Source of the DNA: Hartmannibacter diazotrophicus
GTDB lineage: Bacteria > Pseudomonadota > Alphaproteobacteria > Rhizobiales > Pleomorphomonadaceae
Reading direction: 5' to 3'
Assembly: GCF_900231165.1 (NCBI RefSeq)
Contig: NZ_LT960614.1
Location: forward strand, 3,907,501-3,971,500
DNA length: 64,000 nt
In this document: in pieces, positions 1-64,000 of the stretch
Position numbering within the stretch: the stretch's first letter is position 1
How the letters are laid out: the number at the start of each line of letters is the position of its first letter
Position numbers and translations under genes: made by a program
The notes under the pieces: model-generated
Told to the model about the DNA's origin: nothing
Database searches by the model: none
Seen by the model: the letters and a program-made list of their open reading frames with translations, nothing else

Positions 1-489
1 GACTGGGCTGGTGTAGAAATAAAAAATGTCCGGCCTTGGCTCTACCCGAACCAACCGGAGGTCAAAGACCTCCTATCAAAATGCATCGCCTTAGATGTTG
101 TCCCCGTCCTTATCGCCCGCCGCACACCTTACATAACGGGTGCATTCCTGCGCCGATGCGGCGGTATCACATGGCAGACTCTCCGCCAACGTTATCCAGC
201 AGCCGACGAGCAACTAGCCATTGCTGCCAGAGACAAACGCCTCCTCGGCTTCGCGGATATTCGCCTAGGCAACGAACCTGACGCGCCCCTTCTCAATTTC
301 ATGAGGAAGAATCTTCCAGACGCCATGATAGGCGCTCGAGAAAAATTCGAAAAATTCAAACCTATCCTCGAAATATTCTGCAATGAATCCATTCCATTTG
401 CAGAGGTAAACCGAATGATGAACGATATTGATAATGGCCCCGCTTCTAATTTCCATAATTCTTGGAATGACGACGATTGGCTCTTATAG
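1..489 (+). CDS. C-terminal part of an accessory protein, possibly nuclease-like (5' end outside window)
   Basis: The reading frame is open from base 1 to a TAG at 487-489, giving 162 residues with no start inside the window. The visible N-terminal part begins DWAGVEIKNVRPWLYPN, followed by a hydrophobic strand with VVPVLIARR. A D...E-x-K arrangement before a basic stretch is reminiscent of PD-(D/E)xK nuclease folds, but the proposal rests on one short motif. Codon use is clearly A/T-richer than the genes that follow (ATA, AAA, AAT, TTC-rich tail), which suggests transfer. The C-terminus is acidic and Trp/Asn-rich. I do not recognise the family. The Met codon at 301 is internal to this frame and is probably not the real start. 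Confidence 0.6.
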   Translation, partial: DWAGVEIKNVRPWLYPNQPEVKDLLSKCIALDVVPVLIARRTPYITGAFLRRCGGITWQTLRQRYPAADEQLAIAARDKRLLGFADIRLGNEPDAPLLNFMRKNLPDAMIGAREKFEKFKPILEIFCNESIPFAEVNRMMNDIDNGPASNFHNSWNDDDWLL

Positions 490-569
490 GAACCTCGCCT
501 TCAGCTAGCCAAGCAACCGTTTGCACAGTACGGCTCCGAAATTTCTACGCCTTTCCGAACTTATATGCC

Positions 570-750
570 CCTCAATACTTCCAAAACCCCTGCACCATCT
601 CCTCTAGATGCCCGCCGAGGCTGAGCCACGCCACTGCCGTCGCAAGGCCTCTCTGGTCGTCGATTTCCACCGCAACGCCGAGATCGCTCCCTGCCCTTGG
701 CGGGTGAAATACACTGCGAGGGCACGTGAGTGAGAAAGCGGCACAGCAAC
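570..750 (-). pseudogene. Decayed duplicate of the 3' end of ymdB
   Basis: About 180 bases here align almost base for base with the last 180 bases of the intact ymdB gene at 8618-8798, in the same (minus) orientation. Shared blocks include the codons for the FLTHVPSQ stretch and for the VEIDDQ/LATAVA region. Small insertions and deletions and many substitutions break the frame, so no functional product is expected. The copy lies between the A/T-rich accessory gene and the tetR gene, which may mark a past insertion or recombination joint. Nothing else was recognised in 490-787. Confidence 0.75.
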
Positions 751-787
751 CCGCCCTGCTCCATCCCCGCCCTGACACCAGCCACCC

Positions 788-1372
788 TCACCCCCCAATC
801 AGCGCCTTGCGCGCCAGCGCCTTCATCGTCGCCACATAGTCCGCCTGCGGCCAGCCGCAGTCGCGCGTGAGCCGTTCCCAGGTCTCAACCGAAAGCAGCG
901 CCGCGAGAAGGTCGCCCGCCCGCTCGGTGGTGAGATCCGGCGCGAGCCGGCCGTCGGCGACGATGGCGGCGACGGCCGCCTCGCATCCCGCGCGCACCGC
1001 CGCAAGACGCCCCTGCCAGGCGCGCCGTGCCTCCTCGTCGCTGTCCTGCATGGCGATCAGGGCCTTCGCGACCCCGTGAATTTCCGGGATGTAATTGCCC
1101 CAGGCCTCGATGAACGCCTCCAGACGCGCCTCGCCGGACGTTGCCGCGCGGCTTGCCGCAAGGCGCGCGTCGACATTCTTCGACGCGTCGATATGGAGCG
1201 TCACGGCGCTCAGGAGGTCCGCCCGATTGGGGAAATGCAGGTAGAGCGCCTGCCGGCTGATCCCCGCGGCCCTGGCGATATCCGACATTCGGACCGCGCG
1301 GTCGCCCGATTCCAGCAGCGCCCAACTGGCATCGAGAATGGCCTTGCGTGTTTCGGTTCCGTCTCTTGACAT
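788..1372 (-). CDS. TetR/AcrR family transcriptional repressor
   Basis: A 194-residue protein of normal TetR size. Residues about 8-55 form the TetR_N helix-turn-helix, with the recognition part DIARAAGISRQALYLHF matching the family pattern. The rest is an all-helical, ligand-binding C-terminal domain that is not conserved enough to predict a ligand. The gene is divergent from the NAD(P)-binding reductase at 1462, and the 90-base gap holds three copies of a palindrome, one of which covers the repressor's own start codon. Autoregulation and control of the neighbour are therefore likely. The inducer is unknown; an electrophile or quinone would fit the reductase partner, but that is inference. 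Confidence 0.9.
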   Translation of the reverse strand: MSRDGTETRKAILDASWALLESGDRAVRMSDIARAAGISRQALYLHFPNRADLLSAVTLHIDASKNVDARLAASRAATSGEARLEAFIEAWGNYIPEIHGVAKALIAMQDSDEEARRAWQGRLAAVRAGCEAAVAAIVADGRLAPDLTTERAGDLLAALLSVETWERLTRDCGWPQADYVATMKALARKALIGG

Positions 1373-1422
1373 GATGTCAAGCTAGCGATATTTGACACCA
1401 TGTCAACTTTACATCATGTCAA
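1366..1422. promoter_or_regulatory. Three tandem TetR-type operator palindromes
   Basis: Three 15-base palindromic units occupy the tetR/reductase gap: TTGACATGATGTCAA at 1366-1380, TTGACACCATGTCAA at 1392-1406 and TTTACATCATGTCAA at 1408-1422. The common half-site is TTGACAT. The first overlaps the tetR start codon and the other two sit close together upstream of the reductase. Size, symmetry and location are typical of operators for the adjacent TetR protein; the pairing is inferred from position. Confidence 0.8.
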
Positions 1423-1461
1423 GTTATCGACGGCATGACCTGAACAAGAGGAGATGAAGCC

Positions 1462-2091
1462 ATGAACGTGATCGCATTCGGGGCCACCGGCAGCGTCGGC
1501 CGCCTTGCCGTGGAAAAAATGCTGGCGGACGGTCACGCAGTCACCGCCTTTGTCCGCGACCCGGCCAAGCTGAGGATCGTCCACCCGAACCTCCAGGTGG
1601 TCGTCGGTAACGCGCTGGACCCTGAGGCCGTCGCCGATGCCGTGGACGGCCACGACGCGGTCGTCGTGACGCTTGGCGCCGGCACCTCGCGTAAGAGCAC
1701 CATCCGTTCCAAGGGCACGATGACCATCATCCAGGCGATGCAGGCGCGCGGCGTCCGCCGGCTGATCTGCCAGTCGACCCTCGGCGCGCACGAAAGCTGG
1801 CCGAACCTCAATTTCTTCTGGAAGCGGATCATGTTCGGGCTGCTGCTGCGCCCGGTGTTCAAGGACCACGAATTGCAGGAAAGCCTCGTGCGGGCGAGCG
1901 GCCTCGACTGGACCATCGTGCGCCCGAGCGCCTTCACCGACGGCCCGGCGACCGGCACCTACCGCGAGGGGTTTCCGCCGGCCGAGCGCAGGCTGACGCT
2001 GACCATCGCGCGGTCGGACATTGCCGCCTTCCTCAGCCGCCAGCTTGCCGACCGGCGCTACCTGCGCCGTGCCGTCGCGATCTCGAACTGA
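1462..2091 (+). CDS. NAD(P)-binding oxidoreductase (NmrA/atypical SDR type)
   Basis: A 209-residue protein opening with MNVIAFGATGSVGR, a Rossmann dinucleotide motif of the GxxGxxG type used by NmrA-like and SDR_a5 proteins. The later segment LDWTIVRPSAF is also characteristic of this group (sugar-epimerase-like proteins and flavin/quinone reductases). No catalytic Tyr-x3-Lys pair is obvious, which fits the atypical SDRs. A GAGGAG ribosome-binding site lies 8-13 bases before the ATG. The gene is divergent from tetR and sits downstream of two of the operator copies, so it is probably induced when the repressor binds its ligand. The substrate cannot be told from sequence. Confidence 0.85.
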   Translation: MNVIAFGATGSVGRLAVEKMLADGHAVTAFVRDPAKLRIVHPNLQVVVGNALDPEAVADAVDGHDAVVVTLGAGTSRKSTIRSKGTMTIIQAMQARGVRRLICQSTLGAHESWPNLNFFWKRIMFGLLLRPVFKDHELQESLVRASGLDWTIVRPSAFTDGPATGTYREGFPPAERRLTLTIARSDIAAFLSRQLADRRYLRRAVAISN

Positions 2092-2143
2092 GGGTCCGGG
2101 CCGGCGCGCGGGCGGGACGGTTCAACGGGACCGGATCACCGGC

Positions 2144-2581
2144 TCAGGCGCCGTCGGCCTTCTTCTTCTGAACGTAGAGTTCCAGCCGGTGGTGCACGAT
2201 CTCGTAGCCCATTTCGGCTGCGATCTCGGCCTGCATCCGTTCGATCCGGTCCGAGCGGAACTCGATGACATCGCCCGTGTCGACATCGATCATGTGGTCG
2301 TGGTGCTCGGTGGCCGCATGCTCGAACCGGGCGGGTGCGCCCTCGAACTGGTGCCGGTGGATCACGCCCTGGGCCTCGAGCGCGGTCAGCGTCCGGTAGA
2401 CGGTCGAAAGCGAGATGCCGGGGACGTCGATCTCGGCCCGGCGATGGAGTTCGACCGCCTCGGGATGATCGTCCGCCTGGGCGATCACGTGAAGCAGCGC
2501 CGCCCGCTGACGGGTGATCCGAACGCCGGCGTTTCTGAGCGCGCGCGTCAGCCTTTCGGTGCGTTTGTCCAGCTTTGTCAT
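2144..2581 (-). CDS. mur: Fur family metalloregulator, probably the manganese regulator Mur
   Basis: A 145-residue Fur-type repressor. The start chosen is the ATG giving MTKLDKR, because a longer frame upstream runs through the divergent promoter. Residues about 10-85 are the winged helix, with VRITRQRAALLHVI and the recognition part SLSTVYRTLTALEAQGVI. The dimer/metal domain shows HHDHMIDVDTGDVIEF, the usual Fur metal-site string. The C-terminal Cys-x2-Cys structural zinc motif is absent, as in rhizobial Mur. The gene is divergent from sitABCD, the same arrangement as in rhizobia where Mur represses sit under manganese. Zur or Irr are less likely given the neighbour. Confidence 0.85.
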   Translation of the reverse strand: MTKLDKRTERLTRALRNAGVRITRQRAALLHVIAQADDHPEAVELHRRAEIDVPGISLSTVYRTLTALEAQGVIHRHQFEGAPARFEHAATEHHDHMIDVDTGDVIEFRSDRIERMQAEIAAEMGYEIVHHRLELYVQKKKADGA

Positions 2582-2625
2582 GGCAATGCTTTTGCGCCAA
2601 TCGGCTGTGGCGATCAAGATTCTTT

Positions 2626-2677
2626 TTGCAAATGACTTGCAACTGGGTTGACAGATGCAAATCATTCCTAGATGCAT
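2626..2677. promoter_or_regulatory. Putative Fur/Mur operators between mur and sitA
   Basis: The mur-sitA gap contains TTGCAAATGACTTGCAA at 2626-2642, with identical self-complementary TTGCAA ends, and a second A/T-rich imperfect palindrome with ATGCA/TGCAT ends at 2655-2677. Both are of Fur-box size and stand where a repressor would block sitA transcription. The contacting protein is assumed to be the adjacent Mur. Confidence 0.6.
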
Positions 2678-2711
2678 GTAGCATGACGCTCTGTTCCAGG
2701 AGGAAACTGTC

Positions 2712-3602
2712 GTGCTGATCCGCCGCATCCTGTTCGCCGTCGCGCTGACAAGCCTGCTCGCAGCCCCGGCGACCGCCGCGGATCGGAAGATGAAGGTCGT
2801 CACGACCTTCACCGTGATCGCGGACATGGCCCGAAACGTCGCCGGCGATGCCGCCGAGGTGGTGTCGATCACCAAGCCGGGCGCGGAGATTCACGGATAC
2901 CAGCCGACGCCCCGCGATCTCGTCGGGGCCCAGGACGCCGACCTCATCCTGTGGAACGGGCTCAACCTGGAACGCTGGTTCGAGCAGTTCTTCTCCAACC
3001 TTAGCGACGTTCCGGCGGCCGTCGTGTCGGACGGCATCGAGCCGATGGCGATCGCCGGCGGCGACTATGACGGCAAGCCCAATCCCCATGCCTGGATGGC
3101 GCTGACATCGGCGGAGATCTACGTCGACAACATCCGCGATGCGCTGAGCAAGCAGGATCCGGCCAATGCGGCGACCTATGCGGCCAACGCCGCGGCCTAC
3201 AAGGCCGAGATCGCCGCGGTCGTCGGCCCCCTCAGGGATGCCGCGCGGGCCTTGCCGGAAGAGCGCCGCTGGCTGGTGACCTCGGAGGGCGCCTTCTCCT
3301 ACCTTGCGCGCGACTTCGGGCTGAAGGAGGGCTATCTCTGGCCGATCAATGCCGATGCGCAGGGCACGCCCCAGCAGGTCCGGGCTGTGATCGATATCGT
3401 GCGTGAGCACGCCATTCCGTCCGTCTTTTCCGAATCCACCGTCTCGGACAAACCGGCCCGGCAGGTCGCGCGCGAAACCGGCGCGAACTATGGCGGCGTG
3501 CTCTATGTCGACAGCCTCAGCGAGCCGGACGGACCGGTACCGACCTATCTCGATCTTCTCCGCGTCACCTCCGAAACCATCGTGAAGGGACTTGAGGAAT
3601 GA
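2712..3602 (+). CDS. sitA: Metal ABC transporter periplasmic binding protein SitA
   Basis: A 296-residue cluster A-I (ZnuA/MntC/SitA) solute receptor that captures Mn2+ or Fe2+ in the periplasm. It starts at GTG 2712, preceded by an AGGAGGAAA site. Residues 1-22 are a signal peptide ending in ATAA. Metal ligands typical of the family are visible: His in [10 protein letters not shown], His in PNPHAWM, Glu in [11 protein letters not shown] and an acidic residue in the last lobe ([11 protein letters not shown]). There is no long His/Asp-rich loop, which argues against a zinc-specific ZnuA. It is the first gene of a four-gene operon and overlaps sitB by four bases. Confidence 0.93.
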
Positions 3603-4450
3603 GTGATGGAATTCGTGCCGAAGGGCTGACCGTCACCTATCGCAACGGCCACACGGCGCTGCGCGATGCCTCTTTCTCCGTTCCGAGAGGAACGATTTCG
3701 GCGCTCGTCGGCGTCAACGGCGCGGGCAAGTCGACACTGTTCAAGGCCCTGATGGGCTTCGTGCCGGCCTCCAGGGGAAACATCGAGATCCTGGGCCAGC
3801 CGGTCAAGGCGATGATGAAGGCGCAGGCCGTCGCCTATGTTCCGCAGGCCGAGGAGGTCGACTGGACCTTCCCTGTGCTTGTCGAGGACGTCGTGATGAT
3901 GGGCCGCTACGGGCACATGGGGTTCCTGCGCATCCCCCGCGCCGCGGACCACAAGGCTGTCGCCGCAGCCCTTGGCCGGGTCAACATGAGCGACTTCCGC
4001 GGCCGCCAGATCGGCGAACTCTCGGGCGGGCAGAAGAAGCGCGTCTTCCTCGCCCGGGCGCTTGCCCAGGACGCACAGGTCATCCTGCTCGACGAGCCCT
4101 TCACCGGCGTCGACGTGAAGACCGAAGAACAGATCATCGCCCTCCTGCGCGACCTGCGCGAGGAAGGCCGGGTGATGCTGGTCGCCACCCACAATCTCGG
4201 CTCGGTGCCGGAGTTTTGCGACCGGGTCGTTCTCGTCAAGGGAACGGTGCTGGCGCACGGTCCGACGGCGGACGTGTTCACCGCCAGGAACCTGCAGGAA
4301 ACCTTCGGCGGCGTGCTGAGGCATTTCATGCTGGAAGGCGAGCGGCTGCACGACGACGCCGACCCGCGCAAGCTGGACATCATCACCGACGACGAGCGGC
4401 CCCTGGTGATCTACGGCAACGAGGCGCGAACGCTGGACGAGGGCGCATGA
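3599..4450 (+). CDS. sitB: Manganese/iron ABC transporter ATPase SitB
   Basis: A 283-residue cytoplasmic ATP-binding subunit. Walker A is GVNGAGKST near residue 41, the Q-loop is in [10 protein letters not shown], the ABC signature is LSGGQKKR, Walker B is VILLDEPF, and the switch His is in VATHNLG. The family signature EEVDWTFPV after the Q-loop is typical of metal-type (MntB/SitB) ATPases. A C-terminal tail of about 40 residues extends past the core domain. It overlaps sitA and sitC by ATGA junctions, implying translational coupling in the operon under Mur control. Confidence 0.93.
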
Positions 4451-5301
4451 CGCTGCTCGAGCCCTTCTCCTACAGCTACATGACCAACGCGATCTGGGTC
4501 TCGGCACTGGTCGGCGCGGTCTGCGCTTTCCTGTCGGCCTATCTCATGCTCAAGGGCTGGTCGCTGATCGGCGACGCGCTCTCGCACTCCATCGTGCCGG
4601 GCGTCGCGGCCGCCTATATCCTCGGCGCTCCCTTCGCCCTCGGCGCCTTTCTGTCCGGCGGGCTCGCCGCGCTCGCCATGCTGTTCCTGAGGCAGCGGTC
4701 GGGCCTCAAGGAAGACGTCGTCATCGGGCTGATCTTCACCTCCTTCTTCGGCCTCGGCCTGTTCATGGTGTCCCTCAACCCCATGGCGATCTCGATCCAG
4801 ACGATCATCATGGGCAACATCCTCGCCATCACCCCGGAGGACACGCTGCAACTGGCCATCATCGGCGGCGTGTCGCTGGCGATCCTGCTGGCAAAGTGGC
4901 GCGACCTGCTCGCGGTGTTCTTCGACGAGGTCCATGCGCGCACGATCGGCCTCAATGTCGATCTCCTGCGGCTCGTCTTCTTCACGCTTCTGGCCGCCTG
5001 CACCGTGGCGGCGATGCAGGCCGTCGGCGCCTTCCTCGTGATCGCGCTCGTCGTCACACCCGGGGCGACCGCCTACCTGCTGACCGACCGTTTTCCGCGC
5101 CTTATCATGCTGTCGGTCGCGATCGGGACGCTGAGTTCGGCCATCGGCGCCTATCTCAGCTATTTCCTGGACGGTGCGACCGGCGGCATCATCGTCTGCC
5201 TGCAGACGGCGGTGTTTCTGCTCGCCTTTGTCTTCGCCCCCACCCACGGCATGCTGGCGGCCCGTCGCCGCGCCCGCGCCGCCCTGCGGGAGGTCGAGTG
5301 A
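4447..5301 (+). CDS. sitC: Metal ABC transporter permease SitC
   Basis: A 284-residue ABC-3 family inner-membrane permease with eight or nine hydrophobic spans. The start is the ATG overlapping the sitB stop (ATGA). The conserved early segment [20 protein letters not shown] is the ABC-3 signature that recurs in sitD (LKGWALMGDATSHAVLPGV). The stretch [21 protein letters not shown] contains the usual pore-lining proline. It pairs with SitD to form the heterodimeric channel energised by SitB. Confidence 0.92.
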
Positions 5302-6149
5302 TGGAAAGCCTGCTTTTGCCCTTCCAGTTTCCCTTCATGCAGAACGCGTTCCTGATCGTCATGATCATCGCGCCGGCGGCTGCGATGCTGAGCTGCTTTC
5401 TCGTGCTCAAGGGCTGGGCCCTGATGGGCGATGCCACCAGCCATGCGGTGCTGCCGGGCGTCGTTCTCGCCTATCTCCTTGGCCTGCCCCTGATCGTCGG
5501 CGCCTTCGTCGCCGGGCTCGTCTGCGCATTGGCGACCGGCTTCATCAAGGACCATTCCCGCGTGAAGCAGGACACGGTCATGGGCGTCGTCTTCTCCGGC
5601 ATGTTCGGTCTCGGCGTGGTGATCTACACCCAGGTCCAGACGGCGCTTCACCTCGATCACATCCTCTTCGGCAACATGCTGGGCGTCGATGCGACTGACC
5701 TTTGGACCGCCGGCCTGATTTCCGGGGCCGTCGTGCTCATCCTGGCGCTGAAATGGCGCGACATCCTCGCCCATGCCTTCGACCCGGTGCAGGCGCGGAT
5801 GATCGGCCTGCCCGTCGGCCTGATCCACTACGGGCTGCTCGTCATCCTGTCGGCGACGATCGTCGCGATGCTCTCGTCCGTGGGCATCATTCTCGCGATC
5901 GCCTACCTGATCGCGCCCGGTGCGATTGCCTTTCTGCTGACGCGCCGGTTCATCGACATGCTGTGGCTTTCGATCGCCATCGCCCTCCTCTCGGGCATCG
6001 CCGGAACCTATGTCTGCTTCTGGCTCGACAGCGCGCCGGCCCCGACGATCGTGCTGATCATGACCGGGCTCTTCGTGGCCGCCCTGGCGCACAAGCAGTT
6101 CCGGCAGGCCCGCCTTGAACGGGCCGGCCTGCGCGAACAGGCCGAGTAA
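5301..6149 (+). CDS. sitD: Metal ABC transporter permease SitD
   Basis: A 282-residue second ABC-3 permease and paralogue of SitC. It begins at the ATG whose A is the last base of the sitC stop. It shows the signature LKGWALMGDATSHAVLPGV and late spans containing IILAIAYLIAPGAIAFLL. Its C-terminus is a short basic cytoplasmic tail. It closes the sit operon and ends 9 bases from the convergent GST gene; no clear terminator lies between. Confidence 0.92.
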   Translation: MESLLLPFQFPFMQNAFLIVMIIAPAAAMLSCFLVLKGWALMGDATSHAVLPGVVLAYLLGLPLIVGAFVAGLVCALATGFIKDHSRVKQDTVMGVVFSGMFGLGVVIYTQVQTALHLDHILFGNMLGVDATDLWTAGLISGAVVLILALKWRDILAHAFDPVQARMIGLPVGLIHYGLLVILSATIVAMLSSVGIILAIAYLIAPGAIAFLLTRRFIDMLWLSIAIALLSGIAGTYVCFWLDSAPAPTIVLIMTGLFVAALAHKQFRQARLERAGLREQAE

Positions 6150-6158
6150 ACCTGCCGG

Positions 6159-6854
6159 TCAGCTTGCCGAACGTCTGACGGCGATCAATTCGGGCGACAT
6201 CAGCCGCGAGAGCGCGCCGCCGCGACGGTGCAGGAAAGCGGCAAGCAGGTCGCCATAGTCCCCCGCGACCGCGTCACGGACCGAGTGCCGGGCCGCGAGG
6301 GCCTGACGCCAGGCGGTCACCTTGGCAAGACCGTCGAAGACGCCGAAATCCTCGATCCGGTCGAAGATGTCGAAGTAACGGAAGATCGGCGCAAAGACCG
6401 CATCGACCAGACTGAAGCGCTCGCCGCCAAACCACGGACCGGCACCAAGCTGGCCTTCCATCACCCGGAATCGCGCATGCAGCGCCGCAGCCTTCGCGTG
6501 CAGTGTCCGCGTGTCGGCCGCCGAATAGAATCCGGCGATATCGTTCAGGCATTCCGAACCGTATCCGATCCAGGCGCGGTGCCGTGCGCGCTCGACCGGG
6601 TCGGCGACATGCAGCGGATTGGGCTGCGTGTCCTCGAGGTATTCGAGGATGGCGGCAGATTCGAACAGCGCCGCGTTCCCAACCTTGAGCACGGGCGTCC
6701 GGCCAAGCGGGGAGAGCGCCAGAAACCAGCCCGGCTTATCGGCCAGGTCGACGGTGACGCGATCATGATCAACGCCCTTCTCGATCAGGGCGATGGCAAT
6801 GCGCTGCACATAGGGACAGAGCGCGTGGCTGACGAGAGTGATGCGGCCAGTCAT
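6159..6854 (-). CDS. Glutathione S-transferase family protein
   Basis: A 231-residue protein. The start giving MTGRITLV was chosen because AAGGA stands 8 bases before it; an upstream in-frame ATG would add seven residues without a site. The N-terminal thioredoxin-like domain (about 1-80) carries CPYVQR at the N-terminus of helix 1, a cysteine-type active site as in omega-like GSTs, followed by the GSH-binding cis-Pro region GRTPVLKVG and ESAAILEYLED. The C-terminal domain (90-220) is helical, with FSLVDAVFAPIFRY as the N-capping Asp region. The role may be glutathione-dependent reduction or detoxification; the substrate is unknown. Confidence 0.9.
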   Translation of the reverse strand: MTGRITLVSHALCPYVQRIAIALIEKGVDHDRVTVDLADKPGWFLALSPLGRTPVLKVGNAALFESAAILEYLEDTQPNPLHVADPVERARHRAWIGYGSECLNDIAGFYSAADTRTLHAKAAALHARFRVMEGQLGAGPWFGGERFSLVDAVFAPIFRYFDIFDRIEDFGVFDGLAKVTAWRQALAARHSVRDAVAGDYGDLLAAFLHRRGGALSRLMSPELIAVRRSAS

Positions 6855-6930
6855 GGGGAATGTCCTTCGAAACACGGGCGCACCCGGCCCGCGGGAATGT
6901 CACGCGGGCCGGGCCCATGGGGCGAAAAGG

Positions 6931-7413
6931 TCAGAGGTCCGTCGCAGCGGTGTGCTCGATGCCGGACCATTGGCCTTCGGCCTTCTCGATCGTGCCGGCC
7001 TGATCCTTCAGGTAGGCCTTGTAGACGCCCTCGTTCAGAAAGACGTAGAGCTTGTCGTTCAGCACCGCGGCGAAGTTGGGATCGCCGTCGAACTTCTTGC
7101 CGACCGAGACACCGAAGGCGCAGAAGCCGCCATACTGCGGCGCGTAGCGGGCCGGGTTGGCCTCGAACGCCTTGAGGTGCTCTTCCGACGCGAAGTAATA
7201 GGCGACGCCGTCATGGGTCGCCGCATAGTCGGCAATGCCCTCGGCATTGGTGCCCTGGTCCAGCAGCGCAACCGGATCTGCGCCATGCAGGCCCAGCGGC
7301 GCGCCGCCATAGGTGAGACCGGGGGCGACATTCGCCTCGTCGGCGGCAAGGGCGGGGCCAAGGGAGAGAACGGCAGCCAGCGTGGCGGCCGTGATGGTAA
7401 TGATGCGAGACAT
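6931..7413 (-). CDS. Exported YHS-domain protein
   Basis: A 160-residue protein starting at MSRIITI, with a GAAAGGAAA site upstream. Residues 1-24 are a Sec signal peptide ending in PALAAD. The mature part holds a YHS-type module (DPVALLDQG ... GVAYYFASEEHLKAFEANPARYAPQYGGFCAFGV), a fold seen in metal-related and heme-related periplasmic proteins. One Cys is present in the GGFCAFG segment. This protein type is widespread in alphaproteobacteria without an established function. It is divergent from the AraC regulator at 7629, with a 215-base shared upstream region. Confidence 0.85.
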   Translation of the reverse strand: MSRIITITAATLAAVLSLGPALAADEANVAPGLTYGGAPLGLHGADPVALLDQGTNAEGIADYAATHDGVAYYFASEEHLKAFEANPARYAPQYGGFCAFGVSVGKKFDGDPNFAAVLNDKLYVFLNEGVYKAYLKDQAGTIEKAEGQWSGIEHTAATDL

Positions 7414-7628
7414 CAGGGTGTTTCCTTTCGGCATGGTCTGGTGGCCATCTTGGGCCGGTTCTGCGTTCGATGACCGCGCCAGACCTTGAGGCCCTGAGCG
7501 CCGTCAATTCGAATACCCGTGTCATAAGCCCCGAAATTCTTGGCCTGTTAATGCCGGTAAGTTCGCATTTCATGCCCAATCATCCAGCTCACTGGACGAA
7601 CAGTGAATTCTGTGTGCAGGCTGACGGC

Positions 7629-8585
7629 ATGTTGGACCTGCTCAGCGACATCCTCACCCGCCTTTCGCTTCGCGGTACGCTCTATTTCCGCACGAGCTTC
7701 ACCGAGCCCTGGGGCGTGCGCGTTCCCGCCTTCCGCGACGTCGCGCGCTTCCACTTCGCCCACCGCGGCGAAGCGCTGGTGCGCGTGGCAGGGGTCGACG
7801 GGCCCGTGCACCTCGCACAGGGCGACCTGATCGTGATTCCGCACGGCACGGCGCATATCCTGTCCTGCCGCCATACCGGACCGGACGACGCGCTGCCGCT
7901 CGACGACGTGCTGTCCCGATCGGGGTTCCCGGGACATGGGACGTTGGTCTGGGGCGGCGAGGAAAGTCCGCGCGACACGCAGCTCATCTGCGGGCATTTC
8001 GCTCTGGCCGAGGGCTCGCGGCACCTGCTGTTCGACCGGCTTCCCCCGTTCATCCATCTGCGCGGCTATGGCGAGGAAGCTGGGCCATGGCTTGAGGCGA
8101 CACTCAAGGTCATCGGAGCCGAGGCCGGCGGAGCGCGGCTCGGCGGCGATCTCGTTGCGCTGAAGATGTCCGAGGCGATCTTCGCTCAGGCGATCCGCGC
8201 CCATGTCGAACAGGCACACGGAACCGACAGCGGCGTGGCGGGGTTCGCGGACCCCCATCTTGGCCGGGCGCTGACGGCGTTCCATCGCGCACCGACGCTG
8301 GACTGGACCGTCGCGAGCCTCGCGCGCGAGGCGGGGCTGTCACGGACCGGATTTGCGGAACGGTTTTCGGAACGGCTGGGCGTGACGCCGATGGCTTACG
8401 TCACGTCCTGGCGGATGCAGATCGCGCGCGAGGCCCTTTCGGCGAGAGATCTGTCGGTGGCCGAGGCTGCGGAGATTTCGGGCTATGCCTCGGAGTCCGC
8501 CTTCAGCCGCGTCTTCAAGAAGGAGATCGGCATCTCGCCTGCCGCGTTCCGGCAGTCGGGTTTCGCCCGCCACGAAGACCGATGA
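7629..8585 (+). CDS. AraC family transcriptional regulator with N-terminal cupin
   Basis: A 318-residue regulator. The start is placed at MLDLLSDIL because proteins of this group begin just before the cupin; the frame continues open upstream, so a longer form cannot be excluded. Residues about 1-175 form a Cupin_6-type sensor with GDLIVIPHGTAHIL. The C-terminal 100 residues are the double helix-turn-helix: WTVASLAREAGLSRTGFAERF and DLSVAEAAEISGYASESAFSRVFKK. Such proteins often control oxidoreductase or GST genes, and the neighbouring YHS and GST genes are plausible targets by position only. Confidence 0.88.
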   Translation: MLDLLSDILTRLSLRGTLYFRTSFTEPWGVRVPAFRDVARFHFAHRGEALVRVAGVDGPVHLAQGDLIVIPHGTAHILSCRHTGPDDALPLDDVLSRSGFPGHGTLVWGGEESPRDTQLICGHFALAEGSRHLLFDRLPPFIHLRGYGEEAGPWLEATLKVIGAEAGGARLGGDLVALKMSEAIFAQAIRAHVEQAHGTDSGVAGFADPHLGRALTAFHRAPTLDWTVASLAREAGLSRTGFAERFSERLGVTPMAYVTSWRMQIAREALSARDLSVAEAAEISGYASESAFSRVFKKEIGISPAAFRQSGFARHEDR

Positions 8586-8620
8586 CGGATCGCCCGTGAA
8601 CGCGGGAACTCCCCTCCCCG

Positions 8621-9445
8621 TCAATCCTTCCAGAACCGCGGCACCGTCTCCTCCAGATGCCCGCCGAGCCTGAGCGGCGCGACCGCCGTCGCAAGGCCGC
8701 TCTGGTCGTCGATTTCCACCGCAACGCCCGAGATCGTCGCCTCGCCCATCGCCGGGGTGAATCGCTGCGAGGGCACGTGGGTGAGGAAGCGGTGCAGCGG
8801 CTCGTCCTTTTCCATGCCGAGCACGCTGTCGTAATCGCCCGTCATGCCCGCGTCGGACATGTAGGCCGTGCCGTGCGGCAGGACGCGGTGGTCGGAAGTC
8901 GGCACATGGGTGTGCGTGCCGACGACGAGGCTCGCCCGCCCGTCGCAGAAATGGCCCATCGCCTGCTTCTCGCTGGTCGCCTCGGCGTGCATGTCGACGA
9001 TGATGGCATCGCACTGGTCGCCAAGCGGACAGGCTTCCAGCTCGCGCTCCACGGCGCGGAAGGGATCGTCCATCGCGTTCATGTAGACCCGGCCCATCAC
9101 GTTCATGACGAGGACGCGCGCGCCGTTGCGGGCAACGAACATGCCAACGCCGCGGCCGGGCGTGCCTTGCGGGAAATTGATCGGACGGATCAGCCGGTCC
9201 TGCCGGGCGATGAAGACGAGCGCCTCGCGCTGGTCGAAGGCGTGGTTGCCGAGCGTCACCGCGTCCGCCCCGGCATCGAGAAAGTCCTGGCAGATCTCCT
9301 CGGTAATGCCGAAGCCGCCGGCCGCGTTCTCCCCGTTCACCACCACGAAGTCGAGCCGGTAGTCGGAGACAAGCCCCGGCAGGCGCTCGGAAAGGATCTG
9401 GCGGCCGGAACGTCCGACCACGTCGCCGACGAACAGCAGCCTCAT
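8621..9445 (-). CDS. ymdB: YmdB-type metallophosphoesterase (TIGR00282)
   Basis: A 274-residue dinuclear-metal phosphodiesterase; members hydrolyse 2',3'-cyclic nucleotides. Visible metal-site motifs are LFVGDVVG at the N-terminus, NGENAAGGFG, TLGNHAFD, and VGTHTHVPT near the end. The length matches the family. Its start overlaps the stop of the cyclo-ligase gene by four bases (ATGA), so the two are co-transcribed. The last 180 bases are duplicated in decayed form at 570-750. Confidence 0.92.
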   Translation of the reverse strand: MRLLFVGDVVGRSGRQILSERLPGLVSDYRLDFVVVNGENAAGGFGITEEICQDFLDAGADAVTLGNHAFDQREALVFIARQDRLIRPINFPQGTPGRGVGMFVARNGARVLVMNVMGRVYMNAMDDPFRAVERELEACPLGDQCDAIIVDMHAEATSEKQAMGHFCDGRASLVVGTHTHVPTSDHRVLPHGTAYMSDAGMTGDYDSVLGMEKDEPLHRFLTHVPSQRFTPAMGEATISGVAVEIDDQSGLATAVAPLRLGGHLEETVPRFWKD

Positions 9446-10065
9446 GCTGCCCCGCCCTTTGCCGGATCGGGCGTGGTACGGATCAGCCCCTTCTCGGTGA
9501 GGATCATCTCCAGCGGCACGTCGTGGCTTTCGGCCGGCACGCGCTCCACCTCCTGGCAGGCGTAGGCGACGCCGACGACGCGCGGGGCAAATCCTTCGCG
9601 CCGGAGCCGGGCGATGGTCTGGTCGTAGTGGCCCTTGCCGTAGCCGATCCGCTCGCCCCGGCGGTCGAAGGCGGCAAGCGGCGCGAGGATGAGATCGGGC
9701 ACGACGACGGGCTGGCCCTCGCCCGGGCCATAGGTGCCGAAGCCGAGGGGAATGAGGTCGTCGCCGTCCTTGTAGGCGCGGAAGAAGAGCCCACCGGACT
9801 TCATGATGATCGGCAGCCCGACGGTGACGCCGTATTTGACGACAAGGGTGGAGAGCAGCGGACGGACGTCGATTTCCGAGCGGATGGGCAGGAAGCCGGA
9901 GACGACGGAACCAGGCGCGACGCCAAGCTCGCAGGCAAAACCCACCAGCGCATCGGAGGCGGCGACCCGATCCTCGATGCTGAGAGCATCGCGCACGGCA
10001 AGCCGCTCGGAGCGGATGCGCTTCTTGGTTTCGGCGAGGTCTTCCTCGTCCATCGTCTCGTTCAT
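9442..10065 (-). CDS. ygfA: 5-formyltetrahydrofolate cyclo-ligase
   Basis: A 207-residue enzyme converting 5-formyl-THF to 5,10-methenyl-THF with ATP. It shows the basic N-terminal helix KKRIRSERLAVRD, the FLPIRSEIDVRPLL segment and the family motif IGYGKGHYDQTIARL in the ATP/folate pocket. The ATG at 10065 has a close AGGA site. In many bacteria this gene follows zapA and the 6S RNA gene; here those lie 8.4 kb upstream on the same strand, with other genes in between. Confidence 0.92.
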   Translation of the reverse strand: MNETMDEEDLAETKKRIRSERLAVRDALSIEDRVAASDALVGFACELGVAPGSVVSGFLPIRSEIDVRPLLSTLVVKYGVTVGLPIIMKSGGLFFRAYKDGDDLIPLGFGTYGPGEGQPVVVPDLILAPLAAFDRRGERIGYGKGHYDQTIARLRREGFAPRVVGVAYACQEVERVPAESHDVPLEMILTEKGLIRTTPDPAKGGAA

Positions 10066-10107
10066 CGTTCCTGCCCTTGTGCCCGGTCAGTTCATATCAA
10101 GTCGACC

Positions 10108-10581
10108 TCAGCCCGCCTTCATCCTATCAGGCGCGGGACGGCCCGGCGGGTCAAGCCGCAATTGCAGCTGCGGCCGGCCGTTCGAGGTCTTCGCCGGGGA
10201 TAGTCCGACCGGGTCGATCGTCGCGTTCACCCGCTGGCGGAAGGCCGAAAAGCTCTCGAAGGTGACGACATCGACCGGCTCGTCGAAGTGCAGCGTCAGG
10301 TGATAGCGCCCGTCGCCCGTCATGGATAGCCCGATCACGGTGCCCTCGAAAGCTTGTCCCAGATAATGCCCGCCGACGCGCTGGCCGACCTCCACCGGCG
10401 GGCCGGGCATGCGGTTGCCGGCAACGCCCATGACGGTGTTCCAGTCGCGGTAGCCGTAGGCATGGGCGATCTGTTCGAGCGCCTGCGCGTGGGTAAGTTC
10501 GCCGCCGGCGTCCCAGGCGTCTTCGCGTAAGCGTCGGGCCTGCGCCTTCAGGAGGGCAATGGAAGGAATTCGGGTTGTCAT
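10108..10581 (-). CDS. Glyoxalase_8-type small protein of unknown function
   Basis: A 157-residue protein. Its N-terminal 45 residues, SIALLKAQARRLRE ... HAQALEQIAHAYGYRDWNTV, match the short helical module called 'glyoxalase superfamily protein' in many proteobacterial annotations. The second half (65-125) is a beta-rich region with GQRVGGHYLGQAFEGTVIGL, resembling a small barrel. No catalytic residues can be named. It lies upstream of ygfA-ymdB on the same strand, 42 bases away, so it may belong to that operon. Confidence 0.7.
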   Translation of the reverse strand: MTTRIPSIALLKAQARRLREDAWDAGGELTHAQALEQIAHAYGYRDWNTVMGVAGNRMPGPPVEVGQRVGGHYLGQAFEGTVIGLSMTGDGRYHLTLHFDEPVDVVTFESFSAFRQRVNATIDPVGLSPAKTSNGRPQLQLRLDPPGRPAPDRMKAG

Positions 10582-10855
10582 CGTCGTCCTCGCAGCCTCG
10601 CGCCAGCGGTCCGGGCGGCAAGGCCTCGGCCGGTTCCTGCGGTCAACGAACGGGTCTCGCGATTGCCATTCACCGCAACTGGCGCGCTGAAAGACGAAAG
10701 GACAAAAAACGACGGGAAGACTTCACCACAGCCCAAAGGGCCCGCGAGAGGCAGGGGCTTCCAGACCCTTGGGAAACTCATAGGCGCCGCGGGCAAGCAA
10801 AGTCAATCCCGCGAAGGCACCGCCCGTCCTGCCGCGGCGAGCCCCCCGAAAAGCA

Positions 10856-10883
10856 GGAAGGCCGGGCGATAACCCGGCCTTCC
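10856..10883 (-). terminator. Rho-independent terminator after terC
   Basis: An 11-bp perfect stem (GGAAGGCCGGG/CCCGGCCTTCC) with a six-base loop. Read on the minus strand it is followed by a short T tract. It lies 50 bases beyond the terC stop. The rest of 10582-10932 shows no convincing gene on either strand. Confidence 0.75.
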
Positions 10884-10932
10884 ACTCGACGTCGATAGCC
10901 CGGCCGACCCGTCCCAGATCGGCCCTTCGGGG

Positions 10933-11934
10933 TCAGCCCCCTTCAGTTCGGACGGGCACGACGGAGGGCGTGCGGGTGCGCCACATCGAGTAGGCGATGC
11001 CGCTGCCGATCATCGCCAGCGTCACGCCGAGCGAGATCGCCGGGTCCACCTTGCCGTAGAAGTGGCCCCAGAAGATCTTGCCGCCGATGAACACCAGCAC
11101 CATCGCCAGCGCGTATTTCAGATACTCGAAGCGGTGCACCATGGCGGCCAGCGCGAAGTAGAGCGCGCGCAGGCCGAGGATCGCCATGATGTTGGCGGTG
11201 AAGACGATGAAGGTGTCGGTGGTGATGGCGAAAATCGCCGGCACCGAGTCGACCGCGAAGACGAGGTCAGCGATGTTGATCACCACGAGGGCGAGGAAGA
11301 GCGGCGTCGCGAAGAGCACAAGCCGTCCCGTGACGGGATGCGGCTGGCGCACGAAGAAGCGCTGGCCGTGCAGCTCCGGCGTTACGCGCAAGACGCGGGA
11401 CAGGAACCGCACCGCCGGGTTCCTGGAAACGTCGCTCTCGCCCTCCTTGACCACCAGCATCTTGATGCCGGTGGCGACGAGGAAGGCGCCGAAGACGAGC
11501 AGCAGCCAGTCGTATTCCTGCACCAGCGCCGCGCCGACGCCGATCATGATGCCGCGCAGGACGAGCACGGCCATGATGCCCCAGACGAGCGCCCGGTACT
11601 GGTAGCGGCGCGGGATCGCGAAATAGCCGAAGATCAGCGAGATGACGAAGACGTTGTCGATCGACAGCGCCTTCTCGATGGCGTAGCCGGTGAAATACTG
11701 CAGGCTCGCGGTCGGCCCCATGGAGAACCAGATCCAGCCGCCGAAGACGACTGCGACGGCGATGTAGAAGGCCGACAGCCTGAGGCTCTCGGCGATGCCG
11801 AGTTCCTTGTCCTCCCGGTTCAGCACCCCGAGGTCGAAGGCGAGCAGCACGAGAACGATGGCGAGGAAGGAAAGCCAGAACCAGGCCGAGGTGCCGGCGA
11901 TGTCCTGGGTCAGGAAGGAAGTGATCAGGTCCAT
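10933..11934 (-). CDS. TerC/Alx family integral membrane protein
   Basis: A 333-residue membrane protein with about nine hydrophobic spans. The MDLITSFL start is preferred (AGAGG five bases upstream) over an ATG seven codons earlier. Conserved TerC acidic motifs are present: FDLGVLNREDKEL, EKALSIDNVFVISLIFGYF and NIADLVFAVDSVPAIFAITTD. Homologues (Alx) export or handle Mn2+ or act in tellurite resistance and at alkaline pH. A manganese role would fit the sit/mur genes 5 kb away, but no common regulatory site was seen. Confidence 0.9.
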   Translation of the reverse strand: MDLITSFLTQDIAGTSAWFWLSFLAIVLVLLAFDLGVLNREDKELGIAESLRLSAFYIAVAVVFGGWIWFSMGPTASLQYFTGYAIEKALSIDNVFVISLIFGYFAIPRRYQYRALVWGIMAVLVLRGIMIGVGAALVQEYDWLLLVFGAFLVATGIKMLVVKEGESDVSRNPAVRFLSRVLRVTPELHGQRFFVRQPHPVTGRLVLFATPLFLALVVINIADLVFAVDSVPAIFAITTDTFIVFTANIMAILGLRALYFALAAMVHRFEYLKYALAMVLVFIGGKIFWGHFYGKVDPAISLGVTLAMIGSGIAYSMWRTRTPSVVPVRTEGG

Positions 11935-12075
11935 GAAATCCTCTGATGACGTCAAATGTCACGCACGGTCGTCCACGACCGCCGCGACGGGATGGCGGCG
12001 TGCGGAGAGGACCGACATGGCGGCTCGTCAGGAGCCGTCAGAGGGGCCCGGGCCTCGGGCTGATGATGGGTGGCG

Positions 12076-12309
12076 TCAGACGTAGGGCTTTGGCTGGATG
12101 GACCCCGACCGCTTGAGCCGGACGACCATCAGCGGGGCGCTCTGACTGCCCTGACGCTCGATGTATTCGATCTGCGAGCGCACCTGGCGCTGCATTGTCT
12201 TGAGTGCCATGACGCGCTCGCCGTCCGGCGCCGGGCGGCTGCGTTCGGCCTGAAGCTCCGCATCGAGCAGGTCATGGCGGGTGTTGAGGGCTTTGAGAAA
12301 CTGGTCCAC
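12076..12309 (-). CDS. DUF465/YdcH-like small coiled-coil protein
   Basis: A 77-residue protein starting at GTG 12309, chosen because AGGAGG stands six bases before it. The core LNTRHDLLDAELQAERSRPAPDGERVMALKTMQRQVRSQIEYI follows the DUF465 pattern (RHxxLDxxI...RPxPDxxRxxxLKRxKLxLKDEI) but is divergent and has a longer basic tail. It is divergent from the OxyR-like gene and shares its upstream region, so it may be under that regulator. Two closer DUF465 members occur at 47133 and 48020. Confidence 0.7.
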   Translation of the reverse strand: MDQFLKALNTRHDLLDAELQAERSRPAPDGERVMALKTMQRQVRSQIEYIERQGSQSAPLMVVRLKRSGSIQPKPYV

Positions 12310-12362
12310 GTCGTACCTCCTTTCGATAACCGGGAGATGGGAACGCGGCCTTGATAGTTCCA

Positions 12363-12399
12363 ATGCATTGTTTCTATATTCCTCATAGCTTCAAACTAT
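12363..12399. promoter_or_regulatory. OxyR-type operator array
   Basis: Three elements in exact register match the OxyR consensus (ATAG-N7-CTAT-N7-ATAG-N7-CTAT): CTAT at 12374-12377, ATAG at 12385-12388 and CTAT at 12396-12399, each separated by seven bases. The fourth expected element at 12363-12366 is degenerate (ATGC). A 7-bp perfect inverted repeat CTCATAG/CTATGAG is centred on the last pair. It ends ten bases before the regulator's ATG, consistent with autoregulation and control of the divergent DUF465 gene. Confidence 0.7.
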
Positions 12400-12408
12400 G
12401 AGACCTCG

Positions 12409-13329
12409 ATGGCGTTCCGCCCGACCCACCGCCAGCTCGAATATGCGGTTGCCCTCGCCGAGACCGGCCACTTCGGCGCCGCCGCGCGGCGCTGCCACGT
12501 TTCCCAGCCGACGCTGTCAGTGCAGATCGCCCAGCTGGAGGCGCAACTCGGCACGCCCCTCTTCGACCGCACACCGGGCCGCGTGCAGATGACCGACGTC
12601 GGCCGCCGCGTGGTGGCCTCCGCCCGCACGGTGCTGCTGACGCTGGACGACATCGTGGCGACGGCGGCCAGCGGCGCGCGCAGCCTCGGCGGGCTGATCC
12701 GGCTCGGCGTCGCCCCCACCTTCGGCCCCTATTTCCTGCCCTCGCTGCTGCCCGCGCTCCACGCCCGCTATCCCGACCTGCAGATCTACATCCGCGAGGA
12801 GCGGCCGGTGACAATCGAGCGCGAGGTCGTCTCCGGCGGGCTCGACTGCGGCCTCGGCCCCGCCCCGACCTCCGGCCATGCGCTGACCTTCCGCCGGCTT
12901 TGCCGCGAGACCATCCATCTCGGCGTGCCGAAGGACCATCCGCTCGCCGGCGAGGGCAGCGTCGCGCCGGAAAAGCTGAAGGGCGAGCGCCTGCTGACGC
13001 TGGGACGCGGCCACTATCTCTTCGATACCGTGCGGGAACTTGCCGCCGTCTGCGGCGCGGACCTGCGCGAAGACTACGAGGGCACGAGCCTCGACGCCCT
13101 GCGCCAGATGGTGGTGATGGGCATGGGCATGTCGCTCTTTCCCGAGCTTTACGCCCGCTCCGAATTCCGGGTGGAGGACGACGTGGCGCTGCTCGCCCTC
13201 GACGGCTGGCCGACCCGGCGCGACGTCGGCTACTTCTGGCGCGCCGGCAACGCCCGCGCCGCCCAGTTCGAGCAACTGGCCCGCGAAAGCGAGGCAACCT
13301 GCGCGGACCTCGGGCTGAAGGACGCGTGA
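12409..13329 (+). CDS. OxyR-like LysR family regulator lacking the peroxide-sensing cysteines
   Basis: A 306-residue LysR protein. Residues 8-65 are the winged helix (QLEYAVALAETGHFGAAARRCHVSQPTLSVQIAQLE), very close to OxyR. The effector domain also follows OxyR, including TSLDALRQMVVMGMGMSLFPEL. At the place of OxyR Cys199 (GHCLRD) it reads GHYLFD, and the position of Cys208 is Ala; one Cys lies three residues further on. The usual Cys199-Cys208 disulfide switch therefore cannot form. An OxyR-type operator lies immediately upstream. It may be a constitutive or differently sensed paralogue. Confidence 0.85.
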   Translation: MAFRPTHRQLEYAVALAETGHFGAAARRCHVSQPTLSVQIAQLEAQLGTPLFDRTPGRVQMTDVGRRVVASARTVLLTLDDIVATAASGARSLGGLIRLGVAPTFGPYFLPSLLPALHARYPDLQIYIREERPVTIEREVVSGGLDCGLGPAPTSGHALTFRRLCRETIHLGVPKDHPLAGEGSVAPEKLKGERLLTLGRGHYLFDTVRELAAVCGADLREDYEGTSLDALRQMVVMGMGMSLFPELYARSEFRVEDDVALLALDGWPTRRDVGYFWRAGNARAAQFEQLARESEATCADLGLKDA

Positions 13330-13457
13330 CCCGGCAACGGAAACGGCCCTGACGCCGCGTGCGATCCGGCCTTCACCTCCCCGTTGCGGGCAAGTGAATT
13401 GTGCCTCGTGGCGGAGCCACGTAGTCTGGTCTGCCCGCTGCCGGACGAGGTCCCACC

Positions 13458-14168
13458 ATGCGCAGGATTTTCTTTCTCTTCGCCGCCACCTTCCTTGCCG
13501 GCCTTTCGCCGCTCCATGCCGAAACGCTGCCGCTGCCGGACGGCGTCGTCGCCTTCGACAGCCCGGCGGGTGAGGCGCTGTTCCTCGGCGCGGAGGCGCG
13601 GCAGGACTATTTCCAGCTTTCCATGCACTTCGTCACGCAGGACAACCCCGCCTTCTGCGGCCCCGCTTCGATGGCGATGGTGCTGAACGCCATCGGCGCG
13701 CCGCGCCCGGCCTCGAAGATGACGCTGGGGCTCGGTCTGTTCGACCAGACAAACGTCTTCACCCCGGCGACCGAGGCCGTCAAGCCGAGCGCCGACATCC
13801 TGAAGGCCGGCATGACGCTGGACGAGTTCGGCGGCATGCTGAAGGCCCACGACCTGACGGTGGAGGTGCGCCACGCGGGCGAGACGTCCCTCGACGATTT
13901 TCGAAAAGTCGCGGCCCAGACGCTGGAAGACGGCGACCGCTTCATCGTCGTGAACTACCTGCGCAAGGCCATCGGACAGGAGGCCGGCGGCCACATCTCG
14001 CCGCTTGGCGCCTATGACGAGGACACCGACCGTTTCCTGATCCTCGACGTCACCCGCTACAAGTATCCGCCGGTCTGGGTCGGCGCGGCGGCGCTCTATG
14101 ACGCGATGAACACGCCGGATTCGGACAACGGCGGCAAGACGCGGGGGTATGTGGTTGTGGGGAGGTAG
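13458..14168 (+). CDS. Exported phytochelatin-synthase-like cysteine protease
   Basis: A 236-residue protein. Residues 1-21 are a signal peptide ending SPLHAE. The mature part is a PF05023-type papain-like domain: catalytic Cys67 in DNPAFCGPASMAMVLN, His179 in GGHISPLGAYDEDTDRF and Asp197 in LILDVTRYKYPPVW. Bacterial short forms lack the C-terminal metal-sensing domain of plant enzymes and mainly hydrolyse glutathione to gamma-Glu-Cys. It lies 128 bases after the OxyR-like gene in the same direction, so a thiol or metal stress link is plausible but inferred. Confidence 0.9.
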   Translation: MRRIFFLFAATFLAGLSPLHAETLPLPDGVVAFDSPAGEALFLGAEARQDYFQLSMHFVTQDNPAFCGPASMAMVLNAIGAPRPASKMTLGLGLFDQTNVFTPATEAVKPSADILKAGMTLDEFGGMLKAHDLTVEVRHAGETSLDDFRKVAAQTLEDGDRFIVVNYLRKAIGQEAGGHISPLGAYDEDTDRFLILDVTRYKYPPVWVGAAALYDAMNTPDSDNGGKTRGYVVVGR

Positions 14169-14448
14169 GGGGAGAATGGGGCGGTTTGGTTGGCGGCGGA
14201 GCTAGCGGCCGCTATGCCCTTTTCGGACTTTCAAGGTTTCAGAGGTGGTACCTGAAAGCGGACACCGCTCCTTCGCTTCCGCTCCCTCTCCGAGACGGTA
14301 ACCCAGCAACCAACCCTCCATTTAAGAACGATCCGGTTCGTGGGCAGCAGAGTATAGGTCGCAACGGATGCCGCTCAACTTGAGCGAGCCGAATGTCCGT
14401 GTAACATTATTCTAGTGCGTAAATTGAACTTAATTCAGAGGGGAGCTG

Positions 14449-15432
14449 ATGGGCTGGAAGGGAACAATGCGTTCAATTGCAGCTGCAGCGCGAGCGGCAG
14501 ACCGCGAAGCACAACGTAGACATAAGCAAGTTCAAAAGGCGCAGATGATTTCCGATTCAACTACGGCAGTTGAGGACTGGGAAAAATGCGTTGGGAATTT
14601 GGTGTCGATCCACACTGATTTGGTCGACATGATCGATTGGCATAAAATCGCAAGCCAACCGGGCCCAAGCGAGCCGTATCAAGCAAATGACCACCGCGAT
14701 CGTGCAGAGACAGCTTTGGCCAAATTCAAACCAAGCGTCTTTCACGTATTCAGGGGCGGTTCGGCCAAACTTCGCACGCAGCTGGAAACAAAGATCGACG
14801 AAGCCGCTGTTCTAGATCAAAAGCAATATCAGGACGCGTTCACCGCTTATGCGAAAGCGGCTGCGGAATGGGAAGACGAAACCAACTTTGCTAAAAGGTT
14901 ATTACGTGGGGAAGCGGCAGCTATCCGTCAGGTAATAGAGGAAATGCAATCACTTTCCGAAACGGCCTTGGTGGGTACCGCGATCGAATTTTCATTCGGC
15001 CAAGATTTCATCCACGCTAAAATCAACATTCATGGCGATGACATAGTGCCGGGCATGCGCCGGAAGCAATTGGCTAGTGGCCGCCTGTCTGAGACAAAAA
15101 TGCCCGTCGGACAGTTCAACGAACTCTATCAGGACTACGTGGCTAGCGTCGCGCTCAAGACCGCAGGGGACCTATTTCACATCCTGCCATTGGTCGAGGT
15201 CTATGTCACTTGCATGGCCAATATGCTGAACCCACAAACTGGCCACCAGGAATGGATGCCGATCCTGTCTGTTCAGTTCGTCCGAGACAGTTTCATGCGG
15301 CTAAATCTGAACGAAATCGACCCGTCCGACGCCCTCCGGAATTTCCGGCACGCCATGAAATTCTCGAAGACAAAAGGTTTCTTCGCGGTGGAGCAATTAG
15401 AACCGGTCAACGGCAGAACAGCGGATAGATAG
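14449..15432 (+). CDS. Accessory protein of unknown function
   Basis: A 327-residue protein I cannot place in a named family. It starts MGWKGTMRSIAAAARAADREAQRR, a basic N-terminal helix. A helical region with many charged residues follows to about residue 170, then a mixed beta/alpha part with FSFGQDFIHAKINIHGDDIVP and a C-terminal block ending LNLNEIDPSDALRNFRHAMKFSKTKGFFAVEQL. No signal peptide, membrane span or catalytic motif is visible. Codon use is A/T-richer than the backbone (ATA, TTA, AAT, AAA). GAGGGGAG precedes the ATG. It faces the HEPN-like gene at 15627, and the two look like a small acquired module. Confidence 0.7.
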   Translation: MGWKGTMRSIAAAARAADREAQRRHKQVQKAQMISDSTTAVEDWEKCVGNLVSIHTDLVDMIDWHKIASQPGPSEPYQANDHRDRAETALAKFKPSVFHVFRGGSAKLRTQLETKIDEAAVLDQKQYQDAFTAYAKAAAEWEDETNFAKRLLRGEAAAIRQVIEEMQSLSETALVGTAIEFSFGQDFIHAKINIHGDDIVPGMRRKQLASGRLSETKMPVGQFNELYQDYVASVALKTAGDLFHILPLVEVYVTCMANMLNPQTGHQEWMPILSVQFVRDSFMRLNLNEIDPSDALRNFRHAMKFSKTKGFFAVEQLEPVNGRTADR

Positions 15433-15626
15433 TCCAATAGATTGGGCGCTGTCCGCGCCTGTTCGACATCGAAGGCCTGATCGTTCGATGGCAGCATAGC
15501 GCCCCCATTTCGGACGTTCAACGTTCGAAATGTCGACGTCAGCTTCGAGCCCGGATTGACCGATGCGCCCAGGTACCCCGAGGGCAGCTAGGCCCAGGGA
15601 GCGGACGCTCGCGCAGGCAGACTCTT

Positions 15627-16079
15627 TTATAGCGACTGATTTTCATAGATGGTCCGGCGCAGGATGCGTTGCGCCAGCTTGGCCCATTCTTCTAGTTGTT
15701 CTTCATTTGCCTCTGGGTTCTGTAGAATTTCTTCATCGTCTTCTGGCATTGCCACGTGAACCCATGTGTTACGATATTTTCGTAGCTTATGAATGTCGTC
15801 TCGAAGTCCCCGTTCAATAGGCGCGCTATCAACCAAGTCCACGAGGCGAATACGCTTCCCGCCTGCATATTCGGCGCGAAGATACGTTTCGATTGCGGCC
15901 GTAGCGGTTATCACGGTTGCTAGGTTCGCGCCGCCGACGAAGGCATAATCGCAATCGCGAACGATGAAGGCGCACCATTCTGTCATGGTAGCGCCGCCCT
16001 TCAACAGTTCGTCGTCAAGCGCGGTGATGAATGCCCATTTCGCTTCTTTATTCAAATTCGTTCCCTCCAGCGAAGCCAC
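15627..16079 (-). CDS. HEPN-like accessory protein
   Basis: A 150-residue, mostly helical, acidic protein. The segment DDIHKLRKYRNTWVHVAMPEDD contains R-N-x3-H (RNTWVH), the R-x4-H motif of HEPN ribonucleases and related RiboL-PSP/DUF4145-type domains, in the expected penultimate helix. The earlier helices (ATVITATAAIETYLRAEYAG) fit the same fold. The family call rests on this motif and on size. It is A/T-richer than backbone genes and converges on the unknown gene at 14449. No nucleotidyltransferase (MNT) partner, the common antitoxin of HEPN toxins, is present nearby. Confidence 0.6.
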   Translation of the reverse strand: MASLEGTNLNKEAKWAFITALDDELLKGGATMTEWCAFIVRDCDYAFVGGANLATVITATAAIETYLRAEYAGGKRIRLVDLVDSAPIERGLRDDIHKLRKYRNTWVHVAMPEDDEEILQNPEANEEQLEEWAKLAQRILRRTIYENQSL

Positions 16080-16243
16080 TTTTCAATCGAAGTGTAGCAT
16101 TGGTCAGTATGGGCTGAGACCGGCCATTGGCCTGACCGCGATGAACGGCGGCTTCGTCCGCATAGCGGTCGTTCAGGAGGTTCGGCTCTAACGGCAGCTT
16201 CCGGCCCCACTCCAGCCACCGATCAGCCCTCCATCCGCTCACC

Positions 16244-17404
16244 TCAGCCGCCCCAAACCACCCCTTCATCCAGCCCCAGCCACGTCGCCATCTTCCCGAG
16301 CTCCTCATCCAGCGCCTCGCGGCTATCGGCGGGCGCGTCGGGCTCCATGTGCAGGGATTTGACCAGCAGCCGCCCATTCTGACGGTCGGATTTCAGGTCC
16401 ACCCGCGCGACAAGGCGGTCGCCGAAGAGGAAGGGCAGTACATAGTAGCCGTATTCCCGCTTTTCGGCCGGCACGTAGATCTCGATGCGATAGCGGAAGC
16501 CGAACAGGCGCTCGGTGCGATCGCGCTCCCAGATGAGCGGGTCGAAGGGAACGAGAAGGGCCTGGGCGTCGATGCGGCGCGGCCGGCGCGCGTCGCGGTG
16601 AAGCCATGCATGACGCCAGCCGGGCACGTCGACCGGCACGAGCACGCCCTCCTCGGCGAGCGACAGGATGGCCGGCCGGGCCTCTTCCGGCGACAGGCGG
16701 AAATAGTCGCGAAGCTCCTTGTCGGTCGCGATCCCGTGGGCGCGGGCCGCGCACTCGATCAGGGCACGGTGCGCCTCCGCGTCGGTCGGGGTCGGCAGGG
16801 CGAGGATGCCCTCCGGCAGCACCCGCTCCGGCAGGTCGTAGACGCGCTCGAACGTGCCGCGCCGCGTCCCCGTCGTGATGTGCCCGGCCCAGAACAGCCA
16901 TTCGAGCGCCTGCTTGGTGTCGCTCCACTCCCACCAGCCCGACTGACCCTTGTGCGCCTCGAAATCGGAGACCGACAGGGGCCCCTCCGCCCGGAAGCGC
17001 TCAAGCAGCGCCATCGCCTCGGCGCGCCGGTCCCGCGCGTAGGTCCGCATCCGGTTCCAGCCGGCCTCGCCCCGGTCCGCCTGCCGCATGCGCCAGCGCA
17101 GCAGCGGCTGCACCTCGAAGGGCAGCAGGGACGCCTCGTGCGCCCAGTATTCGAACAGCCGGCGTTGCCGTTTCGGCCCCCAGGCGAGCCGGTCGAGATC
17201 GGCCCTGTCATAGGCGCCAAGGCGTGAGAAGGCGGGAAGATAGTGTGCGCGCGACAGCACGTTGACGCTGTCGATCTGATGGAGATGGAGACGATCGAGC
17301 ACGCGGCGCAGGTGCTTCGGGCCGACGGCGTCTGGTCGGCCGGCGCCGAACCCTTGCGCGGCCAGTGCGATACGGCGCGCTTGCGGCAGGCTTATTCGCT
17401 CCAT
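16244..17404 (-). CDS. ycaQ: YcaQ-type DNA glycosylase (winged-helix, HTH_42)
   Basis: A 386-residue protein of the YcaQ/AlkX family, whose characterised members unhook DNA interstrand cross-links. The start MERISLPQARR has GAGG six bases upstream. The QxD catalytic motif is seen as QID at residues 43-45 (HLHQIDSVNVLSRAHYLPAFSRLG). Next come the family segments EYWAHEASLLPFE, the winged-helix part with GWWEWSDTKQALEWLFWAGHI, and the C-terminal YGYYVLPFLFGDRLVARVDLKSDR. It stands alone between accessory genes; a role in tolerance to alkylating or cross-linking toxins is known for the family. Confidence 0.9.
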   Translation of the reverse strand: MERISLPQARRIALAAQGFGAGRPDAVGPKHLRRVLDRLHLHQIDSVNVLSRAHYLPAFSRLGAYDRADLDRLAWGPKRQRRLFEYWAHEASLLPFEVQPLLRWRMRQADRGEAGWNRMRTYARDRRAEAMALLERFRAEGPLSVSDFEAHKGQSGWWEWSDTKQALEWLFWAGHITTGTRRGTFERVYDLPERVLPEGILALPTPTDAEAHRALIECAARAHGIATDKELRDYFRLSPEEARPAILSLAEEGVLVPVDVPGWRHAWLHRDARRPRRIDAQALLVPFDPLIWERDRTERLFGFRYRIEIYVPAEKREYGYYVLPFLFGDRLVARVDLKSDRQNGRLLVKSLHMEPDAPADSREALDEELGKMATWLGLDEGVVWGG

Positions 17405-17512
17405 TGGTTTCCTCAGATCCAAATCGGCAGAGATCGAAGATCCGCAATAGCCTGTTCCGGCTTCAGATCCAACGGGATCGCCGAAATGCCTCTGGAACGG
17501 GGCGCGCGCGTC

Positions 17513-17535
17513 CCCTGCCCGCGCCGGCGGCCAAT
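17513..17535. repeat. Left copy of a 23-bp direct repeat
   Basis: These 23 bases (beginning CCCTGCCCGCG, ending GGCCAAT) recur identically and in the same orientation at 18393-18415. The two copies flank the SRPBCC gene. The flanking bases diverge at once. Confidence 0.7.
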
Positions 17536-17589
17536 CATCGGCGAGGCGGAAAACAACCGCCCCGCCGCACCGATCTCAGGCAATCGCCT

Positions 17590-18141
17590 TTATTCGGCGG
17601 CCGCCTTGACCCGCGCCTTGCGGGCAATGCTCTCGGCAAAAAGCGGCGTCTCGCGGCTGTTGTGGTCGCCGCCCGCGGCCTGACGCGCCTCGGCGGCCTG
17701 CTCGAAGGTCTGGCCGTGGTCCTCGATGAAGCGCATGAAGACGTCGGTCGGATGGCAGGTGACCCGGTTCGTGTAGCGGGTGCGGTTGCCCTCGATCGGC
17801 TCGGCGATCAGTTCCCAGATGACATTGACCTGGGTCCGTCCGCCCGACGGCGGGAACACGTCGGAGATCGAATTCATGCGGCAGTAGGAGGCCGTGGCCT
17901 CTTCCGCAACATAGTGCTGGACGACCAGGCTGGTGCCGATCATCTCGACGTTGATCGACATCCGGCGGCCGTCGTCCGTGGATGTCGTACCGGCGGCGAT
18001 ATGGTCGGGCGAGCAGCAGCGCTGGTATTCGGCCTCGGGCAAATTGAAAAGCCAGTCGGCAATATTGATCGCCTCGAAAGGAATGTCGATTTCGTGAGAA
18101 TAGGCCGATTTCGACAGAAGCTTTTCGGTCAGGATTTTCAT
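17590..18141 (-). CDS. SRPBCC/START-like family protein
   Basis: A 183-residue protein starting at MKILTEKL. The pattern YSHEIDIPFEAINIADWLFNLPEAEYQRCC, the beta strands SINVEMIGTSLVVQHYV and VNVIWELIAEP, and the long C-terminal helix MRFIEDHGQTFEQAAEARQA fit a helix-grip SRPBCC fold. The ligand is unknown. The C-terminal tail is Lys/Ala/Arg-rich. A 23-bp direct repeat brackets the gene. Confidence 0.65.
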   Translation of the reverse strand: MKILTEKLLSKSAYSHEIDIPFEAINIADWLFNLPEAEYQRCCSPDHIAAGTTSTDDGRRMSINVEMIGTSLVVQHYVAEEATASYCRMNSISDVFPPSGGRTQVNVIWELIAEPIEGNRTRYTNRVTCHPTDVFMRFIEDHGQTFEQAAEARQAAGGDHNSRETPLFAESIARKARVKAAAE

Positions 18142-18392
18142 TGTCTGTTCCAGTCGCTTGATAGGGTTATCGCGCCATCTCGCACCGGAAAACCTTTTCA
18201 CGACGCGCCGATAGCGAATTCTTCGGAGCAGCCTTCATGTCTGCCCGGGGAAAAATTCGCACCGGCGAAGCGTCGCCGCAATTATACCTGCACCGGGGAA
18301 AAACATACTTTGGTTTGGGCGCGCCGGGCACAAGGTTTGGAGCGCGCCGGGCACGACGGATTGAGCGCGCCAGCATCACGGCCGCACACATT

Positions 18393-18415
18393 CCCTGCCC
18401 GCGCCGGCGGCCAAT
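18393..18415. repeat. Right copy of the 23-bp direct repeat
   Basis: Identical to 17513-17535. This copy lies about a dozen bases beyond the 3' end of the 6S RNA gene, a position often used by integrating elements at RNA genes. In the same interval (18318-18372) a GCGCGCC(GGGCAC) unit recurs three times at roughly 25-base spacing. Confidence 0.7.
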
Positions 18416-18426
18416 GATTTATCGAT

Positions 18427-18600
18427 GTCAGGGAGGAAGCAGGCGTGCCACCTCGGCCGTTGGAAGATCGATCCCGGGAAACCTACAGCGTAGGTGGGCG
18501 CCGTTTGCCCAGGCCCACGAGCCCAGGCAGAGACAGCTCCCTTTTGGATCGATAAGGCCCCGGGGATAGTGATTCCTGACGCACCGCGCAGCAACGCCTG
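18427..18600 (-). ncRNA. ssrS: 6S RNA (ssrS), alphaproteobacterial type
   Basis: On the minus strand the ends pair GTCAGG (18580-18575) with CCTGAC (18432-18427), and an inner stem pairs ATCGATCC with GGGATCGAT around a large internal bubble. The blocks GGGGCCTTATCGATCC, GGGAGCTGTC and CCTACGCTGTAGGT are those I associate with alphaproteobacterial 6S RNA. The gene lies directly downstream of zapA on the same strand, its usual place. A TATATT box at 18612-18607 would give a start near 18600. It inhibits the sigma70 holoenzyme by mimicking an open promoter. Exact ends are estimates. Confidence 0.8.
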
Positions 18601-18725
18601 AGGCGGAATATAGGTGTGCGGTGCACGCCGCGCCAGTGGCATTTTCAAGGCGCGGGTATTTGGTGCCGGAAGGCCGATTTTCCGCCGCGCGTAACCGCAC
18701 GCCAGACCGCGTGACGGCAGCCGCC

Positions 18726-19094
18726 TCAGCTGTCCTCGCGCGGCGTCAGCGTCTCGGTGATGCGGTCGATGCGACCGACAAGACTGGAGAGCCGGCTCAT
18801 GTAGCCGGTTTCGATCTCGCCCTGGCGCTCGATGAGATGATCGCGGCTTTCGCGCAGGCCGTCGACCTCCGCCTGCACGCCCTTGAGACGCCGCTCCAGC
18901 TCCGCCAGCTGGTCATAGACGGTGAGCGCCGACATCACGATCAGCCGCTGGTCGCCGATCTCGCCGAAGATCTTGCGCATCTCGTCGACCTGCTCGTCGA
19001 GACGGCGCGCGAGGCCGAAGAGGTGCTCCTCCTGACCGTCGTCGCAGGCCATCCTGTAGACTTTGCCTGCGATTGTCACCGTTACCTGAGCCAT
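18726..19094 (-). CDS. zapA: Cell division protein ZapA
   Basis: A 122-residue cytoplasmic protein that promotes FtsZ bundling at the division ring. The N-terminal beta-alpha part reads VTVTIAGKVYRMACDDGQEEHLFGLARRLDEQVDEMRKIFG and IGDQRLIVMSALTVYDQLAELERR, the family signature. A C-terminal coiled coil follows to residue 120. It is preceded by the DUF4164 gene in the same direction and followed by the 6S RNA gene. Confidence 0.93.
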   Translation of the reverse strand: MAQVTVTIAGKVYRMACDDGQEEHLFGLARRLDEQVDEMRKIFGEIGDQRLIVMSALTVYDQLAELERRLKGVQAEVDGLRESRDHLIERQGEIETGYMSRLSSLVGRIDRITETLTPREDS

Positions 19095-19310
19095 TGACGC
19101 ACGTCCCCACCTTCGGACCGTCCCTCAAGGACGCCCGAAAGCCTGTCGATTCTGTGGCAGAGAGCACAGTTTGCGGTGATTCCGTCACGCCAGACAAGAT
19201 CCAACGCCCCAACGGGTCGGGCGGACGGGCATGAACGAGACCGTTACGCGCGAATTTCCGGGGGACGGCGGCGTGAACGGCGCTCCTGAGCCGCTCGGCC
19301 GCACGCCGCT

Positions 19311-19592
19311 CTAGCCGCCATGCGAGTCGAGGATCACCCGGATCGACTCCATCGCGGCGACGAGGCGGCGGGAGACTTCCTTGTTGGCGTCTTCCAGGCG
19401 GCCGGCGCGGGCCTCGCTGCCGTCGAGGTCCTGGGCGAGCTTTGCCCGGTCCTCGCCGAGGCGGGCGCATTCGGCTTCAAGGTCGGCGCGCCGCCGGTCG
19501 GCCTCGTGGTGACGCGCGACAGCCGCCTCGAGCCGGCCAAGCGCCGCCTCGATGTCCCGGACCGCCGCATCGAATGTCCCCCCGTCAGCCAT
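19311..19592 (-). CDS. DUF4164 family coiled-coil protein
   Basis: A 93-residue protein that is almost entirely heptad-patterned (LGRLEAAVARHHEADRRRADLEAECARLGEDRAKLAQDL), ending VSRRLVAAMESIRVILDSHGG. This matches the small DUF4164 proteins found beside zapA in Hyphomicrobiales. A division-related role is suggested only by synteny. It is 216 bases upstream of zapA on the same strand. Confidence 0.85.
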   Translation of the reverse strand: MADGGTFDAAVRDIEAALGRLEAAVARHHEADRRRADLEAECARLGEDRAKLAQDLDGSEARAGRLEDANKEVSRRLVAAMESIRVILDSHGG

Positions 19593-19883
19593 GCCCTACC
19601 TCAGCACGCATACTCTCTCCGCCCTCATCGATTCTTTTCTCATGCCTGCACACCTCGCCTGCCGCGAACTGTTGGCGCGGGGCAAGCATAAAGGCAAGAA
19701 AGAACGCGAGAAATGAGGGATTTTTCGCAAGTATCACCCAGACTTGCCACACCGGGCGTCCCCTTTCAACGTTTGCGGAGCGCCTTGCCGGACTATTCCA
19801 CTTCAAAGAGTTCGAATCGGCGTCGGCGCCTCAATGGCGGCAGGACCTGCCCCTGCCCGGCCCGCTTCTCGCCCGCCGGCAGA

Positions 19884-19911
19884 TTGACAGCAGACGATCT
19901 CCTGCTATTGA
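19884..19911 (+). promoter_or_regulatory. Candidate sigma70-type promoter for tkt
   Basis: TTGACA at 19884-19889 and TATTGA at 19906-19911 are separated by 16 bases. This would give a 5' leader of about 270 bases before tkt. The remainder of the 595-base gap 19593-20187 shows no convincing gene or RNA. Confidence 0.4.
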
Positions 19912-20187
19912 TCGGGCGGCAAACCGCCAGGTATCGCCAGACTGCACTGTTTCATGGCTTTGCACGATCCGCCGACGAGGGGCCGAGGCCGCCCCGACAC
20001 GATCCGGCGGCTCGGCGTTGGAATGGCCAAGACGAGGTTTTCGCATGCCTGTTAGGCTCCCGATCAAGAAGGAACCGGACAGCGTAGACCAGCGGACGCA
20101 GGGCATTTCTGGAGACGACCTTCCCCCCGCACACGGGACGCCGTTCCTGGAGCAAGGCCTCCACGACCATCCGAAGGCTTCAAGAAT

Positions 20188-22176
20188 ATGATCGACATCG
20201 CCGAACACACCGCCATGGCCAACGCAATCCGTGCCTTGGCCATGGACGCGGTGGAACGGGCAAAATCCGGTCACCCCGGCATGCCCATGGGTACGGCCGA
20301 CATCGCCACGGTTCTCTTCACGCAGTTCATGAAGTTCGATCCCTCCGCCACCAACTGGCCGGACCGCGATCGCTTCGTGCTCTCCGCCGGCCACGGCTCC
20401 ATGCTCCTCTATTCGCTCTTGCACCTGCTCGGCGTCGAGGACATGACCATCGAGGACCTGAAGAACTTCCGCCAGCTCGGCTCCAAGACCGCCGGTCACC
20501 CGGAATACGGCCACGCCGCCGGCATCGAGACGACCACCGGCCCGCTCGGCCAGGGTCTTGCCACCGCCGTCGGCATGGCGCTCGCCGAGCGCATCATGAA
20601 CGCCGAATTCGGCGACGACATCGTCGACCACATGACCTATGTGATCGCCGGTGACGGCTGCCTGATGGAGGGCGTCAGCCACGAGGCGATCGACCTTGCC
20701 GGCCACCTGAAGCTCAACAAGCTCGTCGTCCTCTTCGACGACAATGGCATCACCATCGACGGCTCGACCTCCATGTCGACGTCGATCGACCAGCTGGAGC
20801 GTTTCGAGGCGCACGGCTGGCGCGCCGAGCGCATCGACGGGCTCGACCCGCAGGCGATCGAGGCCGCACTGGAGCGCGCCAAGGCCTCCTCCAAGCCCTC
20901 GTTGATCGCCTGCCGCACGGTCATCGGCTACGGCGCGCCGCACAAGGCCGGCTCCCACGCCGCCCACGGCGCACCGCTTGGCGCCGACGAGATCGCCGGC
21001 GCCCGCGAAAAGCTCGGCTGGCCCTATCCGCCCTTCGAGATCCCGGCCGAAATCCGTGACGCCTGGCGCGTCGCCGGCCTCAAGTCCGGTCAGGCCCGCA
21101 AGGAATGGGAAAAGCGCTTCAAGGCGCTCGATCCTGAGACCCGCGCCACCTTCGAGCGCCGCATCCGCGGCGACCTGCCGGCCGGCGTTGCCGACAAGAT
21201 CGAGGCCTACAAGGCGGCCCTCGTCGCCGAAAAGCCGAAGGTCGCCTCGCGCAAGGCCTCCGAGAACGCGCTGCAGATGCTGGCCGAGGCGGTTCCCGAA
21301 CTGCTCGGCGGCTCGGCCGACCTCACCGCATCGAACCTCACCAAGGCCAAGGTTCAAAAGCCGGTCACGCCGGACGACTTCGACGGTCGCTATATCTATT
21401 ACGGCATCCGCGAATTCGGCATGTCGGCGGCGATGAACGGCATCGCCCTGCATGGCGGCTTCATCCCCTACGGCGGCACCTTCCTGGTCTTCACCGACTA
21501 CGCAAGGCCGGCCATGCGTCTCGCCGCGCTGATGGGCGTGCGCGTCATCTATGTGATGACCCATGATTCCATCGGCCTCGGCGAGGACGGTCCGACCCAC
21601 CAGCCGGTCGAGCACTTGGCGAGCCTTCGGGCGATCCCGAACATGCTGGTGCTGCGCCCCGGCGATGCGGTCGAGACGCTGGAAGCCTGGGACGTCGCCC
21701 TCAACCATCGGACCGGCCCGAGCCTGCTCGCGCTCTCGCGCCAGAACCTTGCCGCCTTCCGCCTCGAAATGGAAAAGGCCAACAAGGTCTCGCTCGGCGC
21801 CTACGAGGTTGCCGGCTGCGAGGGCGAGGCGGACGTTTCGATCTTCGCCACCGGTTCGGAGGTCAACATCGCCCTTGAGGCGAAGGCCCTGATCGAGGAA
21901 GCCGGCAAGGCGGCGCGCGTCGTCTCCGTGCCCTCCTTCGAGCTCTTCGCCAAGCAGTCGGCCGACTACCGGGCCGAGGTCATCGGCAACGCCAAGGTCA
22001 AGGTCGGCGTGGAAGCTGCGATCCGCATGGGCTGGGACGGCATCATCGGTCTCGACGGCATCTTCGTCGGCATGTCGACCTTCGGTGCCTCCGGCAAGGC
22101 CGAGGATCTTTACGAGCATTTCGGCATCACCCCCAAGGCGATTGCCGAAAAGGCGCTCGAGAAGCTGGAAGACTGA
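20188..22176 (+). CDS. tkt: Transketolase
   Basis: A 662-residue thiamine-diphosphate enzyme transferring two-carbon units in the pentose phosphate pathway. The N-terminal domain has [26 protein letters not shown], the ThDP/Mg motif [13 protein letters not shown], and His residues in [15 protein letters not shown]. The Pyr domain has [23 protein letters not shown] and [28 protein letters not shown]. The C-terminal domain has [12 protein letters not shown]. The length is normal. The ATG at 20188 has no strong ribosome site; a start at Met 20215 is the alternative. It heads a tkt-gap-pgk cluster. Confidence 0.96.
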
Positions 22177-22244
22177 GACGACTGCGGGATTGGCCTGCCG
22201 GATCCGCCCATTGAAGGATGGCGCGGGTCCGGCATGGCAATGTA

Positions 22245-22257
22245 TTGAACAATTCAA
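22245..22257. promoter_or_regulatory. Inverted repeat upstream of gap
   Basis: TTGAA-CAA-TTCAA, a 5-bp perfect inverted repeat, lies 100 bases before the gap start in the 180-base tkt-gap interval. It could be an operator for a glycolysis regulator; no specific protein is implied. Confidence 0.3.
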
Positions 22258-22356
22258 CCACGCCGCCAGCACGTGGCAACGCGTCCGGCAGGCCGATGGC
22301 CTTATTTCGGGCCAGACGGACAGGTGACGGGCGGCTCCAACAAGGGATCGGGAAAA

Positions 22357-23364
<1,008 letters not shown>

Positions 23365-23375
23365 GGCGGGCCGAC

Positions 23376-23964
23376 ATGGTCTTCGAGCCCGTCACAGACC
23401 ATCGCGTCCGCTGGCGGACCGCGAGCGGCGACGGGCTCGAACATGTCGTGTTGCAGGCAACGGATGAGGGCATCGAAGCTAGAAGCTGGCTGATTGCGCC
23501 GGCCGAGGACGGCGGAAGCGCCCTCACCTACCGCCTGACCTGTGACAAGGACTGGCGCGTGCGTGGTTTTTCGCTGCGCGCGTCGACGGGAAAGACGGTG
23601 AGCCTTCGAGCGGATGGCAAGGGCCGGTGGTGGGATGGAGACGGCACCCTCCTCAGCGACCTTGCCGGGTGCATCGACATCGACTTCGCGCTGACGCCCC
23701 TGACAAACACCCTGCCCATTCCGGCGTCTGCTGGGCGGCCAGACGGCTACGGAGTGCGGCCTTGCGGTCGTCTATATTCCGGCCGACAGTTTCACTCCGA
23801 GACCATTTCGCCAGCGCTACAGCGTGAGCGAGCCGGGACGGTCCTATCGCAACGAAAGCCTGGACGGCGATTTCACCGCCGCTCTGCCGGTCGATGACAT
23901 CGGCGTCGTGATCGATTATCCCGAGTTCTGGCAGCACGTTCAAGCCGAGGAACCAATTCGATGA
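23376..23964 (+). pseudogene. Putative glycolipid-binding domain protein, interrupted by a one-base frameshift
   Basis: The frame from ATG 23376 encodes a PF06475-type protein (MVFEPVTDHRVRWRT ... LAGCIDIDFALTPLTNTLPI). At about 23721 it leaves register. Skipping one C restores the family sequence TNTLPI-RRLLGG and a continuous frame through VVYIPADSFTPRPFRQRY and [27 protein letters not shown] to a TGA at 23962-23964. The restored product would be 195 residues, normal for the family, and its stop would overlap the pgk start by ATGA. This looks like a single-base insertion (recent mutation or sequencing error). The function of the family is poorly known. Confidence 0.8.
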
Positions 23965-25154
23965 GCAGCTTCAAGACCCTCGACGACGGTGATTTTGCGG
24001 GCAAGCGTGTGCTCGTTCGCGTCGATCTCAACGTGCCGATGGAAAAGGGCAAGGTGACCGACACCACCCGCATCGATCGCATCGTGCCGACGATCCGCGA
24101 GCTGAAGCGCATGAAGGCGAAGGTCATCCTGCTCGCCCACTTCGGCCGTCCGAAGGGCGAGAAGAAGCCCGAGGACAGCCTGAAGCCCGTGGTCGGCCCG
24201 CTCGCCAAGGCGATCGGCAAGCCCGTCGCCTTCGCCGAGGACTGCATCGGCGCCACGGCCAAGGCCGCCATCGACATGCTGGCGCCGGGCGAGATCCTGC
24301 TGCTGGAAAACACCCGCTTCTACAAGGGCGAGGAAAAGAACGACCCGGCCTTCGTCGCGGCGCTTGCCGAACTTGGCGACGCCTACGTCAACGACGCCTT
24401 TTCCGCCGCCCACCGCGCCCACGCCTCGACCGAGGGCCTTGCCCGCCACCTGCCCGCCTATGCCGGCCGCACCATGCAGGCCGAACTGGAGGCGCTGGAG
24501 GCCGCGCTCGGCAACCCGAAGCGCCCCGTGGTCGCCATCGTCGGCGGCGCCAAGGTGTCGAGCAAGATCGACGTCCTCGAAAACCTCTGCGCCCGTGTCG
24601 ATGCGCTGATCATCGGCGGCGGCATGGCCAACACCTTCCTCGCCGCCGAGGATATCGGCGTCGGCAAGTCGCTTTGCGAACATGACCTCGCCGACACGGC
24701 GCGGCGGATCATGGAAAAGGCCGAAAAGGCCGGCTGCGCCATCGTGTTGCCGGTCGACGCGACCGTCGCCTGGCACTTTGCCGCCGGCACGCCGAGCCAG
24801 AACTATGGCCTCGACGCCATTCCGCCGGACGGCATGATCCTCGACGTCGGCCCCCAGTCGATCGAGCGCATCCACGCCGTTATCGACGACGCGCATACGC
24901 TGCTCTGGAACGGCCCGCTCGGCGCCTTCGAGATCGAGCCCTTCGACCGGGCGACCGTTGCCGCAGCCAAGCACGCGGCCGACCGCACGCGGCACGGCAA
25001 GCTCGTCTCGGTGGCCGGCGGCGGCGACACCGTCGCGGCGCTCAACCACGCGGGCGTTGCCGGCGACTTCTCCTATGTCTCAACGGCTGGCGGCGCCTTC
25101 CTGGAATGGATGGAAGGCAAGGAACTGCCCGGCGTCGCGGCGCTGATGAACTGA
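23961..25154 (+). CDS. pgk: Phosphoglycerate kinase
   Basis: A 397-residue two-domain kinase making ATP from 1,3-bisphosphoglycerate. Substrate residues are in [24 protein letters not shown] and [10 protein letters not shown], the hinge region in [14 protein letters not shown], and the nucleotide domain has [28 protein letters not shown] and the final [11 protein letters not shown] and [13 protein letters not shown]. The length is standard. The start overlaps the stop of the frameshifted glycolipid-binding gene, so translation may have been coupled. No fba gene follows here. Confidence 0.97.
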
Positions 25155-25416
25155 CGCCATCCCGGGAAAGGCCTGCCCGCGCGAATGCGGGGGCGGGAAT
25201 CAGCTTCCGGGACGTGTCGCCCTCATGACGACGGCCCGCAGCCTTGCCGCGATTTTGAAAAATGCGGAAAGGCTGCTGGTAAACCAAAGACGCAACTACG
25301 GTTGGACGGTGACAAGCGGCAGCTATTACACTTCTGCCATGTTGGGCTGATATCCGGTCGGTCGGCGAATCGGACAAAGACCAGTCGCAATCGCCGCGTC
25401 CAAGGACCAACCGTTG

Positions 25417-26082
25417 ATGCCGTTTGACCAGTCGCCGGAAATCGCTGAAATCGATGAAATGAACGCGGAAGAACGCCCTCGCGGCGGACGGCTGTCGGAT
25501 ATCCTGCGCACGCTGGCCGACGACGACACCCAGGCACGGATATCGCTGGCCGATCTTGTCGACGCCCTGAGGCACAGGGCGCACGGCGCGCTGCTGTTCA
25601 TTTTTGCCGTGCCCAACGTCCTGCCGACGCCGCCCGGCACGTCGGCGATCCTCGGTGCGCCGCTGATCTTTCTTGCCTTCCAGCTCGCCCTCAGCCGCAA
25701 GCCGTGGCTGCCGAAGATCATCGCCAACCGGTCCATGGCAAGGAGCGATTTCTCCCGGATCGTGGAACGGGTGCTGCCCTGGCTCGCCCGCGCCGAGCGC
25801 CTGCTGAAGCCGCGTCTGACGCCGATCGTCTATCCGCCGGGGCAGAATATCATCGGCGCGGTCTGCTTCCTCCTGTCCATCATCCTCTTCCTGCCGATCC
25901 CGCTCGGAAACATCTTCCCCGCGCTCGCGATCTGCATCCTCGCGCTCGGGCTTCTGGAACGCGACGGCGTCTGGGTCCTGGCAGGCTGGCTCGCGGCGGC
26001 AAGCTCCACGGTCGTGGTCTCGGGCGTCGTCTACGCTCTCGCCAAGAGCGCGCTCTTCGTGATTTCCGGCGCCTTCGGATAA
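25417..26082 (+). CDS. exoD: ExoD family exopolysaccharide-synthesis membrane protein
   Basis: A 221-residue membrane protein of the ExoD family, named for an alkali-sensitive exopolysaccharide mutant of rhizobia. Recognisable are RLSDILRTLADDDTQARISLADLVDALRHRAHGALLFIFAVPNVLPTPPGTSAILGAPLIFLAFQL and the later spans IIGAVCFLLSIILFLPIPLGNIFPALAICILALGL. There are about four to five hydrophobic segments. ATG 25417 was chosen; a TTG one codon earlier is possible, with AAGGA upstream. It is transcribed alone, 262 bases after pgk. Confidence 0.88.
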   Translation: MPFDQSPEIAEIDEMNAEERPRGGRLSDILRTLADDDTQARISLADLVDALRHRAHGALLFIFAVPNVLPTPPGTSAILGAPLIFLAFQLALSRKPWLPKIIANRSMARSDFSRIVERVLPWLARAERLLKPRLTPIVYPPGQNIIGAVCFLLSIILFLPIPLGNIFPALAICILALGLLERDGVWVLAGWLAAASSTVVVSGVVYALAKSALFVISGAFG

Positions 26083-26420
26083 GAGCGGGACTCGGGCGGG
26101 CGTCGATGTCCCGCCATTCCGGCCTCTCTCCATAAATCGGCAGCTCACACGTTCGCTGCGTGCCTGCGCACGTGAGGTGCGCGCGATAAATCGGCGTAGG
26201 CGATCAATCGAGCGTGAAAATCAATTTGCCCCATCATGATGCAAGCCCAATAATGCGGCACATCATCACCCGCGCGTAATCGTCGCCACGGTCCGAAGAA
26301 CCGCACAGGTGTCGTTTCGCCTTCTTTCGCCATGCCGAATCCACGGCGTGAGGGCTGCCCTCATATCCGCGAGCGCCGGGCGATTCCTCTTTTGAAGAGT
26401 GACTCCAGAAAGGAAATAGC
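26083..26420. other. Intergenic region without a recognised gene
   Basis: Between exoD and the solute receptor gene. Short A/T-rich tracts (26170-26260) suggest a promoter for the downstream gene, but no clear pair of promoter boxes, hairpin or coding frame with family character was found. Confidence 0.4.
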
Positions 26421-27473
26421 GTGAGCAAGGATCGAATGGACGTCCGGCGGAAAGCAGAAGCGAAGCCCTTTTTCCTGGCGGCCCTGGCGCTTCCCTTCGC
26501 TCTTGCCTCTGGCGGCGTGGCGAATGCTGCCGACAGCTGCGAATTCTTCAAGGGCAAGACCGTCGAGATGGTCGTGCCCTTTTCGGCTGGCGGCGGTTTT
26601 GACACGTACGGGCGAATGGTCGCCAAGTTCATGGGCGACCAACTTGGTGCCGCCAATATGATCGTGCGCAACCAGCCGGGAGCCGGCGGCCTTCTCGCGA
26701 CCAACCAGACATGGGCCACCAAGCCTGACGGGCTCACGATCCAGCTCATTGCCATCAGCGGCATGGTGGCCGCCGAACTCGGCGGTGCCGACGGCGTGCT
26801 TTTCAAGACCAACGAGTTTTCCTGGATCGGTCGCATTTCCGGTGAGCCCGACGTCATCACCACCGCCCCGGACGGCGGCATCAAGACAGGCGAGGATGTC
26901 CGGGCGATCGCGGCCGAGCGTAAAGTCCGCGTCGGCTCGACCGGCCTCGGATCGCCGCAATATATCGGCTCGCAACTCCTGGCGATGTTCATGGACGACG
27001 GCCGTGTGATCACCGGCTTCAGCGGCTCGCAGGAGGTCTATACATCGCTCCAGCGTGGCGAACTCGACCTGTTCGTGTCTTCGCTCAGCGCCGCCGAGGC
27101 TGCTGAAAAGGCGGAGACCGGCCGCGTCTTGTGGATTTTCGGCACCGAGGGGCTGCCCGAGCGCCCGAATGTGCCTCCGCTGTCCTCCGCTGTCGACGCG
27201 AAATTCGAAAGGCTCATTCAGGTTCAGGCCGACATCACCTCGGCCGGACGTGCGCTCGCCGGACCGCCGGGCATGGACAAGGATCGGCTCCAGTGCCTGC
27301 GCGACGCCTTTGACCGAACGATGGCAAGCGACGAATTGAAAGCAGAGGCAAAGATGCTGAACCGCCCGATCGAACCGCTCGCCGGCTCGCAACTCGCAGC
27401 CCTGATCGGCGGCGCCATGAGCGAGCCTCCGCCGGAATACCTCAAGGTGCTTCGCTCGTCCTTCAACAAGTAG
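26421..27473 (+). CDS. Bug/TctC-type tripartite tricarboxylate transporter solute receptor (orphan)
   Basis: A 350-residue periplasmic binding protein starting at GTG 26421 (AAGGA six bases upstream). A twin-region N-terminus and hydrophobic core end at GVANAAD. The mature protein opens with CEFFKGKTVEMVVPFSAGGGFDTYGRMVAKFM, the Bug family pattern, then MIVRNQPGAGGLLATN and VGSTGLGSPQYIGSQLL. Bug proteins bind carboxylates. No TctA/TctB membrane genes are adjacent, as is common for orphan Bug receptors. The ligand is unknown. Confidence 0.87.
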   Translation: MSKDRMDVRRKAEAKPFFLAALALPFALASGGVANAADSCEFFKGKTVEMVVPFSAGGGFDTYGRMVAKFMGDQLGAANMIVRNQPGAGGLLATNQTWATKPDGLTIQLIAISGMVAAELGGADGVLFKTNEFSWIGRISGEPDVITTAPDGGIKTGEDVRAIAAERKVRVGSTGLGSPQYIGSQLLAMFMDDGRVITGFSGSQEVYTSLQRGELDLFVSSLSAAEAAEKAETGRVLWIFGTEGLPERPNVPPLSSAVDAKFERLIQVQADITSAGRALAGPPGMDKDRLQCLRDAFDRTMASDELKAEAKMLNRPIEPLAGSQLAALIGGAMSEPPPEYLKVLRSSFNK

Positions 27474-27671
27474 GCCCTCCGGCGCATCCGGTAGAGCCGA
27501 AGCGGGGCGAAGCCCCCCGCAGCAAGCCTTGTCGTGGAGGCTGACCGGCGAGAGGTCGAGGCAGGTCGGCTTTCAGACCACGCCTCGCGGACTTCGGCTT
27601 CTTGCCTGGCCTCCTCCGAAAACCGGGAGGCATGGAAAGAAGCCATTTCAATGCTGAGTGTTCTCCCCTGG

Positions 27672-27701
27672 GGCGCCGTCTTCGGACGGCGCCATTTTTT
27701 T
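27672..27701 (+). terminator. Strong Rho-independent terminator with TTCG loop
   Basis: GGCGCCGTC-TTCG-GACGGCGCC followed by ATTTTTTT: a 9-bp stem closed by the stable UUCG tetraloop. It stands 200 bases after the solute-receptor stop with no obvious gene between (27474-27671), so it ends either a long 3' untranslated region or a small RNA. A second G/C hairpin is visible near 27500-27520. Confidence 0.85.
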
Positions 27702-27743
27702 GTTCTCGGCAGGCAAGGCATTCTCGACGGACCAACGCCGAAA

Positions 27744-27775
27744 CAAAAAAATCCCGGGTGAAACCACCCGGGATT
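27744..27775 (-). terminator. Rho-independent terminator of rpmE
   Basis: An 11-bp stem (AATCCCGGGTG/CACCCGGGATT) with a 4-base loop. On the minus strand a run of seven T follows. It lies 30 bases after the rpmE stop. Confidence 0.88.
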
Positions 27776-27804
27776 TAAAGAAGCGCATGGTCAGGTGGAA
27801 GCAA

Positions 27805-28029
27805 TCAGCCTCCGAACAGACCGCCGAACTTCGACTTGAAGCGCGACACGCGGCCGCCGCGGTCCATGAGCTGCTGCGAGCCGCCCGTCCAGGCCGGATG
27901 CGAGGTCGGGTCGATGTCGAGGTTGAGCGTGTCGCCCTCGGCGCCGTAGGTCGAGCGCGTCTCGAACGTCGTGCCGTTCGTCATCACCACCTTGATGGTG
28001 TGGTAGTCGGGATGAATACCGTCCTTCAT
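27805..28029 (-). CDS. rpmE: 50S ribosomal protein L31
   Basis: A 74-residue L31 of the 50S central protuberance. [29 protein letters not shown] and the conserved [29 protein letters not shown] are present. The Cys-x2-Cys pairs of the zinc-binding form are absent, so this is the zinc-independent type usual in alphaproteobacteria. It is transcribed alone from the promoter at 28235-28263 with a leader of about 200 bases. Confidence 0.95.
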
Positions 28030-28234
28030 CGTCCTAATTCCTCAAAGCCTGCCAAGGAAGGCCGCTGTCTTTCGCGCCGCCTTGGCTTCAGCCGCCCAAG
28101 TCAGACGTTTCCGAGGAAAGCGCCGGAATGCCGGGTCGGCCCACGATTTCGGGTGAGTCCTCCGAAACACAAAAGCGAGCCCCTCGCCTTCCGGCAAGGC
28201 CCGCATTCCGTCGAAGCGACTGAAGTTTGGGCGC

Positions 28235-28263
28235 TCTATAGCGCAGCGGGGCAAAAGAGGCAA
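28235..28263 (-). promoter_or_regulatory. Housekeeping promoter of rpmE
   Basis: On the minus strand TTGCCT (28263-28258) and TATAGA (28240-28235) are separated by 17 bases, matching the alphaproteobacterial CTTG-N-C...CTATAG form. Transcription would begin near 28228. The rest of the 440-base rpmE-antiporter interval (28030-28469) shows no gene. Confidence 0.65.
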
Positions 28264-28469
28264 GGGAGAGAACGAGGCATTCGCTCCGCCACGTGACGGC
28301 GGGACGCCTGACGTTCGGATGACGTATCATGACCGAGAGATAAACACCCGCGTGATTCTGACGCCGCCTCAATTCCTTCCCAGTTATCAGGGATGAGCGC
28401 TCTGTCGCTCGCGGCGCTGTCCGTGATCCGAAATCGACAGAATCCTGAACCGGCAAAGGGGCATCCGGC

Positions 28470-30284
28470 GTGCTGATCGACCAAATCTACATGATCACTC
28501 TGGTCGGCGCCGGCCTCATCATCGTTTCCGCGATATCCAGCCTGCTCGCCTCTCGCCTTGGCGCGCCCCTGCTGCTGCTGCTCCTGTGCATCGGCCTGCT
28601 CGCCGGCGAAGACGGCATGGGCATCCTGTTCGACAATGGCGGCGCGGCCTATTTCATCGGCTCGCTTGCCCTTGCGGTGATCCTGTTCGACAGCGGCTTC
28701 GGCACGTCGATCAACAGTTTCAAGCTGGCGGCCATGCCCGCCCTGACGCTCGCCACGCTCGGCGTGCTGCTGACGACCGGCCTCGTGGCCCTCGCCGCGC
28801 ACTGGCTCTTCGGCCTGGACGCCATCGAGTCGCTGCTGATGGGCGCCATCGTCAGCTCCACCGACGCGGCCGCCGTCTTCTTCCTGCTGCGGGTCGGCGG
28901 CGTCACCATGCGCGACAGGGTACGCTCCACCCTCGAGGTCGAATCGGGCTCCAACGACCCGATGGCGATCTTCCTCACCCTGACGCTGACATCGCTCGCC
29001 GCCATGCCGGACATGGCCTCCGGCAGCATGGCCACCGCCCTCCTGATCGGTTTCATCCGCCAGATGGGTCTCGGCCTCATCGGCGGCTTCGTCGGCGGCA
29101 TGCTGATCCTGACCATCGTCAACCGGCTGACGCTGGAGCGCGGCCTCTACCCGATCATCGTGCTCGCCTGCGCCATCTTCCTCTTCTCCCTCGTCGGGGC
29201 CATCGGCGGCAGCGGCTTCCTCGCCGTCTATGTCGCCGGCCTCTACGCCGGCAACCGCCACGTCCGCGCCAAGGCGACGCTCGTCCGCTTTCAGGAGGGC
29301 ACGACCTGGCTTGCCCAGATGATCATGTTCCTGGTGCTGGGGCTGCTGGCCACCCCCTCGCAGTTTCCCGCCATCGCCCTGCCCGCGATCGCGATCGCGC
29401 TGTTCCTGATTTTCGTCGCCCGCCCGATCGCCGTCTGGCTCTGCCTGCTGCCGCAGTCCTTCTCCGGCCGGGAGACCGCCTTCGTCGCCTGGGTCGGCCT
29501 GCGCGGCGCCGTCTCGATCCTGCTGGCGATCCTGCCGGTGATCGGCGGCGTGCACAACGGCATGCTCTTCTTCAACACCACCTTCATCGTGGTGCTGACC
29601 TCGCTGCTGCTTCAGGGCTGGACGGTGAACCCGCTGGCCCGCTGGCTCGGCCTCGTCCTGCCGCCCAAGATCGGCCCGATCGAGAAGGTGGAACTGGAAC
29701 TGCCCGGCACCGCCAACCACGAACTCCTAGCCTACAGGGTCGTGCCCGACAGTCCGGTGACGCGCGGCTCGCGCCTGCCACGCTGGGCACGGCCCTCCCT
29801 CGTCATCCGCGACGGCAAGTCGATGCGCTACCAGTATGCCGGCCGGCTGCAGCCGGGCGACTACGTCTATCTCTTCATTTCGCCGCGGCTTCCCCCGCTG
29901 CTCGACCGGCTCTTCGCCAGTCCCGCCATCGTCTCGCAGGACGACGCGGAATTCTTCGGCGAGTTCAGCATCGAACCGGACAAGACCATGGGCGACCTCG
30001 ACGCGATCTATGCGGTCGGGATCGAGGAGAAGACTGCCAGCCTGTCCATCGTGGACTACATGACCGACCGCCTCGGCGGCCATGCGGAGGCCGGCGATCG
30101 CATGGCCGTCGGCCCCATCGAACTGATCGTGCGCGATTGCGACGAGGCCGGACGCATCGCCGCGGTGGGCCTGTCCTGCGCGCCCGAGACGCCGCGCGTC
30201 GTCAAGTTGAAGACCGATGTCATGCACCGGCTCTTCCGCCAGTTTGCCCGCTTTTCCGCAACACGAGACGGCGAAAAGTCCTAG
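28470..30284 (+). CDS. Potassium/proton antiporter, NhaP2/CvrA type
   Basis: A 604-residue CPA1 antiporter starting at GTG 28470. About twelve spans fill residues 5-400. The transport core shows GLLAGEDGMG, LFDSGFGTS, the ion-binding SSTDAAAVFFLL and STLEVESGSNDPMAIFLT, and AWVGLRGAVSILLAI. A TrkA_C-like (RCK) domain follows at about 415-490 (ELLAYRVVPDSPVTRGSRL ... LQPGDYVYLFI), then a C-terminal region from 500 with IVDYMTDRLGG. This three-part layout is that of NhaP2/CvrA proteins, which expel K+ for volume or pH control. Confidence 0.92.
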   Translation: MLIDQIYMITLVGAGLIIVSAISSLLASRLGAPLLLLLLCIGLLAGEDGMGILFDNGGAAYFIGSLALAVILFDSGFGTSINSFKLAAMPALTLATLGVLLTTGLVALAAHWLFGLDAIESLLMGAIVSSTDAAAVFFLLRVGGVTMRDRVRSTLEVESGSNDPMAIFLTLTLTSLAAMPDMASGSMATALLIGFIRQMGLGLIGGFVGGMLILTIVNRLTLERGLYPIIVLACAIFLFSLVGAIGGSGFLAVYVAGLYAGNRHVRAKATLVRFQEGTTWLAQMIMFLVLGLLATPSQFPAIALPAIAIALFLIFVARPIAVWLCLLPQSFSGRETAFVAWVGLRGAVSILLAILPVIGGVHNGMLFFNTTFIVVLTSLLLQGWTVNPLARWLGLVLPPKIGPIEKVELELPGTANHELLAYRVVPDSPVTRGSRLPRWARPSLVIRDGKSMRYQYAGRLQPGDYVYLFISPRLPPLLDRLFASPAIVSQDDAEFFGEFSIEPDKTMGDLDAIYAVGIEEKTASLSIVDYMTDRLGGHAEAGDRMAVGPIELIVRDCDEAGRIAAVGLSCAPETPRVVKLKTDVMHRLFRQFARFSATRDGEKS

Positions 30285-30390
30285 GTCGCCGCATCGCCGG
30301 GTCGGCCTCCTGCCGGCCCCACCACCATTGCGGGACCGGATGGAGCGATAGTCGACGGCAAGGTTGACCGTCGAATAGGATTGGCCCGGT

Positions 30391-30771
30391 TCAGTTGCTG
30401 TATTGGTCGGCGAGGCGCTGGTATTCCTGGCATTCCTCGGTCGCGTCGGCTCCGTCGCCCTCCAGTTCCTCGCAGGTGAGCGCGGTCATCGATTTCATGC
30501 AGGCGACCGCCGGATCGTAAAGGGCATGGAAGCGGGCGACCGTCGAGAAATTCTGGTTGATCCCCACGCACATCATCTCGAGGCCCTGCATGATCTGGGC
30601 CTTCATGGCCTCGGTCATGCCCTCGGCCTGGTCCAGTTGCTGGACGGCGCACCCTTTCATCTTGTCGCAAAGCTGCAGGGTCGTCGTGGCGAACTCGTCG
30701 CTCGCCGTCGCCGCGGTGGCCGGAAGACAGGAAAGAAGGGCGAGGGCGGCAAGAATCGAAGTCTTCTTCAT
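30391..30771 (-). CDS. Small exported cysteine-containing protein, unknown function
   Basis: A 126-residue protein starting at [13 protein letters not shown]. Residues 1-22 form a signal peptide ending in TAATAS. The mature part is helical and has six cysteines ([24 protein letters not shown]), likely disulfide-bonded in the periplasm. I do not recognise the family. It is divergent from the ABC exporter gene at 30975 and convergent with the antiporter. Confidence 0.7.
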
Positions 30772-30974
30772 GGCGTTCAAAATCTTCTTCAAATGAAATT
30801 CAACGAGACACCTCAAATATTCGGTGCCGACCATTGGAGACGGAATCCCCAATGCCGCCCGGATCATACGAAGCACAGCAGACTTTGGAAAGGATACGCT
30901 TCGCACTTGCCATCCGCGCGTTCAGATGCTCATGTCCGCCCGGGCGAGACGCATCTGAGCAAAGGCGATCTGAC

Positions 30975-32783
30975 GTGACGCAGGAAGATATCGCGCAAGA
31001 CAAGACGGCAAAGTCGCAACGACGCCCGGCCCTCCGTCCCCTGAAATCCCTCTTTCCCTACATGATGCGCTACAAGCCGCAGGTCGCGGCCGCGCTCGTC
31101 GCTCTCGTCGTTGCCGCGATGGCGACGCTGACCGTACCGATCGCGGTGCGCCGCATGATCGACCATGGCTTCTCGATCGAAGGCGCCGATCTCATCGGTC
31201 GCTACTTCGGCGCGCTCATCGCCATCGTCGCCGTCCTCGCGCTCGCCTCCGCCTGCCGCTACTATTTCGTCATCTGGCTCGGCGAACGGGTGGTGGCGGA
31301 CCTTCGCTCCGCCGTCTTCGCCCACCTGACGACGCTCTCGCCCGCCTTCTTCGACACCGCCCAGTCCGGCGAGGTGGTCTCGCGGCTCACCGCCGACACC
31401 ACGCAGATCAAGTCGGCCGTCGGCGCCAGCGCCTCGATCGCGCTGAGAAACCTCGTGCTCTTCATCGGCGCCGTGATCATGATGGTGGTGACGAGCCCGC
31501 GCCTGTCCGCCTTCGTGCTGCTCGCCATTCCGGTGATCGTGCTGCCGCTGGTCTGGTTCGGACGCAAGGTGCGCAGTCGCTCCCGCATGGCGCAGGATAC
31601 CCTTGCCGATGCCGCCGCCTATGCCTCCGAGGCCATCGGCGCGGTGCGCACGCTGCAGGCCTTCACCAACGAGGTCTATGCGACCGGCCGCTTTTCCGGC
31701 GCGGTGGAAAAGGCCTTCGACGCCGCCAAGCTGCAAATCAAGGCCCGCGCCTTCCTGACGGCCTTCGCCATCTTCGTCATCTTCGCCTCGGTCGTCGCCG
31801 TCCTCTGGATCGGCGCGCAGGACGTGCTCGCCGGCCGCATCACCGCCGGCGCGCTCGGCCAGTTCGTGCTCTATTCGGTCTTTGCCGCCGGGGCGCTCGG
31901 CGAACTCAGCCAGGTCTGGGGCGAGCTTTCGCAGGCAGCCGGTGCCGCCGAACGCCTCACCGAACTGCTGGCCGTCGAGCCCGAGGTGACGGCACCCGCC
32001 TCCCCGGCAGCCCTGCCCCAGCCGCCGCGCGGCGAAGTCGCCTTCGAGGGCGTCACCTTCGCCTATCCGGGCCGCCCGGACGTGGGCGTCATTTCCGGCA
32101 TCACCTTCGCGGTGAAGCCGGGCGAGACGGTCGCCATCGTCGGACCGTCCGGCGCTGGCAAGTCGACGCTCTTCCACCTGCTGCTGCGCTTCTACGACCC
32201 GCAGTCCGGCAAGGTGCTGCTCGACGGCATGGACGTCTCCACCGTCGATCCTATCGAACTCAGGAAGCGCATCGCCATCGTGCCGCAGGATACGGTGATC
32301 TTCGCCACCAGCGCGGCGGAAAACCTGCGCTACGGCAAGCCGGACGCGAGCGAGGACGAAATCCGCGCCGCCGCCGAGGACGCCCTCGCGACTGACTTCA
32401 TTGCCCGTCTGCCCGAAGGCTTCGAGACGATGCTCGGCGAGCGGGGCGTGACGCTTTCCGGCGGTCAGCGCCAGCGCGTCGCCATTGGCCGCGCGATCCT
32501 GAAGGACGCGCCAGTCCTCCTCCTCGACGAGGCCACCTCAGCACTCGACGCGGAAAGCGAAAGCCTCGTCCAGACGGCGCTGGAGCGGCTGATGCAGGGC
32601 CGCACGACCCTCGTCATCGCGCACCGTCTTGCCACGGTGCAGGCCGCCGACCGCATCATCGTCATGGATGGCGGCAAGATCGCCGAGATCGGCACCCACG
32701 ACGAACTGGTGGCGAAGGGCGGCCTCTACGCAAGGCTCGCCCGGCTGCAGTTTGCCGAAGGCACGGCGCGGCCGGTGCTCTGA
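30975..32783 (+). CDS. ABC exporter (MsbA/HlyB-like half transporter)
   Basis: A 602-residue protein with fused membrane and ATPase domains. GTG 30975 is preferred because it gives the family length and has AAAGG nine bases upstream; the frame extends 47 codons further without family similarity. Six spans fill residues about 25-310. The ATPase has Walker [12 protein letters not shown]-loop IVPQDTVIF, signature [14 protein letters not shown], Walker [13 protein letters not shown] and the His switch in VIAHRL. Homodimers usually export lipids, peptides or drugs; the substrate is not predictable. Alphaproteobacterial relatives are often annotated as MsbA-like. Confidence 0.92.
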
Positions 32784-32808
32784 CCCGAAAGGGGAAAAGT
32801 GTCCTGGC

Positions 32809-33837
32809 CTACCGCTCGGTGAGCTTGAGCTCGATGCGGCGGTTCTTGGCATAGGCCTCGTCGGTGTCGCCCGCTTCCAGCGGCTGGTATTCGCCAAAGC
32901 CCGCGGCCACCAGATGAACCGGCTTGACGCCCTTGGAAATGAGGAACTTCACGACGGAAATCGCGCGGGCGGCCGAAAGCTCCCAGTTGTCGCGGAAGCG
33001 GCCGGTGCCGGAAAGAGGACGCGCGTCCGTGTGGCCGTCGACGCGCAGCACCCACGGAATTTCGGGCGGAATTTCGCCCTCCAGCTCCAGGATCGCCTCG
33101 GCCAGCTTGTCGAGTTCGACCTCGCCGGCATCGTTGACTTCGTCAGAGCCGGAACTGAACAGCACTTCCGACTGGAAGACGAACCGGTCCCCGACGACGC
33201 GGATGTCGGAGCGGTTGCCGAGGATTTCCCGCAGCCGTCCGAAGAAGTCGGACCGGTAGCGCGAAAGTTCCTGCACCTTCTGCGCCAGCGCCACGTTGAG
33301 GCGCTTGCCGAGGTCGGCGATCTTGGCCTGGCTCTCGCGGTCGCGCGATTCCGACGCATCGAGCGCGTCTTCCAGCGCCGCGATCTGCCGGCGCAGCGCC
33401 GAGATCTGCTGGTTCAGCAGTTCCACCTGCGCCAGCGCCTGCTGGCTGACCTGCTTTTCGGCGGTGAGCTGGGACGTGAGCGCCGACACCTTGTCGCCGG
33501 CCTCCGCCCCCTGTCCCAACTGGGCGGTGAGCTGCGACTGAAGCTTGTCGCGCTCGGTGAGCGCTGCGCCGAGATTATCCTGCAACGAGGCCAGATTGGC
33601 CGAAAGCTCGCGACTGTTCGACCGCTCCAGCGCCAGAAGCTGCGTGAGTTCGGCGATCTGCGCGTTCAGGCGATTGAGCACCGTGTCCTTGCCGGAGATC
33701 TCCTGGCTCAGGAAATACTGCGAGATCATGAAGATCGACAGCATGAAGACGACCGTCAGAACCAGCGTCGACAAGGCATCGACGAAGCTCGGCCAGTAGT
33801 TCATCTCGCCCTGGAAACGGCGTCGCCCGAGTGCCAT
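32809..33837 (-). CDS. OmpA/MotB-type peptidoglycan-binding membrane protein
   Basis: A 342-residue protein. Residues 18-45 (PSFVDALSTLVLTVVFMLSIFMI) are one N-terminal membrane span with an Asp at its start, as in MotB/TolR-type stators. A long coiled coil follows (about 50-195, many LNAQIAEL/ISALRRQIAALEDAL heptads), then an OmpA C-terminal domain (225-342) with WVLRVDGHTDARPL and NWELSAARAISVVKFL. It is transcribed with the MotA-like gene 42 bases upstream and probably forms its peptidoglycan-anchored partner. It differs from flagellar MotB by the long coiled coil. Confidence 0.88.
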   Translation of the reverse strand: MALGRRRFQGEMNYWPSFVDALSTLVLTVVFMLSIFMISQYFLSQEISGKDTVLNRLNAQIAELTQLLALERSNSRELSANLASLQDNLGAALTERDKLQSQLTAQLGQGAEAGDKVSALTSQLTAEKQVSQQALAQVELLNQQISALRRQIAALEDALDASESRDRESQAKIADLGKRLNVALAQKVQELSRYRSDFFGRLREILGNRSDIRVVGDRFVFQSEVLFSSGSDEVNDAGEVELDKLAEAILELEGEIPPEIPWVLRVDGHTDARPLSGTGRFRDNWELSAARAISVVKFLISKGVKPVHLVAAGFGEYQPLEAGDTDEAYAKNRRIELKLTER

Positions 33838-33879
33838 GTCTGCGTGATCCCCTGCCGCCGCGTTGCGCGCCGCGGCGCC

Positions 33880-34863
33880 TTACTCGTTGCTGTTGTTGAA
33901 CCCGTCGGTGAGGGCTCGCAGGAGCTGCTTGATCTCCTGCTGCTGCTCACCCTGCTTGACCGCCCAGGCGCGCAGGCTCTTCTGCTCCTCGCGCATGTTC
34001 TGGACGAGCGCATGCACGCTGTCGGCAAGCTGGCCGATCGCAGCCGAGGTTGCCCCCTTGCCCGATCCTTCGTGCACTTCCCGGGACAGGCGCTCGATCG
34101 CCGTGAGGACGCTGTCCTCCCCAAGACGGCCTTCGGACAGGAAATCGGGTTCCAGGTCGGTGACCGTGGACAGCCAGTCCTCCAGGTCGACATAGAAGCG
34201 GTTCTGCGCCTGCGCCGCCTGAAGGTCGAGGAAACCGAGGATCAGTGATCCGGCAAGACCGAAGAGCGAGGACGAGAAGGCCGTTCCCATGCCGGCGAGC
34301 GGCGCCTGCAGGCCGGCTTTCAGATCCTCGAAGATCGACCCCGTGTTGCCCGACGAAACGTCGAGCGACTGGATCGTGTCACCGACCGCCGTGACGGTCT
34401 GGATGAGGCCCCAGAAGGTGCCGAGCAGGCCGAGGAAGACGAGAAGACCGGTGAGATAGCGCGAGATGTCGCGCGCCTCGTCGAGACGGGTGCCGATCGA
34501 ATCGAGGATCGAACGCATCGTCTGCGTCGAAATCGCCGTCCGTCCGAGCCGGTCGCCGAGCAGCGTCGCCATCGGCGCCAGCAGCACCGGCGGCCGCGCG
34601 ACGGTGAGGCCGGGATCGGCGAGGCGGAACCCGTTCACCCAGCGCACTTCCGGGATGAGGCGGATCACCTGCCGCATGCCCAGAAGGATGCCGACGAAGG
34701 CGCACAGGATGATTGTGGAGTTCAGCGCCGGATTGGAAAGGAAGGCAACCTCGATCTGGCGGTAGAGCAGAAATGCCAGCAGCCCGGCAATCACCAGGAA
34801 CAGCACCATGCGCCACAGATAGACCACCGGGCTTGAAAGCTTGTAGGGATCGATATCCTGCAC
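33880..34863 (-). CDS. MotA/TolQ/ExbB-type proton channel protein
   Basis: A 327-residue membrane protein. GTG 34863 is chosen (AGGGG six bases upstream), giving the conserved start VQDIDPYKLSSPVVYLWRM. Spans lie at about 15-35 and 50-70, then a MotA_ExbB-type pair at 140-230 (RYLTGLLVFLGLLGTFWGLIQT and GMGTAFSSSLFGLAGSLILGF). The cytoplasmic tail is helical and charged. With the OmpA/MotB-like gene it forms an ion-driven complex conserved in Hyphomicrobiales, of unestablished role. No flagellar genes are near. Confidence 0.88.
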   Translation of the reverse strand: MQDIDPYKLSSPVVYLWRMVLFLVIAGLLAFLLYRQIEVAFLSNPALNSTIILCAFVGILLGMRQVIRLIPEVRWVNGFRLADPGLTVARPPVLLAPMATLLGDRLGRTAISTQTMRSILDSIGTRLDEARDISRYLTGLLVFLGLLGTFWGLIQTVTAVGDTIQSLDVSSGNTGSIFEDLKAGLQAPLAGMGTAFSSSLFGLAGSLILGFLDLQAAQAQNRFYVDLEDWLSTVTDLEPDFLSEGRLGEDSVLTAIERLSREVHEGSGKGATSAAIGQLADSVHALVQNMREEQKSLRAWAVKQGEQQQEIKQLLRALTDGFNNSNE

Positions 34864-34933
34864 CTTTGGCCCCTGTCTCAAACAGCGTCGTCTCGAACGG
34901 TATCGCGACACTGATAGCGCGAATGGACAGGAA

Positions 34934-34984
34934 TAAAAACCGCCCGCGCGGCACTGTCCGCATATTTGCGGTGCTGCCGGGCGG
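34934..34984 (-). terminator. Rho-independent terminator after the inositol-phosphatase-like gene
   Basis: A long imperfect hairpin with outer arms CCGCCCG/CGGGCGG and an inner GCAGCACCGCA/TGCGG-AC-AGTGC stem. The minus strand continues with TTTTTATT. It separates the phosphatase gene from the MotA-like gene, so these are not one simple operon. Confidence 0.75.
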
Positions 34985-35019
34985 AATGACCCGCCATGCC
35001 GGTCCTGTAACGGCGCCCG

Positions 35020-35808
35020 TTACTTGCCGCCAAGCAGCTTCATGAGCGCGCCGTGGATGTCCTCGTTGCCGGCGACGATTTCGCCGGTCTCCACCGCCTT
35101 GTCGCGACCGGCAAAATCGGTCGCAAAACCGCCCGCCTCACGGATCATCAGGACGCCGGCCGCACAGTCCCACGGCTTGAGCCCCTGCACCCAGAGCCCG
35201 TCGAGCCGGCCCGCCGCCACATAGGCAAGATCGAGCGCCGAGGCGCCGAAGCAGCGGATGCCGGCGCTGTTGGCCGCAACCTGGCGAAGCTGCGCGGCAT
35301 GGGCGGCGTGATCGCCGTAGCCGATATTGGGCTGGGCGCAGCCGATGACGGAATCGGCCAGCGCGCGCCGGGCGGCGACGCGCATGCGACGGTCATTGAG
35401 GAAGGCGCCAGTGCCCTTTTCGACCGAGAAGAGCTCGTCGGACGCCGGATTGTAGATGACGCCGGCGACGATCTGGCCCGCCCGCTCCAGCGCCAGCGAA
35501 ATGCCGAAATAGGGAATGCCGTGCAGGAAGTTGGTCGTGCCGTCGATCGGATCGAGGATCCAGCGGTTGCTCGGATCGGTTCCTTCGATCTCGCCGCTTT
35601 CCTCGGTGAGAATGCCCCAGCCGGGACGAACCCGCTGCAACTCCTCGATCATCGTCTTTTCGGTCTTGCGATCCGCGGCGGAAACGAAGTTGCCGGGCCC
35701 CTTCATCGAGACCTGCAGGTTTTCCACCTCGCCGTAGTCACGGGCAAGATTGCGGCCCGCCTTGCGGACGGCCTGGATCATCACGGTCATGAGGGCACTG
35801 CGGGCCAT
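35020..35808 (-). CDS. suhB: Inositol monophosphatase family protein
   Basis: A 262-residue Mg-dependent phosphatase. Start MARSALMTVMIQA, with AGGAAG seven bases upstream. Metal ligands are in GILTEESGEIEG and WILDPIDGTTNFLHGIPYFGISLAL, and the C-terminal signature in GLKPWDCAAGVLMIREAGG. Relatives act on inositol-1-phosphate or, as SuhB, also bind the transcription machinery; the exact substrate is not settled by sequence. The upstream 280 bases to the GGDEF-EAL gene hold no recognised feature. Confidence 0.9.
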   Translation of the reverse strand: MARSALMTVMIQAVRKAGRNLARDYGEVENLQVSMKGPGNFVSAADRKTEKTMIEELQRVRPGWGILTEESGEIEGTDPSNRWILDPIDGTTNFLHGIPYFGISLALERAGQIVAGVIYNPASDELFSVEKGTGAFLNDRRMRVAARRALADSVIGCAQPNIGYGDHAAHAAQLRQVAANSAGIRCFGASALDLAYVAAGRLDGLWVQGLKPWDCAAGVLMIREAGGFATDFAGRDKAVETGEIVAGNEDIHGALMKLLGGK

Positions 35809-36087
35809 GCGTCGTCTTCCTGCCGGTCGGTACCGGCTACCTGTCCCGCCGGGCGGGATGAACGTGCGGGGATCGTCCCCGGAAAAAGGTGCTGAGCGGC
35901 CCGAGCGGCGGCAAGGCGGTCCGGATGGACCACGAGCCGCTCCAAGGACCGACAAGGCGCTCTCTGGACCATAAACCCGCGGAAAATTCAAGGGGAGGAT
36001 GCTGTCGCGGCCGCGCATGGCAGACCTTCCGGCCGGTGTTGACCCGGCCATCCGGCATTGAAGAACCGGTCGGGCGCCGCGCCGGCC

Positions 36088-38073
36088 TCAGGCGGTCGAA
36101 CGGCCGCGCCCCTTTTCCGATTGCTCGAAACAGGCCAGCGCCTCGGCAAGGGACATCGCCCGCCCGAACAGAAACCCCTGGCCATAGCGGCAGCCGAGCA
36201 TGCGCAGCACCTCGCAATCCGCCTCCCGCTCCACGCCTTCCGCGATGATGTCGATCGAAAGCGCCCGGCCGGCGCTGACGAGCGCACTGACCAAGGCCCT
36301 GTTGGTGCTGCTATCGGCAATGCCGTCGACAAAGCTGCGGTCGATCTTCAGACGACTGACGTTGAGCTTGAGGAGGTAAGCCAGGGAAGAATGCCCCATG
36401 CCGAAATCGTCGACCGCGATCGGAAAGCCGGCTTCGTCGAGAAGGCTGAGGTCCACAGCCGCCATGCGCGCATCGAGAAGCGTTTCCTCGGTGATCTCCA
36501 CTTCCAGGCGTTCGGGCGCAATGCCGGTCTCCGCCGCCACGCGGATCAGGGTGGCCGCCGGCGAGGTCACCCCGAATTCGCGCGGCGAGACGTTGACGCT
36601 GACGATCGTGTCGCCCAGGCCGAGATCATCGAGCCTGTGGATCAGTTCGCAGGCCGAGCGGGCCATGATTTCCGTGAGCCGGTCGAGCAGGTGCAGGCGG
36701 CTGGCGGCATTGACGATCTCGTCCGGCGCAACCGGCCCGATGTCCGGGTGCAGCCAGCGCGCCAGCGTCTCGAAGCCGACGACCCGGCGATCGGAAAGCA
36801 GCGCCTGCGGCTGGAAGAAGGCCTTGATCTCGCCGGTCGACAGAGCCGTTTCGAGCCGTGTCTCGACCTCGTGCCGGCGTCCGGTCATGGCCCGCAGGGT
36901 CTCGTCGAAGCGCTGCAAGCGGCGGCGGCCCTGCGCCTTGGCCTCGTAGAGCGCGGCATCGGCGTTGGAGAACAGTTGCTCGGCGGTCTCCGCGCCTCGC
37001 CGGCAGACGGCAAGACCGATACTGGTTCCGATCATCGAGGTCGGATCGCCGGCCTTCGGCGAGCGGCCGTTGATCGCCAGCACACAGTTGGCGATTGCCT
37101 CCGCCCGCGCTTCCGCCTCGGGGCCGGACACGACCACGGCGAATTCGTCGCCGCCAAGACGGGCGATAAGATCGCCCTTGCTGCAGGCATCGCGCAGGAC
37201 CCTGGCGAACGCGACAAGCACCGTATCGCCGACCGTATGGCCGAAGGTGTCGTTGACCGTCTTGAAGAGATCGATGTCGAGAACGAGCAGCGCGACGGCG
37301 TGCCCGTCGTCCGGATCACCGCCGAGCTTCTCGCTCAGGTGATCGTTGAAGAGGGACCGGTTGGCGAGATCGGTCAGCGGGTCGCGGGTCGCGATGATCT
37401 CGAGCTCATGATTGGAGCGGCTGATGTCGTGGTTGGCCTGCGACAGCGACGTCGCCAGCGACGTCGCCCGGAAGGCCATCGCATGCGTCTTCAGAAATCC
37501 CCGTTCGGCGGCGCGGCCGCCGCGAAACATGATGAGGGTCAGGAGGACGACATTGATGCCGACGATGAACTGGACCATCTCGCCATCGGTCAGCAGAACG
37601 AAGCTGAGGGCGATCATCGGCGGGCCGAAAAAGGCTTGGGCATTGAGTTTGTAGGGAACGCTCTGGATCATCGCGCCAGCCGAAACGCCGGCCAGAATGA
37701 ACGTGACATAGGCGCTGGTCGGCTTGCCCACGTCGCTGAGGACGGTTGGCAGCAGGGCCCACAGCCCGCCGCTGGCAAGAGACCCTCCAACCAGCGTCGC
37801 GGCCAGCAGGGACCGACGGACTTCGACCCAGTTCAACAGCCGCGCCACGAGAACCATCAGCGATCGCAGGACATTGAGCACGACGACGGCGCCGAGCCAC
37901 CAGAAGATCTCGTCATTCCGGTCGCTGTACCACATGACGACGGACGCCGACGCGGCAACGAAGCAATTGGCAATCAGGGTCAGCGGCATGCCTGAGAGCA
38001 CAAGGCCGAGCTGGACGGTCCGAAGCCGATCGGCGAACTTCTCCGGCGCTGACTCCATTGCATATCGTTCCAT
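36088..38073 (-). CDS. Membrane-bound GGDEF-EAL protein (c-di-GMP synthesis/degradation)
   Basis: A 661-residue protein starting at MERYAMES (AAAGG six bases upstream; longer in-frame starts lack a site). About six membrane spans fill residues 20-175. The GGDEF domain (about 215-385) has an intact LGGDEFAVV active site; no RxxD inhibitory site is clear. The EAL domain (about 395-650) reads ETL in place of EAL (VVGFETLARWLHP), and keeps VSVNVSPREF, EITEETLL, DDFGMGHSSL and IIAEGVE. All metal-binding acids appear present, so both activities are possible. The upstream 38074-38340 region is A/T-rich and should hold the promoter. Confidence 0.9.
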   Translation of the reverse strand: MERYAMESAPEKFADRLRTVQLGLVLSGMPLTLIANCFVAASASVVMWYSDRNDEIFWWLGAVVVLNVLRSLMVLVARLLNWVEVRRSLLAATLVGGSLASGGLWALLPTVLSDVGKPTSAYVTFILAGVSAGAMIQSVPYKLNAQAFFGPPMIALSFVLLTDGEMVQFIVGINVVLLTLIMFRGGRAAERGFLKTHAMAFRATSLATSLSQANHDISRSNHELEIIATRDPLTDLANRSLFNDHLSEKLGGDPDDGHAVALLVLDIDLFKTVNDTFGHTVGDTVLVAFARVLRDACSKGDLIARLGGDEFAVVVSGPEAEARAEAIANCVLAINGRSPKAGDPTSMIGTSIGLAVCRRGAETAEQLFSNADAALYEAKAQGRRRLQRFDETLRAMTGRRHEVETRLETALSTGEIKAFFQPQALLSDRRVVGFETLARWLHPDIGPVAPDEIVNAASRLHLLDRLTEIMARSACELIHRLDDLGLGDTIVSVNVSPREFGVTSPAATLIRVAAETGIAPERLEVEITEETLLDARMAAVDLSLLDEAGFPIAVDDFGMGHSSLAYLLKLNVSRLKIDRSFVDGIADSSTNRALVSALVSAGRALSIDIIAEGVEREADCEVLRMLGCRYGQGFLFGRAMSLAEALACFEQSEKGRGRSTA

Positions 38074-38503
38074 GTCCAGCCTTTGCACCGGTTCCATGTG
38101 TTGGCGTGCAAGGTCGGCGCATCCGGCCGATGGTCTTCCGGTCTCGACGGCGCGCGCAGACAACAGGACAGGAGCCTATCGACAGCGTCATTGACCGGCA
38201 GGATCGGTCCCATGCCTCTTGACGTTCAAGCGGCGTCTCGGACCCATTTTGTTCCCGCATCCCTTGCAGATTTCAACTGAGAGGACGCCAAGCCCGGAAG
38301 GCCGCCGAGTGTTAGATGACGTGCAAAGAATAAAGTTTTCTTTAAAAGACCGTCGCAATTCAAAGGAAACTAAGGAACGCATATAAAAACAGCGCCGTTC
38401 TTGCAGCGCGTAAATTCACCATATCTCTGCTTCTATTGAGGAATCGGCCGGAACACCGGAAAATCACCAAGAACAACAACTCTATACCGGCAGAATGCGA
38501 GTA
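38074..38503. other. A/T-rich intergenic region
   Basis: Lies between the start of the GGDEF-EAL gene and the end of the Sel1-repeat gene, both on the minus strand. The segment 38320-38400 is strongly A/T-rich, unlike its surroundings, with several A and T tracts. No gene, hairpin terminator or clear promoter pair was identified. Confidence 0.4.
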
Positions 38504-39934
38504 TTAGGGCCCGCCCTGGACAGAGCCCGACCCCACCGGAGCTGCATCCTTCGCAGCCTGTTGCTGCACCTTTTCCATGAAGGCTTCGAGCCAGGTATCC
38601 TGGATGCCTGCGGCGCGCGAACGCAGATACCAGGTCACGGCCTTGCTGTCGTCGCGCTCGACGCCGCTGCCGATGGCATAGAGCCGGGCAAGCCGGTTCT
38701 GCGCGATCGGATTGCCCTGGCGGGCGGCAAGCTCGAACCACGCCGCAGACAGCCGCTCGTTCTTCACCACCCCGCTGCCATTGTAGAGCATGATGGCATA
38801 TTCGACTTCCGCGGCGACGATGCCGTTGAGCGCCGCCTTGCCCATCCACTCCGCCGCCCTGACGGGGTTCTTGTCTTCGCCGTCGAGATAAAGGCTGGCG
38901 AGCGCATATTCGGCATCGCCGTTGCCGGCTTCCGCCGCCTCCAGAAACAGGTCCGTCGCCCGCCGGACGTCCTTCGGGCGCCCCTTTCCGGAAAGATAGA
39001 GCAGCCCGAGACCATAGGACGCCTGGACCCGCCCGAGCTTGTGCGCCTGTTCCAGGAGGTCGCCGGCCTTCTTCGCGTCACGCGTCACGCCGTCGCCGTT
39101 GGCATAGAGATTGGCAAGTTCCAGCATCGCCGAACTGTCACCGCGATCGGCGCCCAACTGATACCAGATCGCCGCCTCCTTGGTGTTCTGCGGCACACCG
39201 AGGCCATTGGCGTAGATGACGCCGATCAGCGTGCAGGCGGCCGGATCGCCATCGACCGCGTTGCCGGTGGCGATGGAAAGGGCCGTCAGATACCGCCCGC
39301 GCTGGAAAGCCCCATAGGCGTAGTCGATCTTGTTGCGGTCCGGCAGGGCGTCCTGCTGGCTCTTGCTCATCGTCGCCTCGGCCACGGCGTTGGGCTCGTT
39401 GAAGCCCTTGCCGACCGTCTTCGGATTGGGCGCAATGGCGCCTTCCAGATAGGGAAAAAGCTCCAGATCCGACCAGGCGAAAGGCTCCGGCGGCTGGCCC
39501 GGCCCGGCGGGCTTGACGGGCGGCGAGGCCGTCAGAGGGCTGGCTGTCGTCTGCTCCGCCGGAGACGTTGCGCCTTCAGGCCCCTCTTCGGAGGGCCGCG
39601 GTGGCGGTACGATCTTCTCGATGAACTGGCCGAGGCTGTCGTTCCCGACCGGCACCGCATCCCCTTCGGGCGGCGCCACCCCGGCAGACGGCTTGGCCTC
39701 ATCGGCCGGCGCCGTGTCAGCGCCGGATGGGGTCTCCGCAGTCGATGGCTCGGCGTCACCGGCCGGCACGGCATCCGCGCCGGTTGGGGCCTCCACTGCG
39801 GGTGGCTTGGCGGCATCGGCCGGTTTCTGGTCTTGCGCCATGACGGCCGACGACAGGACGAGCGCCGCCCCGATCACGCTGGATGCGGGCCCAAGCAGCA
39901 GGCATCGCCTGAGTCGGGTCATGCGGCCGCTCAT
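38504..39934 (-). CDS. Sel1-like repeat (SLR) exported protein
   Basis: A 476-residue protein whose ATG overlaps the stop of the upstream ThiE-like gene (ATGA). Residues 1-33 are a signal sequence (ends AVMAQ). A Pro/Ala/Glu low-complexity linker covers about 35-135. From about 200 there are at least six Sel1/TPR-like units of about 36 residues, for example AACTLIGVIYANGLGVPQN, SAMLELANLYANGDG, VQASYGLGLLYLSGKG and AQNRLARLYAIGSG. Such repeats scaffold protein contacts, often in envelope or polysaccharide functions. The partner is unknown. Confidence 0.88.
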   Translation of the reverse strand: MSGRMTRLRRCLLLGPASSVIGAALVLSSAVMAQDQKPADAAKPPAVEAPTGADAVPAGDAEPSTAETPSGADTAPADEAKPSAGVAPPEGDAVPVGNDSLGQFIEKIVPPPRPSEEGPEGATSPAEQTTASPLTASPPVKPAGPGQPPEPFAWSDLELFPYLEGAIAPNPKTVGKGFNEPNAVAEATMSKSQQDALPDRNKIDYAYGAFQRGRYLTALSIATGNAVDGDPAACTLIGVIYANGLGVPQNTKEAAIWYQLGADRGDSSAMLELANLYANGDGVTRDAKKAGDLLEQAHKLGRVQASYGLGLLYLSGKGRPKDVRRATDLFLEAAEAGNGDAEYALASLYLDGEDKNPVRAAEWMGKAALNGIVAAEVEYAIMLYNGSGVVKNERLSAAWFELAARQGNPIAQNRLARLYAIGSGVERDDSKAVTWYLRSRAAGIQDTWLEAFMEKVQQQAAKDAAPVGSGSVQGGP

Positions 39935-40614
39935 TCCTCGACGCTCTCCCCGCCAACGCCGTCGAGCACCGCGTTGGCCTCGCGTATGGCCTCGGCCGCG
40001 CCGCCGGAATGTTCCCAGATCGCTTCCCGGACGGCGACGAATTCCGCGCCGGTGGCCGCCGCCTCGCCGACGGAGGCAAGGTCGGTCCCGGCCAGCACGA
40101 CGCAGGGCGGCTCGAACAGACCGGCCCACCAGCGCCCGAAGTCGAGCGACTTGCGGTGCGCCGTCGGCTCGGGCGCCAGATCGAGAAGCCCGAAGAAGAG
40201 ATAGTCCGCGCCGGCTTCGCCGATGGCCATGGCCTCGTCGCGGGTCCGGATATTGCCGGCCCCAACGATCGAGCGCGGCTGGAATCGCTCCACCGCGTCG
40301 GTCAGATCCGCAAGGCCGCTGTCGACATGCAGTCCGTCGGCCTGCGAACGTCCCATGGCCCTGGTGTCGCCGCGGACCAGAACCGCGACGTCATGGGCCT
40401 GGGCGAGCGGAACGAGCCGTTCGGCGATCCGTTGCAGCGCCGCCTCCGACGTCGTCTCCGTCGCGATCAGCAGCGAGGCGACATCGCCGCCATTGAGCGC
40501 GGCTTCAAGCTCGGGGACGAAGGATTCAAGCTCGAAATGTCGGGGGGTAATCAGAAACAGGCGGGAGCGGTTCACGAGACGGCCTTGCGGATCGGTTGGA
40601 TCGAACTGGGACAT
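39931..40614 (-). CDS. Thiamine phosphate synthase-like protein (ThiE/TenI superfamily)
   Basis: A 227-residue TIM-barrel protein. Visible are RLFLITPRHFELESF, VAVLVRGDTRAMGRSQADGLHVDSG, SIVGAGNIRTRDEAMAIGEAGADYLFFGLLD and the phosphate-site region PPCVVLAGTDLASVGEAAATGAEFVAV. Several ThiE positions are altered (no classical NDR or GPIFPT motif), so catalytic activity in thiamine synthesis is uncertain; many alphaproteobacteria carry such a divergent copy. It is coupled to the Sel1-repeat gene downstream. A hairpin (40658-40686) lies between it and rcdA. Confidence 0.8.
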   Translation of the reverse strand: MSQFDPTDPQGRLVNRSRLFLITPRHFELESFVPELEAALNGGDVASLLIATETTSEAALQRIAERLVPLAQAHDVAVLVRGDTRAMGRSQADGLHVDSGLADLTDAVERFQPRSIVGAGNIRTRDEAMAIGEAGADYLFFGLLDLAPEPTAHRKSLDFGRWWAGLFEPPCVVLAGTDLASVGEAAATGAEFVAVREAIWEHSGGAAEAIREANAVLDGVGGESVEE

Positions 40615-40746
40615 TGTCCTAACGGAATTTTCTTCCGGGCGGAATCATCCCGGCACAGAATCCCCGTGACATGGCCACGGGATTCTGTTTTCGCAAAGGC
40701 CGAAATCGCTCCTGCGACCGGCATGGTCAACCGTTCGGACGGCGGG

Positions 40747-41283
40747 TCAGTGCTTGTCGAATGCCGATCCGAAGGCGTTCGAAAGCTGCTCCAGCTGTCT
40801 CGAAACGGGATTGGACCCCGGCTGGGCGACGGGCGAATAGATCGCATCGTCGAGATAGCGCACCCGCTCCAGAAGGCGGAAAGAGCGCGCGATGAGATCC
40901 CTGAGCTCCACCGGCAGTTCCGACCAGTCGGCATGGCGCTCGGCCATGATGCCACTGTCGAGACGGACCTTGGCCTTCTCCTCGCCGGCCTGGGCCTGGC
41001 TGATCTCGCCCTCGTTGACCGCCCGCTGCAGCAGCAGCCAGGACGCCATCTGCATCAGACGGGTGGTGAGGCGCATCGATTCCGTGGCGTAGACGAGAGA
41101 GGCCGAACGACCCAACTCCCGCGACTGTTCGCGCCCGATACCGTCGAGATAGGCCGCGGTCTCCTCGACCAGCGACATTCCCTCCCGGAACAAATCCCGA
41201 AAGGTCTGTGATCCGGCAAACCGTTGCGCGAAGGGAATGGCCTCCGGTTCGCGCCAGTCGACGTCTTTCGTCCTGTCAGTCAT
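40747..41283 (-). CDS. rcdA: RcdA/DUF1465 family protease adaptor
   Basis: A 178-residue helical protein of DUF1465, the family of Caulobacter RcdA, an adaptor that helps ClpXP degrade the cell-cycle regulator CtrA. The core FRDLFREGMSLVEETAAYLDGIGREQSRELGRSASLVYATESMRLTTRLMQMASWLLLQRAVNEGE and the C-terminal RSFRLLERVRYLDDAIY are typical. The disordered tail after residue 150 is short. A perfect CtrA box lies 199 bases upstream, consistent with CtrA-driven expression as in Caulobacter. Confidence 0.9.
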   Translation of the reverse strand: MTDRTKDVDWREPEAIPFAQRFAGSQTFRDLFREGMSLVEETAAYLDGIGREQSRELGRSASLVYATESMRLTTRLMQMASWLLLQRAVNEGEISQAQAGEEKAKVRLDSGIMAERHADWSELPVELRDLIARSFRLLERVRYLDDAIYSPVAQPGSNPVSRQLEQLSNAFGSAFDKH

Positions 41284-41481
41284 TGTTCCAAGCCTTACTC
41301 TCGATACTGTTCTGCTGGCCCTCGAACTGAGAATGGACGCCGAATTCAGCCTCCTATTCGGCCCATGTGTTCAAAATGGGTCACTTTCCCGCAGCCCTGG
41401 CTCGCGCTCACACCGCATCGCAACGGCCATGCCATGGACAGACAGGATAGCTCCGAAACGCCCCGGCCGTCTTCAAAAACC

Positions 41482-41497
41482 TTAACGAAAAGTTAAC
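41482..41497. promoter_or_regulatory. Perfect CtrA-binding box upstream of rcdA
   Basis: TTAACGAAAAGTTAAC fits TTAA-N7-TTAAC with no mismatch on the plus strand and TTAA-N7-TTAA on the minus strand. It lies 199 bases upstream of rcdA, whose product in Caulobacter acts in CtrA degradation. Confidence 0.75.
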
Positions 41498-41564
41498 GCC
41501 CGTGAACAGGCGCGCGCATGGACGGGCGGATTGGGCGGATCAGGCGGATTGGGGCGGGGAGAAC

Positions 41565-41655
41565 AAAAAAGAGCCGCGACAAGCGCGGCTCAGAGTAGAC
41601 AGGGAGGCGTCAAATGAGTGACGGGAGCCACTCGAAGATCCAGAAGTCTGGACAA
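41565..41655 (-). ncRNA. Candidate small RNA with C-rich loops and intrinsic terminator
   Basis: On the minus strand three hairpins follow each other: TCCAGA/TCTGGA (41652-41639), GAGTG-GCTCCCGT-CACTC (41633-41616), and a terminator GAGCCGCG/CGCGGCTC with six T (41591-41565). The second loop exposes CUCCC and the linker before the terminator holds GCCUCCCUG, anti-Shine-Dalgarno-like sequences typical of trans-acting small RNAs in alphaproteobacteria. No coding gene lies upstream on this strand that could own the terminator. The 5' end is a guess; a CtrA-like box lies just upstream. The remainder of 41284-42167 has no gene. Confidence 0.6.
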
Positions 41656-41676
41656 GATGATCAATAACTTAGAAAG

Positions 41677-41692
41677 GTTAACAAGGCGTAAA
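41677..41692 (-). promoter_or_regulatory. CtrA-like box upstream of the candidate small RNA
   Basis: The minus strand reads TTTACGCCTTGTTAAC, one mismatch from TTAA-N7-TTAAC. It sits about 25-35 bases before the first hairpin of the candidate RNA, where a CtrA-activated promoter would have its box over the -35 region. Confidence 0.5.
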
Positions 41693-42167
41693 ACTGCGAA
41701 AAATTCCGTGTTAATACGCAGCAAATGACATTGGCATGTTCAAGAGACGAAGTTGAGACGTCCGTCCGGCAACACATGATCCGAAGTTGATGCAAGAGGC
41801 AGATCCCAAACAGCTTTCTTGAGAAAGAGGAATCCGGCTGCCGATGCTCTGCAGCGACAGGAGCGACGAGCAGGGAGAATTTCCAGCCGCCGGCGGATCA
41901 AGTTGTCCCCGCGCGCCGGGAAGAAATTCGGCCGTGATCTTGTCGCCGTCGACCAGGAATTTCTTTCCCGCTTTCTTGGTCTCGCTGGGTCACCAACGCC
42001 GTCATCGGCTCCGCAATCATCCGGACCGAAAGATGTCGCCTCCGCGCCCCTGTTTGAAATTGCGTTTCGCCGCGCATGCCGTTATACAGCGGGCATTCCC
42101 CAATTCACGATTGGAACCGCTATCGCCCAGCCGCTGACCCGGCCGGGCCACCTGGAGGACTTTACCC

Positions 42168-42884
42168 ATGGCCAACGCCCCACTGATGCCAAAGGCCACC
42201 GCGGTCTGGCTCGTCGAGAACACCGCGTTGTCCTTCGAACAGATCGCCCAGTTCTGCCGACTGCACCCGCTCGAGGTGAAGGCGATCGCGGACGGCGAGG
42301 CGGCCCAGGGCATCAAGGGTCTCGACCCCGTCCAGACCGGCCAGCTCACACGCGAGGAAATCGACCTTGCCCAGCGCAATGTCGGTCACAAGCTGCGCCT
42401 GGCCGAACCGAAGGTCCGCGTCCCGGAATCCAAGCGCAAGGGACCGCGCTACACGCCCGTCTCGCGCCGCCAGGATCGCCCCAACGCCATTCTCTGGCTG
42501 GTTCGCAACCATCCGGAACTGAAGGACGCGCAGATCATGCGCCTCGTCGGCACCACCAAGCCGACCATCGCGCAGATCCGCGACCGCACGCACTGGAATT
42601 CGGCGTCGCTGACGCCGATGGACCCGGTGACCCTTGGCCTCTGCTCGCAGATCGAACTCGATCTCGAAGTGGAGAAGGCCGCCAAGAACCTGCCGCCAGC
42701 TCCGGTCGAATCGCCCTCGCTTCTGCCCGTCGACGACACGACCTCGACGGACGCCCTCGCCGCCTTCGGTGCCCGCACCGCGCAGCGCGAGGAAGAAGAG
42801 GAAGAGATTGACGCCGCGGCCGTCTTCGCCAAGCTCAACGCGATGCAGCAGAAGCCGTCCGAGGACGACGAAGAGGATAACTGA
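42168..42884 (+). CDS. trcR: Cell-cycle transcriptional regulator TrcR (DUF1013)
   Basis: A 238-residue DUF1013 protein, named TrcR in alphaproteobacterial annotation. Two similar helix-turn-helix-like parts are visible: KATAVWLVENTALSFEQIAQFCRLHPLEVKAIADGEA and NAILWLVRNHPELKDAQIMRLVGTTKPTIAQIRDRTHWN. A linker with RLAEPKVRVPESKRKGPRYTPVSRRQDRP lies between, and the C-terminus is strongly acidic. The ATG follows GGAGG at nine bases. It is transcribed alone and ends at the terminator 42911-42940; it faces away from rcdA. Confidence 0.9.
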   Translation: MANAPLMPKATAVWLVENTALSFEQIAQFCRLHPLEVKAIADGEAAQGIKGLDPVQTGQLTREEIDLAQRNVGHKLRLAEPKVRVPESKRKGPRYTPVSRRQDRPNAILWLVRNHPELKDAQIMRLVGTTKPTIAQIRDRTHWNSASLTPMDPVTLGLCSQIELDLEVEKAAKNLPPAPVESPSLLPVDDTTSTDALAAFGARTAQREEEEEEIDAAAVFAKLNAMQQKPSEDDEEDN

Positions 42885-42910
42885 TCGGCTCACCGGTCGA
42901 TGGTCGATGG

Positions 42911-42940
42911 AAGGCGCGCTGGCAACGGCGCGCCTTTTTT
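42911..42940 (+). terminator. Rho-independent terminator of trcR
   Basis: A 9-bp stem AAGGCGCGC/GCGCGCCTT with an 8-base loop and a six-T tail, 27 bases after the trcR stop. Confidence 0.88.
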
Positions 42941-43080
42941 ATTGCCCCGACAGGTTTTTTGACCCGCGCCTTCCGCGCCGTGGGCTTTCCGGCTGCGCAT
43001 TGATCCATGCCAAGGACGGCGGAATTTCTGCATCCTAGTGTGAACGCCGACCTTGAGCGATCCTGCGAAGGAGGAAGGCC

Positions 43081-43338
43081 ATGACAGACCGTCCGAATAT
43101 CGACACCGCGATCCCCCACCTGATGGGCCGTATGGCCTCCACCCTTGGCATCAACCCGGCCGAGGCATTCGATCCGGCGACCATCGAGGCGGCAGCCGAG
43201 CGCTGCACCCACTGCCCTGACGTCGCTGCCTGCCGCGAGTGGCTCGATCTTGCCGCCATCCGGGGCGCCGATCGTCCGCCGGAACTCTGCGCCAACCACG
43301 ATTTGTTCGAGAAGGCCGGTCAGATCGAAACGATCTGA
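43081..43338 (+). CDS. DUF6455 family small cysteine protein
   Basis: An 85-residue protein with GAAGGAGGAAGGCC before the ATG, a strong site. The core MGRMASTLGINPAEAFDPATIEAAAERCTHCPDVAACREWL and ELCANHDLF contains C-x2-C-x5-C and a later Cys, a possible metal site. The family is frequent in alphaproteobacteria with no known role. It stands alone, ending at its own terminator. Confidence 0.85.
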   Translation: MTDRPNIDTAIPHLMGRMASTLGINPAEAFDPATIEAAAERCTHCPDVAACREWLDLAAIRGADRPPELCANHDLFEKAGQIETI

Positions 43339-43368
43339 CGAGCGGGCCGAAGAACGCCCGCCGACATG

Positions 43369-43405
43369 AACGCGGCCCGCCAGGATCGGCAGGCCGCGTT
43401 TTTTT
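43369..43405 (+). terminator. Rho-independent terminator of the DUF6455 gene
   Basis: A 9-bp stem AACGCGGCC/GGCCGCGTT with a 14-base loop followed by seven T, 31 bases after the stop. The rest of 43339-43689 holds no recognised gene; it includes an A/T-rich stretch (43445-43520) that may serve the opgC promoter. Confidence 0.88.
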
Positions 43406-43689
43406 GCGCGAACCGGAGATTGGTCGTCGCCCCTCCGAAATCATTCGCCCGCAAGAAAAAATTCTTTCTTGCGGCCAAGTTGCGCCGTATTTTCGACGTG
43501 CTTGCACGGAACAATTCAACAGCCTGCGCGTCCTGACAGTGAAAAGTCTTGAACGACGGCGCGGTTGAACCAGCAAAAAAGCACTTCCGAAGGACAATGC
43601 GGCGTCCCGGGAAGGTTCGCCCGCATAGGCGGCGACCTCATGCTGGTCCCTGTGATTTGGGCCATGGCCTTTGGGAGGAACTGGGAAAG

Positions 43690-44886
43690 ATGATCAGGCG
43701 GCCAGCCGAGCGTGATTTGAGGATCGACTTTTTTCGCGGGATCGCCCTGATAGAAATCTTCGTCAATCACATCCCCGGCAATCTCTTCGAGAAGTTCAGT
43801 CACAAGAATTTCGGCATCACCGACGCAGCCGAGGTCTTTGTGTTGCTGGCCGGCGTCTCCGCCGCCTTCGCCTATTTCCCCGCCTTCATGAACGCCAGCC
43901 CCTTCATGGCGATCGGCAAGGTCATGAAGCGGGTTGGCACCCTGTACATCGCCCACCTGTCGAACATCGTTGTGGGTTTCGCGCTCTTCTCCAGCTTTGC
44001 GGTGTGGTTCGGCACGACATTCCTGCTGACGGAATTCAATCTGCCGCCGATGTTCGCGCAGACGCCGGCGGCGCTCGTCGGGCTGCCGCTCCTCACCTAC
44101 CAGATCGGCTATTTCAACATCCTGCCGATCTACGTCGCGCTGCTTTCCATGTTGCCGGCCATCCTGTTCCTTGCCGGCGTCAGCCGCCACCTGCTGCTGG
44201 CCGTCTCGGTCACGCTCTATCTCGGCGCGCAGATCTTCCAGTTCAACATTCCGACATTCCCGGACAAGGGCTACTGGTTCTTCAACCCCTTCGCCTGGCA
44301 GTTCATCTTCACCGCCGGCTTCCTCATCGGCGAGCGGGTGATGCGGACCGGCAAGGGCGTTCCCTACTATGCGCCGCTCTTCTGGGCCTCGCTCGCCTAC
44401 CTGATTGCCTGCGGCTCCTATGCCTATTTCAACATGTGGGGCACGCTGCCGGCCCTGCCGTTGCCGCTGACCATGGTCGGCAACGACAAGTCCTATGTCA
44501 GCTTTCCGCGCCTTGCCCACCTTCTGGCGCTGGCCTATGTGATCGGCCACAGCCCGCTGATGGGCTGGCTGAAGCGCTGGCTGACACCGCAGAACATGCT
44601 GGTGCTGATCGGGCGCAACTCGCTTCCCGTCTTCTGGACCGGCACGTTGCTGTCCGTCATCGGGCTGCAGATCCGCTTCATCTACAACGGCTACGACGCG
44701 AAGACGCCGATGCCCGAACAGCCCTCCATCTTCTGGCTGGACCTCATCCTCGTCCTCACCGGCATCCTCGTGCAATACGGCGTCGCCGTGCTGATGGACC
44801 GGCTCGGGCGCAAACAGCCCGCCCGGCAGCCCGCAGCCGCGAGCACGAGCACGCTTGCCGCCAGCCCGGGCACGGTCGCCGAATAG
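43690..44886 (+). CDS. opgC: OpgC domain membrane protein
   Basis: A 398-residue membrane protein of the OpgC/acyltransferase-3-like group, which adds succinyl groups to periplasmic glucans. The start MIRRPAERDLRIDFFRGIALIEIFVNHIPGN carries the family opening R-x2-R-x2-DFxRGxAL. About ten hydrophobic spans follow, with DAAEVFVLLAGVSAAFAY, IPTFPDKGYWFFNPFAWQFIFTAGFLIG and LIGRNSLPVFWTGTLL. The last 25 residues are a Pro/Ala/Ser-rich tail. Upstream in-frame codons do not look like the family. It is transcribed alone. Confidence 0.9.
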   Translation: MIRRPAERDLRIDFFRGIALIEIFVNHIPGNLFEKFSHKNFGITDAAEVFVLLAGVSAAFAYFPAFMNASPFMAIGKVMKRVGTLYIAHLSNIVVGFALFSSFAVWFGTTFLLTEFNLPPMFAQTPAALVGLPLLTYQIGYFNILPIYVALLSMLPAILFLAGVSRHLLLAVSVTLYLGAQIFQFNIPTFPDKGYWFFNPFAWQFIFTAGFLIGERVMRTGKGVPYYAPLFWASLAYLIACGSYAYFNMWGTLPALPLPLTMVGNDKSYVSFPRLAHLLALAYVIGHSPLMGWLKRWLTPQNMLVLIGRNSLPVFWTGTLLSVIGLQIRFIYNGYDAKTPMPEQPSIFWLDLILVLTGILVQYGVAVLMDRLGRKQPARQPAAASTSTLAASPGTVAE

Positions 44887-45130
44887 CCCCGCGCACCCTC
44901 GGTTCGCGGGGCCGGCCCGGGGCATCCGGGACCCGCGACACTTTGCCCCAGCGATTCCATTTGGGTAGAATTGCTGATACCGGAAACTCTTGCGCGCAGA
45001 AGAGCTTTCTTCGAATGTGATTTATGAGGCGTCTCTAAAAGACGCCACGTTTGCCTCGTCGGCATCGGGGGCCGGGCCGTGCCCGCGGCCGGCCGGAGCA
45101 GGCGAACAACAAGATCACAGGGAGAAAGAC

Positions 45131-46759
45131 ATGCCGTCTATCTACGAGCAGGATCTCGACCGCAATCCCGCCAATTACCAGCCGCTGACCCCGCTCTCGC
45201 TCCTGGCGCGCTCCGCCCTGACCTTCCCGAACCACACGGCGGTCATCCACGGCAAGAGCAAGACCGACTACCGCACCTTCTACGCCCGCTGCCGCAAGCT
45301 TGCCTCCGCCCTCGCGGCCCGGGGCATCAGCAAGGGCGACACCGTGTCGGTGATGCTGGCGAACACCCCGGCCATGCTCGAATGCCACTACGGCGTTCCC
45401 ATGATCGGCGCGGTGCTCAACACGCTCAACACCCGCCTCGACGCCGCGATCATCGCCTTCTCGATGGACCACGCCGAGACCAAGGTGCTGATCACCGACA
45501 AGGAGTTCTCCAAGACCATCAAGGCCGCGCTGGCCGAGGCCAAGGTCAAGCCGCTGGTCATCGACTTCGACGATCCGGAATTCGCCGTGGAGGGCGAGCG
45601 GCTCGGCGAGATCGAATACGAGGAGTTCATCAAGGACGGCGACCCGGAGTTCGAGTGGCGCATGCCCGATGACGAGTGGGAAAGCATCTCGCTCAACTAC
45701 ACCTCGGGGACGACGGGCAATCCGAAGGGCGTCGTCTATCACCACCGCGGCGCGGCGCTGATGTGCTACGCCAACGTGCTGGCCTGCTCCCTGCCCCGCC
45801 ATCCGGTCTATCTGTGGACCCTGCCGATGTTCCACTGCAACGGCTGGTGCTTCCCCTGGACGCTGTCCGCCGTCGCGGGAACGCATGTGTGCCTGCGCTG
45901 GGTCCGGGCCTCCGCGATGTATGAGGCGATCGCCGAGCATGGCGTCACCCATCTCTGCGGCGCGCCGATCGTCATGAGCCTGCTGCTCAATGCCCCCGCT
46001 GCCGAGAAGAAGACCTTCGACCGCGTCATCAAGTTCCTGACGGCCGCCGCCCCACCGCCCGAGGCGGTCCTGGCCGGCATGGCCGAGGCCGGCTTCGAGG
46101 TGACCCATCTCTATGGCCTGACCGAAACCTACGGCCCCGCCGTCGTCAACGAGTGGAAGGAGGACTGGGACGCGCTGAACTCAGCCGAACGCGCCACGAA
46201 GAAGGCCCGTCAGGGCGTGCGCTACCAGGCGCTGGAGGATCTGACCGTCATGGATCCCCAGACGATGACCCGCGTGCCGGCCGACGGCGAGACAATGGGC
46301 GAGGTCATGTTCCGCGGCAACGTGGTGATGAAGGGCTATCTGCTCAACCCCAAGGCCACCAAGGATGCCTTTGCCGGCGGCTGGTTCCACTCCGGCGACC
46401 TCGGCGTCCTGCACCCCGACGGCTATATCCAGCTCAAGGATCGCTCCAAGGACATCATCATCTCCGGCGGCGAGAACATCTCGTCCATCGAGGTGGAGGA
46501 TGCGATCTACAAGCATCCGGCGGTGCAGGCGGTGGCTGTCGTCGCCAAGGACGACGAGAAATGGGGCGAAACGCCCTGCGCTTTCATCGAGGTCAAACCC
46601 GGCATGGAGCTGACGTCGGACGAAGTGCAGGCCTGGTGCCGCGAACGGCTGGCTCACTACAAGTGCCCGCGTCATGTCGTCTTCGACGAACTGCCGAAGA
46701 CCTCGACCGGCAAGATCCAGAAGTTCGTCCTGCGCGAACGGACACGGCAGGTGGCCTGA
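45131..46759 (+). CDS. Acyl-CoA synthetase (AMP-forming)
   Basis: A 542-residue adenylate-forming enzyme with GGGAG six bases before the ATG. The core motifs are YTSGTTGNPKGVVYHHRGA (phosphate loop), YGLTETYGP, GDLGVLHPDGYIQLKDRSKDIIISGGENIS (hinge) and the catalytic Lys in PKTSTGKIQKFVLRE. It resembles medium-chain or aryl/DMSP-type acyl-CoA ligases commonly annotated just 'acyl-CoA synthetase'; the acid substrate is not certain. It ends near the palindrome at 46832. A small hairpin (45028-45047) lies between opgC and this gene. Confidence 0.9.
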   Translation: MPSIYEQDLDRNPANYQPLTPLSLLARSALTFPNHTAVIHGKSKTDYRTFYARCRKLASALAARGISKGDTVSVMLANTPAMLECHYGVPMIGAVLNTLNTRLDAAIIAFSMDHAETKVLITDKEFSKTIKAALAEAKVKPLVIDFDDPEFAVEGERLGEIEYEEFIKDGDPEFEWRMPDDEWESISLNYTSGTTGNPKGVVYHHRGAALMCYANVLACSLPRHPVYLWTLPMFHCNGWCFPWTLSAVAGTHVCLRWVRASAMYEAIAEHGVTHLCGAPIVMSLLLNAPAAEKKTFDRVIKFLTAAAPPPEAVLAGMAEAGFEVTHLYGLTETYGPAVVNEWKEDWDALNSAERATKKARQGVRYQALEDLTVMDPQTMTRVPADGETMGEVMFRGNVVMKGYLLNPKATKDAFAGGWFHSGDLGVLHPDGYIQLKDRSKDIIISGGENISSIEVEDAIYKHPAVQAVAVVAKDDEKWGETPCAFIEVKPGMELTSDEVQAWCRERLAHYKCPRHVVFDELPKTSTGKIQKFVLRERTRQVA

Positions 46760-46831
46760 GATCCGGCTTCCGGGAAAGGACATCGGGGTCCCGGAAACAA
46801 GGGGACCTCACGCAAAGGAACCTCACGCAAA

Positions 46832-46859
46832 AGGGGCGCCGGATCGATCCGGCGCCCCT
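46832..46859. terminator. 28-base perfect palindrome after the acyl-CoA synthetase gene
   Basis: AGGGGCGCCGGATC followed by its exact complement, 14 bp with no loop, preceded by a short tandem duplication of CCTCACGCAAAGGA-like units (46805-46831). The plus strand lacks a T run; the minus strand has TTTT. It may act as a Rho-assisted terminator or a mRNA 3' barrier. Confidence 0.5.
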
Positions 46860-46951
46860 CGTTCATTCGGCCCGTCTCCGGCTGTTCGTCTCCGGCTGCC
46901 TATGCCTGGCTTGCCGTCACCGGCACGCCGTCCGGACACCGCCGGCTCGAC

Positions 46952-46985
46952 AAAAAAACACCACGGGTCCGCCGACCCGTGGTGT
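46952..46985 (-). terminator. Rho-independent terminator on the minus strand
   Basis: A 12-bp stem ACACCACGGGTC/GACCCGTGGTGT with a four-base loop; the minus strand continues with seven T. It lies 150 bases beyond the DUF465 gene at 47133, whose transcript it probably ends. No gene was seen in 46860-47132. Confidence 0.8.
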
Positions 46986-47132
46986 CTGCGCCCATACGGG
47001 GCGCCGTGAGAACAATGAACGAAATTCCAGGGGGTGAACGGGGCTTCAAACGTCTCCGACGCGCAGTCAGAACACCGGAAACTTTGCCGCTGTCATCGCC
47101 AGCCCTGCCTCCCGATCGGCCTCCGGCAAGGC

Positions 47133-47324
47133 TCAGTGCAGAGCGGTACGTACGCTCACACCGCTCAGAAGCTTGGAGATTTCATCTTTGAGATGCAACT
47201 TCCGACGCTTGAGATCTCTTATCTTGACTTCGTCAACGCTTGGATGGTGGACAACATCTTCAAGCTGTCTCTCGAGAGCCGCGTGGCGGCGTTCAAGTTC
47301 CTCGATATGAGACTGTAGCGACAT
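47133..47324 (-). CDS. DUF465 (YdcH) family protein
   Basis: A 63-residue helical hairpin protein starting at MSLQSHIEELERRHAALERQLEDVVHHPSVDEVKIRDLKRRKLHLKDEISKL, with GGAGG five bases before the ATG. This fits the family consensus closely. These small proteins are abundant in alphaproteobacteria and have no settled function. A related gene at 48020 points the opposite way, leaving a shared 695-base upstream interval. Confidence 0.9.
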   Translation of the reverse strand: MSLQSHIEELERRHAALERQLEDVVHHPSVDEVKIRDLKRRKLHLKDEISKLLSGVSVRTALH

Positions 47325-48019
47325 CCGTGCCTCCTTCCTGCATGGAGCGGTAGCGATCTCCGCTCTCGTGACAAGGCATGTAGTGTCGCACAATAAATGT
47401 GGCATGAATAGGGTGCTTCAGAAGTTTTGTCTTTCAATTGTCTTAAACAATCAAAGTCTAATCGAAATATATTAAAGAATATAAACCAATTGTTGCCAGG
47501 CGATCTTTGAAGATCACCCGGCTTCTCCGGCATGGTCAGGAAGGCCGCCCGGCCGATCGGTCCGCCGCAAATGGCGATGGCCGGACCGCCGCATCCCCGA
47601 GCCTTCCAAACCCTGGAATGGCATTCGAAACCAAGCCTTTTGGGATGATGGGCACGACAGGAGATGACGTCAATATGTCCGCCAAGTTGCCGGAAACCCC
47701 AACATCACATTCTACCGGGAGCTTGTTTCCCGCCCAAAATCAGGGACGGAAACAAGCGCTTGAAATGCATGGCTAACTTTTCGCCGACGAAGGACCGCCG
47801 GGCGCGCCGCAATCATTTCAAATCCCGCAAACTGCATAAAATTCGCCCATTCACCACTGCGCCCAAATTTTTCGCAACCGCTTGTGAAGACGCTTCAATT
47901 CACGATACCCTTCGTGGAAATTTGCTATATTGTCCGACGGGTTTTCTTCCGGCCGCAGGGCCGGAGGGTCGCAGGCGGTCGACACGACCCTTGATGTGGC
48001 AATTTTGGGAACGGCCCAT
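47325..48019. other. Divergent upstream region of two DUF465 genes
   Basis: A 695-base interval without a recognised gene. It is A/T-rich between 47390 and 47510 (promoter side of the minus-strand DUF465 gene) and again at 47850-47940, where GCTATATTG at 47924-47932 is a plausible -10 for the plus-strand DUF465 gene. A stem with TTGTTTCC/GGAAACAA arms lies at about 47724-47756. It could conceal a small RNA; the sequence alone does not decide. Confidence 0.45.
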
Positions 48020-48226
48020 ATGAACGAAATCGACGAACAGGACGTTCGCATCGAGCTGGCTCGTCTTCGACAGGAACATCGGGACCTGGATGCTGCCATC
48101 GATGCCATGCTCCAGCTCGGCGCGATCGATACCCTTCAGATTCAGCGCCTCAAGAAGAGAAAGCTTTCGCTGAAGGACCGCATCAGCTTCCTCGAGGACC
48201 AGATTCTCCCCGACATCATCGCCTGA
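48020..48226 (+). CDS. DUF465 (YdcH) family protein
   Basis: A 68-residue protein, MNEIDEQDVRIELARLRQEHRDLDAAIDAMLQLGAIDTLQIQRLKKRKLSLKDRISFLEDQILPDIIA. It has the RxEHRDLDxAI and LKKRKLxLKDRI signatures. The start was set by the family; codons upstream in frame are not conserved-looking. In many Hyphomicrobiales a DUF465 gene precedes purE, as here (172 bases), which supports orthology. Confidence 0.9.
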   Translation: MNEIDEQDVRIELARLRQEHRDLDAAIDAMLQLGAIDTLQIQRLKKRKLSLKDRISFLEDQILPDIIA

Positions 48227-48397
48227 GACGGAAAGCGGCAGCGCTTGGCGCCGATCGTCCGCGGCCCGGTTTTCATCATCCCGGATTTGCTCTATAGCGA
48301 GGCCTTCTGGCATCGGACCCGGCCCTGTGGTCGGCCGCCCCCACGGGCCTGATGCCGTTTGCCAACACGCCTGAGCCTTGCCGGAACACCTACATCG

Positions 48398-48898
48398 ATG
48401 AGTGAGACCCCTGTCGCCATTATCATGGGAAGCCAGTCCGACTGGGCGACCATGAAGCACGCCGCCCTGACGCTGGACGCCCTCGGGATCGGCCACGCCG
48501 ACAGGATCGTCTCGGCGCACCGCACGCCGGACCGTCTGGTGGACTTCGCCAAATCCGCCAGGGACGCCGGCTTCAAGGTCATCATCGCCGGTGCCGGCGG
48601 CGCGGCGCACCTGCCCGGCATGACGGCCTCGATGACCCCCCTGCCGGTCTTCGGCGTTCCCGTCGAGAGCAAGGCTCTGAGCGGCAAGGACAGCCTCCTC
48701 TCCATCGTCCAGATGCCCGGCGGCATTCCGGTCGGAACGCTCGCGATCGGCAAGCCCGGCGCGATCAACGCCGCCCTTCTCGCCGCTGCCGTGCTGGCGC
48801 TGGGCGATGCGGAGCTTGCCGCGCGCCTCGACGCTTACCGCGCCCGCCAGACCGACGCCGTCGCGCTCGAGCCTGTCGACGAGGAGCCCGCAAAGTGA
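48398..48898 (+). CDS. purE: N5-carboxyaminoimidazole ribonucleotide mutase (PurE class I)
   Basis: A 166-residue enzyme that converts N5-CAIR to CAIR in purine synthesis. The opening [26 protein letters not shown], the [11 protein letters not shown] motif with the catalytic His, and [26 protein letters not shown] are diagnostic. The ATG at 48398 has only a weak ribosome site. The stop overlaps purK (GTGA), so the pair is translationally coupled. Confidence 0.96.
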
Positions 48899-49977
48899 GT
48901 CCAGCACCGCTTGCGCCCGGCGCCGTGATCGGCATTCTCGGCGGCGGCCAGCTCGGCCGCATGATCGCCCTTGCCGCCGCCCGCCTCGGCTTCGACTGCC
49001 ATGTCTATTGCCCCGAGCCGGACAGCCCCGCCTTCCGCGTCGCCGCAAGGCATACGGTGGCGGCCTATGACGACGTCGAGGCGCTCGCCGCCTTCGCCGC
49101 CGACGTCGATGTCGTCACCTACGAATTCGAGAACGTGCCGGCCGAGACCGCCCATCTGATCGCCGCGAGGAGGCCGCTCTACCCCGATGCGCGGGCGCTG
49201 GCGATCACGCAGGACCGTCTTGCCGAGAAGACGTTTCTCTCCGAGACGGGCATCGCGGTCGCCCCCTTCGCCACGGTCGACACGGCGGCGGACATCGAGG
49301 CGGCAATCGCCGGCACCGGCCTGCCGGCGATCATCAAGACGCGCCGCTTCGGCTACGACGGCAAGGGGCAGGCCCGCGTCGAGACGGCCGGCGACATTGC
49401 GCAGGCGCTGAAGCGCTTCGGCGGCAATCTCATCCTGGAAGGCTTCGTTCCCTTCGCGATGGAGGTCTCGGCCATCGTCGTGCGCGGCCGCGACGGCATG
49501 GCCGACGTCTACGACATCGGCGAGAACCGCCACGCCAACCACATTCTCGATGAGACAATCGTGCCCGCGCCGATCGATCCGGCGACCGCCGAGGCCGCGC
49601 GCGAACTCGGCCTTTCGATCGCCAGGGCACTCGACTACATCGGCGTCCTCGGCGTCGAGATGTTCCTCGTGCGCGACAAGGACGGCGAGCGCATCGTCGT
49701 CAACGAGCTTGCCCCGCGCGTTCACAACTCCGGCCACTGGACGGAAGACGCGGCGCTGACCTCGCAGTTCGAGAATCATGTCCGCGCCATTGCCGGCTGG
49801 CCGATTGGCTCCACTGAGCGCCTTGCCGGCGTCACGATGAAGAATCTCATTGGCGAGGAGGCGAACGACGCGCTGTCGATCGTCGCCGATCCGCAGGCAC
49901 GGCTTCATCTCTACGGCAAGCGGGAGGCAAGGCCGGGGCGCAAGATGGGCCACGTCAACCGGCTGACACGCCTATAG
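48895..49977 (+). CDS. purK: N5-carboxyaminoimidazole ribonucleotide synthase PurK
   Basis: A 360-residue ATP-grasp enzyme making N5-CAIR from AIR, bicarbonate and ATP. It starts at GTG 48895 inside the purE stop. [24 protein letters not shown] is the N-terminal fold, [14 protein letters not shown] is the ATP-grasp loop, and [48 protein letters not shown] holds the metal/ATP residues. The normal length and C-terminus [17 protein letters not shown] are present. Confidence 0.96.
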
Positions 49978-50189
49978 GAAGGCCGCAGGAACGGCAGGGC
50001 CGGACATCGCTGGCGCTCTCCCCGCTCAAAACCTCGGGAGACCTTGCGATTTTTCCAGCTTTGCCGGTGGACACTGTCCGGCTCTTCTGGTAAATCGCTC
50101 CCACTCGATTGGTACCCATGGTACCGAACGGTGGTTTCCACCGCTTATCCCCGCCGGGACAATCATTCGAATTCACGGGAAGGTTACGC

Positions 50190-50411
50190 GTGCAGGTACT
50201 CGTTCGCGACAACAATGTTGATCAGGCTCTCAAGGCGCTCAAGAAGAAGATGCAGCGCGAGGGTATTTTCCGCGAGATGAAGCTTCGCGATCACTACGAG
50301 AAGCCCTCGGAGAAGCGTGCGCGCGAGAAGGCCGAGGCCGTCCGCCGCGCCCGCAAGCTGGCGCGCAAGCGGGCCCAGCGCGAAGGCCTGCTCCCGGGCA
50401 AGGGCCGCTGA
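50190..50411 (+). CDS. rpsU: 30S ribosomal protein S21
   Basis: A 73-residue basic S21. It starts at GTG 50190 with GGAAGG six bases upstream. [61 protein letters not shown] is the family sequence. S21 helps mRNA-16S pairing in initiation. It stands alone between purK and the TPR lipoprotein. Confidence 0.95.
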
Positions 50412-50537
50412 GCCGTCCTGCCTGCCGGCTTCGTTGATCGTCAGACACTGCGATAGCGGAGGCGACCGTCAAGGCGGTCGTCTCTTTTTGCGCGTGCGCA
50501 AGCTGGCGCGCGTCTCGACCGGACCCGACCGCGAAAC

Positions 50538-50567
50538 TTGGCATTTTGGCCCGGATTCGGATATTTT
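50538..50567 (+). promoter_or_regulatory. Candidate promoter of the TPR lipoprotein gene
   Basis: TTGGCA at 50538-50543 and TATTTT at 50562-50567 with 18 bases between, 83 bases before the gene. The spacing is slightly long and the -10 weak. Confidence 0.35.
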
Positions 50568-50649
50568 GTCTGATAAGACAGACGAAACAAAGGGAACCGG
50601 CAAGGCTTGGGCCAGGCCTTGCCGCACAGTTCCGAGGGCACGGATTGGA

Positions 50650-51492
50650 ATGATGCAGCGCTTTTCCCGCGGATTGACAGCCTCTCTTCTTCTCGGTGCC
50701 TCGCTGGCCCTTTCGGGCTGCGTCAGCGGTGGCTCCGACCAGACGGCCGATCTTGAGCGGGTCACGCTCAATCCCAATGCCGCCTCGCCGGAGAATATCT
50801 CGTCCCTGTCGGAAGTGATCGCGCGCAATCCACAGGATGCCAGCGCCTACAACATCCGCGGCTCGGCCTACGGGCAGGCGGGGCGCTACCGGGAAGCGAT
50901 CCAGGATTTCTCCACGGCGATCCAGCTCAATCCGAATCTCTATCAGGCCTACGCCAACCGCGGCCTCGTCTATCGCCGCATCGGCCAGCCGCAGAAGGCC
51001 CTGGCCGACTACAACGCGGCGATCCAGATCAACCCGCAATATGGCTCGGCCTATCGCCAGCGCGGCTCGATCTACCGCCAGCTCGGCCAGACGCAGTTGG
51101 CCCTGCAGGATTTCAACACCGCGATCTCGATCTCGTCGTCCGATGCCGGCGCCTATTACAATCGCGCGCTGATCTATCAGGCGCAGGGCCAGCATGACAT
51201 CGCGATCTCCGAGTTCACCACCGCGATGGCGCTCGATCCCAACCTGCCGGACGCCTTCAACGGCCGCGGGCAGAGCGAGCTTGCGCTCGGCCGCGACAAG
51301 GAAGCCCTGCAGGACTTTGCCGCAGCCGTGAACCGCAACAAGAACTCCGCCGTCTTCTGGACCAACCTCGGCATCGCCCAGATTCGTCTCGGCCAGCAGA
51401 AGGAGGGCCTTGCCTCCGTGCGGCGCGGTGCAGCCCTCGATCCGAAATACCGGCCGGCCCAGGACGCCTTGAGCCAGTTCGGCGCCGGCTGA
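50650..51492 (+). CDS. TPR-repeat lipoprotein
   Basis: A 280-residue protein with a lipoprotein signal: hydrophobic LTASLLLGASLALSGCVSGG, lipobox LSGC with the lipidated Cys at about residue 23. Six TPR units follow from about residue 55, each with the family pattern (AYNIRGSAYGQAGRYREAIQDFSTAIQLNP, AYANRGLVYRRIGQPQKALADYNAAIQINP and so on). It resembles alphaproteobacterial NlpI-like or PilW-like lipoproteins that tether envelope enzymes. Two adjacent ATG codons are possible starts; the first is used. Confidence 0.88.
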   Translation: MMQRFSRGLTASLLLGASLALSGCVSGGSDQTADLERVTLNPNAASPENISSLSEVIARNPQDASAYNIRGSAYGQAGRYREAIQDFSTAIQLNPNLYQAYANRGLVYRRIGQPQKALADYNAAIQINPQYGSAYRQRGSIYRQLGQTQLALQDFNTAISISSSDAGAYYNRALIYQAQGQHDIAISEFTTAMALDPNLPDAFNGRGQSELALGRDKEALQDFAAAVNRNKNSAVFWTNLGIAQIRLGQQKEGLASVRRGAALDPKYRPAQDALSQFGAG

Positions 51493-51527
51493 TCCGGCCG
51501 GGCAGCGCCCCCTTCAGGTCATCCCAT

Positions 51528-51565
51528 AAAAAAGGGACCGGAGCTTTCGCACCGGTCCCTTTTTT
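51528..51565. terminator. Bidirectional Rho-independent terminator
   Basis: AAAAAAGGGACCGG/CCGGTCCCTTTTTT, a 14-bp symmetrical stem with a 10-base loop giving U tracts on both strands. It serves the TPR gene on the plus strand and pntB on the minus strand. Confidence 0.92.
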
Positions 51566-51619
51566 ATGTCGTGAGAAGGCTCCGCCCCTTCCGAGGAAGG
51601 GGACGGTCCCTCTGTTCTC

Positions 51620-53017
51620 TCACTCGAGGTTCTTGATGATGTTCTCGACCATTTTCTTGGCGTCGGCGAAGAGCATCATGGTGTTGTCGCGGAAGAAGAG
51701 CTCGTTCTCGACGCCGGCATAGCCCGATCCCATGCCGCGCTTGATGAACAGCACGGTCTTGGCCTTGTCGACGTCGAGGATCGGCATGCCGTAGATGGCC
51801 GAGGTCGGGTCGGTCTTGGCCGCCGGGTTGGTGACGTCGTTGGCGCCGATGACGAAGGCAACGTCGGCCTGGGCGAACTCGGAGTTGATGTCTTCCAGCT
51901 CGAACACCTCGTCATAGGGCACGTTCGCTTCTGCCAGCAGCACGTTCATGTGCCCGGGCATGCGGCCGGCGACCGGGTGGATGGCGTATTTGACCTCGAC
52001 GCCCTCCTCCTTGAGCTTGTCGGCCATCTCGCGCAGCGCATGCTGGGCCTGGGCGACCGCCATGCCGTAGCCCGGCACGATGATCACCTTGCCGGCGTTC
52101 TTCATGATGAAGGCCGCATCCTCCGCCGAGCCCTGCTTGACCGGCCGGGTCTCCACCGCGCCGCCCGCCGGGCCCGCCGTCTCGCCGCCGAAGCCGCCGA
52201 GGATGACCGAGATGAACGACCGGTTCATGCCCTTGCACATGATGTAGGAGAGGATCGCGCCCGACGAGCCGACGAGGGCGCCGGTGATGATCAGCGCCGT
52301 GTTGCCGAGCGTGAAGCCGATGCCGGCCGCCGCCCAGCCCGAGTAGCTGTTCAGCATCGAGACGACGACGGGCATGTCCGCGCCGCCGATCGGGATGATG
52401 ATCAGGATGCCGAGCGCCAGCGCCGCCAGCGTGATCAGCCAGAAGACGGCGTGGCTCTCGGTGTTGACCAGCACGACGATCAGGATGACGAGGGCGGCGG
52501 CGAGCGCGATGTTGATCACGTGCCGGCCGGGCAGCATGATCGGCTTGCCGGACATCCGCCCGTCGAGCTTCAGGAAGGCGATGACCGAGCCGGTGAAGGT
52601 GATCGCGCCGATGGCGACACCGAGGCTCATCTCGACCAGCGCCTGGCCGTGGATCGAGCCGACCTCGCCGATGCCGAGCGCCGAGGGGGCGTAGAGCGCG
52701 CCGGCCGCCACCATCACCGCGGCAAGGCCGACGAGCGAGTGGAAGGCCGCGACCAGCTGCGGCATCGCCGTCATGGCGATCTTGCGGGCGATGACCGCGC
52801 CGGCGCCGCCGCCGATGGCGAGCGCGATCACGATCAGCGCGATCGAGCCGACGGAGAGATGGATGCCGGCCAGCGTCGTGAGGATCGCGATCCCCATGCC
52901 GACCATGCCGTAGAGGTTGCCCTTGCGCGAGGTCACGGGGCTGGAAAGCCCCCTCAGCGCCATGATGAACAGAACAGCAGAGACGAGATAAAGGCTCGCC
53001 ATCACATTCGCGGACAT
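51620..53017 (-). CDS. pntB: NAD(P) transhydrogenase subunit beta
   Basis: A 465-residue subunit of the proton-translocating transhydrogenase that makes NADPH. Nine or so spans fill residues 1-270. The NADP-binding domain III has IIVPGYGMAVAQAQHALREMADKLKEEGVEVKYAIHPVAGRMPGHMNVLLAEANVPYDEVFELEDIN and VAFVIGANDVTNPAAKTDPTSAIYGMPILDVDKA. The gene lies 4 bases from pntA2, forming a pntA1-pntA2-pntB unit. Confidence 0.96.
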   Translation of the reverse strand: MSANVMASLYLVSAVLFIMALRGLSSPVTSRKGNLYGMVGMGIAILTTLAGIHLSVGSIALIVIALAIGGGAGAVIARKIAMTAMPQLVAAFHSLVGLAAVMVAAGALYAPSALGIGEVGSIHGQALVEMSLGVAIGAITFTGSVIAFLKLDGRMSGKPIMLPGRHVINIALAAALVILIVVLVNTESHAVFWLITLAALALGILIIIPIGGADMPVVVSMLNSYSGWAAAGIGFTLGNTALIITGALVGSSGAILSYIMCKGMNRSFISVILGGFGGETAGPAGGAVETRPVKQGSAEDAAFIMKNAGKVIIVPGYGMAVAQAQHALREMADKLKEEGVEVKYAIHPVAGRMPGHMNVLLAEANVPYDEVFELEDINSEFAQADVAFVIGANDVTNPAAKTDPTSAIYGMPILDVDKAKTVLFIKRGMGSGYAGVENELFFRDNTMMLFADAKKMVENIIKNLE

Positions 53018-53021
53018 CGCC

Positions 53022-53510
53022 TTATCCCTTCTTCTTGTACATCGCCAGCATCCGGCTGGTGACCAGGAAGCCGCCGAAGATGTTCACCGCCGCAAGGATC
53101 ACGGCGACGAAGCCGAAGCCGCGCGCCATGCCCGCCGACGCCGACGTCGACAGATCGACGCCCACCGCCAGCAGCGCGCCGACGATGATCACCGACGAGA
53201 TCGCGTTGGTGACGCTCATCAGCGGCGTGTGGAGGGCCGGCGTCACCGACCAGACCACGTAGTAGCCGACGAAGATCGCGAGCACGAAGATCGACAGGCG
53301 GAAGACGAAGGGATCGATCGCGCCCCCGCTCATGGAATGGACGGCCGCGCCGATGCCGTCGTCGAGGCCGTTATGCGCGGCGCCCGCAAGCTGGTCCACG
53401 ATGGAGCCGGCGGCTTTGGCCGCCTCGGCGGCCTGGTCGGCGGCAAGCCGGGCCGCCTCCGCCGCCGCCCGGGCGCGCTCCAGCGCCTCGTCGGGTGAAA
53501 GTGTTGCCAT
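53022..53510 (-). CDS. pntAB: NAD(P) transhydrogenase subunit alpha part 2 (membrane)
   Basis: A 162-residue protein carrying the membrane part of the alpha subunit. An Ala/Glu-rich helical leader of about 55 residues is followed by three or four spans: PFVFRLSIFVLAIFVGYYVVW, VTPALHTPLMSVTNAISSVIIVGALLAVGV and GFVAVILAAVNIFGGFLVTSRMLAMYKKK, the usual C-terminal signature. In Enterobacteria this is fused to the NAD domain; alphaproteobacteria keep it separate. Confidence 0.95.
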   Translation of the reverse strand: MATLSPDEALERARAAAEAARLAADQAAEAAKAAGSIVDQLAGAAHNGLDDGIGAAVHSMSGGAIDPFVFRLSIFVLAIFVGYYVVWSVTPALHTPLMSVTNAISSVIIVGALLAVGVDLSTSASAGMARGFGFVAVILAAVNIFGGFLVTSRMLAMYKKKG

Positions 53511-53728
53511 GGTCGTTGTCCCCTTGGATCAGTCGCGGGGTCCGTGCCCCGCGCGAGGTTCGGTTGGCCTCATGGGATAGGAAAATCGGAAAGCACGCGC
53601 CGTGCGGCAGCCGAGAATGGCAAGACTGCCGGAAGCCCCCTCCCCGAGGAAGATGGCCGCCCGGCAAGACCCGCCGAGGGGGCCGGGCGCCGAAGCCGGC
53701 GCCCCCGCCTCCTTGCCTAGAAGGCCCC

Positions 53729-54871
53729 TTACGCGGCCTCTTTCGGCGCAAACGCCGGATGTACCACCGCGCCGTCGCGCGTCAGCACCGTCGCCTTCAC
53801 CAGTTCGTCCTCGTAGTCGACCTTGAGCGCCTTGGCCTCCTTGTCGACCAGCGTCTCCACGAAGGCGTAGAGGTTCTTGGCATAGAGCTGCGAGGCCGTC
53901 GCCGCGATGCGGCCCGCCACGTTCCTGTGGCCGACGATCTTCACCGCCCCGATCTCGACGATCTCGCCGGCGACCGCGCCTTCCACGTTGCCGCCGCGCT
54001 CCACCGCCAGATCCACCAGCACCGAGCCCGGCCGCATGGAGGCGAGCATCTCGGCCGTCACCAGCCGCGGCGCCTGCCGGCCCGGGATCAGCGCCGTGGT
54101 GATCACGACGTCCTGCTTCTTGATGTGTTCGGCAACGAGGGCGGCCTGCTTGGCCTGATACTCGGCCGACATCGGCTTGGCGTAGCCCGCCGCCGTCTCG
54201 GCCTGCTTGAACTCCTCGTCCTCGACCGCGATGAACTTGCCGCCGAGCGACTCCACCTGCTCCTTGGAGGCCGGCCGCACGTCGGTGGCCGACACCACCG
54301 CGCCGAGGCGCTTGGCGGTCGCGATCGCCTGCAGGCCGGCAACGCCCGCGCCCATCACGAAGACGCGCGCCGCCGGCACCGTGCCCGCCGCCGTCATCAT
54401 CATCGGGAAGGCCCGGTCGTAGACCTCGGCCGCGTCGATCACCGCCTGGTAGCCGGCAAGGTTGGCCTGGGACGACAGAACGTCCATCACCTGCGCGCGA
54501 GTGATGCGCGGCATGAACTCCATCGCCACCGCGACGAGCCCGGCCTCCGCCATCGCCTTGACCGCGTCCTCGTGGCCATAGGGGTCCATGGTGGCGATCA
54601 CCAGCGCGCCCTTCGGGATCAGGCCAAGCTCTTCCGCCTCGGGACGGCGCACCTTCAGCACCACGTCGGCGCCGGCATAGGTGTCCGCCGCCGAGCCGGC
54701 GATCTTCGCCCCCGCCGCCTCATACTCGCCGTCCGGTATCCGCGACAGCGCACCGGCGCCCGTCTCCACAACCACCTCGGCACCAAGGCCGACATAACGC
54801 TTCACAACATCCGGAACCACCGCAACGCGGCCCTCGCCAGATGCAACCTCTTTAGGGACGGCAATTCGCAT
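53729..54871 (-). CDS. pntAA: NAD(P) transhydrogenase subunit alpha part 1 (NAD-binding)
   Basis: A 380-residue soluble domain I. Start MRIAVPKEVASGEGRVAVVPDVVKRYVGLGAEVVVETGAG, with GGAGG eight bases upstream. Typical parts are SSQANLAGYQAVIDAA, the dinucleotide motif FVMGAGVAGLQAIATAKRLGAVVSATDVRP and the loop IPGRQAPRLVTAEMLASMRPGSVLVDLAVERGGNVEG. It transfers hydride from NADH across to PntB. The 218-base gap to pntA2 contains a G/C-rich hairpin but no T run. Confidence 0.95.
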   Translation of the reverse strand: MRIAVPKEVASGEGRVAVVPDVVKRYVGLGAEVVVETGAGALSRIPDGEYEAAGAKIAGSAADTYAGADVVLKVRRPEAEELGLIPKGALVIATMDPYGHEDAVKAMAEAGLVAVAMEFMPRITRAQVMDVLSSQANLAGYQAVIDAAEVYDRAFPMMMTAAGTVPAARVFVMGAGVAGLQAIATAKRLGAVVSATDVRPASKEQVESLGGKFIAVEDEEFKQAETAAGYAKPMSAEYQAKQAALVAEHIKKQDVVITTALIPGRQAPRLVTAEMLASMRPGSVLVDLAVERGGNVEGAVAGEIVEIGAVKIVGHRNVAGRIAATASQLYAKNLYAFVETLVDKEAKALKVDYEDELVKATVLTRDGAVVHPAFAPKEAA

Positions 54872-55035
54872 TACCAAAACCTCCAAACGGTAGATCCCTT
54901 GACCTCGCTGACAGGCAAGGTGGTTTCAGGCGAGCAAAACCCGCCAGTCCGCCGGGGTGGGTCAGACCGAAATGTCAGATCAAAGCTGCTCAGCAAGATT
55001 GACAGTCGGGCGCGACGCCGGCCCCGCCATCGAAA

Positions 55036-55167
55036 TCAGAGGAGGAAAACAGCCATCAGAACCAGAATGACCACGACAGCCGCCGTGCCGTATTTCACCA
55101 TATGGATGAAATTGGCATAGGTCTTCTCATGGGCGTCATAGTCCATCGCGCTGGTATGCTCAGCCAT
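55036..55167 (-). CDS. aa3-type cytochrome c oxidase subunit IV
   Basis: A 43-residue single-span protein, MAEHTSAMDYDAHEKTYANFIHMVKYGTAAVVVILVLMAVFLL. DYxxHExTYxxF followed by one membrane helix is the diagnostic pattern of the bacterial aa3 oxidase subunit IV. GGAGGAACGG lies before the ATG. It is upstream of the pnt genes on the same strand, a common alphaproteobacterial arrangement. Confidence 0.93.
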   Translation of the reverse strand: MAEHTSAMDYDAHEKTYANFIHMVKYGTAAVVVILVLMAVFLL

Positions 55168-55388
55168 TCCCGTTCCTCCACGTTCCTCCGGAAAGCGGCG
55201 GCATTGGCCGGCACGACTTTCCTCTCCTCCGCACCGGCTTGTCGCCGGTCCTTGTCTCGATAGCCTGCCGCCCGCATGCCGGCAAGGCACCGGAATGCCG
55301 CGGCACTCGCTACGGCCTCGCTTTATGACAAAATCGAGGCCGGCCCGCAATGGTATACCAGACCTTCATTCGTCGAAGACGCCTTCGC

Positions 55389-56741
55389 TCAAAGCCCCGC
55401 GACCTCGAGCGCCCGCTGCTGCCTGGCGGCGAGATCCTCGATGCGGAACCCCTCGATCGCCTCATTGAACAGCGTGTGGAAATTGAGCTCGGCGGCAAGG
55501 TGAAGAAAGACCGCGCCAAGACCGATGGCGGCCCGGTCCATGAAGACGAACTCGCGCGGCACCCGCACCGGCCCCTCCTCCTTCAGGGCCTGATGCACCC
55601 GAAAAGCTTCCTTGCGGCCATAAGCGCCAGGGCTGACGCCGTCGGCAATCGTGCGCACCCGGTCGTCGAGCAGCGGTCCGTAGATGAAGCGCGCCCAGAT
55701 GTTGAGGATTTCGACGAGCCGCTTCGTCAGGCCCTTGAAGCCCCAGGTCTCGTAGGCGGACACGATGCGCGCCTCGTCGTCTTCCTGGAGCCCGCGGTAA
55801 AGCTCGACGACCCCGGCGACGAAGGACGGCGGAAAGATGCGCACGCAGCCGTAGTCGAGCAGGTTGATTCCCTCAGGCCGGCCGTCCTCCTCGAAGGCGC
55901 TGTAGTTGCCGAGATGCGGATCGCCATGGATCACGCCATGACCGGCGAAGGGATGCCACCAGGCGGTGAACATCGCCTTGGCGATCCGGTTGCGGTCCTC
56001 CAGCGAGGCGGTCTTGTAGTCGAGCAGCCGCCGCCCCTCCAGCCAGCCCATGGTCAGGAGACGGCGGGTGGACAATTCCCTGTGGACAGACGGCACGCGG
56101 ACCAGCGGCTGGCCCGACAGCATGGCCGCGTAGAGCGCGGCGTGACGTGCCTCGCGCTCATAATCGAGTTCCTCGCGGATCCGCTCCGAGATCTCCTGCC
56201 GGATCTCGGTCGTGTCGATCACGGCGCCCATGCGCCGGTGCAGCGAGAAGATGAGATCGAGCTGCGAAAGATCGGCCTCCACGGCCGAGGCCATGTCGGG
56301 ATACTGCAGCTTCACCGCAAGCGCCTCGCCCTTGAGGCTGACGGCCTTGTGGACCTGCCCGAGCGAGGCGGCGTGCGCCGGCTGGCGATCGAAGCTCTTG
56401 AACCGCCTTTCCCAGCCGAGGCCGAGTTCGGCGGTCATCCGGCGCTTGACGAAGGCCGGGCCCATCGGCGGGGCGTTGGACTGAAGCTGGGAAAGTTCCT
56501 CGGCATATTCGGGCGGCAGCACGTCGGGCACGGTGGCAAGCAGTTGCGCCACCTTCATCAGCGGTCCCTTGAGATTGCCGAGAGTGGCCGCAAGCGAGGC
56601 CGCCGAATTGGCATCGTCCCGGCCGAGCAGGCGATTGGCGCCGATCTTCGCGGCCACGCCGCCGATATTGGTGCCGACGCGCGCATAGCGCATGGCCCGC
56701 GCGGACAACCGGTTGCGTTCGTCGTCGGATGAGGATGGCAA
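55389..56741 (-). CDS. ABC1/AarF (UbiB-like) atypical kinase
   Basis: A 450-residue protein of the ABC1/ADCK family, ATPases linked to isoprenoid-quinone metabolism. It has the nucleotide loop ASLGQVHKAV (Ala-rich ABC1 form), Lys in ALAVKLQYPD, ERIREELDYEREARH, catalytic HGVIHGDPHLGNYSAFEEDG and metal site INLLDYGCVRIF. No C-terminal membrane spans are evident, unlike E. coli UbiB, so it belongs to the short alphaproteobacterial branch. It is transcribed alone. Confidence 0.9.
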   Translation of the reverse strand: MPSSSDDERNRLSARAMRYARVGTNIGGVAAKIGANRLLGRDDANSAASLAATLGNLKGPLMKVAQLLATVPDVLPPEYAEELSQLQSNAPPMGPAFVKRRMTAELGLGWERRFKSFDRQPAHAASLGQVHKAVSLKGEALAVKLQYPDMASAVEADLSQLDLIFSLHRRMGAVIDTTEIRQEISERIREELDYEREARHAALYAAMLSGQPLVRVPSVHRELSTRRLLTMGWLEGRRLLDYKTASLEDRNRIAKAMFTAWWHPFAGHGVIHGDPHLGNYSAFEEDGRPEGINLLDYGCVRIFPPSFVAGVVELYRGLQEDDEARIVSAYETWGFKGLTKRLVEILNIWARFIYGPLLDDRVRTIADGVSPGAYGRKEAFRVHQALKEEGPVRVPREFVFMDRAAIGLGAVFLHLAAELNFHTLFNEAIEGFRIEDLAARQQRALEVAGL

Positions 56742-56852
56742 GGGGGATCACGCTCCGCCAGAACTGAAACAGTGACCTCTAGATAGGAGAGTCGGAGCCA
56801 AATGTCTCGCGGCCGGAATGTCCATGCGCGCGGCAGGGCCAAGGGCACGCCA

Positions 56853-57266
56853 TCACCCCGGCCCGGCGCCGCCGAGCCGGTCCCGGATCCAGCGGGCAAG
56901 CCCCTCTTCCTCGACCTCGCCGGCGGCAAGGGACAGGATGATGGCGGCGGCATCCGCCTCAGGCGCGAGGAAATCAAACCCGTTCAGCCCCAGAAAGACG
57001 ATGAGTGACAGGAATGCCGCCCGCTTGTTGCCATCCACGAATGGGTGATTGCGGGCAATGCCGAAGGCATAGGCAGCCGCCAAATCCGCCAAATCTCCGC
57101 CTTGATAAGCAAAGCGGTTGAGCGGCCGCCCGAGAGCGGATTCCAAGGCCCCTGCATCGCGCAGACCAGAAGGCCCGCCAAAAATGGCGAGTTGCTCGTC
57201 GTGGATGGCTTCGACGATTTCGCGCGTCAGCCACACCGGCTCGGGAATAGCGGTGGTCTCCGACAT
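56853..57266 (-). CDS. doc: Doc-type (Fic fold) toxin
   Basis: A 137-residue Doc/death-on-curing protein. The catalytic motif HPFVDGNKRAA at residues 74-84 matches HxFx(D/N)(A/G)NKR; characterised Doc phosphorylates elongation factor Tu. The N-terminus VWLTREIVEAIHDEQLAIFGGPSGLRDAGALESALGRP is the family opening. It follows the AbrB-type antitoxin gene by 15 bases on the same strand, in antitoxin-first order. The C-terminal helix region EVEEEGLARWIRDRL is normal. Confidence 0.92.
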   Translation of the reverse strand: MSETTAIPEPVWLTREIVEAIHDEQLAIFGGPSGLRDAGALESALGRPLNRFAYQGGDLADLAAAYAFGIARNHPFVDGNKRAAFLSLIVFLGLNGFDFLAPEADAAAIILSLAAGEVEEEGLARWIRDRLGGAGPG

Positions 57267-57281
57267 GCGACAGCAACCGAA

Positions 57282-57506
57282 CTACTTGGCAAGTTCGCGA
57301 AGCGTGTTGCTATAGGTCTTCATCGCCTTGCGGGCGATCTCCATGGCCTTGTCGAAGGTCGGGTCGGCTGGCGAAAGCCTGACGCCGCCATCCGGTGTCT
57401 TGCTGACGAAGACCGTGTCCCCTTGTTCGAGACCGAGTTCCACCAGCAATTCCTTCGGCAGGATGACGCCGGTCGAGTTGCCGATCTTCTTCAGTTCCAG
57501 CTTCAT
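57282..57506 (-). CDS. AbrB/MazE-type antitoxin
   Basis: A 74-residue swapped-hairpin DNA-binding protein. Start MKLELKKIGNSTGVILPKELLVELGLEQGDTVFVSKTPDGGVRLSP, with GGAGAGG six bases upstream. The C-terminal helical part DPTFDKAMEIARKAMKTYSNTLRELAK is the presumed toxin-neutralising segment. It precedes doc. A perfect palindrome just upstream (57524-57546) is the likely operator for autorepression. Confidence 0.92.
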   Translation of the reverse strand: MKLELKKIGNSTGVILPKELLVELGLEQGDTVFVSKTPDGGVRLSPADPTFDKAMEIARKAMKTYSNTLRELAK

Positions 57507-57523
57507 GACGTGCCTCTCCATCA

Positions 57524-57546
57524 ACGTTATACGAAATGTATAACGT
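57524..57546. promoter_or_regulatory. Operator palindrome of the AbrB-Doc module
   Basis: ACGTTATAC-GAAAT-GTATAACGT: 9-bp perfect arms with a 5-base spacer, 18 bases before the antitoxin start. It overlaps possible -10 sequence, as expected for autorepressed toxin-antitoxin operons. Confidence 0.8.
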
Positions 57547-57596
57547 GAAGGTCGGCGCAACAAGCAAGGCCTCGAAAGAGAAGGGAGCCGCGCGAC

Positions 57597-58136
57597 TCAC
57601 GCAGGCTTCGGCACCCTCGGATCGTCGAGCGGAACCTTGAAGGCATTGAGAACGGGACCGGCGGGCGTGTTGCGCTGCTCGGTGATGATCGCATCGCCGG
57701 GGCCGACCTCGCCGAGGTCCACGTCGCGGTCGGGAAGCACCACGATGGCGCGATGGCCGATCTTGACGACGATCTGGCCGCCATGCGGAACGGCGGCCTT
57801 CGCCCAGGCCCGCAGTTGCCCCTGAAACGGCTCCTGCCGCCAGGCGTCGGGACGGGCCGGATCGACGAGGGCGAGAACACGCTGGCCATCCAGCTCCGCC
57901 GTCAGGATGATCTTGCTGCGGGACGGTTTCCATTCCTCGCCAAGGACCGCCACCGTCAGATAGCCGCAATGAAAGTCCCGGCACTCCTGCGGCCGGTCGG
58001 CGTAGATGTCGCAGCGCTTGCGGGTGGAACAATGCGGGCACCAGCGGCCGACGGGCTTTTCCAGTTCGATCACCGCCGGCACCATGCAGCACAGGCCGCA
58101 GCCCTCGCAGTTTCTGCCGTTGACGATCGTCGCCAT
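57597..58136 (-). CDS. YkgJ family cysteine-cluster protein
   Basis: A 179-residue protein. Its N-terminal CEGCGLCCMVPAVIEL and CPHCSTRKRCDIYADRPQECRDFHCGYL hold ten cysteines in the YkgJ-type (CxxCxxCC...C) spacing, probably binding Fe-S or zinc. A beta-rich C-terminal half (100-175) follows with GGQIVVKIGHRAIVVLPDRDVDLG. The function is not established. Confidence 0.88.
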   Translation of the reverse strand: MATIVNGRNCEGCGLCCMVPAVIELEKPVGRWCPHCSTRKRCDIYADRPQECRDFHCGYLTVAVLGEEWKPSRSKIILTAELDGQRVLALVDPARPDAWRQEPFQGQLRAWAKAAVPHGGQIVVKIGHRAIVVLPDRDVDLGEVGPGDAIITEQRNTPAGPVLNAFKVPLDDPRVPKPA

Positions 58137-58174
58137 CCCCCGCCCCGAAGCTGTTGCACTCTTGGTGCAGATTA

Positions 58175-59083
58175 TCAGGCGCCGGCCGGCTCGGACAGGG
58201 CGCCGGACGCGATCCGGTGAAGACGGTCGGCAATCGCGTCACGGCTGTCGAGCAGCCCCTTGTAGGCCAGTTGGTCGGCATCGAGCGCCAGAAGCTGGCC
58301 GCGCAGACCTTCGGCAAGACGCGCACCGTCGGCGTGCGCCTCAAGCGCCCCGATCGGGTCGACCATGACCTTGATCGTGAAAAGGATATCGCCGCTTCCC
58401 GGCAGACGGCGCAATGTCTGCCGCTCGACCCGGATGAAGGAGGCAAGCCCGCCTTCGCCGCCAGCCCGGTCGGGCGCATCGGATTTGGTCTGCGGATGAT
58501 GCAACAGGGCGTCCGTCGTCAGCGACCAGTTGTAGCGCTCCACCGGGATTTCGGTGCGAAGGCTCGAAAAGATGCGGTTGATGCGGGTGCCGAGCCGCTC
58601 CGCATAGCCGGGGACGGTCGTGTGAATGGCATCCATCGGCCGGCCGAATTTCTCCATCAGCGACCAGAAGGAGGGAAAGCAGAGGGTGGCGGCCGCAAGC
58701 CGGTAGCCGCCCTCCCCCTCGCGCATCAGGCAGAGATCCTCCTGGACGAGCCTTGCCGCCGAGAGGAGCGGCGCTTCGGCGTCCATCGCAACCGTGCGGC
58801 CCGCGGGAATAATCCGGATCGCGTCGCCCTCGCGGGCATAGATGCCGGGAAACTGCCCGGGCAGATAATCGGCAAGCAGCGAGAAGACTTCGGCCTGGGC
58901 GCCAACCGTTTCGGGCTCGGCCTGGAACACCAGACCCCGCTTGTCCCGAAGGAGCGCGTCCTTCTCGTCGAGATAGGCGGCCAGCAGCGCGTCAGGTTCG
59001 ATCCAGCGGGTGGGATCGAGCGGCTTCAGGCCGATGGTAAAGGGCGCCGAGGATCCGTCATAGGGGGTGTGTGCGAGATCCAC
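58175..59083 (-). CDS. Heme-dependent oxidative N-demethylase-like protein (DUF3445)
   Basis: A 302-residue protein of the HODM alpha-subunit family (formerly DUF3445). Recognisable are PFTIGLKPLDPTRWIEPD, LLADYLPGQFP, VQEDLCLMREGEGGYRLAAATLCFPSFWSLMEKFGRPMDAIHTTVPGY, NWSLTTDALLHHP and SFIRVERQTLRRLPGSGDILFTIKV. In Pseudomonas the enzyme works with flavin/Fe-S partner subunits on dimethylamine; none is encoded next to this gene, so it may use a distant partner or have another role. Confidence 0.88.
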   Translation of the reverse strand: MDLAHTPYDGSSAPFTIGLKPLDPTRWIEPDALLAAYLDEKDALLRDKRGLVFQAEPETVGAQAEVFSLLADYLPGQFPGIYAREGDAIRIIPAGRTVAMDAEAPLLSAARLVQEDLCLMREGEGGYRLAAATLCFPSFWSLMEKFGRPMDAIHTTVPGYAERLGTRINRIFSSLRTEIPVERYNWSLTTDALLHHPQTKSDAPDRAGGEGGLASFIRVERQTLRRLPGSGDILFTIKVMVDPIGALEAHADGARLAEGLRGQLLALDADQLAYKGLLDSRDAIADRLHRIASGALSEPAGA

Positions 59084-59177
59084 GGGTCTTTGTCCTTCTG
59101 CCGAAATGCAGGGACCGTCCCATGAGACGGCCCCTTGTCCCTGTCGAGAAAAGCACGGGCCATGCCAGTGGCAGCCC

Positions 59178-61010
59178 TCAGTCCTCCATGGCTTCCAGTT
59201 CGCCGATCATCCGTTCGATCAGCCCGAGGCCGATCTGCCAGAAAGCCGGGTCGGTGGCATCGAGACCGAAGGGCTTCAGTAGTTCGGAATGATGCTTGGT
59301 CCCGCCGGCTTTCAGCAGCGCGAAATACTTGTCCTGGAAACCCGGCTCCGCCTTCTCGTAGACGCCGTAGAGCGAATTCACGAGGCAATCGCCGAAAGCG
59401 TAGGCATAGACGTAGAAGGGCGAGTGGATGAAATGCGGGATATAGGTCCAGTAGGTCTCGTATCCCGGGCCGAACTCGATGGCCGGGCCGAGGCTCTCGC
59501 TCTGGACCTTCAACCAGATGTCGCAGAGCTGGTCGGCAGTCAGTTCGCCGTTGCGGCGCTCGGTGTGGACCTCGCGCTCGAAGGTGTAGAAGGCGATCTG
59601 GCGCACCACCGTGTTGATCATGTCCTCCACCTTGGAGGTCAGCAGCGTGCGCTTCTCGGCGGGGGATGCCGCCTTGTCGAGCAGCGAACGGAAGGTCAGC
59701 ATCTCGCCGAAGACGCTGGCGGTCTCGGCAAGCGTCAGCGGCGTCGGCGCCATCAGGGCCCCGTTCGGCGCGGCCAGCACCTGATGCACGCCGTGGCCGA
59801 GTTCATGGGCGAGCGTCATCACGTCCCGCGTATGGCCCTGGTAGTTGAGCAGCACATAGGGGTGCGCGCTCGGCACGGTCGGATGCGCGAAGGCGCCCGG
59901 CGACTTGCCTGGCCGCGTCGGCGCGTCGATCCAGTTCTCGTCGAAGAAGCGCCTGGCGATCGTCGCCATCTCCGGCGAGAAGCGGCCATAGGCCGAAAGC
60001 ACGGTGTCGCGCGCCTCGTCCCAGCCGATCTGCCGGGTTGCATCGGTCTTCAGGGGCGCGTTGCGGTCCCAGTAGGCGAGCTTTTCCTTGCCGAGCCACT
60101 TGGCCTTCAGGGCGTAATAGCGGTGCGACAGGCGCGGATAGGCCTTGTGGACGGCCTCGACCAGCGCGTCCACCACCTCGCGCTCGACCCGGTTGGACAG
60201 GTGCCGCGAGTCGGCGATGTCCTTGAAGCCGTGCCAGCGGTCGGAAATTTCCTTGTCCTTGGCAAGCGTGTTGGTCACCAGCGTGAAGATGCGCAGGTTC
60301 TCGCGAAACGTTTTGCCGAGCGCCTCGGCGGCCGTCTTGCGCTTCGTCTCGTCCGGGTTCTGGAGGAGATGCAGCGTCGGCTCGATGGCCAGATCCTCGC
60401 CGTCGACCTCGAAACGCAGCGAGGACATCGTCTCGTCGAAGAGACGGTTCCAGGCCCCCGCCCCCGTCACGGACTTTTCGACGAAAAGCTCCTCGACGCG
60501 GTCTTCCAGCTGGTAAGGCTTTTCCTTGGCGATGTCGTCGAGCCAGGGCTTGTAGTGGGCGAGCTTGGCATCCTTCGCGACGCCGGCCGCGATGTCCGCG
60601 GCATCGATGCGATTGAGTTCGAGCTCGAAGAAGAGAAGCTGGGTGACCGCCGCCGTCGCTTTCTCGCTGGCGTCGCCATAGAACTTCATGCGCTTGGGGT
60701 CGGTGGTGTCGCCGGCATAGACGAGGCCGGCATAGGACATCAGCCGGCCGAGAAGCTCCTGGATGGCCTCGTATTCGGCCACCGTCGCGCCGAGCGTACC
60801 GGCATCGAGCTCGCTCTTCAGCTTGCCCTTATGCGCCTCCACGAAGGCCTTCGACATCGTTCCGGCCCGCGCCAGATCGTCCTTGAAGCCCCCCGAATCC
60901 ATGCCCGGATAGAGCGCCGAGAGATCCCATTCCGGCAGATCGCCAAGCGCCTTGCCGGCGGCGGCGGTATCATGATCGTGAACGGCTGTGGAAAACCTTT
61001 TGATAAACAT
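59178..61010 (-). CDS. pepF: M3 family oligoendopeptidase F
   Basis: A 610-residue cytoplasmic zinc peptidase. MFIKRFSTAV is taken as the start because family similarity begins with GDLPEWDLSALYPGMDSGGF. The zinc site is LAHELGHGVHQVLA with the third ligand Glu in TLAETASVFGEM. The C-terminal PHFIHSPFYVYAYAFGDCLVNSLYGVYEK is the PepF signature. It degrades short oligopeptides. It is divergent from the sigma-54 response regulator. Confidence 0.94.
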   Translation of the reverse strand: MFIKRFSTAVHDHDTAAAGKALGDLPEWDLSALYPGMDSGGFKDDLARAGTMSKAFVEAHKGKLKSELDAGTLGATVAEYEAIQELLGRLMSYAGLVYAGDTTDPKRMKFYGDASEKATAAVTQLLFFELELNRIDAADIAAGVAKDAKLAHYKPWLDDIAKEKPYQLEDRVEELFVEKSVTGAGAWNRLFDETMSSLRFEVDGEDLAIEPTLHLLQNPDETKRKTAAEALGKTFRENLRIFTLVTNTLAKDKEISDRWHGFKDIADSRHLSNRVEREVVDALVEAVHKAYPRLSHRYYALKAKWLGKEKLAYWDRNAPLKTDATRQIGWDEARDTVLSAYGRFSPEMATIARRFFDENWIDAPTRPGKSPGAFAHPTVPSAHPYVLLNYQGHTRDVMTLAHELGHGVHQVLAAPNGALMAPTPLTLAETASVFGEMLTFRSLLDKAASPAEKRTLLTSKVEDMINTVVRQIAFYTFEREVHTERRNGELTADQLCDIWLKVQSESLGPAIEFGPGYETYWTYIPHFIHSPFYVYAYAFGDCLVNSLYGVYEKAEPGFQDKYFALLKAGGTKHHSELLKPFGLDATDPAFWQIGLGLIERMIGELEAMED

Positions 61011-61329
61011 CGAAATGATCCCTGGCCTCTGCTTGGCGGCGGCGCGGCAATGCGCGGCCTGCGGCGTTTTCCTGTCCGACACATATTGGCTGTCGGGGGT
61101 CCGGATCAACCGATCTTGCAAGGGATTTGCGGCGAATTCTTAAAGACCTGTTTACCGCCGACGGGCAGAATTGGCCCGAATTGAAACAAAACGGCCCGGA
61201 TTTCCGGCATTTTGCAATCGATGCGTGCATAAACGGAAAAACAGCGCTGACAGCAGTCGGCTCCGGACCGTGGCGATCGGGGACAACCCGGCTTCCTCCT
61301 GAAAATTGGCTAGATGGGACGTACTGCGT
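61011..61329. other. Divergent promoter region of pepF and the response regulator
   Basis: A 319-base interval without a gene. TTAAAGACCTGTTTAC at 61140-61155 fits a CtrA box (TTAA-N7-TTAAC) with one mismatch. Downstream A/T-rich tracts (61180-61245) suggest the promoter of the regulator gene. Confidence 0.35.
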
Positions 61330-62973
61330 ATGGCGGGCCATATCCTGATTGTTGACGACGATCCGATCCAGCGGCGCCTGCTGGAGGAGGCCCTGCGCCG
61401 CTTCGGCTACGAGACGGCGAGCGTCGATGGCGGACCCTCGGCCATCGAATATCTCACAGGCTCGAAGGGCTCCGACGTCGACCTGATGATCCTCGACCTC
61501 GTCATGCCCGAACTCGACGGCATGGCGGTGCTGGAACGCCTGCCGACGATCAACTTTTCCCGCCCCGTCATCGTCCAGACCGCCCGCGGCGGCATCGACA
61601 CGGTCGTCGGCGCGATGCGGGCCGGCGCCTTCGATTTCATCGTCAAGCCGGCCAATCACGAGCGCCTGCAGGTCGCGGTCCAGAACGCGCTGAAGGTGAA
61701 TGCCCTCGAAGGCGAGATCCAGCGCCTGAAGAAGGCCACGGACGGCACGCTGACCTTCAAGAACCTCGTCACCCGCTCGCCGTCGATGGAGCGCGTCATC
61801 CGCCTCGGCGAAAAGGCCGCCGTCTCGATGATCCCGATCCTCATCGAGGGCGAATCCGGTGTCGGCAAGGAGATGATCGCCCGCGCCATCCAGGGCACCT
61901 CGGACCGCCGCAAGCGGCCCTTCATCACGGTGAACTGCGGCGCCATTCCGGAAAACCTCGTGGAGAGCACGCTCTTCGGCCATGAGAAGGGCGCCTTCAC
62001 CGGCGCCGTCGACAAGCATGTCGGCAAGTTCCAGGAGGCCCACACGGGCACGCTGTTCCTCGACGAGGTTGGCGAGCTACCGCTCGACATCCAGGTCAAG
62101 CTGTTGCGCGCGATCCAGGAAGGCGAGATCGACCCCGTCGGCGCCCGCCGGCCGAGCAAGGTCGACATCCGGCTGATCTCGGCCACCAACCGCAACATGA
62201 TCGAGCTGGTCAAGGAAGGCCGCTTCCGCGAGGACCTTTACTACCGCCTCAACGTCTTCCCGATCATGATCCCGCCGCTGCGCGAGCGGCGCGACGACAT
62301 TCCCGGTCTCACCCGCCATTTCATCGCCCGCTTTGCCGCCGAGGAAGGCAAGAGGCGCGTCAGCGGACTTTCGGCCGACGCGCTCGACCTTCTGATGAGC
62401 TACTCCTGGCCCGGCAACATCCGCCAGCTCGAGAACACGATCTTCCGCGCGGTGGTTCTTGCCGACGGCGACACGCTGACCGTCGACGAGTTTCCCCAGA
62501 TCGCGGCCCAGGTCGGTCATATTTCGGCCATGCGCCGTGTCGAGCATCCCGCTGTCGAACCGATGGCAGGCTTCGCCTCGCCGTCGTCCGCTACACCGAG
62601 CCCCGCCCTCGACGGCCAGCTTCCGCTCGACGGCATGATCGGCAAGCCGATCGCGGGCAGCTGGCGCGACCAGCAGCCGCCCGCCGACCGGCACGCCGGC
62701 GATGCGATGGAGTCGCCCATGATCGGGCAGGCCATCGCCAATGGTTCCAGCAATGCCGCGCCCTTCGGTTACCTGCGCACGCTCACCGATGACGGCCACA
62801 TCCGGACCCTCGAAGCGCTGGAGGCGGACATGATTCGCCTCGCCATCGAGCACTACGGAGGTCGCATGGCGGAGGTCGCCCGGCGGCTCGGAATCGGCCG
62901 TTCGACCCTTTATCGCAAGCTCCGCGAGTACGGTATCGACGAAACAGACGTCGCAACTGTTGCAGCGGAGTGA
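61330..62973 (+). CDS. Sigma-54-dependent response regulator (NtrC family)
   Basis: A 547-residue regulator; the start MAGHILIVDDD is the family start. The receiver domain has acidic DDD at 9-11 and the phospho-acceptor Asp56 (LILDLVMPELDG). The AAA+ domain (about 145-390) has Walker A GESGVGKEM, the sigma-54 contact loop EKGAFTGA, Walker B GTLFLDEVGEL and an Arg-finger region. A low-complexity linker of about 100 residues precedes the Fis-type helix-turn-helix (MIRLAIEHYGGRMAEVARRLGIGRSTLYRKLREYG). It resembles Caulobacter TacA-type regulators. No histidine kinase gene is adjacent. Confidence 0.92.
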   Translation: MAGHILIVDDDPIQRRLLEEALRRFGYETASVDGGPSAIEYLTGSKGSDVDLMILDLVMPELDGMAVLERLPTINFSRPVIVQTARGGIDTVVGAMRAGAFDFIVKPANHERLQVAVQNALKVNALEGEIQRLKKATDGTLTFKNLVTRSPSMERVIRLGEKAAVSMIPILIEGESGVGKEMIARAIQGTSDRRKRPFITVNCGAIPENLVESTLFGHEKGAFTGAVDKHVGKFQEAHTGTLFLDEVGELPLDIQVKLLRAIQEGEIDPVGARRPSKVDIRLISATNRNMIELVKEGRFREDLYYRLNVFPIMIPPLRERRDDIPGLTRHFIARFAAEEGKRRVSGLSADALDLLMSYSWPGNIRQLENTIFRAVVLADGDTLTVDEFPQIAAQVGHISAMRRVEHPAVEPMAGFASPSSATPSPALDGQLPLDGMIGKPIAGSWRDQQPPADRHAGDAMESPMIGQAIANGSSNAAPFGYLRTLTDDGHIRTLEALEADMIRLAIEHYGGRMAEVARRLGIGRSTLYRKLREYGIDETDVATVAAE

Positions 62974-63059
62974 CGCGCCAAAGTGAATACAGCCCGCGTT
63001 CTCAAGTGTTCTTGCCTTTCCAGCCGGCTCCGGTCCAAACAGGGGCACGAGGTTTGATA

Positions 63060-64000
63060 ATGAATCGTCTGATCATTTCCGTTTCTGTTGCCACGATTGC
63101 CGCCGTCGCGCTCGCCCAGCCGAGTGCCCATGCCGCGCCCGGTGCCGTCATGTCGCCGGTCGCGCTGCAAACGCCGATCGAGCCGGTCACCGATCCGGTT
63201 CCCCAGGACGGCGTCGCCCTTGCGATCGACAATTACCTCACGGATCTGACCGCGGACCCGGCCGGCACGAGCCGCTCGCTCGTCAAGGCGGTGACCGAGT
63301 TCTATGCCGCGCGCGCCAATGCGCCCGTGTGGACCGATCAGGGACGCATCACCGACCGGGGCCGTTCCGTGATCGCCACCATCCGGGACGCGAGCGAGGA
63401 CGGCATCGATCCGCGGCATTTCGATCTGCCGACGATCCCCGAAGACGCCGCGATGCCGACGTCCAACTGGGCGACCGCCGAGATCGACGTCAAGCTGACC
63501 GTCGCGGTGCTCGACTATGCCAAGCGGGCCATGTCCGGCAGTGTCGCGCCGTCGCAGATCAGTGACATGATCACGCGCCGCCCGCCGCAGGTCGACCCGC
63601 AGGAAGCCCTGACCCGGCTGGCCGATGCGACCGATCCGGGCGCCGTGCTGGAAGCCTTCAATCCGCCTCAGGATGGTTTCCGCCGTCTCAGGGCCAAGCT
63701 GGCCGAGGTGCGCCAGCAGGATCGAGAGGCAACGCCGGTCACCGTGATCCCGGTCGGCCGCTCGCTGCATCCGGGCATGCGCGATGCCCGTGTCGCCCTC
63801 CTGCGCACCCGCCTCGGCGTGCCGGAGACCCAGGTCGATTCGGACATCTACGACAGCGAACTGGAAGCCGCCGTCCGCGCCTTCCAGCAGAGCAAGGGCC
63901 TGACCGCCGATGCCGTCGTCGGCCCGAATACCCTTGCCGTCCTCAACGGCGAGGCGCGCGACAAGGAATCCGAGATCATCGCCAACATGGAAATGTGGCG
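63060..64000 (+). CDS. L,D-transpeptidase family protein (3' end outside window)
   Basis: An open frame of at least 313 residues from ATG 63060, still open at the window end. Residues 1-26 are a signal peptide ending SAHAAP. The scaffold domain typical of YcbB/LdtD proteins follows (AVTEFYAARANAPVWTDQGRITDRGRSVIATIRDASEDGIDPRHFDLP), then a PG_binding_1-type segment (RVALLRTRLGVPE ... ELEAAVRAFQQSKGLTADAVVGPNTLAVLN). The YkuD catalytic domain with its Cys would lie beyond the window. It would form 3-3 cross-links in peptidoglycan. It lies 86 bases after the response regulator in the same direction. Confidence 0.92.
   Translation, partial: MNRLIISVSVATIAAVALAQPSAHAAPGAVMSPVALQTPIEPVTDPVPQDGVALAIDNYLTDLTADPAGTSRSLVKAVTEFYAARANAPVWTDQGRITDRGRSVIATIRDASEDGIDPRHFDLPTIPEDAAMPTSNWATAEIDVKLTVAVLDYAKRAMSGSVAPSQISDMITRRPPQVDPQEALTRLADATDPGAVLEAFNPPQDGFRRLRAKLAEVRQQDREATPVTVIPVGRSLHPGMRDARVALLRTRLGVPETQVDSDIYDSELEAAVRAFQQSKGLTADAVVGPNTLAVLNGEARDKESEIIANMEMW

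Follow-up and report, generated by a model that had tools for sequence, protein, structure and literature searches.

BjrC1505 is a small RNA (sRNA) of Bradyrhizobium and Rhodopseudomonas that was reportedly described by Madhugiri et al. in 2012, and its Rfam family is RF02356. In the literature searched, outside which lay the supplements and most subscription papers, no statement tied RF02356 to CtrA or gave its function. A general precedent for an sRNA activated by CtrA is CcnA of Caulobacter crescentus, whose C-rich loop is directed at G-rich 5′ UTRs; according to the available part of the report, CcnA is 182 nt long, is located at the origin of replication, and has ctrA and gcrA as its targets (PMC8959179). 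EcpR1/SmelC291 is likewise a rhizobial sRNA with a link to the cell cycle, described in the accessible text as lying beside rpmG, carrying the conserved loop UCCGCCGCAUCU, and being controlled by the stringent response (PMC4414408). GspR/SmelC775 is a three-hairpin sRNA linked to CtrA; in the sections of the report considered here, it is restricted to Sinorhizobium, represses the ctrA mRNA, and has no known promoter signature (PMC5928217). MmgR (RF00519) resembles the RNA described below in having a CCTCCCT stretch followed by a terminator.

We analysed a 64,000-nucleotide stretch of Hartmannibacter diazotrophicus DNA (the window), in which an earlier note had proposed a candidate CtrA-controlled sRNA between rcdA and trcR (Table 1). 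The covariance search that the note had recommended, against Rfam and the genomes of the order, identified the minus-strand RNA as RF02356 (BjrC1505), with 65.7 bits against a gathering cut-off of 50 for positions 41564–41701. A model built from the RNA only matched positions 41564–41656. RF02356 is present as a single copy in this genome and in 245 of the 297 sampled genomes of the order (Hyphomicrobiales), in 212 of them above the cut-off. The RNA in the window is like RF02356 in sequence, structure, and score, but Rfam counts the box region as RNA, whereas it is read here as promoter. Thus, the proposed sRNA holds as an sRNA but not as a new one, and what appears to be new is a well-conserved CtrA promoter for a known RNA family.

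The RNA differs from EcpR1, GspR, and MmgR. It has neither the place nor the conserved loop of EcpR1, and identity with EcpR1 was rejected from the absence of UCCGCCGCAUCU; GspR lies at another locus. Identity with MmgR was also rejected, since the window scores 21.4 bits with RF00519 against a cut-off of 41. As for CcnA, a search with the RF02356 model gave no match in 14 named control genomes, Caulobacter vibrioides among them.

Table 1. Features of the rcdA–trcR intergenic region and its neighbours (window coordinates)
Feature	Position	Strand	Basis or remark
rcdA, adaptor for CtrA proteolysis, downstream	40747–41283	−	NCBIfam ProtaseAdptRcdA, 215.6 bits (cut-off 170)
Second CtrA-type box, perfect TTAA-N7-TTAA; probably serves rcdA	41482–41496	−	Sequence; 213 nt before rcdA start
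Predicted sRNA transcript, ~90 nt, RF02356 (BjrC1505)	41565–41654	−	Rfam and RNA-only model matches; promoter spacing
Intrinsic terminator (hairpin 41591–41571, six T 41570–41565)	41565–41591	−	Sequence, fold; two-sided changes in 5 of 8 pairs
Weak hairpin 3 / C-rich stretch GACGCCTCCCTGTC, likely seed	41598–41611	−	Fold; conservation in named loci
Hairpin 2 GAGTGGCTCCCGTCACTC	41616–41633	−	Fold; two-sided changes in 4 of 5 pairs
Hairpin 1 TCCAGACTTCTGGA	41639–41652	−	Fold; two-sided changes in all 6 pairs, 71 sequences
−10-like element TATTGA	41661–41666	−	+26 to +31 from first T of box; stretch conserved, 77 loci
CtrA-type box TTTA-N7-TTAA, one mismatch	41678–41692	−	Sequence; upstream of sRNA
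trcR, cell-cycle regulator, divergent neighbour	42168–42884	+	Pfam TrcR, E = 2.4e-66

On re-reading the sequence, the hairpins, the terminator, and both boxes were all found where the earlier note had placed them. Since rcdA lies downstream and trcR points away, no upstream coding gene on the minus strand could own the RNA, as the note had also claimed.

The structure of the RNA was examined by folding and by covariation. For the 91-nt stretch, the predicted folding energy is −34.7 kcal/mol (z = −5.69), a stability that none of 200 shuffled sequences reached. Over 71 homologues, two-sided changes were seen in 17 of the 25 pairs, compared with 5–9 for controls with slid partners, and 96.4% of the alignment cells pair, compared with 38–43% with slid partners, in an alignment that was fitted to the model and leans towards its structure. 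Compensatory changes, the absence of which the earlier note would have taken as refutation, are therefore present. The stems vary freely among the homologues while the C-rich stretch stays. Two details of the structure drawn earlier are changed by the fold: hairpin 2 is present but has a smaller loop (UCCC), and the CCTCCC linker, one of two C-rich stretches regarded as unpaired, sits in the small third hairpin. The two-sided base-pair changes also speak against a small mRNA. Some homologues do contain short ATG or GTG frames, but among 56 loci, 11 have no closed ATG/GTG frame inside the RNA, 28 have frames of 7 aa or fewer, and the longest frame, seen in one locus, is 29 aa, making a coding function highly improbable.

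In the Rfam model, the promoter/box region is covered by the initial 40-odd positions. In a box count at the RF02356 loci, a box with at most one mismatch was seen in 41 of 41 (17 perfect), compared with 0.7% of 2270 control windows of 120 positions, a comparison in which the model itself includes the box region. Because a count with this model alone is circular, the RNA-only model was built from the RNA without the promoter, using an alignment (A3) that omits 2 of 41 sequences (L056 and L062), in which hairpin 1 is rearranged or missing.

The RNA-only model was applied to 80 named loci, which were chosen by RcdA and not by the box and which are not wholly new, as some genomes are shared with the training or RF02356 loci (L033/L196, L068/L211). 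Matches had E values of 1.6e-21 to 0.005. The box count took 77 of the 80 loci, leaving out a truncated locus (L198), a locus with no match (L253), and a locus with the match on the other strand (L264). The box TTAA-N7-TTAA, with at most one mismatch, was found just upstream of the RNA in 76 of the 77 loci and was perfect in 49, compared with 44 of 8200 control windows; the chance rate of such a box is ~0.5% of 80-position control windows. Counted from the model start, the box lies at −36 in 51 loci, at −35 in 15, and at −37 in 7 (−35 to −37 in 73 of 77). The members from named Rhizobium, Shinella, Neorhizobium, and Sinorhizobium are very divergent (24.8–35.0 bits), with the exception of a metagenome-assembled genome (MAG) labelled Rhizobium (93.6 bits). 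In L264, a Bradyrhizobium MAG, the sRNA match (2074–2171) is on the strand opposite rcdA, in contrast to the 77 other named loci, reflecting an inversion or a misassembly.

When the 77 loci were aligned on the box, the common pattern was TTAAC-N6-TTAAGCTTT, followed by a TATTA-like element at +26 to +31 and by hairpin 1 at about +40. From this spacing, transcription would start at about +38 from the first T of the box, so that the 5′ base of the box would lie near −38; for the RNA in the window, the spacing of the box and the −10-like element puts the predicted 5′ end near 41654. On the basis of this spacing, the beginning of the Rfam model probably represents promoter rather than RNA. In Caulobacter, as far as the accessible text states, full boxes with the 5′ base near −35 activate, and the ctrA P2 box is at −39 (PMC4287350). 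The box thus appears to be at an activating position as in Caulobacter, which suggests that CtrA switches the sRNA on. CtrA is encoded in all 12 genomes searched, including that of the window, where it is 93% identical to an approximate CtrA-type query.

Across 385 genomes of the class, the RNA-only model matched 41. The box test used 44 of the 45 RNA-only match rows, the window's own row being left out. Outside the order, 31 of 41 match rows, representing 15 families, had a box with no more than one mismatch (15 perfect), compared with 14 of 2815 control windows. Some of these 31 matches are weak (33.8–36.4 bits, in families f137, f177, f186, and f165), and the box lies at −12 in L101 and at −25 in L092. 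Of the 10 matches without such a box, one (L075) is a family member whose box has two mismatches, one (G504c) lies at the edge of a contig, four carry an MmgR-type core (L100 by a confirmed RF00519 match; G338, G560, and G428 by likeness), three belong to one genus of family f85, and the last is unassigned. The confirmed MmgR locus and its three look-alikes thus all have no CtrA box with at most one mismatch. Taken together, the box conserved at a fixed position in the named loci and recurring outside the order strongly supports the CtrA control that the earlier note had proposed.

Several of these genomes showed peculiarities of their own. The three f85 loci (L118, L120, and L121) have a terminator RNA with GTGAAGCCTCCCTGTCAGACT and no CtrA box, perhaps a different RNA sharing the C-rich core. 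In family f155 (L108, L109, and L111), genome G670 carries two tandem RNA copies 200 nt apart (L109, 3015–3097 and 3215–3297), each with its own perfect CtrA box, and genome G504 has three matches at contig ends. Genome G297 carries two separate RNA copies (L088 and L110), each with a perfect box, and no RcdA family match was found in it.

The linkage to rcdA was compared within and outside the order. Within it, rcdA is present in 38 of 40 fetched sRNA loci and trcR in 22 of 40, and the RNA lies upstream of rcdA, on the same strand and in the same order, in 77 of the 80 named loci. This arrangement would be expected if the RNA were a terminated 5′ leader of rcdA, with the CtrA promoter serving rcdA by read-through and the short RNA being an attenuation product. 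Such a reading also fits the named loci in which no second box with at most one mismatch precedes rcdA (41 of 77), the rcdA-proximal box being perfect in 22 and having one mismatch in 14; within the sequences compared, the perfect form of this box is lineage-specific. It further fits agrobacterial rcdA, for which the accessible part of the report gives several start sites in all three lineages and places the CtrA sites at a greater upstream distance than those of Caulobacter (PMC10469942). These multiple rcdA starts would also fit an sRNA start that was taken for an rcdA start.

Outside the order, the arrangement differs. In eight RNA-bearing genomes, RcdA follows the RNA on the same strand in two (at 1.5 kb in G353 and 3.4 kb in G479), is ~41 kb away in two (G337 and G463), is on another contig in three (G375, G575, and G652), and was not found in G297. 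By tblastn, no RcdA was found within ~1.5 kb in 13 of 29 oriented sRNA loci. The RNA is therefore not simply an rcdA leader, being far from rcdA in several lineages, and the separation in six of the eight genomes, together with the covarying terminator, makes the leader reading an unlikely one. In L124 (family f93), a trcR-like frame recognised by eye (1727–2491) lies ~1.6 kb from the sRNA, and rcdA is 41 kb away.

Published data on Sinorhizobium meliloti also bear on this question. In the available portion of their study, Pini et al. report a CtrA ChIP signal at rcdA and unchanged rcdA on CtrA depletion (PMC4433202), a response that speaks against CtrA-driven read-through into rcdA. In S. meliloti Ak57, the region before rcdA contains two perfect boxes that are 174 bp apart, the first of them followed by a diverged RNA (28.6 bits) with its terminator, and the published binding is therefore not assignable to one box. 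A transcript that stops before rcdA would explain why CtrA is bound at rcdA without an effect on it, and an sRNA with its own CtrA promoter thus offers a reading of this puzzle. The same binding without transcriptional effect could instead mean that CtrA binds the box but represses the sRNA or does not control it, acting on rcdA, trcR, or DNA architecture. The fixed distance of the box to the RNA, which is kept also in families with other neighbours, and its location at an activating position and not over the −10 element argue against this, and we regard a non-activating box as improbable.

The S. meliloti homologue predicted by the box rule is 100 nt long. A described sRNA, SmelC671/Sm84, is 100 nt long, lies near the 6S RNA on the opposite strand, and is expressed in nodule zone II, with no predicted promoter motif listed in the accessible parts of the two reports (PMC7143759, PMC2873474). 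Distance, length, and a terminator scan support the view that the two are the same RNA. The identity is only probable because the sRNA–6S distance is 13.0 kb in strain Ak57 but 14.3 kb for SmelC671 in strain 1021, a difference of 1.3 kb. The terminator scan, which covered 2 kb of S. meliloti, gave the RNA's own terminator as the only strong one on the plus strand and a weaker one inside rcdA, and no terminator was found in these 2 kb where equal spacing would place SmelC671. One S. meliloti record of 3.7 Mb labelled pSymB (CP090106.1, L102) carries rcdA, rpmE, 6S RNA, and zapA, and therefore looks like the chromosome or a fused replicon.

The two C-rich stretches had been put forward as seeds. 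Of these, the linker is well kept: CTCCCTGT is present in 75 of the 77 named loci, CCTCCCTGT in 57, and TTTGACGCCTCCCTGT in 47, and the 18 loci with only CTCCCTGT are named Rhizobium, Shinella, Neorhizobium, or unclassified Hyphomicrobiales. The loop of hairpin 2, on the other hand, varies in several lineages. The conserved C-rich stretch thus likely serves as a seed, but it also resembles a generic anti-Shine-Dalgarno sequence.

Pairing of the RNA with candidate mRNAs was then scored. For ctrA and gcrA, the mRNAs on which CcnA acts, pairing was not consistent, with 3 of 24 predicted duplexes under z −2 in 12 genomes. For rcdA, 70 of the 77 loci entered, 14 were left out (mostly divergent Rhizobium-type RNAs), and 56 were scored, with a mean z of −0.27 and 2 loci under −2. 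Perfect AACAGGGAGG before an ATG occurs at 12 places in 3 of 5 genomes, and the proteins encoded downstream include several that, by eye, resemble transporter binding proteins. A longer target pattern matched in 87 of 249 genomes, where some matches are the sRNA itself on the other strand (e.g., G205). Neither these pairing tests for ctrA, gcrA, and rcdA nor the two pattern scans found a target. The earlier note had envisaged a new regulatory loop, formed by an sRNA that CtrA switches and that lies next to the adaptor for CtrA degradation. Although the synteny is kept within the order, pairing is inconsistent for rcdA, ctrA, and gcrA alike, and apart from linkage nothing supports such a loop or feedback on CtrA. 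The likeliest action would be to repress, in cells with active CtrA, those mRNAs whose ribosome-binding sites are G-rich. Seven GcrA-family matches were seen in one genome of family f35 (G216).

These results suggest that the BjrC1505 sRNA is very probably its own transcription unit of ~90 nt, made from a CtrA-activated promoter and acting by C-rich pairing to mRNAs. Phosphorylated CtrA (CtrA~P) would bind the box ~38 nt before the start and aid RNA polymerase in starting at about 41654, and transcription would end at 41565, before rcdA. The resulting RNA would fold into three hairpins and the terminator, exposing the C-rich stretch GACGCCTCCCTGT, which, in cells with active CtrA, probably pairs with mRNAs at G-rich ribosome-binding regions. 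An orphan sRNA family thereby gains a likely controller. A wider reading, to which we give an even chance, is that RF02356 provides the CtrA regulon with its RNA arm. The sRNA would then be ancient, activated by CtrA, and shared by Hyphomicrobiales and up to 15 further sampled alphaproteobacterial families; its conserved C-rich seed would silence a set of mRNAs in CtrA-active cells, and its promoter would account in whole or in part for the CtrA sites at rhizobial rcdA. If true, a very conserved CtrA-type promoter would drive an RNA and not a protein, placing a post-transcriptional layer in the master cell-cycle circuit.

The window contains two further RNA elements on the minus strand, a 6S RNA at 18442–18597 (RF00013, 75.4 bits), ~23 kb from the sRNA, and a terC RNA element at 12003–12059 (RF03067, 51.1 bits; cut-off 39.9).
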